NCBI GenBank assembly: GCA_036924285.1
Contig: JAYKYS010000014.1
Span: forward strand, 11,594,001-11,658,000
Length of the DNA: 64,000 bases
Direction of reading: 5' to 3'
Source: Asterella californica
Lineage: Eukaryota > Streptophyta > Marchantiopsida > Marchantiales > Aytoniaceae
In this document: piece after piece, positions 1 through 64,000 of the stretch
Position numbering within the stretch: the first letter of the stretch is position 1
Layout: each line of letters opens with the position of its first letter
The notes under the pieces: generated by a model
Told to the model about the DNA's origin: nothing
Database searches by the model: none
What the model saw: the letters and a program-made list of their open reading frames with translations, nothing else
Translations under genes and position numbers: made by a program

Positions 1-234
1 AAGACAATTATTTACAAAATTTACTACCATTCATACGTGATGTGATTCACAAACATCTTTGCGAACAAAAATAAATCGAAACGTAAAATTTAATTGCATT
101 AAACGGAAAATTCAAGATTATTTCAAAGGTAAATACTTCAGAAACGTTCATTACTCTTAAAACGTGACATCATTTTATACAAATTACATCAAACATCTTC
201 AAGCAGTGAAAATGTATGAAATTTAAACTTAATA

Positions 235-427
235 CAACATATGAAACGTAACAAATATTCAAGATTACATGATCTATGTGCTTCTGCTCCTCATTGTTCT
301 TGCTCATAAAACTACCCAGAAGAGAAGAAAGAGAACTCAAACTTCGTCATCAAATCATAATCGAACAACCAAAGTTGAACAGCACGACGGTCATCATAAT
401 CAAGTAAGTGGATTACAACCTTTGCAT
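235..427 (+). repeat. Direct repeat copy 1 (193 bp)
   Basis: The segment starting CAACATATGAAACGTA and ending GGATTACAACCTTTGCATA recurs 564 bp downstream (799-991) in the same orientation, with roughly ten mismatches by eye and no length change. Sequence on both sides of the two copies is unrelated. Confidence 0.9.
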
Positions 428-798
428 ACAACAAGGAGCATGTATGAACTGATGTCACAGTAGCGTAGTAGCTGTCCTAGGTGAAGGAGTCATCAAGACC
501 CGTAAAACATCACTGCAGATACATTCAACCTCCAACTGCTAACAAAATCACTATTCCACTAAAAAGCCTATTATTAGTTCAAAATAATCAAGACGTGGAA
601 TCAAAACTAATTATTGCAGAAATTCGTGCAAAAGTATCACCTTTTAAAAAAGAAGTTCAAACATTTATTTATTCTAATTTAGAACGTGAAATGCATTGCA
701 GTACAAAAGTCAGTCATGCTTCATAATATATACACTTATTGCAATAAAAAACAGATTACATTATTAAATCAAATATATATTAATTTATACGTTTGAAA

Positions 799-991
799 CA
801 ACATATGAAACGTAGCAAATATTCAAGATTACATGATCTATATGCTTCTGCTCCACATTGTTCTTGCTCAAAAAACTACCCAGAGGAGAAGAAAGAGAAC
901 TCAAACTTCATCATCAAACCATAATCGAACAACCCAAGTTGAACAGCACGACGGTCATCATAATCAAGTAAGTGGATTACAACCTTTGCAT
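799..991 (+). repeat. Direct repeat copy 2 (193 bp)
   Basis: Second copy of the 193-bp repeat at 235-427. It ends 67 bp before the start codon of the OTU protease frame, so a promoter or leader exon duplicated along with it would lie directly upstream of that gene. Confidence 0.9.
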
Positions 992-1058
992 AATTTTCAT
1001 GGATTACAATTTGTAAGTTTATCAAACAACAAACATAATCTTCTATTATTCTGTTCAG

Positions 1059-1928
1059 ATGTCTAAAGATTTGTCTGAATTTAAAAAATGTGAAGATTTT
1101 GTATATACTCCAGGAGATTGTATGTTTGATTCGATACAATATTTATTGCATCATAAATCTTCTACCGCATCTTTACGAAATCAAACTCAAAATGAACTTT
1201 ATAATATCTACTCAAGAGCTAGAGATACACATGATTCATTAATATTATCTTATTTCATGGAAGATGAATTGAGAGTGTCACATCGTGTCGAATCTGTAGA
1301 TGAATATATAACCAAAGTTGGTAAAATGGCAAAAGAAGGTGGTGCGTGGGGTGATTCTTTATGTCTCTTAGCTTTATCCTCCATACTACAAAAAATTATA
1401 CACATCTACAGTTCTACTTCTGGAAAGAATATAATTCAATTTCCAAACAACAACTCGTATCATGTTACTTTCAATCTTCTATATGATGATAATGAAGGTA
1501 GTTCCGGTCATTACGAACCAATCGTATTGATTTGTGATGAATTTCTTACTGAGAAATGGGAGTATATAGTGAAACAACTGCAAGATTTACGATTAATTCA
1601 TCTAAATGTACCAATAGTACAATTAATACGTAAATTTATAAGTAAAAATCCTATTTATAAGAACGACTTAAACACTATTCAAACTAAAGTTTATAAACTA
1701 GGTATAGATAAACTAAATCTCCAAAAGACCAAAGTAAACCATCCTTTGCAAGATATTGACTCTCACCAATTAAACATTCGATATTCGGAACTCTTATTAT
1801 TCTATCAAAGATATCCGTATTTATCCATAAGAGATGTCATAAAGAATTTCATACAATCTCATAAACAATATGAGATACAACTCTTTAGAATGAAAAAAAC
1901 ACTTTCTGACAAAATAAAACAATACTGA
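1059..1928 (+). CDS. OTU-like cysteine protease of the Helentron
   Basis: An uninterrupted 289-residue frame. Residues 14-26 hold the OTU nucleophile motif (FVYTPGDCMFDS, catalytic Cys about 21). A GGAWGD block follows near residue 95, and the catalytic His lies in SSGHYEPIVL (His about 151). OTU proteases cleave ubiquitin or ubiquitin-like linkages; in Helentrons their role is unproven, with polyprotein processing or host deubiquitination suggested. The C-terminal 120 residues are Lys/Ile-rich and unassigned. It lies 3 bp before the next Helentron frame in a different reading frame, so the two may once have been one polyprotein. The ATG used comes just before conserved sequence; an upstream exon joined through the donor-like sites in the 193-bp repeats cannot be excluded. 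Confidence 0.82.
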   Translation: MSKDLSEFKKCEDFVYTPGDCMFDSIQYLLHHKSSTASLRNQTQNELYNIYSRARDTHDSLILSYFMEDELRVSHRVESVDEYITKVGKMAKEGGAWGDSLCLLALSSILQKIIHIYSSTSGKNIIQFPNNNSYHVTFNLLYDDNEGSSGHYEPIVLICDEFLTEKWEYIVKQLQDLRLIHLNVPIVQLIRKFISKNPIYKNDLNTIQTKVYKLGIDKLNLQKTKVNHPLQDIDSHQLNIRYSELLLFYQRYPYLSIRDVIKNFIQSHKQYEIQLFRMKKTLSDKIKQY

Positions 1929-1931
1929 ATA

Positions 1932-2738
1932 ATGAATAAGATTAATTCAATTAACACATCTAACTGTACTTCTAAAAAACAAAAAAAACTATCATTAGAA
2001 GAAAAACACATAGATACTTACTCCAAGTCTTTACTCGACGTTCCATATCATTCGTGTGACATATGCTATAAACGTGATTTCTTGAAGAATTTAAAATATA
2101 TCAATCAAATTCATTACGATTTCATTTGCTCTTATGCTGAAACAACTAACATAACTTTCGAACAGCTTAAAGATAATACAAGGATTTGTTTGATGTGTAT
2201 GCGGTATATAAACGATAACAAAATACCTCTTTTCTTTGAGATATCTAGAGTTTACAATAACAATACGATACCATATCTTGAATGTTTAAACGAAGTCGAA
2301 GAAAGATTGATCTCACCGCGAGTCATGTTTGGAAACATTCATATTTACAATGGGTTCCAACAATGGCATCTAAGAGGTAGTGTTATCAATATCCCTTCAA
2401 ATACAAACATGGTCCAAACACATTTACCACGTATGGCTGATGAAGAAGGTTCTATCGTAGTGGAAATCAAAAGAAAACTGACTCTAAAACCAATCTATAA
2501 AACAAGCTACGTTCGACCTAACAAAGTAATGCGAGCTTTACATTATCTTATTGATACACACTTATACAAACATCACAATATCGAGCTGAATGAAAATTGG
2601 ATTCACACTTTCAACGACAATTATTCCAAAGAACAACTCCGATTCGATGAAGTAGAAACCATCGAAACAAATAACGAGTTTGATGAAAATAATCACGAAC
2701 CAACACAAACACTGATACATTTATTGCAAACTTTTTAG
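1932..2738 (+). pseudogene. Helentron N-terminal zinc-finger region, frameshifted
   Basis: A 268-residue frame. Residues about 42-95 have paired cysteines (CDICYKRDF and ICLMCMRYI) suggesting a treble-clef or similar zinc-binding unit. This is followed by a block around EERLISPRVMFGNIHIYNGFQ that resembles the conserved segment preceding Rep in many Helitron/Helentron proteins. The frame ends at TAG 2736-2738, but the same stretch read in the frame of the next segment continues smoothly into LDPEMIYANEKYKL. A single-base indel near 2700 therefore split one protein. No catalytic role is known; DNA binding is likely. Confidence 0.72.
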
Positions 2739-2746
2739 ATCCTGAA

Positions 2747-4585
2747 ATGATTTACGCCAATGAAAAGTATAAACTTACTGTGGCTCCTAGCGAGGGATAT
2801 CACCCTTTGAGTTTATTCAAAGATGAATTTTGTGAAGAGACTAATTTTCTTAGTTTGTTTTTTGGCCACGGAAGAAACAAACAAATCGTTTCGAAGATGT
2901 CATATCACAAACTAGCTTCATGGGAATTATTATACAAAACTCATAAATTATTTAGACATTTACCAAACATCTTTTTCAAGATGTCTAAAATCTGCATCGA
3001 GAAAATTCTAAGCATTTCTTGGATTCGAGTAAGGAAAAGTAAACTACAAGGCTCTCCTTTGACAGCGAAACAAGTCAAGGATGACAATTTCAAACAACAA
3101 CTTCTTATATCAGATCAAGCTTTTCCTTGTTTGTCCCAATTACGATTCACTCCAGACTATTACCAAGTCGTTAAGCGAAATCTTTTCGCGATGATCCGAC
3201 AATTAGGAAAACCTACATTTTTCATTACTTTAACTGCGAACGAAAAAAACTGGAAACCGTTGATGAACACCTTATTCAAATTGAACAAAATGGATAACCA
3301 TATACCATTGCCGGACGATGAAGAAACCTTAAGTTCTTCACAAAAACAACAACTTCTTAGACAAGATCCTGTCACATGTGCACGATATTACGAACATAGA
3401 TCACAATGTTTCCGTAAGCTTATTCAACATAACCAATTAATTTTAAGAAATGTATCCGATTTCTTTTTTGTAACTGAATTTCAAAGCAGAGGCAGTCCAC
3501 ATGATCACGGGCTACTGTGGATAAAAAATGCTCCTGTTTTCAAGATAGATCCTGATGAATCAATAACAACTTTCATAGACGAATACATTTCTACTGATCA
3601 TCACTTATTGAGCAAAGAGATGATCAAATGTCAAACTCATCGTCACACAAATACTTGCTATAAGAAAAGATCTTCATCTTCTTGTCGATTTTGATTTCCA
3701 TGGCATCCCATGTCGAAAACAACAATATTATATCCTTTAACTAACGATGAACTTGATGATGAAACGACGAGAGATATAAAGCTTAAATCTATTAGAATTT
3801 CAAACATCATTTCTTCTTTCAAAATTGGATTGGATATGAACTTCGATCAGTATCTTCAACATTTAGAACTTACATATGAAACTTACTTATTAGCTTTAAG
3901 ATATTCTTTATCAAAACCTTCTATATATCTCAAACGTCATCCAATAGATATTTACATTAATTCTTTTCCAAAAAATGCTGCTTCCATTTGGCAAGCCAAC
4001 ACATATTGTCAATACGTGTTAGATCCACATGCTGCGGCACAATATTGTACCTCATATCTAACAAAAGTAGACAATACAATAACGAATGAGATGAAGAAAA
4101 TTAACAATAAATGTACCGAGGAAAATCAAGAAGTAACCACACGGATAAAAAAGTTAGGCAATGCATTCTTGAATTCCAGACAAGTTTCGGCTCAATTAGC
4201 CATCTATACAATCTTAAAATTACCTTTGTATCATGCTTCTCGTTCTTTTCAATTCATAGACACTAGTAGTCCATCCGATCGAACGTTCCTCCTCAAAAGT
4301 TCCAAACAACTATCTTCTGAAGATGATTCTTCAACAAACATAGGATTGCCATCCATCATAGATAAGTATGCACGACGTCCACAACATCTGCAAACAAATT
4401 CAATGGCTTTGATAGAATTCGTAGCCAAGTTTAATACTTCACAAAATAGAAGATTGAGAAAATCTAAAATCGTTCGATGGATATGTTTCGACCAATATAA
4501 ACAACCGGAAGACTATTTCAGAGAGCAAGTGCTGTTATATGTCCCTTTTCTTTACGACGAGAACAACATTAAAGATTCAATTTAA
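2747..4585 (+). pseudogene. Helentron Rep (HUH/Y2 replication initiator), broken
   Basis: Two stretches of one frame, 2747-3694 and 3710-4585, are separated only by a TGA at 3692-3694. The first holds FFITLTANEKNW and the metal-binding HUH motif RGSPHDHGLLW (His 252 and His 254 of that stretch). The second holds IWQANTYCQYVLDPHAAAQYCTSYLTK-type sequence with the two catalytic tyrosines in the Y-x3-Y arrangement (Tyr 112 and Tyr 116), diagnostic of Helitron Y2 Reps. Family role: nicking and covalent 5' attachment during rolling-circle transposition. A second in-frame TAA at 4583-4585 separates Rep from the helicase, after which the frame continues open. Both stops fit single C-to-T changes, but that is inference. 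The catalytic residues themselves are preserved. Confidence 0.88.
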
Positions 4586-4627
4586 ACATGGGAAAATACA
4601 TATAATAGACATAAATCACATATTCTA

Positions 4628-6306
4628 TTGTTACAAAATTTATATACTTTTAAATACAATACGGTCGAAGTAAACGAGGATTGGAAGAAATTTGAGGATG
4701 AGGTGGCAGAACTTGAAGAAATAAGAGAATATCATAACGAACAAAGCGAACCGGAACAGGATTCAAGCAATTTGGATTTGGACAATGTCGACTTAATGCA
4801 ACGAACTACTCTTAAATGTACTTCTAAGACTACGAATCGTGAAGAAACCTTCCCGATCAAAGATCCTCTAATACCAATAGAATCATTTTGTGTTGAGTTA
4901 CGTCAATTGAACAAACAACAAAAGCTAATCTTCAATGATTGTATGTATAAAAAAAACACTTTCCACATGAGCCAATCCATTTATTTCTTACGGGAGAAGC
5001 AGGAACCGGTAAAACATTCACCTTATTAAAAATTATACAAGGATTGTCATGGATATACGAAGATGATAAATCTAGGTTTAATGGTCCCGAACAAATAAAA
5101 GTTTTGAAGATAGCATACACAGGACGAGCTGCATATAACATACAAGGAATGACTATTCATAGTGCCTTAGCGATCCCTAAAGACTCTTACGATATAAACG
5201 TGTCAAAATTAAGTCCAGATCGATTGGATAAATACATCAAATATTATAGTCAATTAAGATTATTAGTGATAGACGAAATCTCTCTGGTGGGTGCAAGAAT
5301 GTTCTCTTACATAAACCAAAGACTATAACAAATAACTCAAAATTTCAACCTTCCATTCGGTGGCATAGATATAATTGTTTGCGGTGATTTTTATCAAGTA
5401 CAACCTGTTCAAGATTCATGGATTTTTCAGTCTTCTAATATTTATTCTCAAAATATTGCCACTAACATATGGACTTCATTTTTCAAACACTATGAACTGA
5501 CTCAACCTATGCGTCAGACCAATACAGATTTTATACAAATTTTGAATCGTATTCGCATCAACCAACAAACATCTTCTGATCTACATTATTTAAATTCAAC
5601 TTATCAAAAAATGTATTCTAAACCAAATGATATACCTCATTTATTTTACACTAACAAAGATACGAAACTTCATAATCAACATGTATTTAGTATAACTGAT
5701 GGGAATGAATATTTATTCCATTCAAAATATCATTTTTCTTCTGTTATATCGAAAAGATTTAAAATATCAATAAATCCAAAAGATACAGCTGGATTACACA
5801 GTATTTTATCTCTAAAAGTTACCATGTTAGTAGAATTATGTTATAATTATAACACACGAGATGGACTCACCAATGGAAGCGATGGGATTTTCATGTCCAC
5901 AACAACATATAACGATGATCAAATCATTTGGATCCAATTTTTTGATCCAAAGATTGGAACACAAACGAGGAACAAACAAAAACATTTTTTTTCCATTAAC
6001 ATTAATCCATCTTGGACGCCCATTATGAGAATTTCACAACAATTTCCAATCAATAAATATACCAGAGAACATAAGATCACTAGAACACAATTCCATGTTC
6101 AACAAGCATCTGCACGAACTATCCACAGATCGCAAGGATTGACCATGCATCAAGTAGCTTTCAGTCCTAAGCACATAAATCGACACGGATTGACATACAC
6201 TGCATTATCCAGAGTGAAAAATCCTAAGCACTTACATATATTACAATCGATCGAGCATCGTCATATAGTTGTAGACAGCAGAGTCACTCTCAAATGGAAC
6301 GGTTGA
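4628..6306 (+). pseudogene. Helentron Pif1-like helicase, broken
   Basis: After an acidic linker (4628-4900) comes LNKQQKLIFNDC. The frame then shifts within a run of eight A residues (4949-4956), after which the other frame reads GEAGTGKTF, the Walker A motif, at about 4993-5016. Walker B follows as LLVIDEISLVGARMF (about 5257-5300). An in-frame TAA at 5326-5328 interrupts the chain. It then continues through FGGIDIIVCGDFYQVQPV (motif III), TQPMRQT, and the C-terminal motifs ARTIHRSQGLT and YTALSRVK (5509-6300). Order and spacing match the SF1B Pif1/RecD helicase of Helitrons, a 5'-to-3' DNA unwinding enzyme. One frameshift plus one stop make this copy inactive as annotated. Confidence 0.88.
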
Positions 6307-7024
6307 AACTTAAATCATCATGGCAATTCCACATCCATGATCTTCAAATGAATATCTCATCTTCCACTTACATGCTCATACAATTTCTAAATACAAGATC
6401 ATTAATAAAACATCATCTTGATGTTCGAGCAGATCATAATTTACAATTATCTGATATTTTGTGCTTCAGTGAGACACTTATACAAAATCCTACTTCTGTT
6501 CCGTATTTCATAGACATCGAACGCTTTCAATATATACATACGCACACAAGTCGAGGTTTGCTACTAACATAATGTAACTCTCGAGGCATAATATTTTTGG
6601 AACTCATAACATGGAAATAATTTCTGCAGATTTCAACATTCTAACTCGTCATGCAATTCATATCATAGTTGTATACAAATCTCCTCGTATGCATGTCGAT
6701 GAGTTTTTGATCAATTTTACTATCATTATTCAAAACATACCTAAGGATTATCCCACGATAATCATAGGAGATTTCAATATCGATCTGCTCAAAATTGATG
6801 ATCATCAAACTACATCTTTCGCATCTTTCATGAATTCATTCAACTTTTTTCCAACTTTTACAAAACCAACCACAAAATACGGTTCAAATCTAGATCAAAT
6901 ATGGACTAACGTTCCTCAATACGAAAATCTCTCTTCATCATCACATGCTTATTGGACAGATCATGATCCTATTTTTATTCTCTATAAAAAACCATCACAT
7001 GTTAATATGTTCTCATTTACGTGA
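6294..7024 (+). pseudogene. Helentron endonuclease (exo/endonuclease/phosphatase fold), frameshifted
   Basis: Two frames belong together. 6294-6572 carries the start of the fold (LNTRSLIKHHLDV, then SDILCFSETLI, with the metal-binding Glu). 6611-7024 carries IIIGDFNIDLL, GSNLDQIWTN and YWTDHDPIF, corresponding to the Asp-Asn, Asp and Asp-His catalytic blocks of the EEP superfamily. The join between them is frameshifted, and about 40 bases near 6570-6610 are poorly preserved. In Helentrons this domain follows the helicase and is thought to have been captured from a non-LTR retrotransposon; its role in transposition is unsettled. A small frame break also separates it from the helicase near 6295. 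Confidence 0.8.
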
Positions 7025-8280
7025 AAAAACAAATCCAATCTTCTTTTCTTCGTGTACTCATCAATTGAGCTATACGAGTGATGTTCATGATCATATATTT
7101 CAAATTCAAGAGATTTCAACACTTGCGAAACAAGGTATTCTCTTTTACATTTCTTGAAAAAAAACATTTTTTATATAAATTGTAAATCATCATCATGTCA
7201 TGAGCTATTGACTTTACAAAATTCCTAAATGTGTGCATTCATAATTGTTCAATATAATATAAACATGTTCATTCTAACATCCATAATATTCCAAATGTTT
7301 TATTTCGCAGTTACGATTCATCATTGTTCTCAAGACGACCTCAACATTCAAATCATTCTATACATTTCTTGCATATCTTATATATTATTGATATTCCAAT
7401 GTACATAATCTTCACAACATCTCTCAAATTCTCCATTGTATATTTTTTTATTTCAACTATCATCATATGTTAATATATTCTCATGTAGCTAAACAAATTA
7501 GTCTATTTATTTTCTTCATACGTTCATCGAATCATTTAATATAAATTCATATGCATCAAACTAAAGCTAATTTCAACAATTTTGACATCATATAGTCCTT
7601 CATATTTCCTAACAATAATTGCATCATACACAAAATGAAAACTAGTACAATGTCATTTATGTATCTTTTCTTAACTTCTATAAATTTTCAAATGTATGTA
7701 ATGACACAATCTGAAATTATCTTTCCTAACCTCCACAATATTTCTAAATGTTTTTCTCTGCAGTTGCAACAGATCACTACCTCTGAATCGGTCCAAACAC
7801 TCATCAACTTCTACATTATCATACATCCAAAGATAATCTTAAGATCACTATCTTCAAAATGATCCGAAGATTCACAAGTACATATTTGCATAAAAGATGC
7901 AGACAAGTTACTACCAGTTTATGAAGACATGTTGAAAGATGCTTATTTTGACTCACATAAAATTATAAACTACTTTTTTCAGTATCTGAAGATAATCTTA
8001 TCATGACTTTCAAAGATTATATTAATTTTCATCATTTTTTTAACATCCATCCACATTTCTAAAATTATACTTTCACATATGTCACTTTTTACGACTCTAA
8101 GATGAGATGGATTTCATTTTTTACATTCACCTTCACAGATTTCACCTTCTAGGATTGTGAGGTCTTGCAAACACATAGCCCTTGCAATTCCATTGCATGC
8201 GTAGCGACTTGTTCATTATTTGGCAAGTACGAAAGATCTTAGACTCACATACCGAAGAAACCAATCGAAGATTGTTGGTT
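7025..8280. other. AT-rich DNA, no gene seen
   Basis: Very AT-rich sequence downstream of the endonuclease, with only short open frames such as 7635-7862, which show no domain. It may include the 3' non-coding end of the Helentron, but I could not find a convincing terminal hairpin with the CT(A/G)(A/G)-type end. Confidence 0.4.
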
Positions 8281-8700
8281 CTGTCTATGCTGACTGGAAG
8301 ACGGATGTAGTGTACAGAAAGTCTACTAGTATGGGTTATGTATTTTAGCTTGTAGACATAGCTATCTCATGGCTTAGTAAAAAGCAACCTACAATCGCCT
8401 CTCAGCTACAAAGGTTGAGTACCAATCCATGTCTCAAGCTTCAAGAGAGGCCATGTGGTTGCAGCCTGCAGAACGGGAGAAACCGACTATGTTGTTGGGG
8501 GATAATCAAAAGGCTGTTGTACTTATCCGAAATGAGGTTTTGTGGAGTGGACCCCTATGGGAACGAGTCACCATTCCAAGAGCAAACGCGTAGAGATTCA
8601 CTATCATTTTACAAGAAAATAACACAATGAGTGAGTGATAGATATAGCATATGTATCTAGTTCTGATATGGTTGTTGACGTACTTACGATAGGATAACTT
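8281..8700 (+). pseudogene. Ty1/copia RNase H and 3' pol remnant
   Basis: Conceptual translation, with breaks, gives YADWKTDVVYRKSTSMGYVF, ISWLSKKQPTIAS, VEYQSMSQASREAMWL, LLGDNQKAVVLIRNEV and a degraded ADIFTKPL-like end. These are the successive landmarks of the copia RNase H domain and its C-terminus. A TAG interrupts the fragment after GYVF, and a 1-base shift occurs near 8405. No LTR is visible directly downstream, so this is an isolated 3' pol fragment. RNase H removes the RNA strand during reverse transcription; this copy is inactive. Confidence 0.8.
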
Positions 8701-9915
8701 AAACATGTGCTAGATTCGACCTTCTTCTAGATTCACATAAAGTTAGAACCTATTCATGCAGAGGAAATTGTTGAAAATAACGAACATGAACAGAACTCTA
8801 GCACAAGCGGTATCGCATGAAGCAGCGTACAGAAGTAAATAGCTGCTCATAGTGATAGATTATATGAAATCAACTAGGTCATATAAGAAATCTCTCACTG
8901 AACTTTTGGGACCTTGTTCACCTAAGACTCATGTTTAAGGCTTTCCATCAGTACATACATTTGTTTAAGGCTTTCCATCAGTATATACTTAAGAGTTCAG
9001 TCATTATCTCGCACTTACTCTGATAGTTTAAACAAAGGGTGCTACGTTACGCACCGTAAGTCGATGCAGGACAATCCAAGTCCAGCTCACATGAAAACGA
9101 CCTCGGAGTTCAGACAATATCTTGCATTCACTGTGACGGTCTGAACAAACCGTGGTGCGTTAAAGTGCCAAAACAAGTTGGTTCAGAGTGTTCAGCAGCT
9201 GTCGGCAATCAGAGATCCCCAGGACTTAGGAGGAAACTATTATGTAACGAACGCTCTTCTCCACTAGTGATTTACATCCAAAACCGTCGAAGGAAAAGAT
9301 TCGAAAGTAAATTCTTCCTCACGACGTTGCTTTAATGCAAAACAAGGCCAAGCCCGAAGGATAACATGGAATACATACGTAAGATCGCTTGTGCCTTTAT
9401 GAGGCGTATCCGGGTCTACAACAAGTCTCTTCTACTAGAGATCTCAGAACTACGAGGAGCTAGTTCATAGGAATTTTGGAGATCTGACCACTAAACATGC
9501 GGGAACAAGGGCCTTCCTAGATCTTACAGCAGCCACTTGCGTGGGCCCCGAAATACCAGGGCTTACGATGACGTGCACTTGGCGCAAAAGCTCAACTGAC
9601 CGCATTATAACAAAAGGCATTACAAAGAAAACTGAGAATCAAAACCTGGGAGATTATAGAGACCTCTACTCCAGGCCTTGTACAATTGTGGTATTATGCG
9701 GCGGCATTAATCCCTGAAAGTCACTGACGTTGAAGCCATTGCTGTCCGCTATTTTTACAAACCTCAGGTCCTCCCACCTGCAGAGCTCTAAGTACCCGAC
9801 AATGCCAGCACAATACAAACCATCACTCATGCTGGAAGCACAAAGCTCCCATATTCGATAACTGTTCCTCCCAGAACGGGGGGAAGGGATTCAAAAACGC
9901 CATCATATTATGGAC
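8701..9915. other. Unassigned DNA, includes actin 3' flank
   Basis: Moderate-GC sequence with no supported gene on either strand. The last few hundred bases lie downstream of the actin stop codon (minus strand) and should contain its 3' untranslated region, but I see no clear polyadenylation signal to mark the end. Confidence 0.35.
8932..8987 (+). repeat. 26-bp direct repeat, two copies
   Basis: TGTTTAAGGCTTTCCATCAG plus a few following bases occurs at 8932 and again at 8962 with one or two mismatches. A short local duplication in otherwise unassigned DNA. Confidence 0.75.
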
Positions 9916-11512
<1,597 letters not shown>

Positions 11513-11526
11513 TTCCACGCGACTAC

Positions 11527-12873
11527 CTGCTAGAACTCATGAACCGGCGTTAGATGGGTGTGGATCGTGTAGTTATATTAGTACAGAAAGAGAAAAAAGA
11601 ATAGTTTCTTGCCTTATCAAGATCAAGGCTTAATCAGTCTCAGTCTGCTAACATGCATAGAGTAACACTTGTGCACGAGTCTTGTCAAAAAAGGAGATTC
11701 AGTGGAACCCGGCGGCATATCGTTGTAAGAGAGAGCATTAGATCCTCCACTATTTGAGCATGAGAGCGCACTCAGCAGCAGCGGGACAAACCACAACCAT
11801 GGTGATACTTATTACTCCGTCTACCGTGGGACTAATGCGTTATACGGACAGCATAGTCACAGACACTCCTCCAAATAACTTTGCAAAACATCTTGCAGAG
11901 CCCATGATCGTCTGCCCACAACGGAGGACCTCACTGATTTACGGGCTCTGATTACCAAATTTACTCCGGAGGCGCAGCACATCGGGATAAAACACAACTA
12001 CTGCGGGTTGTTGAACCTGCGCAGGGCTAGCCGAATGGCGTCCACACAAGCATCGAACAGTCACAGCTGAATGGCATGGATAGACTGCCATCGCTTCCGC
12101 TGAGCTAGGACTGCTCTGATCCCAAAAGGGTTGGGGGAGGCCGGTGGCAACAGTTCGTACATCCGACTGGTCCACACAAGGCCCGACGCTTGTGACAGAA
12201 TACCGAATGGCCAACATTACGACAAAAGATGCAAGATTCTTATGATCGAAAGAGTCGTAGTGAGGCAACCCCCTGGAATCAGAAAGGCCATTACTCCAAA
12301 CCAGCTATCTAAACAGCGCAGGCAACTCGCTCTCCTCTTCAACGGACTGAGGCAGCAATGAAGACAGACGAAAAGGATGAACGCATCGCAGGACAAATCG
12401 CCCTGGTTTTGAATCTCAAGAAGGCTGTATCCGGCCCACCAAGCTTCAAACCTACCTACACCGATCCACCGTAAATCCTTCTTATCATTCAAAATGACAA
12501 TCGAATCATACAGCCACAGCAGCGGCCGGCCCGAACCAACCTTAAGAACGATCGACCAGGACGTCCCGCATGCCAAATGCTAGGAATCGGACATCGTATC
12601 AATCCTGATCACACGAACCGCCGCGGCAGGATACATGACCGGGGGTATAGCACAAGTCTCACAAGATAGGGCACACTACTAGCCAAACGAATGCAAAGAA
12701 GTTGAAATTTGACGGATGTGCGTAGCGGATCCGACTGCTGAAAGCATCAATACTGACCCTATCGTCGAAACTGGAACAAATACTATGTTGTCGATCTCAT
12801 ACACCTGCTAACCGAGAAGAACCAGAAACCGTGGAGCAGACGTTCAGAACGGATGTGCGTAATCGAACAATAC
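11527..12873 (-). other. Candidate actin 5' leader intron
   Basis: Plant actin genes usually carry an intron in the 5' untranslated region a few bases before the ATG. Reading the minus strand, TTCTAGCAG ends at 11527, 14 bases before the ATG, giving a good acceptor. A matching donor, TTTCAG followed by GTATTG, begins the intron at 12873. The predicted intron is 1347 bp, within the range known for plant actins. The donor choice is inference; other GT sites are possible. Confidence 0.4.
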
Positions 12874-13373
12874 CTGAAATTACTTGAGGACGATGAGGGA
12901 TACCAACGCGCACGGGGAAGCTACCCTCTCGCCTTGCTTTCTTGCCTTTCTCTCCACGCGCTGATGGCTATGGTGAGAAGAGCGAAGAGAAAGTGCAGAT
13001 CCGAGAGAGTGAGAAGAGCGAGAAGCGCGAACGAGCTCTCACAATAAGGAGTGGAGGTGGACGCCGAACTGGAGCCAGAAGATGGCCCGGAAAAGAGCGT
13101 CCAGGAAGTTCCGGCTTGACCAGCAAAATATCAATTTTACCAGTGGGCAGTTTACCGGCCGATCCAATTTTCCCCGGTGATCAATTATTCAGAAAAACAC
13201 ACCACTTGGAAATATTTTACGGCAGTTTCAAAGGACTCGCCAGCTATGTCAGGAAAACGTCTACGTATTGCCGATTGTTTTTAAAGCTTCCCGAACGTGG
13301 AATTACTTCCCGCACGTTGAGACTCCAAAGTGCTGGTTATCCCCGGTTCCCTCCCGCATCTCGTCGGGTATTC

Positions 13374-13379
13374 TTTATA
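13374..13379 (-). promoter_or_regulatory. Candidate TATA box of the actin gene
   Basis: The minus strand reads TATAAAG in a GC-rich context about 500 bp upstream of the proposed leader-exon donor. The intervening minus-strand sequence is rich in GAGA/TCTC tracts, as is common in plant leaders. A start site about 30 bases downstream (near 13345) is predicted, not shown. Confidence 0.35.
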
Positions 13380-13384
13380 ACCGG

Positions 13385-14285
13385 ATCCCTCTCCCTCTGC
13401 AAAGGCCCCGTAAAGTTTCCGCGGTTGAAAGTCCTCGCAGCCGACAGAAATAGAGGTTCAAAGTTTGTCTATTTCACACCGTTCGATGGACGATATACAT
13501 ACTCCGCCTTCACCCATACCGCGCGATGCTCCAAGTGGATCACAGCACCCGACTTAGTCACCTGTAATTACCCGCGGCCGAGTTTTCTACCCAGCTTACC
13601 AGCTCAGGAAGCCCCGGTGTCGGTCAACTTACATGGTAAATATAGGGTTTTAAAATATACAAGAACATTGGCTGTTGGGAAAAACACGTACAAGAACCCA
13701 TCATGCTGAAGTTTAGGTGAAAACCGTCACTATAGCCCGGGATGTCGTAGTAGGAAGCTAACTCCACACCCAACCCCCGCCTAGATCTGGTTCTCTGTAG
13801 AGGTAACCGGCAACATTTGCAATTCTGCAGAGCTCGGATTCTTGACGAATAATAATAAGCTCTCTCAGAAATTACGCCGGATGGTACTGAATAGAATAGA
13901 ATATACTGTCCTATATATATGTACGTCAATTTGTACTAGAGAAGTATTTAACATTCTTGAAAATTATGGATGATGTATACGAGCTTTAGCCATGATTAAC
14001 TAGTTCCATAATATTGTGATATATCACAAGTACTACTTTCAAACGTTAATAAGAGTATAATCAATCTGTTGTAATTAGACTATAAATTTTATGCTCGAAC
14101 TAATTATGTCGATTGAAATAATAACTCTACTGTCTATCTCTTACATTTTATGAATAATTATCTAGATACGCAATGAATAGTTTAACATATAATTAATCTA
14201 TTAAAGAATTTAGTACTCAAACTAATTAAAGTGATTGTGTTGTGCTATTAACTAGTAAAATCTCATTAGAAGTAATTCTTATACA
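13385..14285. other. Upstream flank of actin, nothing assignable
   Basis: GC-rich until about 13800, then AT-rich. The GC-rich half may be actin promoter sequence. No domain is recognisable in the open frames of either strand. Confidence 0.35.
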
Positions 14286-14645
14286 AGTTAATATGCATCC
14301 AAAGTGCAGTTCTGGCCAGTTGGAAGAAAAAGATAAATATCAAAAAAAAACAAAAACTATAAATGTCACTGGACTATAGCGCGTGTCGTCGAGATATTAA
14401 TGAAAATTATAATAATTATTTAAAACTTTAAAATAAAATGTTTGTTTTTTTATATATTATAGTTAACCATATAGTACATGCCGAATCTTGCAGAGAAACC
14501 GATAAAGGAAATAAGTTACAACGTGAAACCAGAACCATAAGTGCGGGCTGCAATCTTGTTGTAATATTTTTTTTACATAATTTAATTTATCACCTAACTT
14601 TTCCTCCTAAATTAAACGCCATTGCATATTCTCTTCTCGGCGGTG
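14286..14645 (+). repeat. Dispersed AT-rich repeat, copy 1
   Basis: Shares an ordered set of landmarks with copies at 25.8-26.3 kb and 31.65-32.0 kb: GCATCCAAAGTGCAGT near the start, GAAGAAAAAGATAAA, GTCGAGATATTA, ATGCCGAATCTTGCAGA, and TTTAATTTATCACCTAA close to the end, then GCATATTCTCTTCTC. The copies are much diverged and of similar length (350-470 bp). It has no coding capacity and may be a miniature transposon family. Confidence 0.6.
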
Positions 14646-14867
14646 AATAATTATGCGGACAAAGCGTGCATCCGGCCGGGGAGGGGAAGAAGACAAACTG
14701 ATTCTCAGGGAGAAAAAATTTAATTTTTCATTGGTGCTTCTTTTCTTCACAGCACACGAAGATATTTCAAGACCTCGTTCATTTGTCTGTCAGATATATT
14801 TTGATATGTGTCCGGAGAACTGAATATCAAGTCAGAAGAGACTTCCGTTTTCTGTAGACAAGTCTTC

Positions 14868-14908
14868 TTGGTAACTACCCAAAATAAAGTATTTTGGGTA
14901 GTTACCAA
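14868..14908. repeat. Perfect inverted repeat (18-bp arms, 5-base loop)
   Basis: TTGGTAACTACCCAAAAT is followed by AAAGT and then its exact reverse complement. An inner A-T pair can extend the stem to 19 bp. It could fold as a strong hairpin; no adjacent gene identifies it as a terminator or microRNA precursor. Confidence 0.9.
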
Positions 14909-14955
14909 AATATTTTATGAAACCACAAGAACACTTTTTTTACAAGCATGTACGT

Positions 14956-15009
14956 TAGCACAATGGAGACTATGCTGGTTAACAAGGAACACGTCTGGAG
15001 TTCGAATCC
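14956..15009 (+). other. tRNA-like Pol III A-box and B-box pair
   Basis: TAGCACAATGG (14956-14966) fits the A-box consensus and AGTTCGAATCC (14999-15009) fits the B-box, at tRNA-like spacing. Flanking bases do not pair into an acceptor stem and the T-stem is mismatched, so this is not a functional tRNA. A tRNA pseudogene or the head of a SINE is the likeliest reading. Confidence 0.4.
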
Positions 15010-15358
15010 GGGAGCAAACATTGAAGTGAGTTGATTGCAGAAATTCTCTATATAATTCTCTCAATTCGTGGAAGGATAAGAAAGGTTTGTAGAATATTGA
15101 TATGCTCTTAAAACACTCCCTGATAAGATCTGATTCGTTCTCAGCTCTAATCTTTCGTCTCAAAAAATCAATGCGCACTCTAATACATGAACAGGAACTA
15201 GCTTGGGTGATTTATGCGGGCTTGTCATACATGCAAGTTCAACTTAATATATTCTTCCAGTAGTGATAGATCTATTACCTGGCACGGTTGCGTTTTACCG
15301 TCAGATTATGATAGTGAAGATGCAAGGAAGTACGCAAATACGTTCTAAAGTAACTTGT

Positions 15359-15400
15359 GCTGTGGGGTTCAAGAATAAGAACCCCACAGCGGGTATAAAA
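15359..15400 (+). promoter_or_regulatory. 12-bp perfect hairpin followed by TATAAAA
   Basis: GCTGTGGGGTTC, an 8-base loop and GAACCCCACAGC form a perfect inverted repeat (15359-15390). TATAAAA follows 3 bases later (15394-15400). No convincing gene lies downstream, so a promoter role is only suggested by the TATA-like string. Confidence 0.35.
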
Positions 15401-15686
15401 GCAAGGAAGGGAAATTTAATTTTTTTCTCTCCCCGTGCACTTTAGGTTAGGGACGAGATATTATTTTGTTCCAAGAAATCACAATATATTCGTTCACCAT
15501 TTCTCAATCTATTCTCAATAATAAAGTCCGAAGTGAATCGATAAATGTAAACTGGTTGGAACATCAAAGTTAACTCTAAATGTTTAGATATAACGGATAA
15601 AGTGATACGAGAAGCTTCGGACATAACCTATAGAAAACGTAGACTCGTGCGGTGCAAAGACTATAAATGCGACAATTAGTTCATGA

Positions 15687-15720
15687 AATAATAATAATAA
15701 TTATTATTATTATTATTATT
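15687..15720. repeat. (AAT)n/(ATT)n microsatellite
   Basis: AAT units run directly into ATT units, making a self-complementary low-complexity tract. Confidence 0.9.
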
Positions 15721-18700
15721 GATTTTTTATTAGAAATATATAATAAATTAAACCTTTGTATATTTACCTCCATCCATATATATACAGATGTTCTGCACTC
15801 GATACACCCGTATATATATTTTAGATATAACTCTTGCAGTCAAGTTCTATCACCAAAAGTGTTTCATATATAACGGTTAAATTTCTTCGTTAGTAGACAG
15901 CAAACTCGCAAAATGAGTTACTCCTGACTACCAGTCATATTTCTGCGGGCATATGCGGTTTAAGTAGCTAGATTTCGTCAAATTAGTGCTTCTATTACTT
16001 GATTGAATTATTGTTGTGAATAATTATTTTCTGAAAATATTTAGTATGTCTCTATCGCAGTAAGTAGGTAAAAAATAAATTTGCATGCTTAAGCCAGCAA
16101 CTCATAAATTTTTAATCTCAGCTGGTTTGATTGAATCAAATTTATACTTTTGCTATTTCATTCAATAGTTTTTATGATTAACTAGTTATAAACAATTAGA
16201 ATAAATTGTAGTTAAAGAAACTAGTTAGTATTGACCTAACCAACTTAAGATAAAACTGGAAATGACATGACTATATACCAGTTCTTGTTGTGACTAGAGG
16301 TCTAAACACGGATTATAAGATATATGACCAAAATGACTTGATTCCAACAAATATTGTAAATTGAATGAGCAAATATTATGAATGATAGTGTTATATATCA
16401 TATTGAAGATCTTTGGAAGTCAGACAAAGTGAACAACTAACATCTTTATGGATCGTTAGTTCGACAACTATCATCGGTTCGTGAAATACCTTCAAAATTA
16501 TAAAATTTGTCATGTAGTGTCTCAAAATAGATTTGGAAGTTTTACTATATCAAAGATTTCAAAGTAAGACAAATGAGATATCGAAACTGATATTCAGCTT
16601 TTAGCTTTCTTTATTTGCTTGACAAGAAAAGCTACTTTCATCTTTGAAGCATTTTCAATTCCTCAAAATTGATTTGCAGTGTTACTTTAATCATGCTGTG
16701 CAAGGACAGCAACGCACGGCTGCAGAAGCCCCATAGAGAAAGATAACTAAAAACCATACACCTATACAATCTAAATTTGTTAACAGACAAACTTCAACCA
16801 TCGACGAAAAGTGAACAAGTTTCTTTACATTACCTTGGTTAGAATTGAATGATCCATCTAGCGATAAGCGAACAAGTTCTTTATATTACATCCATTAATA
16901 GTTTAGATAGTAATCAATAAATGTATCCACAATATACATGTTAACGACATCATTACTTCTACTTCTACTTCTGGTGCAATTGCTATATAGCTATACATGA
17001 ACACAATCAGTAATGTGTCCACACTAGGCATACTACTAACATTATTACTTGGAGGGAGAAGAGACTTCACATAAGAATATAGAGTTTAACTCAAATAAAA
17101 GAAAAGGACAACTGACTAACCAAAATAACATCAGTTTATATCACAACTAAAACAAACAGTATTGATGTTATTTTTCATAAGTATTAATTCCAATGTTTTC
17201 AATTCATATATATTTGTTATGATTAAAATAGGTGTATATATATAGTTATGCATGATTAATTCATAATTATGCAACATTTCATATCATTCTACATACACTC
17301 ATAAATTTCATCGAGAATTACTACGAGGATTTATGAAATCTTCGTGATTCATGAAACAACGCGGATAGATGAAGGTCATACAATATCGAGGAGAGAAAGA
17401 ATTACATAAGTTTTATTTTGTGGAAGTAAATACGTTTAATAATTAAGATAGGTCGTTCATAGAAATACATAAATTTTAACTATCTAAAAGTGTATCACAT
17501 GAGGATGTCTAACAGCAATATAGCAAAATTATTAAATAAGGATTAAAAGAGACATTTGAACTAATCAGAAGTCAATGTTATATATGATAAGTAAAATGTA
17601 GCTTGATTGCCAATTGAATGTAAAATGGTTTATAGATTATATTAATATTCACCATAAGAGGCAAATAATGTCAACATGCTGTATAAGTATATTATTTAAT
17701 ATTTTTAGTTTCTCATGAAATAAAAATTTCAGCAATTAGCATCGTTGAAAGTTTCTAGTTAAATATAGTTATAGAGGATAATGATAGTCCACGATACCAT
17801 AAACTCCTGAGAGAGACATTGGTGCTAAAACACATTCCCACACGCTGTAGAATAATAATGTATTCTTTGTGACATAATCAACATAATGAACAAATTAAAA
17901 CATGATAGGGTTAATTTTCGTCAATAGCTTGCTTAACACAAAAATGGAAAGAGTTTAGTGCCACCCACCAATTGAGTTCATAAGTGGAACTCACTTTCGA
18001 AGAGCAATACGCTTGAAACATATGTTAGTTTAAACTAAGAAGTGTTAATGAGACATGGTTTCAACTAAACGGATCATGAGACTAACATCTGCATGTTACC
18101 ACATCCATCGAGTAATGAAAATCTACTCAATGTAGAAAAAAAATAAAATATTGCGACTCAAGATACATAAACTACTCCGGAGATATGAATCTATGCTTCC
18201 AAGTCTTGGTCTGTGCTTCGCAGGTAAACAACCCAACAGGTGTATCAACTTGGTATTTTAAGTGGCGTTCATATCTACTACCAGCTATGAACTTCATGAG
18301 AAATGTGGCCAAACATCCAAAAGTGTAGTTACAACTAGGCATTTATAATGATGTAGACAAAGGAGATGTGCTAGTACGAAGCGAAGTGTTTAGAGCTTCA
18401 TCAACTTCTTTTGTCGAATTGTTGTAGGCAGTATATGCAGTATTTGCATGTTAGTAATTACGTCCCTCCTGATTGTAAGTCCACTTGCCTTCGTGCCACG
18501 TGAAAGGGTTACGGGGTAAAGAGGACCGATTTCTTCATTATTATCGAGAATAAAGTTCTCATCGCGTCAACGGTTTTATATGAGAAAGAAAAAACTACAC
18601 CAATCGAGTATTTTTAGAGCTACAAAGTTTAGACAAGCATGCACAATGAGTTCTAAATGCGACACATCATGTATTTAAAGTTCATTGGTTTCATTAGATT

Positions 18701-20002
18701 TTGGAGGTGATTTTTACACGTGGGTCAAACTTGACTTTTGACCGATCATAGTGTGACCTACAAATGACCATAAGCAGCGATTTTGATGCCGATTCAAAGC
18801 TTTTTCAACATGCCATTCAGTTGTTGGATCAACAGTAAAAAGCTGTTATGGACAATTTCATAAAAGATCTCCATGACTGTGGAAGCTTTTTTCTTAGAAG
18901 AGGATTTCAAGCAACTTTCACATGCTGCAGTTAGCTCAATATTGCTTCATTCGGAAACATTCGACTATTACCAAAATGCGTGTAGATCAGACTTTCAACT
19001 ACAGTTGTGAGAACTGTATTTGGAGAAGTGATCGCTTAACTACATGGGTTTAAATTAGTTTTCAGAACAAAAGCTTCCATGCATACAAAAACTTTTCACG
19101 CACTTAAACTACAGTTGGAACTTGAAGCTATTACTCAGGCTAAAGATGTATGTGTGTTACATGTTTTGTATCGACAAAAAAGAAATTTGAAGAGCTACGT
19201 TTTGTAGGACCAGATTTGGAGAAAAATTTTACAAATATTGGAAAAAAAACGTTTGCATCTCACACACTATTCATGTGAAAGTAAGATTTTGGTAAACTTT
19301 GATTGGTCATACTAGTAGGTTAAGGATTTAGGGTTAAGGTTGATGGTTAGAGTGTAGGGTTTAGAGTTTAGAGTGAGTTTTAGGGTCTTTAAGGTATAGG
19401 GTATAGGATATAGGGCTGGAGAATTTGTGAAGAGTTGTCTTTGTTGAAATTTCTCAACCTCAAGTGCAGTCGTATAAGACCGGAAGGAGACACCTTTATT
19501 CCGTCGCTTTCAATCATCCAAACTCTTGTCTTGAACAACTGTCGTATTACATGGCAGCAAGAATGTCTACTTACCTACATGAAATTAGTCATACTACTTG
19601 CATTTAACTTGTTGTAGTATTTCTTAGGTTGCTTTTGATGAGACAATAACATTATGAAGCGAATTGGTTGGTTTTCATCGTCTCTCTCTTGAAGCTAGTA
19701 TGAGACTTTATTTGATGCTCCACTGATTTGCATTTCAGGTGGAACAACTAAAGATGTCCTTAAGTTCATTGGAAGAGTTGCATTTATAAAGAAATCATAT
19801 TAAGACCATTGAGGTGTTGTATTTCACTCAATAATCTTATATTTGTGATTATCGATAAGTGTTCGTTGCTCATCAAGCTTGTTGATGTTCATGTAGAATA
19901 TTTGATCTACACGTTTATGAAATTTACTTGCTTATCAATCATGGGGCACCTTCTCAATGTTCGCCATGACGATTATATTATGTGTCAGGTAGTATCGATC
20001 AT
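15721..20002. other. AT-rich intergenic DNA, no gene seen
   Basis: About 4.3 kb without a recognisable coding, RNA or transposon signal on either strand, apart from the telomere-like patch at 19321-19416. The open frames at 19435-19617 and 19809-20060 are short and show no domain. Confidence 0.5.
19321..19416 (+). repeat. Degenerate plant telomere-like repeat (TTTAGGG-related)
   Basis: Reads as a string of variants of TTTAGGG: GATTTAGGGTTAAGG, GTGTAGGGTTTAGAGTTTAGAG, TTTTAGGGTC, GGTATAGGGTATAGG. Most units differ by one or two bases, consistent with an old interstitial telomeric insertion or repair scar. Confidence 0.6.
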
Positions 20003-20229
20003 TGTTGATATAGTCTCAAGCTCTAGTAGATCAACGGTTAACATTAGCCGGAGTGGTTAGGGTAGTTACAGTTAGTTAGAGGACGAACTCATCATTAGGA
20101 TTTCTCTTGTACTCACCTCCACTATATATACATGGAGAGGCAAAGTCTCTCTTGTCTCATTCTTATTTTACTTCCTTGTCTATTCGCTCTCTTTTCTTGG
20201 AATGTCCTCGAAGTATCGATCTTTCTACA
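20003..20229 (+). repeat. Copia 5' LTR (about 227 bp) with TATA box
   Basis: Starts TGTTGATATAG and ends TTTCTACA, the canonical TG...CA. It contains a TATATATA box at about 20124 followed by pyrimidine-rich transcribed sequence. It is followed at once by a sequence resembling the tRNA-Met primer site. The end is placed from the TG/CA rule and the primer site, since no second LTR is available for comparison. Confidence 0.75.
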
Positions 20230-20242
20230 TTGTATCAGAACA
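20230..20242 (+). other. Copia primer binding site (initiator tRNA-Met type)
   Basis: TTGTATCAGAACAG is a near match to the plant retrotransposon consensus TGGTATCAGAGC, with two substitutions, directly after the LTR. Confidence 0.7.
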
Positions 20243-21014
20243 GTAGAGAGCGTGTACCTTGCTGATGAGCAAGATGGAGTTTGTGCATGAAGAAATACAA
20301 GAGAGAGCAGCTGGAGTTGTGCATGATGTAGAGCATTATCATGCTGATGCTTTCGCGTGAGACGGAACAGTTTCTTTCGTCACCAGAATGCGATTTTCGA
20401 GACCTAGATGATTTATTTTCGTTGATATCTGTCGACCAAAATGAACCCTAAACCCTAAAATCCCATAGGGGCTGTCTTGTTTAGAAGGTGCAAATTGTGT
20501 ACTCGGTCAAGTTTCAGCCGATTTGAAGATTTCCAACGGCAGATTTTCAATTGGATTTTTTCGATCAAAATGAAACTTTTAGGACTTGAGTCCAAAAGAA
20601 ATACTGCTCCGAGTAGGGTGGGTGTAAAATTTCAAGATATCGTGCATCCTTTTCTGATCTCATTTGGTCCAGTTTTGACTTTTATTGGTGTGTTCTCTTG
20701 ACATTTTTGTCGCATTCTGTACACTTGTAGTTTGCGGACAAATTGAAAAATTTGTGGAATTTCAAGATATCACGAGCTCATTTCTGACCTCATTTGGTCC
20801 AATTTTGACTTTTATTGGTGTGTTCTCTTGACGTTTCTGTCCTATTCTGTACACCTATAGTTCGCGGACAAGTTTTTTTTTCATTCTCGCTGCAGGAGGA
20901 GTTTCTGGAGTTGCCTTGTTGTGACTTGTGACAACTCTTGATTGCGAGGTGTGAGTGGACAAGTTTCTGTGAGGTTTTCAGCATACAGAACAGTGCAATT
21001 TCTACATTGCAGCT

Positions 21015-21900
21015 ATGGCGGAGTCTGTGTCTTTGATCACTGGAGAGAAGCTTGACAAGAACAACTACCAAGTGTGGAAGTTCTGGATTATGACCTTCCT
21101 GCATGGACAAGATCTACGAGATCTTATCACTGAAGAGGAGAAAGCGCTTGATATATCCATTTTCGATATGAAAATTCAAGGAGTGGAAGAAGCGATCATA
21201 TCAGACGATTCACTACATCACATTGACAGTTTCAGCATCGATGATCAATCACATTCAAGATTGTGATACACTCAAGAAAGCTTAGGATGCACTCGTGCGT
21301 CTTTTTCAGTCAGGAACAGAGGCGTGGAAGCTGCAATTACTGCAGCAGTTCAACATTGTGAAGAAGAGATCGATGTGCATCAATGACTACGTGAACCATG
21401 TCAAGCAACTCACATATCAGTTATCTTCTGTCAAAGTTGAGACTGAACCTACTGTCTTGATCGAGACCACATTGCAGGGACTGTTTGCAAAGTACACACA
21501 ATTTATAATATCAAATTTTGATCAGAGAACCCTTTTCGCGGTTTGATGAACTTGTTCCTATGATGTTAGGAGAGGAGGTGCATCTACTGGGGAGTTCTAC
21601 TTCAACGGGTCAGCAAGAATCTGTCTATTTTCAGGTTATGGAGGATTTCGAGGTAGGGGTCGTGGAAAAGATGCTGGACTTGGACGAGGTCACGGACAAC
21701 AACAGCAGAACCAGCAGAACCAGCAACAGTTTGGTTCTTCCAACGCCAAAGACATGCGCTTGGTTCTTACAACTACTGCAAGAAGCAAGGCCACAATGCG
21801 AATCAGTGCTACAAGCGACAGAACAATCAAAGACAACAATACGACAACAACCCCCAACAAGGTAACAACAACCAACAAGGCTATGCAGTCATTGAGTAAG
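21015..21900 (+). pseudogene. Copia gag remnant
   Basis: 21015-21266 gives LDKNNYQVWKFWIMTFLHGQ, the opening of plant copia gag proteins (DUF4219/UBN2 type). 21295-21546 continues with WKLQLLQQFNIVKKRSM and NDYVNHVKQLTYQL. A frame around 21765-21880 gives a Gln/Asn-rich tail and a zinc knuckle of the form YNYCKKQGHNANQCYK, in which the first cysteine position is Tyr. The segments are separated by stops and shifts at 21266, 21546 and later. Gag forms the virus-like particle that packages element RNA; this copy is inactive. Confidence 0.8.
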
Positions 21901-21949
21901 TCTATTCCAAATAGTTGTTGATTACAACGCATCAGAGTTATGTGACTTT

Positions 21950-23830
21950 CGAACCACAGACTGATTGGGTGATTGACTCCGATGCCACCAGTCAAATGTA
22001 TCTCATTGGGAGTGGTTTAGTTCACTGAGCCTGTGGAGAATCCTCAGTTTATGGTGATAAGAGATGACACCAAGCACAAGATCCAGCACAAAGACAACAT
22101 TCCGCTTGACATTCTTACTTCAATGTTTATTGATATACAGAATGTCTTACATGTACCCACGTTGACTAGAAACCTGCTATATGTAGGACAGTTGATAGAG
22201 TAGGGTTTGCAAGTGCGCTTCAATAAAGATGGATGCTTTATTGAAGATTCGAATAGCACTATCATAGCTCAAGTAGCAAGAGTGGTAGGTTGTTTAAACT
22301 ATATGCCTCTACGTCGAAGTTACAAGTTGTCATCTACGGACAGAGTGGTCCAATAATATCTGATATTGACATCTGGCACAAGCAAATTGAGCACATGAAC
22401 TTTCAAAGGCTGAAAAGCCTTCCGAGTTCTGACCTGGTTACAGGTCTGCCTAAATTCGAATCTCGTGAGCCCACTAGAGTCTGTGAAACATTTCAGTTCG
22501 GCAAGCAAGCTATACAGCCTTTTAAGGGATCAGGTAGCATAGCGAATAAGCTTCTGGAGCTTGTTCACTCTGATGTATGGACTGCTTCTCAGCAAAGTAG
22601 GACCGGTTTTTAATACTTTGTGTCGTTCATTGATGATCATTCGCGTTATACTTGGATATATTTGTTGAGAAAGAAGTCCTCTACTGAAGTACTATAAGCA
22701 TTCCAGACTTTCCGCAAGTTGGTGGAGAAATAGTCTGGAGCATCTATCTTCTGTCTGAGATTTGATGGAGGAGGCGAGTTTCTTTCTGGAGAGTTTGATG
22801 TATATCTGCTTGAGCATGGCATTCGATGCCAGAAGACCTGTAGTTACATCTGCAGCTAAATAGGGTTACGGAGCACAAAAATCGACACACAACAGAAGCA
22901 TTTCGTGCGATGTAGAATGAGAAGATCATGCCTAGACCTTACTGGGTAGAAGCTGTTTCATGTGCGGTGTATCTGATAAACCGGACGTCTACAGCAGCAG
23001 TCCACAACCTGACACCGATGGAGGTCTTCACATGTAGTAAGTCTGATTACTCTTTCCTTCAAGTTCTATGATGTATCTGTTATGTGCACATACTTGATGA
23101 GAGACCTAAGAAACTAGATCCGAAAATAGATATATGCATCTTCCTTTGCTATGATTTTTATACGAAAGGATATAGATGTTACAATCTTTCGTCCAAGCAG
23201 TTCTATATCAATAGAGATGTTGTTTTCCACGAGCTACAGTCTTGGTTTGCTCCTGCGCATGTCGTAGCCATCCATGTATCTACTATAGAATTAAGGAGTC
23301 AGTCCACTATAGTATCTCAAAGTAGTACGTTGAGTGGAGTATCTAGAGAAGTCATTGATTTCATATCAAAATCAGTTGCACATTGAGCTATTAAAAACGC
23401 TAGAGTTCACGTAACACAACCTAGTAGAACTAGTGTAGTTTCTACATAAGATGAGCGCGTGCTATTGCAGCGTATGTTGGACTCATCAAGATATGTGGAT
23501 CTTTCACATCCATTGGATGCTTTGTCTCAAACCTTGGCGTCTACGTTAGATCAGTTGCAAAGGGAGGTAACTAAAGCACTGATTATCTCTCGCAGATCTG
23601 AATGAGCAAAACATCCAATGAGTAGGTATATGCATACAAGTTTTCTTGCTGCACACCAGACATATATGACCAATGTTATTCATGAACAAGAACCGAGTTC
23701 ACTTCAGGAGGCGATGCACAAAGCTCAATGGATAAGTGCTACGGAAGTTGACCTTGTTGCGCTTCATCACCAACAGACTTGGGAGTTGGTGGACTTACTT
23801 GAGGATAAGAAAGCGATTGGTTGCAGGTAG
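21950..23830 (+). pseudogene. Copia protease and integrase remnant
   Basis: WVIDSDATSQM (about 21965-22000) is the copia protease site with the Gly of DSGA changed to Asp. The frame at 22290-22613 carries the pre-integrase block (IWHKQIEHMNFQRLKSL, LLELVHSDVW), and further integrase sequence follows in broken frames (YFVSFIDDHSRYTWIYLLRKK, RFDGGGEFLSGEF). 23084-23386 contains the region after integrase (YTKGYRCYNLSSKQFYINRDV-like). Many stops and shifts make it inactive. The original function was polyprotein cleavage and DNA integration. Confidence 0.78.
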
Positions 23831-24715
23831 GTCTTCGAAGTCAAGTGCAACTCGGATGATACCGTGTGTCGATATAAGGTCTGATTGATAGCCAAGGGCT
23901 ACGCACAACAACATGGAGTGGATTTTGAGGAGACCTTTGCTCTAGTTGCGAAGATGGTGATTAATTTGAATCGCAGTTGCAGTTGCAACTCTGAAAGGTT
24001 GGAAGATGCACCCGATGGACTTCAAAAACACCTTCTTCATCAACGATCTTGAGGAGGAGGTCTACATGCAGCAACCTCCATGTTATGAGGATCCTAAGTT
24101 CTTTCTCGTGTGTGTAAGTTATGGAAGGCCCTCTATGGTCTGAAACAAACACCAAGAGCATGGTATGCAAAGATCAATTCTTACTTGTAGTCTCTTGGTT
24201 TCAGACTCTACCTTATATTCATTAAGAATATGAGATCGGATTGTTGTGATCACCATCTATGTTGATGACTTGATCGTTATCGGTAACTATGAGGAGCTTA
24301 TTTCTCATATCAAAGATCACTTGAAATCCGAGTTCGAGATGATTGACTTAAGAGAACTCAAGTACTTCCTTGCTGTGGAGTTCATTACAGATAAGAATGA
24401 TGTTTGGCTTGTTCAACGACTGTATGCTCTCAGTATGCTTGAGAGATTTGGTATGCTTGACTGCAAACCCATTGCTACGTCATTAGAGCAAAAGATAAAG
24501 CTATGAGCAGAGGATGGTGAATTACTTGATGATCTACGCATGTATAGACAGATAGCTGGGAGTCTTATCTATATGACGATCACTAGACCAGACTTGAGTT
24601 ATGCCGGTGGTTTGATCAGTCAGTTCTGCAGTCATCACAGAGATCACATTTGGAGGCTGTCAAGCGGATCCTCCGCTACCTGAAGTTCTCGATGCAGTAC
24701 GGACTTCACTATCTT
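23600..24715 (+). pseudogene. Copia reverse transcriptase remnant
   Basis: Ordered motifs across broken frames: SLQEAMHKAQWISA, TWELVD, IAKGYAQQHGVDFEETFA, GWKMHPMDFKNTFFINDLEEEVYMQQP, then ITIYVDDLIVIGN with the YVDD catalytic site (24246-24506). The last are IAGSLIYMTITRPDLSYAG and traces near 24640-24715. These are the landmarks of copia reverse transcriptase. Stops at 24507 and several frame changes show that it is dead. Confidence 0.85.
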
Positions 24716-25817
24716 TAAGTCTTGCATTAATTTTGACCTTTCTTCTTTTATATTTATTTGTAGATGTAAAAGAATAGTGTTTACGTATTGTCTGTCTTCT
24801 CAGTCTTTAATCAGACCTCAGGATGCTAATGGACTATATCTTCATCTCCAATCGATTGAAACAATTTCATAAAATGAAACAATTTGTTTTGTTTAGCTGG
24901 ATCTAGATAATAACCTCTCTCCAGATATCTTAAATAACGCCTGAAAAATAGTGTGTACATATTGTGTAAAAATCGGAAAGAGTCCATTCATCTCCAAAGA
25001 ACGAATAACTTCTGCGATCATCTTCTTTTCCTTCACTTTAACAAAAGTACACTTTGGATGCATATTCACCTTATTCATTTTCAGACAGAAGAGACAAATA
25101 TGTAACTGGTTTAATTATGTCTAATTCTTTTTTCAATAATAATAATAATAATAATAATAATATCAAAATTATAATTTGAATTTTATTCCTCTCTAAACAG
25201 TTTTATATTAAAACTAGACCAAGTCGAAGAACAACACTAATGGTGTTAATGACCAAAGTGTAAAGACGGGAGGTTGACCGTTCACAACGACCACGACCCC
25301 TCTGCGAACGTAACCACAACTGGTTTAAACACCCAATAACAATTTGAGACATGCATATTATTCATATTCCAAGTCCAGGATATGTAAATTAAACCAGTAG
25401 TGATTATGACCTTTCCCCTCTTTACAAACAGAAACATTTTCCATAAAATGGTATTGATCGAGTGCATTATTTTCTTCTCATGCAATTTGGTTTTCATCAG
25501 AAATAAACGGCGACCTATAAAGTAATAGAATTTTGCTCCCCAATTCCATTTTTTTGTCAGTTTTCGTTCCCACACTAACGAGTTTGCTTTCACGCCTACT
25601 TCTCAAATAGGGATGTATATTATTCACCTTCTCCATATTAAGATGGAAGAGGTATATGCACATCCATTAATTCATGACCTAATTCTTTTTCTTAGAAAAT
25701 ATTAGACTATAAACTAAAGATATTTACACTGAATTTTATTATTCATAGAGGAGAATGGTCTTTATAGCAGCACGATAGCCGCTCTGCGCATTTCACTTCT
25801 AATTTTTGCTTATTTTC
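24716..25817. other. AT-rich DNA with an (AAT)n tract
   Basis: No coding signal. An (AAT)n microsatellite occupies 25135-25162. Short motifs of the dispersed repeat family, such as TTCACCTTCTCCATATT near 25625 and the inverse of GCATCCAAAGTG near 25055, appear as fragments. Confidence 0.5.
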
Positions 25818-26288
25818 TCAACATCCAAGTGCAGTACTGCGTGGAAACTCCAAGTGAATTAATTATATTTAGTTGTATTATATTTGTCGAGTTAATTAAA
25901 TTAAAAATATAAATTTAGATAACTCAGAAGTATAAGCATATATGGGTTTGTTCTTGTCGATAACTTATCTATGCCAAATCAATGTTCTGCATATCTATTT
26001 AATGCATTTTCTAAAAATAAATAAAATGATCTGAAAGCTAGTTGCGGGCAAGCAGTTTGTGACAGTTTTCTTTGCTATACCATCGCTTGTCGTCTTCCTT
26101 TGTTTCTACGAAAGTTCATGTTATATGCATGCTTGCATATTCACTTTCTCCATCTTGCTTGTAACTTCTTTGCATATTATTCACCTCCTCCATCTTCAGA
26201 AGAGGAGATTATATAAACTTGTTTAATTTATCACTTAATTTTTTTGGCGGGAAGGTTAGGTGATAAATTAAACATTACACATAATCTG
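25818..26288 (+). repeat. Dispersed AT-rich repeat, copy 2
   Basis: Landmarks shared with copies 1 and 3: CATCCAAGTGCAGTACTG at the start, TGTCGAGTTAATTAAAT, TATGCCAAATC, then GTTTAATTTATCACTTAA. Here the end forms an inverted repeat (GTTTAATTTATCAC ... GTGATAAATTAAAC, 26220-26272). Extra copies of a TTCACCTCCTCCATCTT motif lie at about 26137 and 26174. Confidence 0.55.
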
Positions 26289-29200
26289 TTTTCTTATAGG
26301 ATAATCGACTGGTGTTATGGTTCTTGATGCGCAAGTGAACCCACATGATTTAAGAGTTTTTTCTGGAACTTTCGAAATGTAGTATACAGTTAACTTATAA
26401 TATTTATATTGAAAATATATTTTGATTACAAATAGTTAATATTGAATATTGAATACTTACAGAATTTTAACTAACACGTCTTGAGCAGCTTACCCTACTG
26501 TAATGTCAGGTCCAATCGCATTTTTAGATTTTCCTTCTCTTTCTTCACGATTGTCTTTTTCCTCCCTCAAGCCAAATTTCGATGCATAAAATCATCACCT
26601 CTTCCATCTTGCATACATATTTTATTTAACCGGAAGTTGCGAAATTACATCAAACTTTCAAGAGCAAGCATGAGACGTAAGATTCTCTTTAAGACTAACT
26701 ATAGTCTTGGAAATGAAGGAATAGGGTGCAGGGTAGTACCCCGTTCCGTGGCATTGAAGGAAAGGACGGGCCCGGTGGGAACAAGTTCATGTCTTGGGAA
26801 TGAAGTTGCAGATAACTGATGTGATGGATGGCACTGCTGTCCGCCTCCCCTCTACTGCTACTGTACTTTCATATATATCCTTTTCAGCCGTAGTGTTTGT
26901 TGTTGTATACATGTAGTGGGTCGGTTCTGAACTGCGTCATGTGCAAGCACTTAGGATGGCAGTTACTTAGTAAGTAAGAACAGGTTGCTTGACCCCCTGC
27001 AGCAGGTCCCTCTCCTTCCGGAACGAAGAGAAGAGTCTGGAAGAGGCAAACATGGCACTAACGACTGGACCATCTTGTGCTTCTCACCTCTCCCTTCTCC
27101 CGGAAAGTGCACGATCTGCGGAGCTGTCATGCCAAAGGGCAGAGCTCATCCATTCGGGAACCGCCATGCGAGGAGAGCAAGTGACGACGTATGTAAAGCT
27201 CGAGACATGAGGAAGAATCTGGCATCACTCACACCCAACAAAGAAATAGTGTGAAGAAACGTTAGTTCGGTAGAAGTGTGGGACCAGGATGAAGCTTCTT
27301 GCGCCCGAGAGTCATGCGTCCCCACCAGTCTGTTGTTGGAAGGCCGGCGGGCGGGCATATGTGTCGGACGTGTGTGTTGAAAGGTGGTTCACGTTCTGGC
27401 TGCTGGAGGTCGGTAAAATTTGGGCACCCTGCTTTGGTCATAAGGTTCGAAACGAGCTGGATGGGAATGTTGAAGTCCTCGTCCTAAAGTGCTAAATTTT
27501 ATAAGTTTCACTTTTAGCCTGGCGTTGGGTCCAGTTGGGTGGGCCAAGAGCACATCCCACTCGTGAAATGTCGGCAGGTAGGCCGGGGGGGCGGAGTTCC
27601 AGGCTTGCTATCGAACTCGTGGCCAAAACGTCATCCCAGCACGCAGTATCATGGCCCAACAATTCCTCTTGTTCGTTTCTGCAGTTAGTGCGGTTCTCCA
27701 AGCCTCTTCTCACATCATGGAAAGATGAAGTTGTGTACGTCTTTAGTACTTACTACTCAATCAGTCGTTCTGTTTGTAGAAGGATATTGTCCGGGCATTC
27801 ATTTAGGCGAGCAGGCGAGCAAAGAGTGGGGGAGTGAATCCTCGCGTCGTTGCGTGAAGAGGAAGTTGAGGTGTTTTGACTCGCGGTCGTTTGCTACGTT
27901 TGGTAGGAATGCTGGTGTCATGTTTTGCCAGTCCGCCGGAGAGTGCTTTTGATGAGTTGTGACCTAAACTGTTCGATTGTGTGGTATGTCATCGTGTGCT
28001 TTCAACGCATGTTTTTCTCTTATCGGCCCGGTTTACTTATCAGGATTAGCTCAACACCATGCTAGCGTCCGTAGCCCCGCAGCCCCGCGTAAACCCAGCG
28101 ATTTGCCAACGTCTTGGTAATCATGAAGTTCCGGGGCAGCTGAGGCTACTGTCAAATGTCCCCTGGTTAGAACAATTCGGAGAAAATTGCACGACGTTTG
28201 GCGTACATTAATGGCGACCCTCTACTCCCTTGTCTGGTTCAGGAATTTTCGGGTTACCTCAAGTGTGTGTGGTAGTTCTTCTGTCGGCTAGACATATTTC
28301 AATCGTACAGATGTCGGCAGCATAAATTGTGTTTGCATAATGTTTGCATAAATTGTTCCCGACACTCGACACAAGCGGAGACTTGCAGTACCCCTTGTCT
28401 GAGATACTAACGGAGCTGGGATAGATTTGTCTCACGGGGGTACAAGACACTCTCCGCAGTGGGATGAGCTATATCCCTTCACTTTGTTGGCCACTCTACA
28501 GGCGTGCAGGTTGCCCGCTTTCTACGTCAAATGCTAGCCAATAAGGCATTTCCAGTTCTGTCTTCCTTGGAAATCTTGAAGTTTACAGGAGTTGCACTTC
28601 GTTCTCTGATGCTTTTCAGCTTTTGATTGTCCTCGATGGGTTGTGTTCAAAACTTTCCCGCGTTGACCAACGAAAATTGGGTGATTAATATAACGTGTTT
28701 GTCTGATGCTCTGAACGGAACAACCCGAGTTCACATGGATGGCATGAAGTAAGTCCTATCGTGGATGTAGGCGAGCACAAGGGACCAAAGAGACCAGTTA
28801 TAGTTCTTGGATCTTTGTCTTTTGTTGTCACGTCAATCTTTCCACTTCGAGTTGGTCATCGGAGAAAGACCATGGCACAATGACTTGTAAGGATGAACAC
28901 CTCTCATCCTCGAGATGCCTCCGTTGAACTCTGAGCTGGTACCGTGGTACCGTGTTCAGCTTGGCCGGGACATGTATGTTTCAGAGAACCACACAGGCAA
29001 CAGAGTAGACAGAGTAGACAACGGCAGAAATTTCGTACGTCTTCCTCAAGTAAAAAGATGCTGAAAGACCTTTCGAGAGAGTGTTACTCTGATGCTCGGG
29101 TTTTGATGTGGACTCAGATACGTGGATGAAGGAGATCGAGGGGAAAATGATGTGCAATGGTGCCAGAGTGTCCCTTACACAGGGCAATCAACAAGTATAG

Positions 29201-31650
29201 GTCCACATCCAGAATAAGATTCGCTCAGTTTTCTGCTCGAAGGTAAGTAACACGGCTGTAAGTAAAGAGAAGGTGGACACTAGATATCTAAATACCAGAT
29301 ATAACACGCAGAGCATGCTACAGAAGATTCACACTTAACTGGCATGCACCTCAAACCTTGGCATCCGACTTTATCAGCACCTAGCCGAGAGGCTGAGGGC
29401 TATAATGAGGAGGAAAGGTGACCATTTTCTACTCAGCAGGGCTTCGTCGATCAAGGAGTTTTATTCTTTTCCGGAACGTCTCTGACAGATTCTGCATGTA
29501 GTGTATCTGTTCCATCTTCGGTTACACACATTCAGATAATATCGCTTTCACATAGGTTTTAATCAAACTGTAACTCACCCTCTTGCTCTTCTCAGGGTTT
29601 AGGGTTTACACGCAGCTTGATCCGGCACAAAACTCGTCTTCGTTGTCGCTGTCGTTCCTCGATTGCTGACAATTTGCTTTTAACAGAGAAAGGTCACTGG
29701 AGCAGTTAATTGAAAGTCATATCCGGTAGAGTTAGCACGTTCTTTCGTAGGGAGGTACGGTGGCGGCACAGATGGATTGAAGCACTTCGCGGAACCCACA
29801 ATTGCACTTATCCTTTACAGAGGCCTTTATTTCTCCTTGTAAAGGTTAAGCAGACCATTCTCAGCCAAATGCAATGTTTGACAGATAAGTTGTGAGAGAC
29901 TGGGGGGCGCTGAATTGCTCGTTCATGCCCACGTTCGGTGGCGCTATCACGAGCTAGTGTAACCGAAGCTGGGTAGACTTTTAGAAGCCACGTAAATGCC
30001 ATGAAACGAACCTTGCGTCTATACTGACCAGTATAAGCTCCAATCTGAGGAGGTTAGCATGTATGTTAAGGAAGATTGGTGTTAAACATCTATTGAGTTT
30101 CATGGTGGAGAAAGCTCAGAGGCACAAAACGGCTTTACGAGAGTAGAGTTAGACCTAGCAGTCTCCAGAGACAAGGTATGGTACATCTAGGTAACAATCA
30201 CAGCGAATAATTGGGTACGAGAAGTAGTTAGTCTGTAACAGATTCCGTTGGCGTCTACTAACAACGTCGCAGATAGGGGATCCTCGTGGAGATTACGAGT
30301 CTGAGCCAGTGGTGACCTCCGCGCAGCAGCTCCTTGATTTCCACTGGAAGCTTAGGGTACGTTCGGATCCACCACGACATCTCCCGCATGTCAAATCTAG
30401 CACTAGTGTGGTTTCCCTCTTGTTTTGCCGGTATGTTATTCTTCGCGTCGCTTCGACTTCGTTTACGATACGAGTTTGTGGTGCAAGGGTTTGAGCTTAT
30501 TCTTGATTTACAGTCACATGTCCCCATCCCAGTCTAAGGTACCGTTCTCCATCCGTCAAGGGAGGTCCCTTCCATTCATCTCTTACCAACAGACGATAGC
30601 GTCTTTTGTGTCTATGCAGAATGCTCTAATCATTTTCCAGAAGAATCTGAAGATTGGGTTGTGACTTTCGGGACGACGAAAATGCATTTCGGATTGTGCA
30701 GAATTAGTCCTGAAAGAGGAAAACAATTTATAATTTCTTGAAGATTCAACGAAATTTTTGATGATAGACGATGATAAACTGATGTGAAAGGCGAGGAGCT
30801 GGTAAGAAACAGTTCTAACTGGTGTGAAATTAAAACTTTTACATACCTTTACTTTAAGTTATATCTGTCACGGCAAAAAAGACCAGGTTTAGATGGAGGG
30901 TTTGCATTTGGAGGGTCTTGGTTTGGAAAGAAGAGGTTGTTACATTGACGCAGGTTGGCTCATATCTGCTTCTCGTGCGGGGGTTCCAATCGAAGTCAAT
31001 GATAGGGGAGTTTTGGTGTTTAGTGTTGGTTTTATTTCAAAATTGTTTAGGAACTAAATATGTCGGAAATTTTCCTTGAGGAAAAGGTTAATTTTCAGCG
31101 CACTTTTAGTAAATTCATTAATGGAATCTACAAATACCCTAAACCCTAAAATTCACATCATTTTGAGTGTATTTGTCTCAATGGCTCATGTGTCACCTTA
31201 CTTTGTATAATATAGAGCAATTAAAACCGAATTTAGTTTAATAACATGTGTGCATGTAAACTGTCCGGTTGAAGTGATGAAGTTTTGGCAGTTCTATCTG
31301 GGAATGTTTCTTGTCATGATGTGAGTATAGAACCCGAAAAGACTGACATGAACCCGTCAAATTTCTCTTAGAGGTTTAGATTGCGTTACGGTGTAACTTC
31401 GTGATTTAAATAAATATCCTAGGTTTAGTTATATTAAAACCTAGGATTTCTAAATATAATTGTTAATTAAAGCGATAAAGTCTCCTGGTGTGATACATAG
31501 GTGTTAAGTCGAGAGTTAAACCATGATGAATGTTTATAGATGCAATAGACTTCATTACAAAAGAGTCATGCGATGATGAGTGGAAGTCTCTAGATTGATT
31601 TATTATCATTTTTAATATATTTATTAAATATAGACTAAATTTTTTCCATT
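26289..31650. other. Unassigned region, moderate GC at 26.7-30.7 kb
   Basis: Between about 26.7 and 30.7 kb the GC content rises to roughly half, unlike the flanks, and many 60-100 codon frames are open on both strands. I recognise no domain, splice pattern or RNA gene. A telomere-box-like TTAGGGTTTAGGGTTT-related string occurs at about 29597, and ACCCTAAACCCTAAAA at about 31136; such boxes also occur in plant promoters. It could be a host gene of unfamiliar sequence, an old transposon or non-coding DNA. Confidence 0.3.
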
Positions 31651-31659
31651 ATTGCTTTC

Positions 31660-32010
31660 AAGATGGAGGTGTTGCATCTAGCATGTATTTTTTCTCAAAG
31701 GGAAGAAAAAGATAAACGTAAATCGAAAAATGCCATTTGTGATCACCATATAGTGTTATCGAGATATTAGTTGTTATTTGATAATATATATATATAATTA
31801 TTATTTTTAAATATATTTAACATAAATATTATACATTAACTGCATAATATATGCCAAATCTTCCAGAAAAAGCCACAAGGCATGTGGATTCCGGAGCATA
31901 GATATTATGTTGTCTTGTTAGAAATTCGACTTGTTGTTAAGTTTAATTTATCAATTAATTCTCAATAGTTAAGTGATAAATTAAATGGTTTTGCATATTC
32001 TTTTCTTCCT
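31660..32010 (+). repeat. Dispersed AT-rich repeat, copy 3
   Basis: Contains GAAGAAAAAGATAAA, TATCGAGATATTA, ATATATGCCAAATCTTCCAG, GTTTAATTTATCAATTAA with an inverted partner TTAAGTGATAAATTAAA, and GCATATTCTTTTCTTCC, in the same order as copies 1 and 2. Confidence 0.6.
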
Positions 32011-33690
32011 CAATCGTAAACCTTAGGTTTTATCTTTAGTCTGACTCTTTGGATCTTCGATAAAGAGTAAAACAGCAAAGCGCTTTGCACGACTCAAGAC
32101 ATGAATTCGAGACGTGCACATGAGAGAATATAAATAATACCTCCAGATGTTCCAGCAATATGATGTGAGTGAAGAAGGGCAATGCAGCTTGTAAAGCTCT
32201 TTCATCGAGTATGCGAGACTCGAAGAAGAAACTTCGGTTAATTCTGTGCAAACAGCCACAGTTTGACAGTCAATGAGAAAGATCTCCAAAGAAAGCGTTA
32301 AAAAATCATGGTCGAACATTTCTTCGAACCTCTTAATGTTTTTTAATCAAATTTTCTATGTTACACTAAATTACTTATGAAAATATCCATACACTCTAAG
32401 AACACGAGTATACACTTTAGATAATTCTAGAAGAAAATCCAGATCTTACAACTAATGACGAACTCCATTACTCATATGATAGCACAACGTTAATAAAGTG
32501 AAATTTACTAAGCTTATATAATGAATCAATTCAAATAGAAAATGAGTGATCAAGAAAGACTCAGATGTGATATTGCTCTCAATGTCATCATGTCTCACTT
32601 CCTTGGATCACAGGAGTGACATGTCTCACTTCCTTGGATCACAAGAGTGACAGGGTCTTGAAAACCTAATTGTCGAGGTTTCGTAGTATCACGAAAAGAA
32701 ATTAGAAATATCTATATCAAATTCATTCGATATATTCTGGTTTTTTTATGAACTACTCCAGCCTTGGTTTCAGTATAAGGGCCCCTAATGTCCAGTTGAA
32801 ACATATGCAATTTGAATAAAGAATCCTTGAAAGTTCAAGGGTTTTTGCTTTAAGTCTTTAAGTCTTGTGTGTTTTATTATATTTTGTCAAAAATATTTGG
32901 TGAAACTATAAAAGCTAATTTTTATGCGAGAATACCGTAGTACTTCTTTCATTACTCTAGGTCACTCGATCTCTTTAACCCATTAGTCTTTCATAGCAAC
33001 CCATTAGATATACATAATAAACCCAAATATTGGACACTTTTTCCATTACTCCATGTAAGTGTTGTCTTGAATCTTTTCTTTGTTCTATTTACACCTATTT
33101 ACTACTTGTGTACTAAAAATACATGTATCCTCAATTGTCAAAGAGTTTATCATGTTTGCATATTACGTTTCAAATGTCACTTAACACCCCTTCATAAAAA
33201 GTGTGAGCAAAAAATTGACGGTGGAGGGTTAAACTTTTCTTAAGAACAAACTTGGTCCTTCTTTGCTTCTTCCGCGTATATGGAAATCTGCCGGTTGTAT
33301 CATTTCTATACTTTGCATGTGGTTAGCACACGTAGTTGTTAGACCCTTCAAGGATCCATATCTGAATTTCTCACCTTCAGTTTATTTCAATCAATATCAC
33401 ATATATATAGTTTGGAGCTCATTTATTTTATAGAAACTACTTTCATGGATACTCATTCGTAATATCCTCCCATCATATGGACACTTCACACTCACTATGT
33501 AATGAATCATATGTACTTAATAAATGATTATCGTGATCATATAGTTTTGGATTACTCAATCATCTTCTATAGCGATTAGTTTTGATCAGGACTTTTCGCA
33601 CAGCTCTCCCTCTTTTGTTTAGGGTTCCTCAGTTGATCAAATATAGATTCCAAGTGACAGCTTAACAACATACTGTACTATCCATTGTTT
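32011..33690. other. AT-rich DNA, no gene seen
   Basis: No recognisable coding or transposon sequence. The minus-strand frames at 32023-32319 show no domain. One exact-looking tandem duplication (32589-32650) is listed separately. Confidence 0.5.
32589..32650 (+). repeat. 31-bp tandem duplication
   Basis: A 31-bp unit beginning CATGTCTCACTTCCTTGGAT is present twice in direct contact, with one difference (CAGGAG versus CAAGAG), so it is recent. Confidence 0.92.
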
Positions 33691-35014
33691 ATTCAACTGC
33701 AATTAAAATAATTTAGAAGCCAAAGTCAGTTTCTGATGAAAATTGTTCTAAGACTCTGAACCTCTAAAAAGTGATTACAGTTCATTCTGAGTTGAACACA
33801 TTCACATGATGAACTAACTATATCTATTATCACTGAAATAATTCAGAAGCCAATGTCACTTTCTTATGAAAATTAATCTAAGACTCTAAACCTCTAAAAT
33901 AAAGTGTCTTGTGAATAAAGATTTATATTCCATGTCATCGGTATATATATTATGATTTTCTCTAACAATACTCTGTAAACTCCATCTTACACATATTACT
34001 CTGATGTTTGTATTAGTTGTTTTAGGATCAAGACTTCATATATAGCCAAATGTCACATTCTTATACACCCTCGGTTTTTCAAATATGAATTACAAGAGAG
34101 AGTTGAGCAGATTCACACTATCAAGTAACTATATCTACTATCACTAAAATAATTCAGAAGCCAAAGTCAGCGTCAGCAACCAGGAGGTGGGGGCCGAGGG
34201 CCGCAGCGCCCCAAGAGGGGCCAAGGCCCACCCACGGGACCGCCGAGACATAAATTAATCTAATACTGTAAAGTTTCAACTATAACATCTCTATGAATTA
34301 AAATCATTATTTTACATCGCTCATCTGAGTTTAGTGATTTTCCATCGAATCACAACTTATCAATCAGATCTTTCATGTTTACCGAAGTACTATACTAGCC
34401 TTTTTAGGATTAATACTTCAAACAAGGTCTTTCACTCTTGTTTATACACTTTGGGTTTTTCATATCTAAGTTACTAGAGACAATTGGACATATTTACTCA
34501 TCAACTAACTATGTAAATTAACAATTAAAATAATTCAGAAACCAATGTCAGTTTTTGCCAACATTTAATTTCTGCAACATTAAACTAGTTTTTTCTGTGA
34601 ATTAAAACTTAAACTTTGTATCATTTATGCATTTATTAGGATTTCTTCATACAATGAGGCTCTATTAACAAGATCTTACAACATTTACTCAAACTTTTGC
34701 CAAAGTATTATTTTAATTCATGAAACTCATCTCTGCTTTTCAATTAAATCACTCAATTTTTCACTATGGATTATCGACATCCTTCTCTGTCTTTTCAAGC
34801 ATTAAAGATTAACATGTATCTTAAAGATTCCTCAGAATTACATGAGTTTAAACCCTAAGCTATTCGCATATGATATTTCATGTTCATGTCTAACCCTCAA
34901 ACTTGAATGGACATGTGCTATCATTCTGATATCTTGCATATGGTCAAGATAACCAAGTTGAACGTGCTTTATATTTCAATTTAGTTCCAATATAAAATCA
35001 ATCTATCTGTATAT
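33690..35014. repeat. Diverged AT-rich tandem array, left part
   Basis: The motif AAAATAATTCAGAAGCCAAAGTCAG recurs in variant form at about 33707, 33837, 34146 and 34526. Around the later copies longer blocks also align (ACTAACTATATCTA upstream, TTAATCTAAGACTCTAAA downstream). Spacing is irregular (about 130, 310 and 380 bp). The sequence at the right edge continues on the far side of the G1 element, so this and 44828 onward were one array. Confidence 0.7.
34171..34250. other. 80-bp GC-rich island inside the AT-rich array
   Basis: The array unit breaks after GCCAAAGTCAG and resumes at about ATAAATTAATCTAA. Between lie about 80 bases of very GC-rich sequence (for example GGGCCGAGGGCCGCAGCGCC). 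Neighbouring copies of the unit lack it, so it is an insertion or replacement of unknown origin. Confidence 0.7.
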
Positions 35015-35122
35015 TGTCGTGCGCATACACATCGCTACACAACATACATCGCTGTCAGAGGTACACCACACATACACATAACACATGGACGATGTCATAC
35101 ACATACACAAGTGTACCACAAT
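35015..35122 (-). repeat. G1 terminal block A, outer copy (108 bp)
   Basis: Begins TGTCGTGCGCATACACATCG at the left boundary of G1. It recurs at 35418-35525 with a single difference that I can see. It is not present at the other end of the element. Confidence 0.9.
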
Positions 35123-35415
35123 AATCTGAATAGAGAAATTACCATCTCCAACACCACAACAAGGATTACTCACAAACGGTCAAGGCAAACCCACTCTAAG
35201 CACGAAGAGAATCCGGGTTACACTCAACTAGACTATCCACCATAGCCTGGAGCTTGAAGGCTCAGCTCAAAGAACTAAGGCCTCCAAGCCCTACCTGCGA
35301 AGTTTACCCCTAGTGGGCTCTCTCACCAACTCGCCCTAACGGCACTAACGGCCTTACTGAGATGCACCACTTCACACTCGGTCAACCTAGCCGAGGTGCC
35401 CAAACTGACGTGACA
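35122..35415 (-). repeat. G1 left LTR block B (294 bp)
   Basis: Matches 44512-44827 along its full length apart from scattered substitutions and a 22-bp difference. It ends GACGTGACA. On the minus strand it starts TGTCACGTCAG, the expected start of the LTR. Confidence 0.9.
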
Positions 35416-35417
35416 GC

Positions 35418-35525
35418 TGTCGTGCGCATACACATCGTTACACAACATACATCGCTGTCAGAGGTACACCACACATACACATAACACATGGACGATGTCA
35501 TACACATACACAAGTGTACCACAAT
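35418..35525 (-). repeat. G1 terminal block A, inner copy (108 bp)
   Basis: Near-identical copy of 35015-35122, two bases inside the left LTR block. The result is an A-B-A arrangement at the 3' end of the element. Confidence 0.9.
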
Positions 35526-35696
35526 CGCCCCCCTAACTGGCGGTTAGGTCCCTCTAACTCCAGATAGCACCATATCTCAACTACGTGATACACACCTTCA
35601 TGGGTGCAAGGATCAAGAGGCCGGGTGCTACATCGTCTCATCGTTAGTCGCCTGTCTGCAATCCATACCACGCAAAGATCTAATCAACTATCTCCG

Positions 35697-36092
35697 CTAT
35701 ATACATCGAGGACAAACCCACCGTCCAGTAGGAACGACACTGAGAGGTGGAGTCAAACATGACATGTGCCAACCTCTCGAACAACCATCACACACCAACA
35801 TACGGGCTGCTCCACACAACATACACCTCAAGCCCGCGCGTACAACTGCTAAGCTTGGGTCAACGGTACCATCAATGTTGGGAAGATGACATGGCGTGCA
35901 ATTACGCACATGGTCCTTCCAAACAACACCATCACGGCCCTCTAACATGAGTACTCCAGAAGATAACACCTCACGCACTCGTAAAATAGTGCGCCCTGCG
36001 GTCACATCCAACGTCGTCGGTGCAGTCTGCTGTAGATAGATATAATCGCCAGGATGAAACCTGCGAATCGACGGCCGATAACCTCCTCTTCA
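35697..36092 (-). pseudogene. G1 integrase C-terminus with PHD finger
   Basis: Downstream of a TGA at 36092-36090 the integrase frame continues as FHPGDYIYLQQ, like the C-terminal beta-barrel of gypsy integrases. It then runs through REVLSSGVLMLEGRDG and WKDHVRNCTP and ends in a PHD zinc finger: CMLCGAARMLVCDGCSRGWHMSCLTPPL then GRWVCPRC. Spacing gives a complete C4HC3 set (Cys-x2-Cys, Cys-x2-Cys, His-x2-Cys, Cys-x2-Cys). PHD fingers commonly read the methylation state of histone H3 tails. In gypsy elements a chromodomain usually fills this place, so the PHD finger probably guides integration or the methyltransferase; that is inference. It ends with a stop at 35697. Confidence 0.85.
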
Positions 36093-37061
36093 GATAGTCT
36101 CATATCGCAACGTGTCTCTATGCTGAGCAATCGCTAGGTTCTCAAAAGCCATAAGCATAACTCTCCGAAATGTCTCTACTCGTTGAGAACATGCTCTCAC
36201 CCACATATCCGGGTCATCAAGGTCTAGCACCTCAACAGAATCACGACGAATGGCCGAAGGTAGATCTGGATCTCGACCATACAATAGAAAATACGGTGAG
36301 AAGGAAGCCAACGACGCTTGTCGGCTGAAACGGTAGTCCATAGCCAACCATGGTAACTGCACATCCCAGTCTCCCAAGTGGCCCTTCTGCAAGCCATACT
36401 TGCGCAGTCCTCTCTTCACCGCCTGAACTACCCTCTCCGCCAAACCATCCGTCTCAGGATGATCTCGAGATGTAGTCCGATGATCAATCAGCGCCTGATC
36501 ACACAAGGCCTGAAACTCACCAAGGAACTATGTACCTTGGTTTGTCAGCACTTCAGCTGGTGCTCCAAAACTACTCAGCACTCGATCCAAGAATGCATAC
36601 GTTGTCCCTTCACTCGCCTTGTCTGGTAATGCCACCAACTCAATCCACTTGGAGAAGTGCTCCACCATCACCAACACATACCGGTGGTGACGTATGGTCA
36701 ACGGTAAGGGTCCCGCAAAATCTAAACTCCAACGATAACCCAACCCCATAATCGGTAAGGGGTGTAACTGTGGAGTAGGAGCATTAAACGATGCTCGTAC
36801 TCGATCACAAACCACACATCGTGCGACGAACTGTTGCACATCGATGTGCATACCACGCCACCAATACTGTCCTTGGAGTAAGCTATTTGTACGCTTCACT
36901 CCAAAATGTCCCAACTCCTCATGGGCATGTCGTACTAACTGTGCCCTCTGGGATGGATGTGACACTATCCGTCCTCCCCTCACCTCACACTCGAAGTACA
37001 TGTCGTCTTTCTCGTCGAAATCTCTTCGCTCGTTGAAGGACACGATCTCGCTCCTTGGCAC
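36093..37061 (-). pseudogene. G1 integrase, broken
   Basis: The 36528-37061 segment holds the zinc-binding HHCC domain (HAHEELGHFGVKRTN, then CVVCDRVRA) and the first catalytic Asp in WSLDFAGPLP. Its end reads VLTNQGT followed by TAG, where the family has a second catalytic Asp in place of Asn. The next segment in the same frame (36506-36090) contains HPETDGLAERVVQAVKRGL with the catalytic Glu, then WLAMDYRFSRQ and FLLYGRDPDLP. Integrase inserts the cDNA into chromosomal DNA. The altered Asp and the TAG at 36530-36528 mean this copy is inactive. A frame change separates it from the RNase H segment upstream. Confidence 0.88.
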
Positions 37062-37660
37062 TTACTGTGCCTACTACCACACCAGTACGTAGATACTCCA
37101 TCACGGTCACATCATCATGCATATCTCGCTGGTCTGGAACACCATCTCCACCCTCAAGATCTGGAGACTCATCGTCTACTCTCTGACCAGAGAAAGATAC
37201 GACTTGACTCTCCATACTAGAGTTCATGGCCAACACACAAAGAAAGGCAGATGCATGCCACCCTGGCACTATCTCCTCATCAACCTCGTCATGCCATCGA
37301 GCCCCAGTCTGATCCTGCTGACTCGTGCACGGGTTGCGACTCAACCCATCGGCATCTAGGTTTGCAACTCTAGGTCTATGCACTACCTGGAAGTCATACT
37401 CTTGTAAGATCAGAGCCCATCGTGCAAGCTTCCCTGTAAGCTTGTCGGACTCCATCAACCACTTGAGCGGCTGGTGATCAGTGATGAGAGTAAAGGGGTT
37501 CCCAAACAGATAACATCGAAAGTGTGCAACAGCTCACACTGCCGTCAAACACTCTCCCTCATACGAACTATATCTCGCCTCCGCTGAATTATTGGAGTGA
37601 CTAGCATGCGCCACCACGAACTCCTTTTTCTCATCATCATGCTGAGTCAGCACTGCTCAA
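36985..37660 (-). pseudogene. G1 RNase H and linker, with two TGA stops
   Basis: The reverse transcriptase frame ends FQLHTDWSMLGL at TGA 37659-37657. It continues in frame as AVLTQHDDEKKEFVVAHAS, SNNSAEARYSSYEGECLTAV, another TGA near 37533, then HFRCYLFGNPFTLITDHQPLKWL (37458 downward) and LARWALILQEYDF, the standard gypsy RNase H order. VHRPRVANLDADGLSRN follows, and then an acidic linker towards integrase. Both stops interrupt conserved sequence. RNase H degrades RNA in the RNA-DNA hybrid during cDNA synthesis. Confidence 0.85.
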
Positions 37661-38775
37661 AGTCCCAACATACTCCAATCAGTGTGCAGTTGGAAAGGAC
37701 GCCCCCTAACGGGTCTCCTCAAGATGGGAGCAGATGTCAACCTATCCTTGAGCTCTACAAAAGCTCGCTCCTGCTCATCTCTCCACTGCCACTCCTGGTC
37801 CACCTTCATCAGCTTGGTCAACGGCTTCGCAATTGCACTAAATCCCTTCACGTACCGACGATAAAAGTTCGTCAAACCAACAAATGCCCGAACTCGACTC
37901 ACATCTGTGGGGCGCGGGATACGTGCAATAGCCTCAACCTTCGTCTGTTGAACACCCAATCCATTTGGATAGATGGTGTGACCCAGATACTCTACCAACT
38001 CATGGAAGAACTTACACTTCCCAGGGTGTAACTTCAACCCATGAGCTCTCAACCGCTCAAACACATCCCGTAAGTGTCTCTCGTGCTCCACTGTAACACT
38101 ATAGACTAAGATGTCGTCAATATAACATCTGACAAAATCCAATCCTGCTAGGATTCTGTCCATCACCCTTTGGAACTCAGCAGGGACATTCTTCAACCCA
38201 AATGGTAAGAACCGCCACTGATACAAACAATCCTTGCCGTGAGAGTCAATTCCCCAGAATGCTGTCTTGGACTTATCTTCTTCTCTCACTGGCAACTGAT
38301 GATACCCTGCTCGAAGATCCAAAGTACTAAAGACCTTCACATGCCCCACTGCATCAAAGATCTCCTCAGGTGTCGGCATGACATACTTATCGGACTTCGT
38401 CTGTCGATTGATAGGACGGTAGTCTCCACACATCCGTCTATCCGTATAGTTGCCATACATATCCTTCTTGGCTGGCATAACTGTGGCAGATGCATACTCT
38501 CCCTGCGACATCTCCACCAACCCAACCTCCAACAAGTCTTGAGTCCGACTCTGGATCAAGGCTCTCTCCATGTCACTGTATCTGTAAGGATGTCGAAAGA
38601 TTGGCGTGTCATTAGCCAAGTCGATCCGTATACCAGGTCCCTTCAAGATACCCAAATCCTTCATACTGAAGACAAAACAATTCTTGTAGCTCTTCAGGAA
38701 TCTTTGGACTCTTCGTCTCTCCTCTCCTATAAGTTTGGGTCCAATCTCCGGTTCCCAAGTATCCTCTGTCACCAT
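37657..38775 (-). pseudogene. G1 reverse transcriptase
   Basis: A 372-residue open stretch with the full palm and fingers: RIDLANDTPIFRHPYRYS, DRRMCGDYRPIN, VFSTLDLRAGYHQLPVRE (first Asp), KTAFWGIDS, FLPFGLKNVPAEFQRVMD, CYIDDILVYS (catalytic YIDD), HLRDVFERL, KCKFFHELVEYLGH, FVGLTNFYRRYVKGF, and the start of RNase H. The length between motifs is normal for Ty3/gypsy. The frame upstream is continuous with the methyltransferase segment except for a TAG at 38808-38806, so the two were parts of one polyprotein. This is the best preserved enzyme of the element. Confidence 0.93.
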
Positions 38776-38805
38776 GCTAGAGGTAGAAGACGAAGTCGTT
38801 GACTG

Positions 38806-40350
38806 CTATCTTGCAGCCTCTGGAGCAGTTTTCTTCTGCTCACCACCAACAATCTCCACCGCTATTGTGCGAAAAGCTTCTGCAGTTCTAGCTGCAAGCT
38901 CCACACTCTCTCCTACGACATCCCATGATGTCCAAGGATGACGAACTCCATGTGCCTCGCCCCCAGCCTTTGTCTCCACCGACTCGGTAGGCAAAGAGCT
39001 CAAGAGTGCTCGAGCAGTAACTCCCGTCGATCGTATCCGACGCTGCTCAGTCAATCCAAGGCTAACAATCCATGTCAAGCAATTCAAGTCCATTGCTTGA
39101 CCCAATACTTGACGACGTGAAACCTCTGACACCGAAGCTACTGCCGTCGTACTCGTAGTGAAACCCATCGCTCGCTCTCTCTCATCGGTATTGGGCTCCA
39201 CCAACTGCCGTAATTGAGCATCCCACACAAGCCCAGGTCCTCCATCTCTATAAGCATGTGACGCTGGAAATACCAAAGTGGGTAACGCTACCATGGGCCG
39301 TCCCACTAGGTTCACCACTGCCATGGGTGACCTATCGACGGCTCTCACCACTTGAGATCGTCGTCCTGCATCCAAGATGCTATCAACCGTGAGATGCGCT
39401 GGTCGTCTCATTCCATCGTGTGCGCGCTTAAGCACCTCCCTCGGTAACAAGTTCGTCCACCACAACCGTGGACAATGTGCACGAGATCCTACTCTCGCTG
39501 CATCCAACAACACTGCTGGTCCAACCCAAGACCGCACTTGGTGCACACTCGTCATCATCTGTGTACGAGCATCATCCAACAAAGGAACGTTCTCCAAGAT
39601 GTACGTTGGAGAATCCATCTGATGCATCTGGAGATGTCGTAAGATCCGTAACATCTCCCAGAACATCATAGATCACGGGTCATGTAAACCCTGACCTCTC
39701 CCAGCACGCGTATGACCTTGACATGGTCATCCGGCTATCACCAAGTGAATGGTGCCCACCAACGTAAGATCCTGCGCCCCCAGCAGCGAAATATCCGACG
39801 GTAATGCTTGCTGGTATCCTCTAACAGCTGATATGGGCAACAACTCAGGATATCTCTGCACCAAACATGCCACATGTCGCAATGAGATGCGTCTTGCAAT
39901 CTCATCTCTCTCCACATACAAGTATCGTTGTACTTGTATACCTGCTTGCAATACCGCAGCCAAACCTGTGCTGATCCCTCCAAACAGCTCCAGCACACAT
40001 ACACCCTCCTCTGGATACTGCCACACAATGGGAGTCGTATCCAACGGTGATAAGGTCACAGGGCCAGTAGCAGGAACAACCCTTTGTTCCTCTACTGGTG
40101 GTACAAAGGCTTCACTCCAAGCCTGCTGCACCAACTGATCAGCATACTGCTGCAACTCTCCACTCGAACTCCAGAGTGGAACATCCAAGGCAGATGGTAC
40201 TAGGCATGTCCTCCACCTCCTCAAAGACCGGAGTATCCTCCGCATGGACATTGCCCTCCAACAACTCGCTCGGCCAAGTGATGACCGAACTGAACCCTGC
40301 AACGGATGCCATCGTCCCTGGTGTAGGCTCTGTCGTCCCAACTCTAGCAC
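38806..40350 (-). pseudogene. G1 DNMT3-like cytosine-5 DNA methyltransferase
   Basis: One frame, broken by TGA at 39729-39727 and 39675-39673. Motif I (AdoMet binding) is VCVLELFGGISTGLAAVL at about 40003-39950. It is followed by GIQVQRYLYVERDE, then motif IV with the catalytic PCQ (39726-39718) directly after the first TGA. FWEMLRILRHL, motif VI YILENVP (about 39594) and motif VIII PRLWWTNL come next. Motifs IX/X, RERAMGF and SRRQVLGQAMDLN, lie at about 39180-39070. The pattern GI-x-TGL ... GI-x-V-x-RY ... ENV ... R-x-x-W-x-NL resembles Dnmt3/DRM enzymes that methylate DNA de novo. It sits between protease and reverse transcriptase. The last 80 residues are a linker. The original protein would have methylated cytosines, possibly on element cDNA; the present copy is truncated before its active site. 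Confidence 0.93.
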
Positions 40351-41081
40351 TGAACCGCACTGGTAAACGGTTCACTCGTCCCTCACCGGACTGCCAACCT
40401 GGTCTGTAAGATGCTGTCTCCGTCCAATAGTCGATCACGAACCCCATAAGGTACAACACAGCACCTCCCACCAATACATCATAAGACTCTGCGGCTGTAA
40501 CTATGGCCTTGGCCCTCACCATAGAGCCATCCGTGGGGTGATCTGGCCGAACTCTCACCGTCAACATCTCACGTGTCATGTGTAGAGCCGTACCTCATGA
40601 TCCTCTTAGAGATGTCTGCAACTGGAATGGACATCTCTCTATCTCGGACTTCTTCAGACCCAAACCAATACACGCCGCCTTTCTCAACATCAACGGTTGG
40701 GCTCCAGAGTCTAACAAGACCTTCTGGGATCGATACACTTTCCCTGAAGGGTGCCACCAAACAGAAGATACCACTTCTGTTGTCCAACAACACCACACCT
40801 GGTGCCAAACCAGCACGGTCAATCGCCGGCCTAGCTGGTAACTCATCTAACCTAGCAGCCGCCGCTTGCCAAGTACCACTGGTAGCTGTCCTGATCCTCG
40901 ACTCCATGGACACGTCTACCGCCTCTCGCTGAACTACTTCAGCACTAGAGGTAACTACATCCTCGCTCTCACTGAGCGTGGCCGCCAACTGGAACACTGG
41001 AGCCAAGTTGACTCCCAATGCCTTCATATCCGTGGCTGAGAATAGTGGGGCTCGCAAAACTGCTGTAGTCGCCCCCAACAT
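40139..41081 (-). pseudogene. G1 aspartic protease region, frameshifted
   Basis: A frame at 40846-40595 contains KVLLDSGAQPLMLRKAACIGLGL, the retropepsin DSGA active site and following strand. The next segment in the same frame, 40579-40139, contains VTAAESYDVLVGGAVLYLMGF, matching the second half of a gypsy protease (AxxxDVLxG). The upstream stretch 41081-40740 in another frame (MLGATTAVLRAPLFSATDMKALGV) is the linker from gag. At least two frame breaks are present (near 40730 and 40200). The enzyme would cut the polyprotein into its parts. Confidence 0.82.
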
Positions 41082-41203
41082 CGGGTTCTACGTCGCATCC
41101 ACAGACGTCGAAGGTGGACTCACATCACACCCACTCCTGGATGTCGATGCCTCCAACTCTACTACACCATCAGTAGGCCGTTTAGGAACCATAGATGTGG
41201 TCC

Positions 41204-42738
41204 TCAACGCCTCCGATAACGTGAACGACTGAGGAAGCTTGGCCTGTCTACCAGCCTCCCCGCGTTGTGGATCCAACTCCACTGACGCACCTCGTGGCTC
41301 GAGGCACGTACTGCACCTCTAGTCACTGCCGCAGATGCCTCAATCTGCGCCACACCAGCCATGAAGTCGAAGTCACCTCCTTCTCCTCCATAAGACGTGG
41401 AAACCTCTGTTCCACCTGATCTCCGCTGAGCCATAGCCATACTAGCTATCCTCTGCTCCAACTGCTCAATCCGAGCAGCCATACTTGCTTTTGACGTCGT
41501 AGCAGGCAGTGGTCCGACCGGTCCTCTCCCAGGTGCTGGACCTCTATCTCCAGCTCGACCACCACGGCCTCCCTGAGCTCCTCTGCCTCGTCCACGATCA
41601 GCCTTCTCTTGCCGCAACTCGGGATGGAGATCAAAACAACGGTCACTACTGTGACCAGGTCGTCCGCAATGCTCACATTGCCTAGGTGCTGCTTGAGACG
41701 TTCTTGACGTCTCATAACCACCTCTCCTCTGTGGACAGTCCTTTTGCTGATGAAGACATCACACGTCCAGCAAGGACCCGCTTGCTGCTGACTAGAGAAG
41801 GACGGCATGGGCTTCTGCCCACCAGATCCTCGAGAAGAGGTGGTCTCTCCATGTGGTCTCTCCTTGCTGAACCTAGCAACCACCACTCTCTCCCCCACCA
41901 TGTTGAGCTCAATCCGCTCAGCCAGACTAAAGACAACCGCCAACGTCTGAGCGGTATCTCTAAGGAGAGTAGCATCTCTAACTCTCCTACGCAGCTCCCG
42001 GTCTAGTATCCCATACCAGAACTGGACTGCCTGTGCTTCCGTCACCCCTTGGGTAACGCTGATCAACCGCCTCATGCGAGTAAACGCCTCGCGTAGGCTC
42101 TCTCCAATCTTCCGCTGGAACTCCTGCAGACTCCTCAACTTGTCGGTCCGCACACCCTGATAGTTTTTCCTCAAACATTGGAAGAACTGAACCACAGGGT
42201 TAAACCCTGGTGGTATCTCACTCACACTACCACCTGCTCCACTACTTGTGGACGCACCGCTGGTAGTAGGTACTCCGCCACCTGCGACTGTACCACTGCT
42301 ACTGACACTTGAACTCGCAGGTGCTACGCCTCTCAAAACTGCGCCAGTAGTGATAGAAACGTAGTTGGGAGACCAATGTTGTCTCCACAACTCGATCTCA
42401 ACACTGTAATCTCGTCTGAACTCATGATACTCGTCCATCGGCGGTCCCTCCAAGTGCTGGAACAAACCCTTCCACGTCATGAAGGGTGTAAACAGCTGTG
42501 GGTTCCGCATCTGCTGCAGATCGCACCAACTGTCGAACTCCTAGATGAAGTCATCCAGCTCAATGGTACCAACTGTATCCGAGTAACGTCGAGGCTCCTT
42601 CGTGACCCCATAGATCTCGTCCATGTCCCACAACAACGGTGTGGCGACACTAGACTCACCACTAGAAAACGCGCTGCCTGCGTCTGACTCGTCCTCTGGA
42701 ACAACCGACGGCAATGGTGTAGGTAGTCGGTACCTCAC
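41204..42738 (-). pseudogene. G1 gag with two zinc knuckles, broken
   Basis: Begins about 42738 with an acidic leader and is interrupted by TAG at 42543-42541. It then continues as FMTWKGLFQHL and a capsid-like core (FFQCLRKNYQGVRTDKLRSLQEFQRKIGESLREAFTRMRRL-type sequence, 42180-41990) and AERIELNMVGERV. Near 41760 the frame shifts inside the first zinc knuckle (CWTC...). The other frame gives the second knuckle CEHCGRPGHSSDRC and an Arg/Gly-rich tail (41617-41204). Gag assembles the particle and binds RNA. The start codon is uncertain because upstream sequence is poorly preserved. Confidence 0.8.
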
Positions 42739-44511
42739 CCCACTCCGTGTATACCCACTGTCCGAGAAGTCCCCACCAGAACCTCCCGAGAACTCCGTGA
42801 TGAGAGAATCCCGCTAACACACTCCCCAACTGGAATGTCGCAATCCCCGTCACCACCGTAACCACCTCTTGCCTAACCCCGCTCCTACTGAGCTCACCTA
42901 TCCCCTACTAGGACGGTCAAGGTAAGGACAACTTGTACCTGCCATCACCACAGGCAGCCTCTCACAGTCTGTTGGTCGTCACTCCAACCGCACCGTGAGA
43001 GAGACAAAGGTAGTCTGACTGGTCCGCAACTCTAGCCTCACTACCGACAGCACACTGGAGTGAACTCACTCCGGAAATCAAACGCAAACACAAGCAAACG
43101 CGGCGCACAAACAGGAAGTAGAGTATGGAGGGGTTCCAACCACAAGAAGTCCAACGATAACCCTTCACACTCAAACATTCACATAAAGAGAAACCCAGCC
43201 CCACCCAGACTGACGACTCCTTGTCGGTGATCACATGCACAATATATGGTCACCAACAGTCGTAACTGACACTGGAGGTCACTAACTAGATGTCCACACC
43301 TCTAGTAGCTCCAAAAACATCCACGTGGTAGCTCTACTAGCTCACCCAAGACAACTGCCACCAATTGCCTCCATTCGCGTCTCTACGGTGTAGGCAAACA
43401 CTACCACAACTATAGCTTCCCCCTAATACTGTGGGATCGCCCTACCACTCCTCTAGGGACGTGCGAGAAGGTCTCCTATTATCTTATACAAGTCCATAAG
43501 TACTTGCACGCATCCCTGTATGACACCAAGAGCTATTGGTCTAGTGGTAAAGCCAAAGCTAAGACTACAGAGTCAGGAGTCCAGGTCCAGGAATAGTGTT
43601 GGGATGGGTGACCAGCTGGTTTTACCCTTCCCACACATCTGAAGATTGGATACCTCTCTCACGCACGCCAGCAAGCTGGCTTGCGGCGGGCGCGGGCTCG
43701 GGCTCGGGCTCAGGCTCAGCTCCGCTCCGCCTCCGCTCTCACGCCTCCTAACACGCACTCCACATCTCGACACTCCCGCTCACTCTCCGCTCCGCTCCGC
43801 TTGAAGTAGAGTAGAACAGGTACAACACACCAGAAGAGGCTCGGCTCCACCTCGAATTGCAGAAGATTGCACCAAAACAGCCTCCAAAACAGCGAAAACA
43901 GCTTGCGGGTGCACACGAATGATCAAAAATCTGACGTAAACAGCAAGATCACCCCAAAACCAACCCGAACACCACTACAACAGGTTCGCAAATGCCCAAT
44001 ACCCACTTCGCGAATGCACACACACACAACACAACTCCTAAACTCGAGTTCCAACACGAAATTGCTCCAAAATCTGACGTAACTAGCCTTTTAGTACTTG
44101 CGGGTATCACAGCAGCGAACTTCGACATGCCATAACTTCTTCAATCCTTGGCCAAACTCCACGAAACTTAGTGCGCTAGAATCGTCTCTCCAATGCGCTT
44201 CCAAAGAGCCCACTCCGGCCCGACATTGACAAGTATTTCAGCTGCCACGCCCAAACGTGCAATCCGGCTCCAACAACACACTTCAAGAACCTTCCGCAAA
44301 ATTTCTGCAGCGCTTTCGCATGACAGAAATCTCCACTCGACCCCAACAACAGCAAATCGATCTGCGACCAGCAATATAGCATGCGCCCACACACCTCGAT
44401 CACAACTCCAACAATCAAGCACGAACGACAACGCCCGAAGATACCAGCGGATGATTTCAGATCAGCGGGTTCCTACTGAACTCCATCTCGACCTGCACTC
44501 AGTTCTTTGAG
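42739..44511 (-). other. G1 5' untranslated/LTR-adjacent region
   Basis: Lies between LTR block B and gag. It has no coding signal. It is not matched at the left end of the element, so either the LTR is only block B with a long leader, or the left LTR has lost this part. I found no convincing tRNA-Met primer site; TTGGTGACCATATATTG on the minus strand near 43248 is a possible primer site for another tRNA. Short-motif similarity to Pol III promoters at 43537-43613 is listed separately. Confidence 0.4.
43537..43613 (+). other. Pol III-like motifs (A-box and 5S C-box similarity)
   Basis: TGGTCTAGTGG (43537-43547) fits the tRNA A-box consensus, and GGATGGGTGACC (43602-43613) equals the C-box of plant 5S rRNA. 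The rest of neither gene is recognisable. Antisense to G1. Confidence 0.3.
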
Positions 44512-44827
44512 TAATCTGAATAGAGAAATTACCATCTCCAACACCACAACAAGGATTACTCACAAACGGTCAAGCCAAACCCACTCTAAGCACGAAGAGA
44601 ATCCGGGTTACACTCAACTAGACTATCCACTACACTCAACTAGACTATCCACCATAGCCTGGAGCTTGAAGGCTGAGCTCAAAGAACTAAGGCCTCCAAG
44701 CCCTACCTGCGAATTTTACCCCTAGTGGGCTCTCTCACCAACTCGCCCTAACGGCACTAACGGTCTTACCGGGATGCGCCACTTCACACTCGATCAACCT
44801 AGCCGAGGTGCCCAAACTGACGTGACA
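44512..44827 (-). repeat. G1 right LTR block B (316 bp)
   Basis: Homologous to 35122-35415. It is longer by 22 bp because TACACTCAACTAGACTATCC (plus two bases) is tandemly duplicated at about 44609-44652. It ends GACGTGACA at the right boundary of the element. Confidence 0.9.
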
Positions 44828-47800
44828 ATATTGTCTCCATGTTCGGTTTTCCTATGTACCATTTAATATCAATTGTTTTGTAGACTTTACTTGAGTATAT
44901 CCTTCCATGTATTCTCTTCTTATAATACTCGAGGTACTGACTTCTCATATGTCACATTACATCTTTCTTTTCCATTTGATCATATGTATAACTTTATGAA
45001 GAGTTTAAAGGAGTCCAACTTGATTAAGTATTACATGATTCAAATAATTCAAACACGCTCTGTTTCAATGCTCAATATGATTTATTCTATCAATCATTTA
45101 TCCTTCATACGTGAGTTTTTTCAATGTCCAAAACATATTGAATATTAATCATGTTGAGTTATAAAGTCCAGCTTGACTACTACATACTATATGTGTAGGT
45201 GAATCTAAATATGTATTAATCTGAATATGATTACTATATGTGTTTATATTCATAGTTTATACATATAGTTTGATATACATTTGGTTTTAATTGATTAACC
45301 ATACTTCTCCTAACAGATACAAGAAGTTACTTCTCAAAGTGACTTATGATATTCTTACACAAATTTATGTCTTTAAACCTCAAGCTACTCATAATATCTG
45401 TTCATTTCTAACCCTATATAACTTAAATACATATGTAGTGTCATTTTTATTTACGTATCACACTTTAATTTTCTTTATATATCAAATGGTTTATGCATCT
45501 GATCTGAGTTTCGTCAAATAATATCATTATATTCATTTCATCCTATTATGTTGAAGCAGTACGAGGATTGATGAATTACCTCTCAGCTGTTAACGTCAAC
45601 AACCCTTAATCCTCAACTGATAATGTTCTCCATTCTTGATTCAATTATCTTGCAGTAGCATTGAACACCTATGTTTTTTAAACTTTACTCAAGCGAACAA
45701 CCACTAATATTTGCTGTACTCCCTTGGTTTTTGGTTGTTTTCTTTAATCTATGTCTTGAATATTTTTACAACTTCACTAGTCTAATATATACAAAAGAAT
45801 TTGGTATAAGTTAGATTCTAGTGAGCAACTTTACTTGTTCTCTCAATACAAGAAAAATCACAAGAATTCACATCAACTTGACTTAGATGACAATAATATG
45901 ACTGTTTAATTACTCATGGGAAGTCCTAGACGATAATAAAGTTAAGTTTGAACTTCAACTTCTGTGTTCTCGTGTTGTTAAAACTCTATAGTATCAAACT
46001 TTAATTTCTTCATATATTCTGATGTTTCGTCAAATAATACCCATTATATCAATTTAATCTTATTATATCGAAGTAGTACCATGATTCATGATTTTCTCTT
46101 CTCTTAACGTAAACAACCCTCAACTGATAATTTTCTTCATTCTTGATTTATTTATCTTAAAATAGCATTTAACATCATGCTTTTCAAACTTTACTCCAAT
46201 TTATTATTGGATGTATTGTATTATGTTACAGTAATTATACTTCATACTCGTCAGTACATCCTTCCTTTCCATTAACTCATATAAATGTTGATTCAAAGTT
46301 TAAATAAAATATGATCTCTATATCTCTATCAAACAACCACTAATATTTTCTCTACTCTCTTGGCTTTTCCTATTGACTTTAGCCATTACATTACAAATTT
46401 TCTCTTTTCTCGTATGGTAGCTTATTCATTGTTAAAAACAAGCACGATCATGATATAGGTTTGAAAATCAAGTCCAACTTAACTAATTTATACAAAAGAG
46501 TTTGATATATATTCACTTTTATTGAGTCGCTTATCCTATCAAATACAACAATTTAAGATCAAGACTTGTGTCACTCAGATGTCATTAGAAATGTCACTTA
46601 GATGATTTCTGACCCGTTTACACTGGAAACATTCCTCTGAAGTATAAACTGTAGATATTCATAGTGTTCATTCCTAACCCTAGAAACTCAGATACACATG
46701 TAGTATCAATTTAATATCAGATGTTTTTGAAACTTGTGGTACCATATTGTAACCATGCATCTTTCTCTTTTTGGTTTATCATGTAGAACTTGGTTTCAAA
46801 AGATTTAACAAATATAAGTAGAATTAGGATGAGTTATCAAGTCGAGCTTGACTACAACTTAGAGATATAATTTATATAAGAGAGTTATGTATATTTTAAG
46901 TTTGAATGATCAACCATACTTATTCAATCAACTTTCATAAATCTTACCATAAATCTCTTGGATAACAATAAGATGACATTTCACTAATGAGAAGTTTACA
47001 ACAATAAATAGTTAGGTCTCACCTTTATCTTTTGTATTTTCTTGTTCGTAAGACTCTAGATTATCAAACTAAAATTCCATTCATATACTAAATCGTGTCT
47101 TAGGTTTCATCCAATAATACCATTATATTAATTTACATCTTATAGGTTTTAACTCTTACTTAGACTGTTTACCGAAGTTTTACCTTAATTCATGACTTTC
47201 ATCTCTTCACTTCACTAATATAACCCTCAACTGATAACCTCTCTCCGGGAAGATTACTTATTAAGCTTTTCTGACCCTAAAACTTAAATACACAATCCCA
47301 ATAACGTTCTGATATTGTGCATATGGTCAATCTACACATGGTTCAGATTTCTAAATTTAAATAACTCGATAATTATTCTAAATATATTTTATATTCACTT
47401 AACTGAATATCACATGTTGTCCATCATATATACTTCATATACCTTCAGGCTAGATCTTAAAGACACATGTAATGTCGGTTTTATATTTTGGATATGGTCA
47501 TCTATACACCAGCTATATATTATAAGGATTTCAATAAGGAAATCAACTTGAACATAAGTTGTATTCTGTTTTCCACGTTTTATTGTTCCATTTAATACCG
47601 AGATGTTTTTGAAACTTTACTCCAAGATATAGATCCCATTATTACACAGATACTTCATACTTTTCATTCTCTGCATGTAGTAGTTCATACTATATGTCTT
47701 TCTATGTAGATTTACTATCAATGATAGATGTTTTAGAAACTTTACTCCAATATACCCTTGAATGTATTCTTTTAAAATACATTGATAAGAAGGTATACTT

Positions 47801-50800
47801 GTCATGACTTTTATATATGTATATAAGGTTATATCTTTCTTTCTCATACTTGACTAAAACAAATGAAAGGTATATTTAGGTTGAATTATCAAGTCAACTT
47901 GACAACTATATATTAAGTATAGTAGTAGATTATTTACATCACGAGAGTTAGGTATATCTTCGGTTTTAATGACAAGCAATACTTATTCTATCGACTCAAG
48001 AAAATCGCACCAATGTCACTTAGAGGATAGTAATGCGATGGTACTGTTTGCAACTACAGTATATTTAATTCTCAACTTCATCTTTGAATTCTCTTGATTT
48101 AAGACTGACTCTCTATAGTATCAAACTTTAGTTGTTTGTGAATTAATATTATATGTAAGATAGTTTATGACTTTTCATCAATAAGACCATCTTAATTTGT
48201 TCTTAGAGGTTTAATTCAGCCTTAGTACCAAAGTACTATAATCTGATATACATTGGTTCTTGATTAAGCACCTTTCCTGACAACTGGTAATATTCTTTTT
48301 GGATGTTATCATATATACACCAGTTCAAGATATACATAGGGTAACATATAAAGATTTGAATAATAAAATCAATCTGAATAAAAGTTGTATTCTGTTTTCC
48401 ATGGTTCAGTGTTTCATGTACGGTTTAATACCCAGAATGTTTTTTAAATTAGAAACTCTACTCGAAGATATCCATTCCATTATGGCACTGATACTTAAAA
48501 CTTGTCATGCTGTGCATGTAGTAATTTGATACTGTATTTTTTTATGTAACATTTACTATCAATGATATATATTTGAGAAACTTTACTCCAATACACTCTT
48601 GGATGTATTGTTTTATGATTCATCCAAAGATATACTCTCCATTATGAAAATGATACTTAATACTTGTCATGCTTTACATGTAGTAATTAATACTGTATAT
48701 TTTTTGTGTAGCATTTACTGTCAATGATATATATTTTAGAAACTTTACTCCAATATACTCTTGGTGTATTGTTTTACGATACATCAAAGGATATACTCGT
48801 CATGAACTTTCTATGCAACATTATATCTTTCTCTTTCGTATTTGACTAGAACAAATAGAAGGTAGATTTAGGCTGAATTATTGAGTCTACATTGACAACT
48901 AAATACTAAATACGATGTGTAGTAGTAGATTATATATATTACGAGAGGTTTGTATATCCTAGGTTGAAATATCCTTTATTCTATCTATTCAAGAAACTTA
49001 GATGAAACTTAGACGACAATAATATGATGGTCTTGTTTGCAACTATGGTATAGTTCTCATCTTCATCTTTTTATTAGAAGTTTTATTCAGACTTAGTACC
49101 AATTTACTACCAAAGTACTATCTTAACTCATGACTTGCATCTCTTCTCTTCGAGAACATTAACAACCATGTACATCTCTAAGTACTAAGTACTTTTCTGA
49201 TCTGCATAGTAGAATACATAAAACGCATTATCTTGTTTATCAACATTTTAGTCGCAGATTTACCAACAATGAATTAAATTGAGTTTGAATTATCCTCCCA
49301 ACTATTTTATCAAATACAAGAAATTCTACTCATCAAATATCACTCAAGACCTTTTTGCAATAACTGGTAAACTCACAAGTATATTCATGAGTTTATAGGG
49401 CAATCCTTCGTTCTAACCCTAAAATACACAAGCCCAATAACGTTTTGATGTTTTGCATATCATCAGTCTAAACAAGTTCGTGCATCTCAACGTTAAAATA
49501 ATATAACCAATCCAAATGTCTAGATGCGGGGATATTATCATATACATATATTCCACATTACAACTTTCATTTTCCATTCTAGAATATTACATATTAGCTT
49601 GATTCAAGGTGTTAATTAAGTCGAAATATCAAGTCTAGCTTCACTACTACGACTACAAATAATGAAACGGTCTTATTGACAGTATAAGTACGGATGATCA
49701 TTAAAACTAAACGGGTATCTCACTATCTTATATACGCAGTACTTTCAAAAAAACTAGGTGCTAAAATAATACAAAATCTATTTTTTCCACCTACTAACAT
49801 ATAACTTAGAAGATAATGTGCATGGATCTCTGCGTCAAGAAGAAAATTCATCATTAATTACTTTGTAGAAATAGCTGTTAGAAAAACAGTGTTGTCTATA
49901 TGGAAAGAATTATCCAAATGGGTTTAGTACTAAATGAAGATAACATATTTCTAAAAGACAAGTTTGAGATAAAACAACCCGTTAGAACATCTACATATTC
50001 TATTAATATTAGAGAATTAAAATAAAGACAAGTCAACTTATAAGTTCTCTCTCCTTGAGAATAATTACGATGTAAAATTGGTTAAACTTTTTGGTGATAT
50101 AATATCTTACTTATTCTGATATATATCACCAAAATATGATAATTAGATGACAATCATATGATGGTCTTGTTTGCAACAATAGTATATTTAGTTCTCATCC
50201 TCCTCTTTGTATTCTCTTGATGTTAGACTCTATAATATCAAACTTGAGTTATGTGTGAACTAATATGCATATATCAGATCGTTTGTGATTTCCACCTGTA
50301 AGATCATCTTGAATTCACTAAAATAATAAAATATATTATTTAGCACCTCCTACCATAAGCGACCTTAAGTATAACTTAGAAGATAATGTGCATGGATCTT
50401 TTATGTAATATAGTTATCAAGAAGAAAATCCATCACTAATTAGCTTGAAGATCTCGCTGTTAGAAAATATACCCAAACTCGTATTCACCACCAATTTCGT
50501 TTATCCACCCTTTATCCGATCTTAGGTACATCATTGATAAGATGATAGATAATTAAAATAAAGACAAGTCAACTTATAAGTTCTCTTTCCTCGAGAATAA
50601 TTACGGTATACAATTAGCAGATCTTTTGGTGATATAATATCTTACTTATTCGTCATTACTTTGTAGACATCGCTGTAAAAAAATATGTATGAATACAATT
50701 ATCAAAATATATATTTTACTAAATGAATAAGATATGTTTATGAAAAACTAAAATTAAAACTACTCATTAGATCGTCTCGTTATTATGCATGCAGCATATT

Positions 50801-51075
50801 TATACCCATATTGACCACTAAATGAATGGTTCTGATCTTTACTGTACATTTTAGCACATATATTATTGATAAAATCATGGAGTATATAAATGCAGATAAA
50901 CAAATTTATAAGTTCTCTCGCCCTGAAAATAATTATGGTTTGAAGTATAAAATTAATATATATTTTTGGTGATGTAATATCATTCTTAACCCATTGTTTT
51001 ATATTTTTCCAGGATTTTCTGTCTAATTATCAGTTGAAATTCGGCTGATTAAACCGTCCCCATTTGACCTGAAAT
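44828..51075. repeat. Diverged AT-rich tandem array, right part
   Basis: Blocks recur throughout, for example GAAACTTTACTCCAATA at about 47740, 48580 and 48748, TTGTATTCTGTTTTCCA at about 47557 and 48384, and CAATAACGTT(C/T)TGAT at about 47299 and 49437. In the last kilobase AAGACAAGTCAACTTATAAG recurs at about 50023 and 50561 (period about 540 bp) with GATAATGTGCATGGATCT at 49814 and 50385. No single period fits, so this is a complex, old satellite-like array. No gene is supported in it. Confidence 0.7.
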
Positions 51076-51089
51076 CCCCCCCCCCCCCC
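51076..51089 (+). repeat. C14 homopolymer
   Basis: Fourteen consecutive C residues mark the switch from the AT-rich array to GC-rich DNA. Confidence 0.97.
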
Positions 51090-51450
51090 GGTTGCTCGAG
51101 AGTAGTCCTCACACCTAAAATTTATTTGAGCCAATTTCATCGAGCCACCTTCGAGATATGGAGTGATCTGTACCCACGTGTAGGCAGTGGAGACTGTTTT
51201 AGTGAATCTGGGTCACTTATTCGTGAGCTTCGTTGATATCCATAAGCCAATGACCTTGAAATTCACCATGCACGTGCCCCAACTGAAAACAGTCCTTGTG
51301 AAAAAAGAATTAATGCATTTTGAATCTAAATGGCCGAGTTATCGCATTTTTGGTGCCGCATCCTTGAGGACTTAGCCGCTGGAATGAATCGGGTTGTGGT
51401 ATAATTTTCGCGGACCAAAGAGGAGGACGGGGCTGCCGTTCCCCAGAAGT
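51090..51450 (+). other. Probable rDNA spacer upstream of a Pol I promoter
   Basis: Non-coding sequence that abuts the left end of G2. Because G2 carries a GAAGT target duplication, this flank was joined before insertion to the sequence at 59151, which is a Pol I initiator. It is therefore inferred to be ribosomal intergenic spacer containing the upstream promoter region. Confidence 0.5.
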
Positions 51451-52793
51451 TGTCATATAGACCCGTCGTCATTCCCGCGGGTTCACCTGACCTGGGCGAA
51501 GGAGGTAAAGTGTCGAAGGCTAACTCTAAAACCAAACCCCGTTCTTGATTCCAGGTCGGCTATGATTAAATGGCCCAAAAGGCACTCGGAGGCACCGGAA
51601 GGGGACAGCCAGGCCACGGTATAGGTTAAGTCCCGGGAGGGGAAAGTAGCCACTGGGATGTAGGTCGAGGAAGGAGTAGAGTGACCCCGGGTCAAACCAG
51701 AGGGTCCACGCGGACCGGAGTAGAGTGGAGGACTTGCTACAGTCAGGTGAGGTGCGCCGGCGGGTACCCCTATGAAGCCGCCTGAAGGAAGGCCAACCGC
51801 CACCGTGTGGCGGTCACCGGTTGGTGCGCATAAGGACACACGAGCGGAGGACGGGAAGTAGAGTCGGAGGGAGGGGCGGACAACAATGATTGTAAGGACA
51901 GGGCCCCCGGACGGGACGGCCAGCTCGCCGAGACCCCTGGAGGTGTGGCGGCACCACGCATGCGGGCAACTGCGGCGGACGGTTCGCCTCCCACCTCGGA
52001 GGGAAGTAGAGCTGGGGGATCTTGCCGGGCCCGCCTTCATCTGCCGCGAGTTCCCATCCAACGGGAACTCCCGGAAGCTCGCCGCTACTGTCCTCGCGAC
52101 CCCTGCTCAGGCCCACGTAGCGCCTGCTTACTGGCCGCCGACTTTGGGGATCCGACGCTCCACTCCGAAGGAAGAGACAGTCCGACTAGCGCGCACAGGT
52201 GCTGGGGTATAAAAGCCCGGGGCATAGGGCACTGTGCGGACAGAGTATGAGGCCGGAACGGGTGTTAGAAGCAGAGCCAGCCACGTAGAGAGATCACCGC
52301 GAGGATAGGGACCACCGCGGAGTTAAGTGTATACGAGCGTTTCCTCGAGGAAACCTCGTAGCCCCGTCGCTGATAGTTTTGAGGTGACAGTAGAGCCTCG
52401 ACTAGTGCTAGCTTGAGATAGAGACTAGTGGGTCGGGATTTTAGTGCAGCGTTAGGGTCTACCGTGGTCTAATTGAGATTTGGCACCTGACCGGAGCAGC
52501 CGCGCCTACCCTACCCAGGGTGCGCCAATGTATGAGCCCGCATTGAAGTAAAGAGGGTCGCCGTTGTCAAATTGAGGTAGTGTGAGAGTGTGTGTGTGAG
52601 CAAGCTCATGGGGCAAGTGCGTTGCCCTCGATCTGACCGAGGAGAGTGAGTAGCCGGAGAGGAAGGGAGGACTGAGTGAGTATCGCCGGGTCGATTGCGT
52701 GCAGGAGTAAAGCCGGGTTGCCGATTTGTGAATTTCTGTGTTCTTCCGTCAGGGGCACCCGCGACGTCGCCTTACGACCCGGGATCCACGTCA
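51451..52793 (+). repeat. G2 5' LTR (1343 bp)
   Basis: Direct repeat of 57808-59150 with TG...CA ends. A TATAAAAG string at about 52207 may be the element's own promoter. Open frames inside, such as the 192-codon minus-strand frame, occur in both LTRs by homology and are not genes. Confidence 0.97.
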
Positions 52794-52795
52794 AA

Positions 52796-52807
52796 TGGTA
52801 TCAGAGC
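52796..52807 (+). other. G2 primer binding site (initiator tRNA-Met)
   Basis: TGGTATCAGAGC, the standard primer site of plant retrotransposons, starts two bases after the LTR. Confidence 0.95.
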
Positions 52808-52937
52808 TCTGATCGTGAGCCTTGCCACTAGCACGCACGAGTCGAATCGCTGCAGGAGTCACAGTCGATCGAACCACGACGCCTTGACAGTCGCACGGGA
52901 TCATCGCACAGTTGCGCGAGGTTGGGGAAACGAGCCA

Positions 52938-54420
52938 ATGCCACCGCGACGCGGAAGAGTACAGTCCGGAGCAGGGCCGTCTCGACCGCCACCCTCGAAC
53001 CCACCGTTTCCAGTACCTGTCGCGTCCTAGACGCCTTCGGATTATGGACCCCAACCCGCCGCCTCCGGAGCCTCGAGTGCCGGGTCTTCTGCAAGTCCGG
53101 CCGAACCGCCACCCGGGGGTCCAACGTCGGCGACGCCGCCGACAAGTGCTGAAGTCCGGCAGACACTCCAAGACGTGGAGGTGTTCCTGCGAAACCTGCG
53201 AGCCAGGTTTGGAGTTGCCGGAACTCCCCCAGCACCGTCCCCCGATCCGACTGCACCGGCACCGGCCCCGACGCCTGCACAAACGACCGCGCCCGCGGAT
53301 CAGCCCGCGGGAGCAGCGGACCTGGAGCCGCAGCGCGCTGGTCTGAGCACACTTGGCGCAGGTGGCCCCGATGGAGGATCCAGCAACTCGAGCAGTTCGA
53401 GTCCGGGTGAGCCTAGCACAGACAGCGGTCTGAGTGGCCGACGATCAAGACGGAGAAAACGCCACCGAAGAGCGCCATCCCCCGAAAAGCCACAAGAATA
53501 CTACGGGGAGCCCTCGCTCCCCAAGTTCGAACTTTGGGTGGCAGCAATGGAGAATTACTTGAGCCACTACTCCAAACGAGGCCAGTTCGCCTATGCGGTG
53601 AGTCGACTTAGGGGAGACGCATTGAAGTGGCTTACCAACTATCAGAGAGAGCGGGTCAATGAGGGGCGTCCCGAGCTCAATACTTGGGAGGAGCTTCGGG
53701 ACCGACTCAGAACCTACTTGGTTCCCCGCAACGAATACAGTCATTACCGCCAGGAGATGGACGGATTGAAGCAAACGGGAGGCATCCGGGAGTATAGTCA
53801 GAAGTTCGGCCACTTGTGGAATGCCTTGGCGCTTACTGACGCCAACGAAAAGAAGTACCTCTTCCACCGGGGTCTCCAAGACTAGTACAGTTACGAGATG
53901 ACCACGTTTGGGTGGGACAAGCCCCTGGAGGATGTATGCGCCCACCTGGAACTTCTTGAGGCCGACCGACAGAAAGGCAGAACCGAGGAGAAGCCGAGAG
54001 AGTCTCGACCCTTTCAGAAGTTCCGCGGAGGTTCCAACAGTAAGGTCCGGAGGTCCTACAACCCTGTCGGAGGTCCGGGTGGACTGCGACCGCCGCCATC
54101 CCAAGCGCCCGGCCGGGGACCATCGATCGGAGGACAGCGCCCACCTGAGCGCCGACAGCAAGGAGGAGGAGCCGCCCGCGGGAACCAGAGGCCAAGGAGA
54201 GGACAGGGCGGAGGACCCCCTAGGGGCCCGCCTAGACCGAATGCACCGTTCGCAGCTGCCGCGCCCCGAGGAGATGGCTGCTACCACTGCGGACGACCAG
54301 GACACTTCACGAGGGAGTGCCCAGCCCGGATGGGTGCGTCTAACATGAGGGCGGCCGTTGCTGAGGAACCCGCCTTGGAGCATCCCGAGTTCGAGGTGAA
54401 CCATGCCGAGGCGTCAGCCC
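52938..54420 (+). pseudogene. G2 gag with zinc knuckle, two TAG stops
   Basis: Begins at ATG 52938 (MPPRRGRVQSGAGPSRPPP), a Pro/Ala-rich leader interrupted by TAG at 53028-53030. The capsid-like core lies at 53500-53880 (LPKFELWVAAMENYLSHYS, YAVSRLRGDALKWLTNY, TWEELRDRLRTYLVPRNE, IREYSQKFGHLWNAL). TAG at 53883-53885 falls right after LFHRGLQD, and the frame continues YSYEMTTFGWDKPLEDV. A CCHC knuckle CYHCGRPGHFTREC lies at 54279-54320. The Arg/Gly-rich linker before the knuckle is typical. Gag packages element RNA. Apart from the two TAGs the reading frame is intact. Confidence 0.88.
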
Positions 54421-55904
54421 AGGAGAACCCTTCGAATGCAGAAAGAGGTAACACTGAACAGCCAGCATGTTTGCCTTGGGTACAAGTTGGGATAAAAGGC
54501 CAGGATGTTCGCATGCTAGTAGACACGGAGGCGGATGTGAGTGTATTGTCTTCTCGCAAAGTACTTGAGTTGCATTTGATTCCGAAGAAGCTTGCCGCAC
54601 CTCTAGTCGTTAGGTTTGTACAAGGGACATCCCAGGTCACCCACATGATAACTCAGTTGTCAGTGGAGTGTGCCGGCATCACCCGAGCCCACGACTTCTT
54701 GGTCATGCCGTTAGCTAAAACCGACGGGATTCTATCCTGGGCTTGGTTAGGTCAGAACCATGCATGTATCGACTTGACCAGAGGCCACCTCTGGTTGAAG
54801 GACCCTAGAGGAGTCGACTATCACACCAGCCTGGAGATAGATCCAAAACCCCAGAAGGCTACCGAACCGCAATACCGGTCCTGTCGGGTGGCATACATGA
54901 TATGTACCGCCCGACAGTTTAAGAAGTCTATGAAGGGAGCCGAGGAGGCCTGGATGGTCCTCCCGGACAAAACCCTGGAGGAGGTGGACGAGGAAGACAG
55001 AGTGTCTCAACTCCCCATCCGTAAAGAGATGCAGCAACTTTTAACTAGGTATTCACACCTTCTCCCGGAGAAACTTCCCAACGTATTACCATCGAGACGG
55101 GCGATCGATCACAAGATCGACCTTATCCCCGGCTCCGCCCCACCAGTTGGGCGGTGCCGCAGGATGCCCCTCAACCTGCTGCAAGAACTTAAGGCGCAGT
55201 TGGGGGAAATGGTGGAACAAGGGATTCTGAGGCCGAGTTGTTCTCCTTATGCTACCTCGATCATGTTCGTTTCCAAGAAGGAGGGTACCCTCAGATTATG
55301 TGGGGACTACTACGCCTTAAACAAAGTTACTATCAAAAATAAGTATCCAATTCCATTGATGGATGAGACCATGGACCGTTTGGTGAAAGGCCGGTTCTTC
55401 ACCAAGCTGGACCTGCGCTCGAGGTACCACCAGATCCGAATAGCGGAAGGGAAGAGTGCTTCCAAGAGAGCTTTCGAGTGGAAGATGCCCCAACAGAAAG
55501 CCTTTGAGACACTTAAGAAGGTCCTTACGGAAGCACCTGTCCTAGTGCTCCCCGACTTGGGAAAACCGTTCGAGATACACACGGATGCATCCAAATTAGC
55601 CATAGGGGGAGTTCTCATTCAAGGGGATCATCCCGTGGCATTTGAGAGCCATCGATTGTCCGAATAGGAAGCCCGATGGGAGACGCACGAACAGGAGATG
55701 TTGGCAGTCATCTGGTGTCTCAAACGGTGGGAGCACTACCTCCTACCGAGTGAGGTTACGGTGGTGACGGACAACATCTCGACCACATACTTCCAAACAA
55801 AACCAAAACTTTCCCTAAAGCAACAACGTTGGCAACTTGAACTCTCGAGGTACAACTTAACATAGAAGTACCAGAAGGGTAAGGAGAATGCCCCCGCCGA
55901 TGCC
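54421..55904 (+). pseudogene. G2 protease, truncated reverse transcriptase and RNase H
   Basis: In frame with gag. The protease site reads LVDTEADVSVLSS (54522 on), with Glu in place of the Gly of DTGA. Reverse transcriptase starts normally (MQQLLTRYSHLLPEKLP, VGRCRRMPLNLLQELK, LRLCGDYYALNKVTIKNKYP, FFTKLDLRSRYHQIRIAE, to about 55445). It then jumps within about 15 residues to WKMPQQKAFETLKKVLTEAP, which in relatives lies after the thumb. Roughly 160-180 residues including the catalytic YxDD are absent without loss of frame. RNase H follows (FEIHTDASKLAIGGVL, TAG at 55665-55667, then EMLAVIWCLKRWEHYL, TAG at 55863-55865, then KYQKGKENAPADALSR). The copy could not reverse-transcribe itself. 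Confidence 0.9.
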
Positions 55905-57447
55905 TTGTCCCGACAAGTTCTGGCCTTGACATCGGCTCCGCAATCCAACCTAGTGGAGTTCGTCAGAAGGGCTACGGCATTGGACCCCCAAGCTAGCCAA
56001 TGGGCGAACCAGAACAGTTCCGATCCAAGGATGAGACACCTAAGTCGCCGGGAGGGGTGCTGGTTCTTTAAACAGAACCGACTCTACATTCCGACCGGAC
56101 CCCTGAGAGCTCGAGTCCTCTACGAGGAACACGATGCGCCCACGGCTAGTCATGGAGGGCAAGCCCGAACACTGCACCGGGTGCGCCAAAAGTACTACTG
56201 GCCGACCCTAAGTGCAGACGTACGCCGATACGTTGAGAGCTGCCTGGTCTGCCAGCAGACCAGGCCCGACACCCAACGTCCAGCAGGGCTACTCCAACCA
56301 TTACCGGTTCCCGAGAACCTTTGGGAAAGCTTGACGATGGATTTTGTCCCACAGCTACCCTTATCCAATGGGTATGACTGTATATTAACAGTGGTCGACC
56401 GACTAAGCAAGATGGCACACTTTATTCCATGTACCACCATAATCTCCGCCTCAGCCGTGGCCAAACTCTTTGTGTCCCATGTCTTTAAATTCCACGGGTT
56501 ACTTAAGGAGATTATAGCCGACAACGATTTCCGTTTCGCCAATGAGTTTTGGACCTCCTTGTTTTCCAACCTAGGAACCAAGTTGAAGTTCACCGCCGCA
56601 AACCGATGGTCAGAGTGAGCGAGTGAACCAAGTCATTGAGCAGGGATTACGCAACTACATGGTTAGGGATCAGACAGATTGGTCTGATCATCTAGACTTG
56701 GTCGAATTTGCCTATAACGACGTCTTGCACTCCGCCACTGGTTATAGGTCATTTGAGCTCGTATACCAGGGGAATCAGTTCCCACGGTCCCCTGCTAGTT
56801 TTCAGCTCCACTCCCCTGAATTCGAGAATGCCATCCGCGAGGCACCTCTGGATGTGGCTGAGTTTATTGGACGGAGATCCTACGTCCTACACTTGGCCAA
56901 ACAAAACATCCTGAGGGCACAGGTAAGGTATACGAAATACGCCAACCAGAAGAGGCGAAATGTCCAACTGGAGGTGGGAGACCGGGTGTGGCTGAAGACC
57001 AAACCCTATGCTATCCCACTAGGTATGACCGGGAAATTCATTCCCCGGTGGACGGGACCTTTCGAGGTACTGCGTAGAATTACATCGGTGAGTTACCAAC
57101 TCGCATTTCCGGCGAGCATGCAAGGGTACCACCCCATCATCCATGTCTCGAACCTTAAAAAGTTCGTAGCCGATGATTTGCAACTCCCAGGGAGGGTCCA
57201 GAAGTGGACCCCTGCCTTAGAGCACCTCCCCATGTTATCCGACATGAGGGTACGGAGGGTGCTAGATCAGAGGACCTTACCTGGTCCAAGCACCGAACCC
57301 GAGCGGGTCGAGTTTCTGGTAGAATGGAAAGGCCGGGGCTTGATCGCACAGGCTTGGGTCACCCTAGCCGAGATCCCTTGGGTGCTGATAGCGTGCCCCT
57401 ACCAGGTGTTTATCCGGGGACGGGCCCCGCAAGTAGCCCCAACCTGA
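55905..57447 (+). pseudogene. G2 integrase with chromodomain, frameshifted
   Basis: The zinc-binding domain is EEHDAPTASHGGQARTLHR ... CLVCQQTRP (56125-56270). The catalytic core has MDFVPQLPLSNGYDCIL (first Asp) and IIADNDFRFANEFW (second Asp). Immediately before the block containing the catalytic Glu (ERVNQVIEQGL) the sequence loses about ten bases and changes frame at about 56605, so the frame ends at TGA 56616-56618. The second segment (56623-57447) carries the GPY/F-like module (TGKFIPRWTGPFEVLRRI) and a C-terminal chromodomain (RVEFLVEWKGRG ... AWVTLAEIPW). Chromodomains bind modified histones and direct integration in chromoviruses. The reading stops at TGA after QVAPT. Confidence 0.9.
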
Positions 57448-57807
57448 TGCCCGACTTGAGAGGAGAAGTGTGGTAGGATCGGCGAGAGGCTCGAAACCCT
57501 CAGAGACCACTGCACTGCGCCAGGATTTGCAACCTCAGTGCACATAGGTGCAGAGGGTCTTCTAAGGCCCAGTCAACTCCCACAGGTTTGAATCAAGACG
57601 GTAAGGAGGAAAGAATGGAAAAGCCGGCTGATCTAGCCGAGCTTAAGGTAACTAAATTACCTAGTGCACTCCAAAAAGCTTGTCTCGGAAGATCTCTCCT
57701 TCGGTAGAAAAGGATCGAGCACACCGAGTGGGGGACTCTTGAGAAAAAGGTTCAGGACCGTAGGGAGTCCAGGTGTGAGGACACACCTCTTCGTTTGTTT
57801 GGCTGTA
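57448..57807 (+). other. G2 3' untranslated region
   Basis: Non-coding sequence between the chromodomain stop and the 3' LTR. Purine-rich strings such as GAGAAAAAGG (about 57742) are present but not adjacent to the LTR, so the polypurine tract is not assigned. Confidence 0.6.
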
Positions 57808-59150
57808 TGTCATATAGATCCGTCGTCATTCCCGCGGGTTCACCTGACCTGGGCGGAGGAGGTAAAGTGTCGAAGGCTAACCCTAAAACCAAACCCCGTT
57901 CTTGATTCCAGGTCGGCTATGATTAAATGGCCCAAAAGGCACTCGGAGGCACCGGAAGGGGACAGCCAGGCCACGGTATAGGTTAAGTCCCGGGAGGGGA
58001 AAGTAGCCACTAGGATGTAGGTCGAGGAAGGAGTAGAGTGACCCCGGGTCAAACCAGAGGGTCCACGCGGACCGGAGTAGAGTGGAGGACTTGCTACAGT
58101 CAGGCGAGGTGTGCCGGCGGGTACCCCTATGAAGCCGCCTGAAGGAAGGCCAACCGCCACCGTGTGGCGGCCATCGGTTGGTGCGCATAAGGACACACGA
58201 GCGGAGGACGGGAAGTAGAGTCGGAGGGAGGGGCGGACAGCAATGATTGTAAAGACAGGGCCTCCGGACGAGACGGCCAGCTCGCCGAGACCCCTAGAGG
58301 TGTGACGGCGCCACGCATGCGGGCAACCGCGGCGGACGGTTCGCCTCCCACCTCGGAGGGAAGTAGAGCAGGGGGATCTTGCCAGGCCCGCCTTCATCTG
58401 CCGCGAGTTCCCATCCAACGGGAACTCGCAGAAGCTCGCCGCTACTGTCCTCGCGACCCCTGCTCAGGCTCACGTAGCGCCTGCTTACTGGCCGCCGACT
58501 TTGGGGATCCGACGCTCCACTCCGAAGGAAGAGACAGTCCGGCTAGCGCGCACAGGTGCTGGGGTATAAAAGCCCCGGGCATAGGGCACTGTGCGGACAG
58601 AGTATGAGGCCGGAACGGGTGTTAGAAGCAGAGCCAGCCACGTAGAGAGATCACCGCGAGGGTAGGGACCACCGCGGAGTTAAGTGTATACGAGCGTTTC
58701 CTCGAGGAAACCTCGTAGCCCCGTCGCTGACAGTTTTGAGGTGACAGTAGAGCCTCGACTAGTGCTAGCTTGAGATAGAGACTAGTGGGTCGGGATTTTA
58801 GTGCAGCGTTAGGGTCTACCGTGGTCTAATTGAGATTTGGCACCTGACCGGAGCAGCCGCGCCTACCCTACCCAGGGTGCGCCAATGTATGAGCCCGCAT
58901 TGAAGTAAAGAGGGTCGCCGTTGTCAAATTGAGGTAGTGTGAGAGTGTGTGTGTGAGCAAGCTCATGGGGCAAGTGCGTTGCCCTCGATCTGACCGAGGA
59001 GAGTGAGTAGCCGGAGAGGAAGGGAGGACTGAGTGAGTATCGCCGGGTCGATTGCGTGCAGGAGTAAAGCCGGGTTGCCGATTTGTGAATTTCTGTGTTC
59101 TTCCGCCAGGGGCACCCGCGACGCCGCCTTACGACCCGGGATCCACGTCA
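57808..59150 (+). repeat. G2 3' LTR (1343 bp)
   Basis: Pairs with 51451-52793. It is the same length, with about 27 substitutions by eye, of which about 24 are transitions. It ends CCACGTCA and is followed by the GAAGT target duplication. Confidence 0.97.
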
Positions 59151-59168
59151 GAAGTATATATAAGGGAA
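59151..59168 (+). promoter_or_regulatory. Plant-type RNA polymerase I initiator, copy 1
   Basis: GAAGTATATATAAGGGAAGG contains TATATAAGGG, matching the plant rRNA transcription start consensus TATATA(A/G)GGG. The first five bases are the G2 target duplication, so G2 sits at the promoter itself, just before the TATA-like core. Initiation is known in plants to occur at the purine in this motif; activity here is untested. Confidence 0.75.
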
Positions 59169-59582
59169 GGGGGTTCCGTCAGCGAGCCACCCCCGGCGGG
59201 TGCGGCTGTCGCGTGCCTCGTAACCCGTGGGAGATGCATTGAAGGCTGTATCCTGTCTAGGCTCGTGTCTCTACGTGAGATCCGAGGGAGCCTGACAATA
59301 AGGACTGTTAGACCCGTTGCAAGGGGTGAGTCCTCGATGGCCTTGGGGTTGACCATGCGGTCAACTCCCACGCCTCGGGAGTCTGCCTTGATCTCGTTTC
59401 CCGAGTATGCAATGATTCGCACAGTGTTCTGGTAGTCTTTCGCGGTCTCTTTTTCTCGAGTATGCGTGTTCTGGGAGTCTGTCACGGTCTCCTTTTCCTG
59501 AGTATGCGTGTTCCCAGAGTCTGACGCGTTTGGATTTTCTTCGGAATGTTCCTCTGTGGTTCATTTAGGCATCTGTGTTTGC
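59169..59582 (+). other. rDNA spacer fragment with 42-bp subrepeats
   Basis: GC-rich, non-coding sequence after the initiator. A 42-bp unit starting GTGTTCTGG(T/G)AGTCT recurs at 59424 and 59466 and in part at 59508; a weaker unit precedes it. Such subrepeats are usual in ribosomal spacers. It ends where gypsy integrase sequence (G3) begins, at about 59583. Confidence 0.6.
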
Positions 59583-59920
59583 AGGGGTACCACCTCATCA
59601 TCTACGTATCCAATCTGAAGAAATTTGTGGAGGATGACTTGCAACTCCCGGGGAGGATACAGAAGTGGACTCCGTTCCTCGAGCATCTACCCCTGTTGTC
59701 AGACATGCGTATCAAGAGAGTGCTCGACCAGAGGACATTGCCTGGTCACAACTCACAACCAGAGAGGATAGAGCTGTTGGTAGAGTGGGAAGGTCAAGGG
59801 CTGACAGCCCAGACCTGGATTACCTTGGCCGAGATCCCATGGGTGCTGATTGCTAGGCCCTACCAGATATCCATCCGAGGAAGAGCCCCACAAGTAGCTC
59901 ACCCCGCAGCCCGAACTTGA
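59583..59920 (+). pseudogene. G3 integrase C-terminus and chromodomain
   Basis: GYHLIIYVSNLKKFVEDDLQLPG, LLSDMRIKRVLDQRTLPG and RIELLVEWEGQGLTAQTWITLAEIPW align without gaps to the end of the G2 integrase (57120-57440). Roughly three quarters of residues look identical, so the two elements belong to one family but are distinct lineages. The fragment is open to TGA at 59918-59920. It lacks all catalytic residues. The upstream codons of this open frame (59546-59582) are spacer, not element. Confidence 0.88.
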
Positions 59921-60251
59921 GGAGGAAGGTGAGGAGGATACGGCGTGAGGTCATGAGCTTTCAGGGACCACTGCAATGTGCGGGGGTTGGCCGCCTTACA
60001 GCACACATAGGTGCAGAAAGACCCCTGAGATCCGGTCGATCTCTTCAGGCTCCCTCCAAGAGGGTGAGGGAAAATTAATTACTGTCGACCAACAATTGAC
60101 TTAAGGATAAATACTATCCCAAAGTGCACTGTAAAACTTGTCTCTGTGGAGTCCCCTAAACCAGAAGGGTGAGCCAGAGTAAGGGAATGCCAATTCTCAT
60201 TTGAGAGAAGATGCAGGTGTGAGGACACACCTCCTTTAACGTTGCGGAGTG

Positions 60252-61546
60252 TGTCATAAGGGACCCGTCATCTATCCACGGGCAAGTTCCCCTTGGACGA
60301 AGAAGGTAATGGTCAAACTCTAACCCCTACCCGCCTTGTATGTTGGTTCTATTAGGTCGGCTGTGATTAAACGTAAATCGTAAGGAGACCCCGGACCGGA
60401 TTTGAGCTAGGCCACGGCTGAAGAATTAGGTAGGCAGGGTCAATTCAGGACAAATCGGAAGGAGTAAGGGCCATTTTTGTGCCTTAGGCATTTTCGACCT
60501 CCAGGTGACCCCCTTGGTCACACCGTGGTCAGTCCGCACGAGACGCGTGGCAAGGAGAAGCAGCCTGAGAAGCCAGAGCCAAAGGCAAGGCCGGAAGGCC
60601 CACGGCCTTATGCAGCCGCGGGCGCGGAAGCCCAGGCGTCGTCACCTGGCGGACGCTCACAGGGCCGGCATAGGCACACATGCGGGAGAGCAAGCGGAGG
60701 ACGTGGATGCGGACGGAAGGAGTACGGGGATCCGAAGACAGTCGCTGATTGGCCGAGACCTCCGCATGGGAAAGCACCACACGCGCAGAGGCGGCGCGGA
60801 AGCCGAAGCGGCTTCCTCCACCTCGACCCGTGTGGCGGTTTGCCTCCCACGAGGAGGGAAGTAGAGTTGGACGACGAGCCGGGCCTGCCTCCCAATGCCA
60901 GCCCGTCCCCCGACCCTTGGATTCCCAGCCAATGGGCACGAGGGAAACCTCGCCACTACCCTCAACCCGGATCCTACTCAAGCCCAGTGGCAGACGGTGA
61001 TTGGTCGGGACCAGTAACCCTGCTCCGAGTGGCCGAGGAGGGTCGGACGAGGAGTGGGGCCAGCCCACATAATAATGCCTCGCATGGAGCCCTGTGTAGA
61101 CACAACAACCGAGATCAGAACGGGAGAGAATCAGGTAGAGACACGTAGGAGAGGAAGCACCCCGCGAAGATAGGGACCTGTTAGTGGCTGGTGGGTTGTG
61201 ATTTTAGAGATCGACCATGGCCAGCCGTGGCCCGTAGGTAGTTCAGACTAAGTCCGAGGTAGCCACGGATCTCTCTTCGGGGACATTGCATTGTATGAGC
61301 CGTTGTCTATTGCAGTAAAGCCTCGCCTAAGCCCGAATTGGAGTCAGTGCTGAGAATTGGAGTAGGTCGTGATAGTGAGGGGACAATTGCGATGCCTCCG
61401 GTCCTAAGTAAGGGTCGAGCATGATCGACGACTGTGTGTGCTTACCCGAGAGCTCGAGTAGGAAGAAAGAGGGCATGAAGTTTGATTGATTTGGGTTTTT
61501 CCGTCATAGACCCGAGATTCATAGCCGCGACCCGGGAAGTATTACA
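60252..61546 (+). repeat. G3 3' LTR (about 1295 bp)
   Basis: Start and end are set by TG...CA and by alignment to the G2 LTR ends (TGTCATA..., ...GACCCGGGA...CA). The interior keeps scattered blocks in common with the G2 LTR, for example GTAGAGTTGG around 60860 and CCACGTAG/ACACGTAGG-type sequence. Open frames inside it (such as 60477-61148) are treated as non-genic. Confidence 0.8.
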
Positions 61547-61564
61547 GAAGTATATATGAGGGGG
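61547..61564 (+). promoter_or_regulatory. Plant-type RNA polymerase I initiator, copy 2
   Basis: GAAGTATATATGAGGGGG directly follows the G3 LTR and shares its first 11 bases with copy 1. It lies about 1.23 kb upstream of the 18S rRNA start, a normal length for a plant external transcribed spacer, so this is the better candidate for the gene promoter. Confidence 0.75.
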
Positions 61565-62788
61565 TGCTCCTCCTCGGGGTACCACGAGACCGAAGTCACA
61601 CATCTGGCAGAATACCACGGTAAGGGACTCCACGGGGTCATCGTTGTTCGGTGGACTGTCCATTCTATGATGCAGGCAGAAGTTGAGTGGTAGTGCCAGC
61701 GACGCAAGTTGCGGTGCGACTCCCCAAAGGGTACCGACAGTGCGATGTGGAGCTTGTGCCATGCGTCGTGACGCATCCCGATATTTCTCTTCGGTTGAAA
61801 TGAGAGTTCTTCACGGTGGGATTAACCTCGCCGGAACCATCCTTTGCACATCAGGCTCGATTCATGTCGTGGTCGGTCTCTTGGCGACCCAAGGGGAAGG
61901 GCGCCGCACCGTGTCGATGGTTCTCAAAGGGAGTGTGAGATTGCGAGCGACCGCCTTCTCGTCTCCTCGCAGGGCTTGTATCGATACAGGAAGGTTGTAA
62001 CGCCGACGGGCATTTAGACGGTTGGAAGCGAGACGGACCTCCGTTGCCGATACTAATTCTCCCGGTTGACTCGTCTTCGAGTGTCTCAGTTGTGTGCGAG
62101 AAGTCGATTCGCTGTTCTGTGGTCGTAGAAAACAAGTAACGGAAAAGTGTTTCTCCGGATGGTGTTTGTAAACCTGGGAGCGGATCCGTTCGGGGGTTGT
62201 CAAAGACTTCCGCGTGGTTTCGTGTGCCGGGCAGCCCGCGGGGTTAAGTGTGTAATATTGCTCTGATCGCCTGCGAGGACAGGCGTTTTTGTGGGAAGGA
62301 AAAGGTCTGAGAGTTGCTCTATTTCTAACGGAAAGACGACATTTTTTTCCGGGAGAGGTTCGAGGAACGCTCAACTCGGCTCACACCCGAGGGAAAGCGT
62401 GGTTCCGTATTTCACGCGGGCCTCAACCGAGATCAGACAGACGGAGTTGAAGAAGGTTTGGGGCGTCGATATCTTTCATCCGCTGTATTCTTACTTCCGT
62501 TTTGTCGACACCTCTCCTGATCCGAGTGCGGTCTTCAAGGGATTCCATTTCCTTACAAAGAGGGCCCTCTTTCGTGTTCGCGTTATGATGCGAGCAAGAG
62601 CTTCGGATACTCACCATCTCCTTGAATGTCGCGGTCTAAGTTGGCATTCGCATAGGGATAAATGTTTCACTCGGTGACTTTCTTGTCTCCCTTTTCCCAA
62701 AGGGAGACTGCGGATTCACTTGGGTTGCTGATCGGACCATTTATTTGGTCCGATCAGCAACCTGTCGGTGAGTTTGTGGAGAGTCTGC
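61565..62788 (+). other. Probable 5' external transcribed spacer of rRNA
   Basis: GC-rich non-coding sequence between the initiator motif and the mature 18S 5' end, in the right order and orientation. It ends with a perfect hairpin 26 bases before the 18S start. Identification rests on its position. Confidence 0.6.
62723..62762 (+). repeat. Perfect 17-bp hairpin just upstream of 18S
   Basis: GGTTGCTGATCGGACCA, loop TTTATT, then the exact reverse complement. It lies in the presumed transcribed spacer, so it would form in the pre-rRNA close to the 18S 5' processing site. Confidence 0.92.
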
Positions 62789-62843
62789 TACCTGGTTGAT
62801 CCTGCCAGTAGTCATATGCTTGTCTCAAAGATTAAGCCATGCA
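62789..62843 (+). rRNA. 18S rRNA 5' end, first 55 bases, interrupted
   Basis: TACCTGGTTGATCCTGCCAG and the following bases through ATTAAGCCATGCA match the universally conserved start of plant 18S rRNA without a mismatch that I can see. After CCATGCA the expected TGTGTAAGTATG is absent and unrelated pyrimidine-rich sequence begins. The gene copy cannot yield a normal small-subunit rRNA unless the insert is removed. The rest of 18S is not in this window. Confidence 0.95.
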
Positions 62844-63403
62844 GGAAATGGAAACTTCCTTCCTTCATTTATCTGTTTGCTTCTGCAGTTCACTGATTTT
62901 CCCCTGTTTCATCACTCTACACTTGACTCCTTACAACTTTACTTACTTCTGCAATTCATTTTTGTTTCCATTTTTCGTTTCCACCTTTTCCCTTGTTCTC
63001 TAAACCTCGAAACGTCTGTCTCTCGATTCCGTCTCCGACAGGCCTTTTCAACGCCGCGTCCGCTTACCCTGTCTTTGGTTAAAGTTGAGGCGAGTCCTGG
63101 ACTGATGAGTGCGATACTGCGCGGCGTTGGCTCCCTATTTTCTGTTTGTTTCTGTTCTCGTTTTCATCTTTTTGCTCTTTTCGTTCGTATTACACTCGCT
63201 CTTCTCGCTTTTGTCCTGTCTCATCATTCATTCCGTGCAGTTACCCTTTTTTTCTGCTCGGCGCCTTTAGGCTCTCTTCTGCGTGTGGGGTTTCCTCTCC
63301 CTTCCCCCCGTTGTTACCGGTTAATCTGCCTTCGGGCTGGCCTTTGGCCTTTATCAGTAAAACTCCTTACATCGGTGCGTCAGTGCCGGTATTCAGGTCA
63401 AAA
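62844..63403 (+). mobile_element. Insertion in 18S rDNA with A-rich 3' end and target duplication
   Basis: About 560 bp of pyrimidine-rich sequence unrelated to rRNA. The 3' end runs into an A tract, after which AAAGATTAAGCCATGCA (63404-63420) repeats the last 17 bases of the interrupted 18S fragment. An A tail plus a target duplication of this length is the signature of target-primed reverse transcription (non-LTR element, SINE or processed RNA). No reverse transcriptase is encoded, so it is either a 5'-truncated LINE or a SINE-like passenger. Frames running through it have no domain. Confidence 0.7.
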
Positions 63404-63420
63404 AAAGATTAAGCCATGCA
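63404..63420 (+). repeat. 18S target repeat, second copy
   Basis: AAAGATTAAGCCATGCA duplicates 62827-62843 and is followed by GG and then a third, longer copy. Confidence 0.9.
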
Positions 63421-63422
63421 GG

Positions 63423-63445
63423 TCTCAAAGATTAAGCCATGCATG
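63423..63445 (+). repeat. 18S target repeat, third copy
   Basis: TCTCAAAGATTAAGCCATGC and the following ATG repeat 18S positions about 35-57. This copy reaches two bases further into 18S (CCATGCATG) than the first two before diverging. Confidence 0.9.
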
Positions 63446-64000
63446 CAGAAAAGGCAGCACGGAAGGCTGCCGGAGCTCCTCCCTCTGGATAACGCTGCCT
63501 TGTGTGCTTCTGGCTATGGCGATCTCTCCTGTTTTTGATCCTATATGAGTTCCTCTTGATTTGCCTTGATTTTGGATCGCACTGCCACAATTCGATTGGA
63601 TTTCTATCATTTGCGGGCCACTTCGCCGTTTCTGCGGCGCACCTCGTTCTACTTTCTACTTCCTTCGCGCGTTGCGCCATCTTCTTCGCCGCGCTTCTTT
63701 CTTCCACTCGTTGTTCCTTCGTTATTTTTACCAACGTCTTCCAAAGCGGCTCTCAACGGCTGTCATGCGGCTGTCTTTCCTTCGCAGTTACTCACCCATT
63801 CGTGTTCTTACGTTCATCTGTCTTCTTCCATTTCTCTCCAACGATCGAAGATCTACTCCATCGTTGTTGTTTTTCGTTCATTCTTTTGTTCATCTCTATT
63901 CACTCACTGCATTTTTGTTCACTTGCGTAATTATTTGTTCTAATCCACGAACTCCTGTTGGATTGCTGTTGCTTCTCCCTTCCTACCATCCACTTGCAGG
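63446..64000 (+). other. Second foreign segment after the 18S target, runs off the window
   Basis: The sequence after the third target copy again is not 18S. It starts CAGAAAAGGCAGCACGGAAG and becomes pyrimidine-rich like the first insertion, with strings such as TTTTTCGTTCATTCTTTTG. Open frames (63502-63930, 63566-63943) show no domain. It may be a second insertion at nearly the same position; its end is beyond the window. Confidence 0.5.

Follow-up and report, generated by a model that had tools for sequence, protein, structure and literature searches.

Ty3/gypsy elements of several lineages inserted at one base of a presumed RNA polymerase I promoter block

Elements and rDNA features of the window

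The window analysed, a stretch of DNA of 64,000 nucleotides, was found to contain two Ty3/gypsy elements (G2 and G3), two copies of a putative rDNA promoter, namely a spacer promoter (P1) and a gene-proximal promoter (P2), and the start of a presumed 18S rRNA gene (Table 1). G2 has the features of a Ty3/gypsy element, these being LTRs with TG...CA termini, a primer-binding site (which we take to be of the plant initiator-tRNA-Met type), protease, reverse transcriptase and RNase H ahead of the integrase, and a 5-bp target-site duplication. Its gag-pol region is interrupted by stops and a frame change, and its LTRs differ at 27 positions (K2P 0.0205). The downstream GAAGT copy is followed by ATATATAAGGG.

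Table 1. Features of the window. C1 and C34 are loci outside the window; X is an abundant chromovirus.
Feature	Position	Strand	Basis or remark
P1 (promoter copy 1), half lying 5' of the insertion base (positions about -60 to -1)	51386..51445	+	Block recurs in C1 P1/P2 and X LTRs
G2 target-site duplication GAAGT, 5' copy	51446..51450	+	
G2, whole element	51451..59150	+	GAAGT flanking each end
G2 5' LTR	51451..52793	+	98.0% pairwise identity to 3' LTR across 1343 bp
G2 primer-binding site TGGTATCAGAGC	52796..52807	+	
G2 gag-pol remains (gag, zinc knuckle, protease, RT, RNase H, integrase, SH3-like domain)	53031..57447	+	Pfam, four open pieces
G2 3' LTR	57808..59150	+	LTR pair comparison
Target GAAGTATATATAAGGG, GAAGT 3' copy (59151-59155) and putative P1 start-site core	59151..59166	+	
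P1-downstream spacer	59167..59580	+	Uninterrupted join to upstream flank in empty C1 copy
G3 polyprotein 3' end with apparently divergent chromodomain, and sequence up to LTR	59580..60251	+	
G3 3' LTR, ending ...AAGTATTACA	60252..61546	+	Start from related C34 LTR; end from motif
Target GAAGTATATATGAGGG, putative start-site core of P2 (promoter copy 2)	61547..61562	+	
Leader from P2 to 18S	61563..62788	+	First ~506 bp ~97% identical to C1 and C34, different thereafter
First ~55 nt of presumed 18S rRNA	62789..62843	+	Interrupted afterwards

G3 is retained as its 3' part only, starting at approximately 59580, with its 5' junction absent from the window. It shares ~75% DNA identity with G2 and 73% protein identity with an element at locus C1. 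The G3 LTR ends directly before GAAGTATATATGAGGGGG, at a base identical to that at which G2 stops. This coincidence and the GAAGT duplication at G2 had been pointed out in an earlier reading of the letters alone (the sequence-only reading), and both were confirmed from the window, the claim proving to be an understatement. The same reading had described G2 and G3 as related chromodomain gypsy elements. Their gypsy nature stands, while the chromodomain appears to be very divergent, the Chromo profile scoring 13.7 bits in G3 (below the cut-off of 25.1) and giving no match in G2, compared with 60.1 bits in X. The C-terminal tail of the integrase is conserved among relatives at 73-88% protein identity, and its structure was predicted, at low confidence (mean pLDDT 43), to follow a strand-strand-strand-helix order (block pLDDT 52-62).

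The 5' sequence of the 18S gene, read in the window only, begins ~1.23 kb past the P2 copy, as the sequence-only reading had placed it, and gives way after ~55 nt to a foreign insert. Its identity as 18S is presumed from its sequence. At C1 and C34 the sequence beyond P2 is given as N, and the idea that these loci lack 18S was therefore dropped. Rfam identified no rRNA in the window (with its ~55 nt of 18S), in L073 (mostly N) or in 20 probes of C34 (six all N).

At C1, P1 was found to be empty, with window positions 59149-59567 aligning to this copy at 92.4% identity (433 bp). C1 P2 is filled by an element other than G2 or G3, with identical 1403-bp LTRs and GAAGT at each side. Duplication of one LTR-bearing segment, which the sequence-only reading had named as an alternative origin of the P1/P2 pair, was ruled out: the LTR families at the two window promoters differ, and the explanation fails because C1 P1 is empty while C1 P2 holds a different element.

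The promoter block and element X

The 16-mer GAAGTATATATRAGGG was identified in 2371 exact copies (1184 + 1187) in the 516.7 Mb genome, with none for the reversed control. The idea that this motif marks rDNA specifically was thus rejected, as 18 of the first 20 copies read were found to lie in the LTR of X. The LTR pairs of this element are ~6.5 kb apart, and it seems to carry pol, with an integrase-RNase H frame that includes a chromodomain adjoining X LTRs on the same strand in L029.

The region common to P1, P2 and X extends from -60 to about +16 only (a block of ~75 bp). Outside it, identity of the P1 upstream half to C1 P1/P2 and to the X LTRs drops to background. The prevalence of the block in X LTRs (18/20 sites read, more often than in rDNA) would suit an explanation in which it is a Pol II LTR-type TATA promoter spread by X, pieces of X having come to rest in rDNA spacers. 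However, the rDNA copies P1 and P2 have none of the adjoining LTR sequence in common with X, P2 lies 1.2 kb ahead of 18S, and its core fits the plant Pol I consensus, making a Pol II origin improbable. From its sequence, the block is more readily taken as a putative Pol I core promoter.

Insertion at one base

Seven LTR lineages were found inserted at one base, in at least 11 lineage-by-site cases. In all of these the element is followed by GAAGTATATAT(A/G)AGGG and has the same orientation, and in most it is flanked by GAAGT at each end. The insertion point lies between ...CCCCA and GAAGT, just 5' of the TATATAT(A/G)AGGG core; the 3' LTR adjoins this core in every case read, and GAAGT flanks both ends in nearly all element pairs read. 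Over the terminal 113 bp of the LTRs of six lineages, similarity between lineages was 70-84% with gaps ignored, some pairs scoring no higher than shuffled sequences.

Examination of LTR ends and their flanks, as proposed with the sequence-only reading, was performed with one degenerate pattern, ACCCGGGANNYACGTCA with a non-T base at the 16th following place, without requiring the motif. Among the 82 ends matching this pattern, 46 run into a primer-binding site and 36 were informative: 27 meet the exact 16-mer, one has it with one mismatch, one has its first 8 bases only and seven lie at unrelated sequence elsewhere. The reverse complement of the 16-mer was next to none of the 36. Outside family A, 5/14 informative ends have the exact motif. 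Unrelated flanks, which had been named as evidence against targeting, occur at 7/36 ends, with the majority on the motif; the specificity of insertion is high and not absolute.

The 5' junctions were investigated in a similar manner. A genome-wide search for TCCCCAGAAGT/TGT (the slash marking the junction) gave 58 matches, compared with 2 for the reversed control, and 26 of the 58 were paired with a known 3' junction, among them those of the inserts at C11 and C729. In a first set of 15 predicted junctions, GAAGT/TGTC was found in 12, the junction at C308 lies at the same place with unequal duplications (GAATA/GAAGT), and none was found at C114 and C124. A second set (n=7) yielded one match (C103), with none at C124, C114, C102 (twice), C103 full-length and C308; a third (n=2) yielded none (C11 full-length, C124). 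The junctions of C11 and C102 were located in the genome-wide search. At C729 an insert the size of a solo LTR (1344 bp) has unequal duplications, GAAGT/CAAGT.

Copies of the 16-mer with a non-C base before CA number 169 of the 2371. Among 100 of these 169 matches that were listed, 77 sites were read, and in 25 of them an LTR ends directly against the motif (19 at P2, three at P1 and three in X LTRs), including the two of the window and the C1 site. A random insertion would strike a copy of the 16-mer with a probability of ~2e-6 (2371 sites among ~1.03 billion strand positions), by which chance hits are excluded. Site-specific integration is strongly supported.

The three hits in X LTRs, at C1, C11 (a G2-type element, 8178 bp) and C124, represent three lineages at the same base as in rDNA. 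Since ~75 bp alone are common to X, P1 and P2, the target is the promoter block and not the rDNA array. These hits also bear on the suggestion that a few chance insertions were spread through the array by unequal crossing-over and gene conversion, as has been proposed for TRRT in tomato 18S (PMC2679016). Family A does recur in rDNA units of some 32-33 kb arranged in tandem, and many of its copies are probably one or few insertions multiplied, and the elements at C34 and C168 combine a D-type start with an A-type end. Copying may well account for the copy number of A. For the whole set, with seven lineages at one base, it is very unlikely, as copying confined to the array would hardly bring distinct LTRs to this base in places beyond it.

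The block is left unfilled at most of its exact copies, given the 169 of 2371 noted above. In X, all 18 sites in the sample of the first 20 were uninterrupted, and the 55 sites read with an altered base before the motif comprised 49 uninterrupted, three unclear and three filled. The X counts weigh on whether GAAGTATATAT(A/G)AGGG, or the block around it, is recognised by the integrase complex on DNA directly, with Pol I factors playing no part. The identity of the insertion base and following core across P1, P2 and X, together with X LTR insertions outside the rDNA repeat, is in keeping with direct recognition. The rarity of filled X copies speaks against it, as does Ty3, whose base-exact targeting we understand to be led by factors; on balance, direct recognition is rather unlikely.

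Proposed mechanism

The reading we favour, at a probability of about 0.72, is that the integrase of a Ty3/gypsy lineage inserts at one base in the ~75 bp block and is brought there by Pol I factors. G2, G3 and their relatives would form this one lineage, its integrase placing new copies inside the promoter block, and Pol I, TBP or core-factor proteins bound to the block would recruit the integrase. By analogy with yeast, in which Ty3 and Ty1 rely on Pol III factors, the likeliest route would be a tether between the integrase and initiation factors of Pol I. With less weight, the conserved, altered chromodomain and C-terminal tail may be suggested as the tether. The sequence-only reading had likewise proposed guidance by Pol I; its site-specific component was upheld by the 27/36 ends, the empty C1 P1 and the several lineages, and the part played by Pol I is what we infer. 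Insertion at a fixed distance near a polymerase start site was found across seven lineages, the start presumably being that of Pol I.

A more elaborate and tentative proposal, to which we give somewhat less than even odds, is of a lineage specialised for the pre-initiation complex of Pol I, with X having captured the Pol I core promoter in its LTR and serving as a Pol I-transcribed, dispersed decoy target. The integrase of the lineage would then be anchored to a core-promoter factor of Pol I and would insert at an exact base just 5' of the start.

Comparison with known systems and significance

In the literature searched, no LTR element of the Pol I start-site type was found. For LTR elements, targeted integration has been worked out best in the case of Pol III (Ty1, Ty3). 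Ty3 of budding yeast, also Ty3/gypsy with a 5-bp duplication, inserts at one spot beside the transcription start of Pol III genes, whereas the lineage described here uses a Pol I-type promoter block, in a plant-like host and in a single orientation. R1/R2-type non-LTR elements and Pokey have exact rDNA targets inside rRNA genes; they belong to other element classes with other mechanisms, in contrast to the promoter target here.

For Ty1, a C-terminal segment of the integrase acts as the tether to the polymerase via AC40/AC19, which are shared with Pol I (PMC10050235). Ty1 lands upstream of Pol III genes, unlike the present lineage, and in the same source integrase ChIP at 18S rDNA was non-significant (p 0.77). 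Beon1 (beet), TRRT (tomato) and Monkey (banana) are gypsy chromoviruses of the Galadriel clade in rDNA (PMC3605345, PMC2679016). Beon1 and TRRT lie inside the 18S gene in both orientations, in contrast to the promoter base and single orientation here; Monkey is described as co-localising with rRNA genes, and the spread of TRRT is attributed to duplication. Cassandra has a 5S promoter in its LTR (PMC10853983). X is similar in having an rRNA-gene promoter in its LTR, as judged by sequence, and differs in that its block is of the 45S type and it appears to have pol, Cassandra being a short, non-autonomous element without pol.

With a base-exact target at an rRNA-gene promoter, targeted LTR integration would extend to Pol I and to a plant-like host. 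It would also provide a natural set of several families in which to search for the tether; in one of these, the copy read has identical LTRs. Furthermore, X serves as a natural experiment: its copy of the ~75-bp block lies outside the rDNA repeat and is struck at the same base, narrowing the signal to the block. The insertions split the promoter, leaving an LTR immediately 5' of the presumed rRNA start, and may thereby alter the use of rDNA units.

rDNA context of the insertion sites

The genome searched comprised 516.7 Mb in 773 contigs, with the window corresponding to C43:11594001-11658000. Following spacer sequence, the window was found to carry, in order, a spacer promoter copy (P1), approximately 430 bp of spacer, a gene-proximal promoter copy (P2), a leader of approximately 1.23 kb and the beginning of the 18S gene. 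P1 is split by the Ty3/gypsy LTR retrotransposon G2, and the P1 spacer is separated from the P2 core by a 3' remnant of a second such element, G3. A unit with the promoter pair and spacer recurs at a length of approximately 32-33 kb (C34: 26830 and 59574), and one C34 probe gave two matches on contig C1, 32.1 kb apart. A 5S rRNA gene was identified within the same repeat on C1 (L031) and, since it shares the strand of P1 and P2, this suggests that 5S and 45S genes are linked in the rDNA repeat. Among the window, C1 and C34 loci, 18S was readable in the window only. The block of approximately 75 bp present at the promoter copies is a putative Pol I promoter, because it precedes 18S, occurs at both P1 and P2, and has a core that fits the plant Pol I start consensus.

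The 18S gene is interrupted after approximately 55 nt (window 62844-64000 and stretch L029). Since GATTAAGCCATGCA occurs twice after a run of A and is followed by reading frames matching DUF4283 and, weakly, an endonuclease type, the interruption is apparently due to a non-LTR element at a single 18S position.

Coordinates of features in the window and on other contigs of the genome
Feature	Location	Remarks
Helitron-like helicase, PIF1 and OTU-protease frames	window 1017-6306	
Actin gene pieces	window 9953-11349	minus strand
Spacer, AT-rich in parts	window 32.9-51.4 kb	best matches to C34 probes 92-98% identical
GAAGT flanking G2	window 51446-51450 and 59151-59155	
G2 LTRs	window 51451-52793 and 57808-59150	sharing 98.0% identity along 1343 bp
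G3 LTR end	window 61546	adjoins GAAGTATATATGAGGG
Hairpin	window 62714-62773	near-perfect, immediately 5' of 18S start; microRNA family match weak (35.6 bits, threshold 90)
18S, first ~55 nt	window 62789	
18S interruption	window 62844-64000	with L029
GATTAAGCCATGCA, repeated	window 63407 and 63430	after A run, downstream of broken 18S
5S rRNA gene	C1:7085-7203	
Lineage E in X LTR	C1:51161864	
Lineage B in X LTR	C11:6825139	
Lineage F in X LTR	C124:198828	
Insertions starting with D-type and ending with A-type LTR	C34:18469-26833; C168:18196-26486	
H-type LTR end	C526:10197827	followed by GAAGTATACTTGCAGG

Elements inserted at the target base

The genome has a plant-like look, the primer-binding site of G2 (TGGTATCAGAGC) being of a type known from plants. 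The right flank of G2 reads GAAGTATATATAAGGG; G3 was judged at its right junction only, its left end being lost. On C1, P1 was found to be empty, with both flanks of G2 joined across GAAGTATATATAAGGG (93.6% and 92.4% identity per side), and P2 was filled by another element, with LTRs identical over 1403 bp and with CCCCAGAAGT preceding TGTCATAAGG at its 5' junction and TTACGTCA preceding GAAGTATATATGAGGG at its 3' junction. As the LTR of this element was 71-73% alike to that of G2 over part of its length only and gave no match to that of G3, one base holds three different elements.

Filled sites were searched for as motif copies that follow CA, where CA itself follows any base but C, resulting in 169 places; 77 sites were read among the 100 matches listed. 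LTR ends adjoining the motif accounted for 25 of the 77 (19 at P2, 3 at P1 and 3 in LTRs of X, an abundant chromovirus whose LTR holds a copy of the block), including the two of the window and the C1 site. A further 49 were X LTRs in which the promoter block was intact and a base had changed; the last 3 were X-like and ambiguous.

Seven lineages of LTR end were distinguished, namely A (with variant A'), B (that of G2), C (that of G3), D (with variant D'), E, F and H. Over the terminal 113 bp, lineages A-F were 70-84% identical to one another with gaps ignored, with scores for some pairs no higher than those of shuffles; H was recognised later and judged from its terminal sequence only. Counting each lineage once per context gave ten cases: A at P1 and P2, B at P1 and in X, E at P2 and in X, C, D and H at P2, and F in X. 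An eleventh is D' on C103, which is a separate contig and has a 5' junction of its own. The two cases of A could represent one event spread by conversion. Outside the count of eleven are D' on C102, B on C729 and H on C627, their context being unread or possibly shared.

In a first set of predicted 5' junctions, 12 of 15 read CCCCAGAAGT followed by TGTC. The A-type element at the target base on C308 has GAATA, not GAAGT, as its left duplication copy (CCCCAGAATA followed by TGTC; L085), and no 5' junction was found at the predicted position on C114 and C124; one further 5' junction was seen in L074. A second set yielded one of seven, on C103, at solo-LTR distance from the 3' end. Genome-wide, TCCCCAGAAGTTGT gave 58 matches against 2 in the reversed control, and for 26 of the 58 a known 3' junction lay 1344, 4583 or 7700-8364 bp away; since both junction patterns demand GAAGT or its site, this result concerns pairing and not the frequency of GAAGT duplication, and with an incomplete list of 3' junctions the remaining 32 are neutral. 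One pair represents a G2-type element in an X LTR on C11 (8178 bp), and another, on C729, a 1344-bp insert of one-LTR size with CAAGT as its right duplication copy. The insertions on C34 and C168 that start and end with LTRs of different type perhaps arose by recombination between units.

Site specificity

LTR ends were searched for using ACCCGGGANNYACGTCA, with the motif not required and ends with T as the 16th following base excluded, giving 82 matches (control 0). Of these, 46 lead into a primer-binding site, as 5' LTRs must. Among the other 36, 27 adjoin GAAGTATATAT(A/G)AGGG, one adjoins CAAGTATATATGAGGG, one H-type end (C526) has only the first 8 target bases in common (GAAGTATA), and 7 adjoin unrelated sequence; the latter may be insertions elsewhere, decayed primer-binding regions or chance. 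All 22 ends of families A and A' were on the motif, many in tandem rDNA units, as were 5 of the 14 of other families. None of the 36 was followed by ACTTC, the target reversed, so a single orientation was seen. A search with the exact G2 end gave 4 matches, of which 3 were on the block or a one-mismatch form, the reversed control giving 1 match. Site specificity is strong, not absolute. The sequence-only reading had proposed guided integration from two elements and called for this check of family LTR ends and their flanks; as to site specificity, its finding proved real and stronger than stated.

The promoter block in element X

The motif proved not to be restricted to rDNA, contrary to what had been supposed. 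Copies of GAAGTATATATRAGGG in the genome numbered 1184 + 1187 (reversed control 0), and among the first 20 of these sites read, 18 were in X LTRs, all uninterrupted, with the other two being the empty P1 and filled P2 of C1. X possesses an LTR of approximately 1.13 kb (TGTCGCG...GCGCGAAA) and the primer-binding site AGTGGTATCAGAGCC. Beside its LTRs in L029 lies a reading frame for an integrase whose chromodomain is ordinary (Pfam, 60 bits). Its insertion flanks are varied, e.g. CCCTT on both sides in L016. The promoter block lies mid-LTR, approximately 570 bp from the LTR start (e.g. L011-L028; L029 and L030 immediately to the right of the window).

Thirteen X copies were compared to P1 and P2 in ten-base bins over 170 bp. 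Mean identity, from the target G, was 75-100% at -60 to +9 and 61-80% in the next ten bases. Since it drops to 13-57% elsewhere, P1, P2 and X share a single block of approximately 75 bp and nothing else within the 170 bp compared. X may be driven by Pol I. In principle it is like Cassandra in having an rRNA promoter within its LTR, and unlike it in that the block is of 45S type and a pol gene is apparently present.

Related elements and proposed mechanism

Elements of the Galadriel clade are associated with rRNA genes. In the available portions of the sources, Beon1 of beet is described in 18S with a 5-bp duplication, in both orientations in some species, TRRT of tomato at one site in 18S, its spread being ascribed to duplication, and Monkey as co-localising with banana rRNA genes (PMC3605345, PMC2679016). 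A promoter location is not described for any of the three in these portions (PMC3605345, PMC2679016). The literature covered, at the level of titles and abstract openings and largely without subscription papers, yielded no LTR element with targeting to a Pol I promoter.

Because P1, P2 and X share the block alone, the guide to integration most likely acts through it, and a factor bound to the block would tether the integrase. Alternatively, the integrase complex could read the DNA of the block directly. The base-exact insertion of Ty3 beside start sites is factor-led. A C-terminal segment of the Ty1 integrase binds AC40 and AC19, both shared with Pol I, according to the available portion of the source (PMC10050235). 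Together, these two cases favour a tether over direct reading. In the elements described here, the integrase C-terminus has 73-88% protein identity between three lineages, the integrase chromodomain score is below threshold, and a low-confidence model of the tail has three strands and a helix. Speculatively, this C-terminal tail might serve as the tether. A Pol I tether is the leading candidate explanation for the targeting of these elements to the promoter block.
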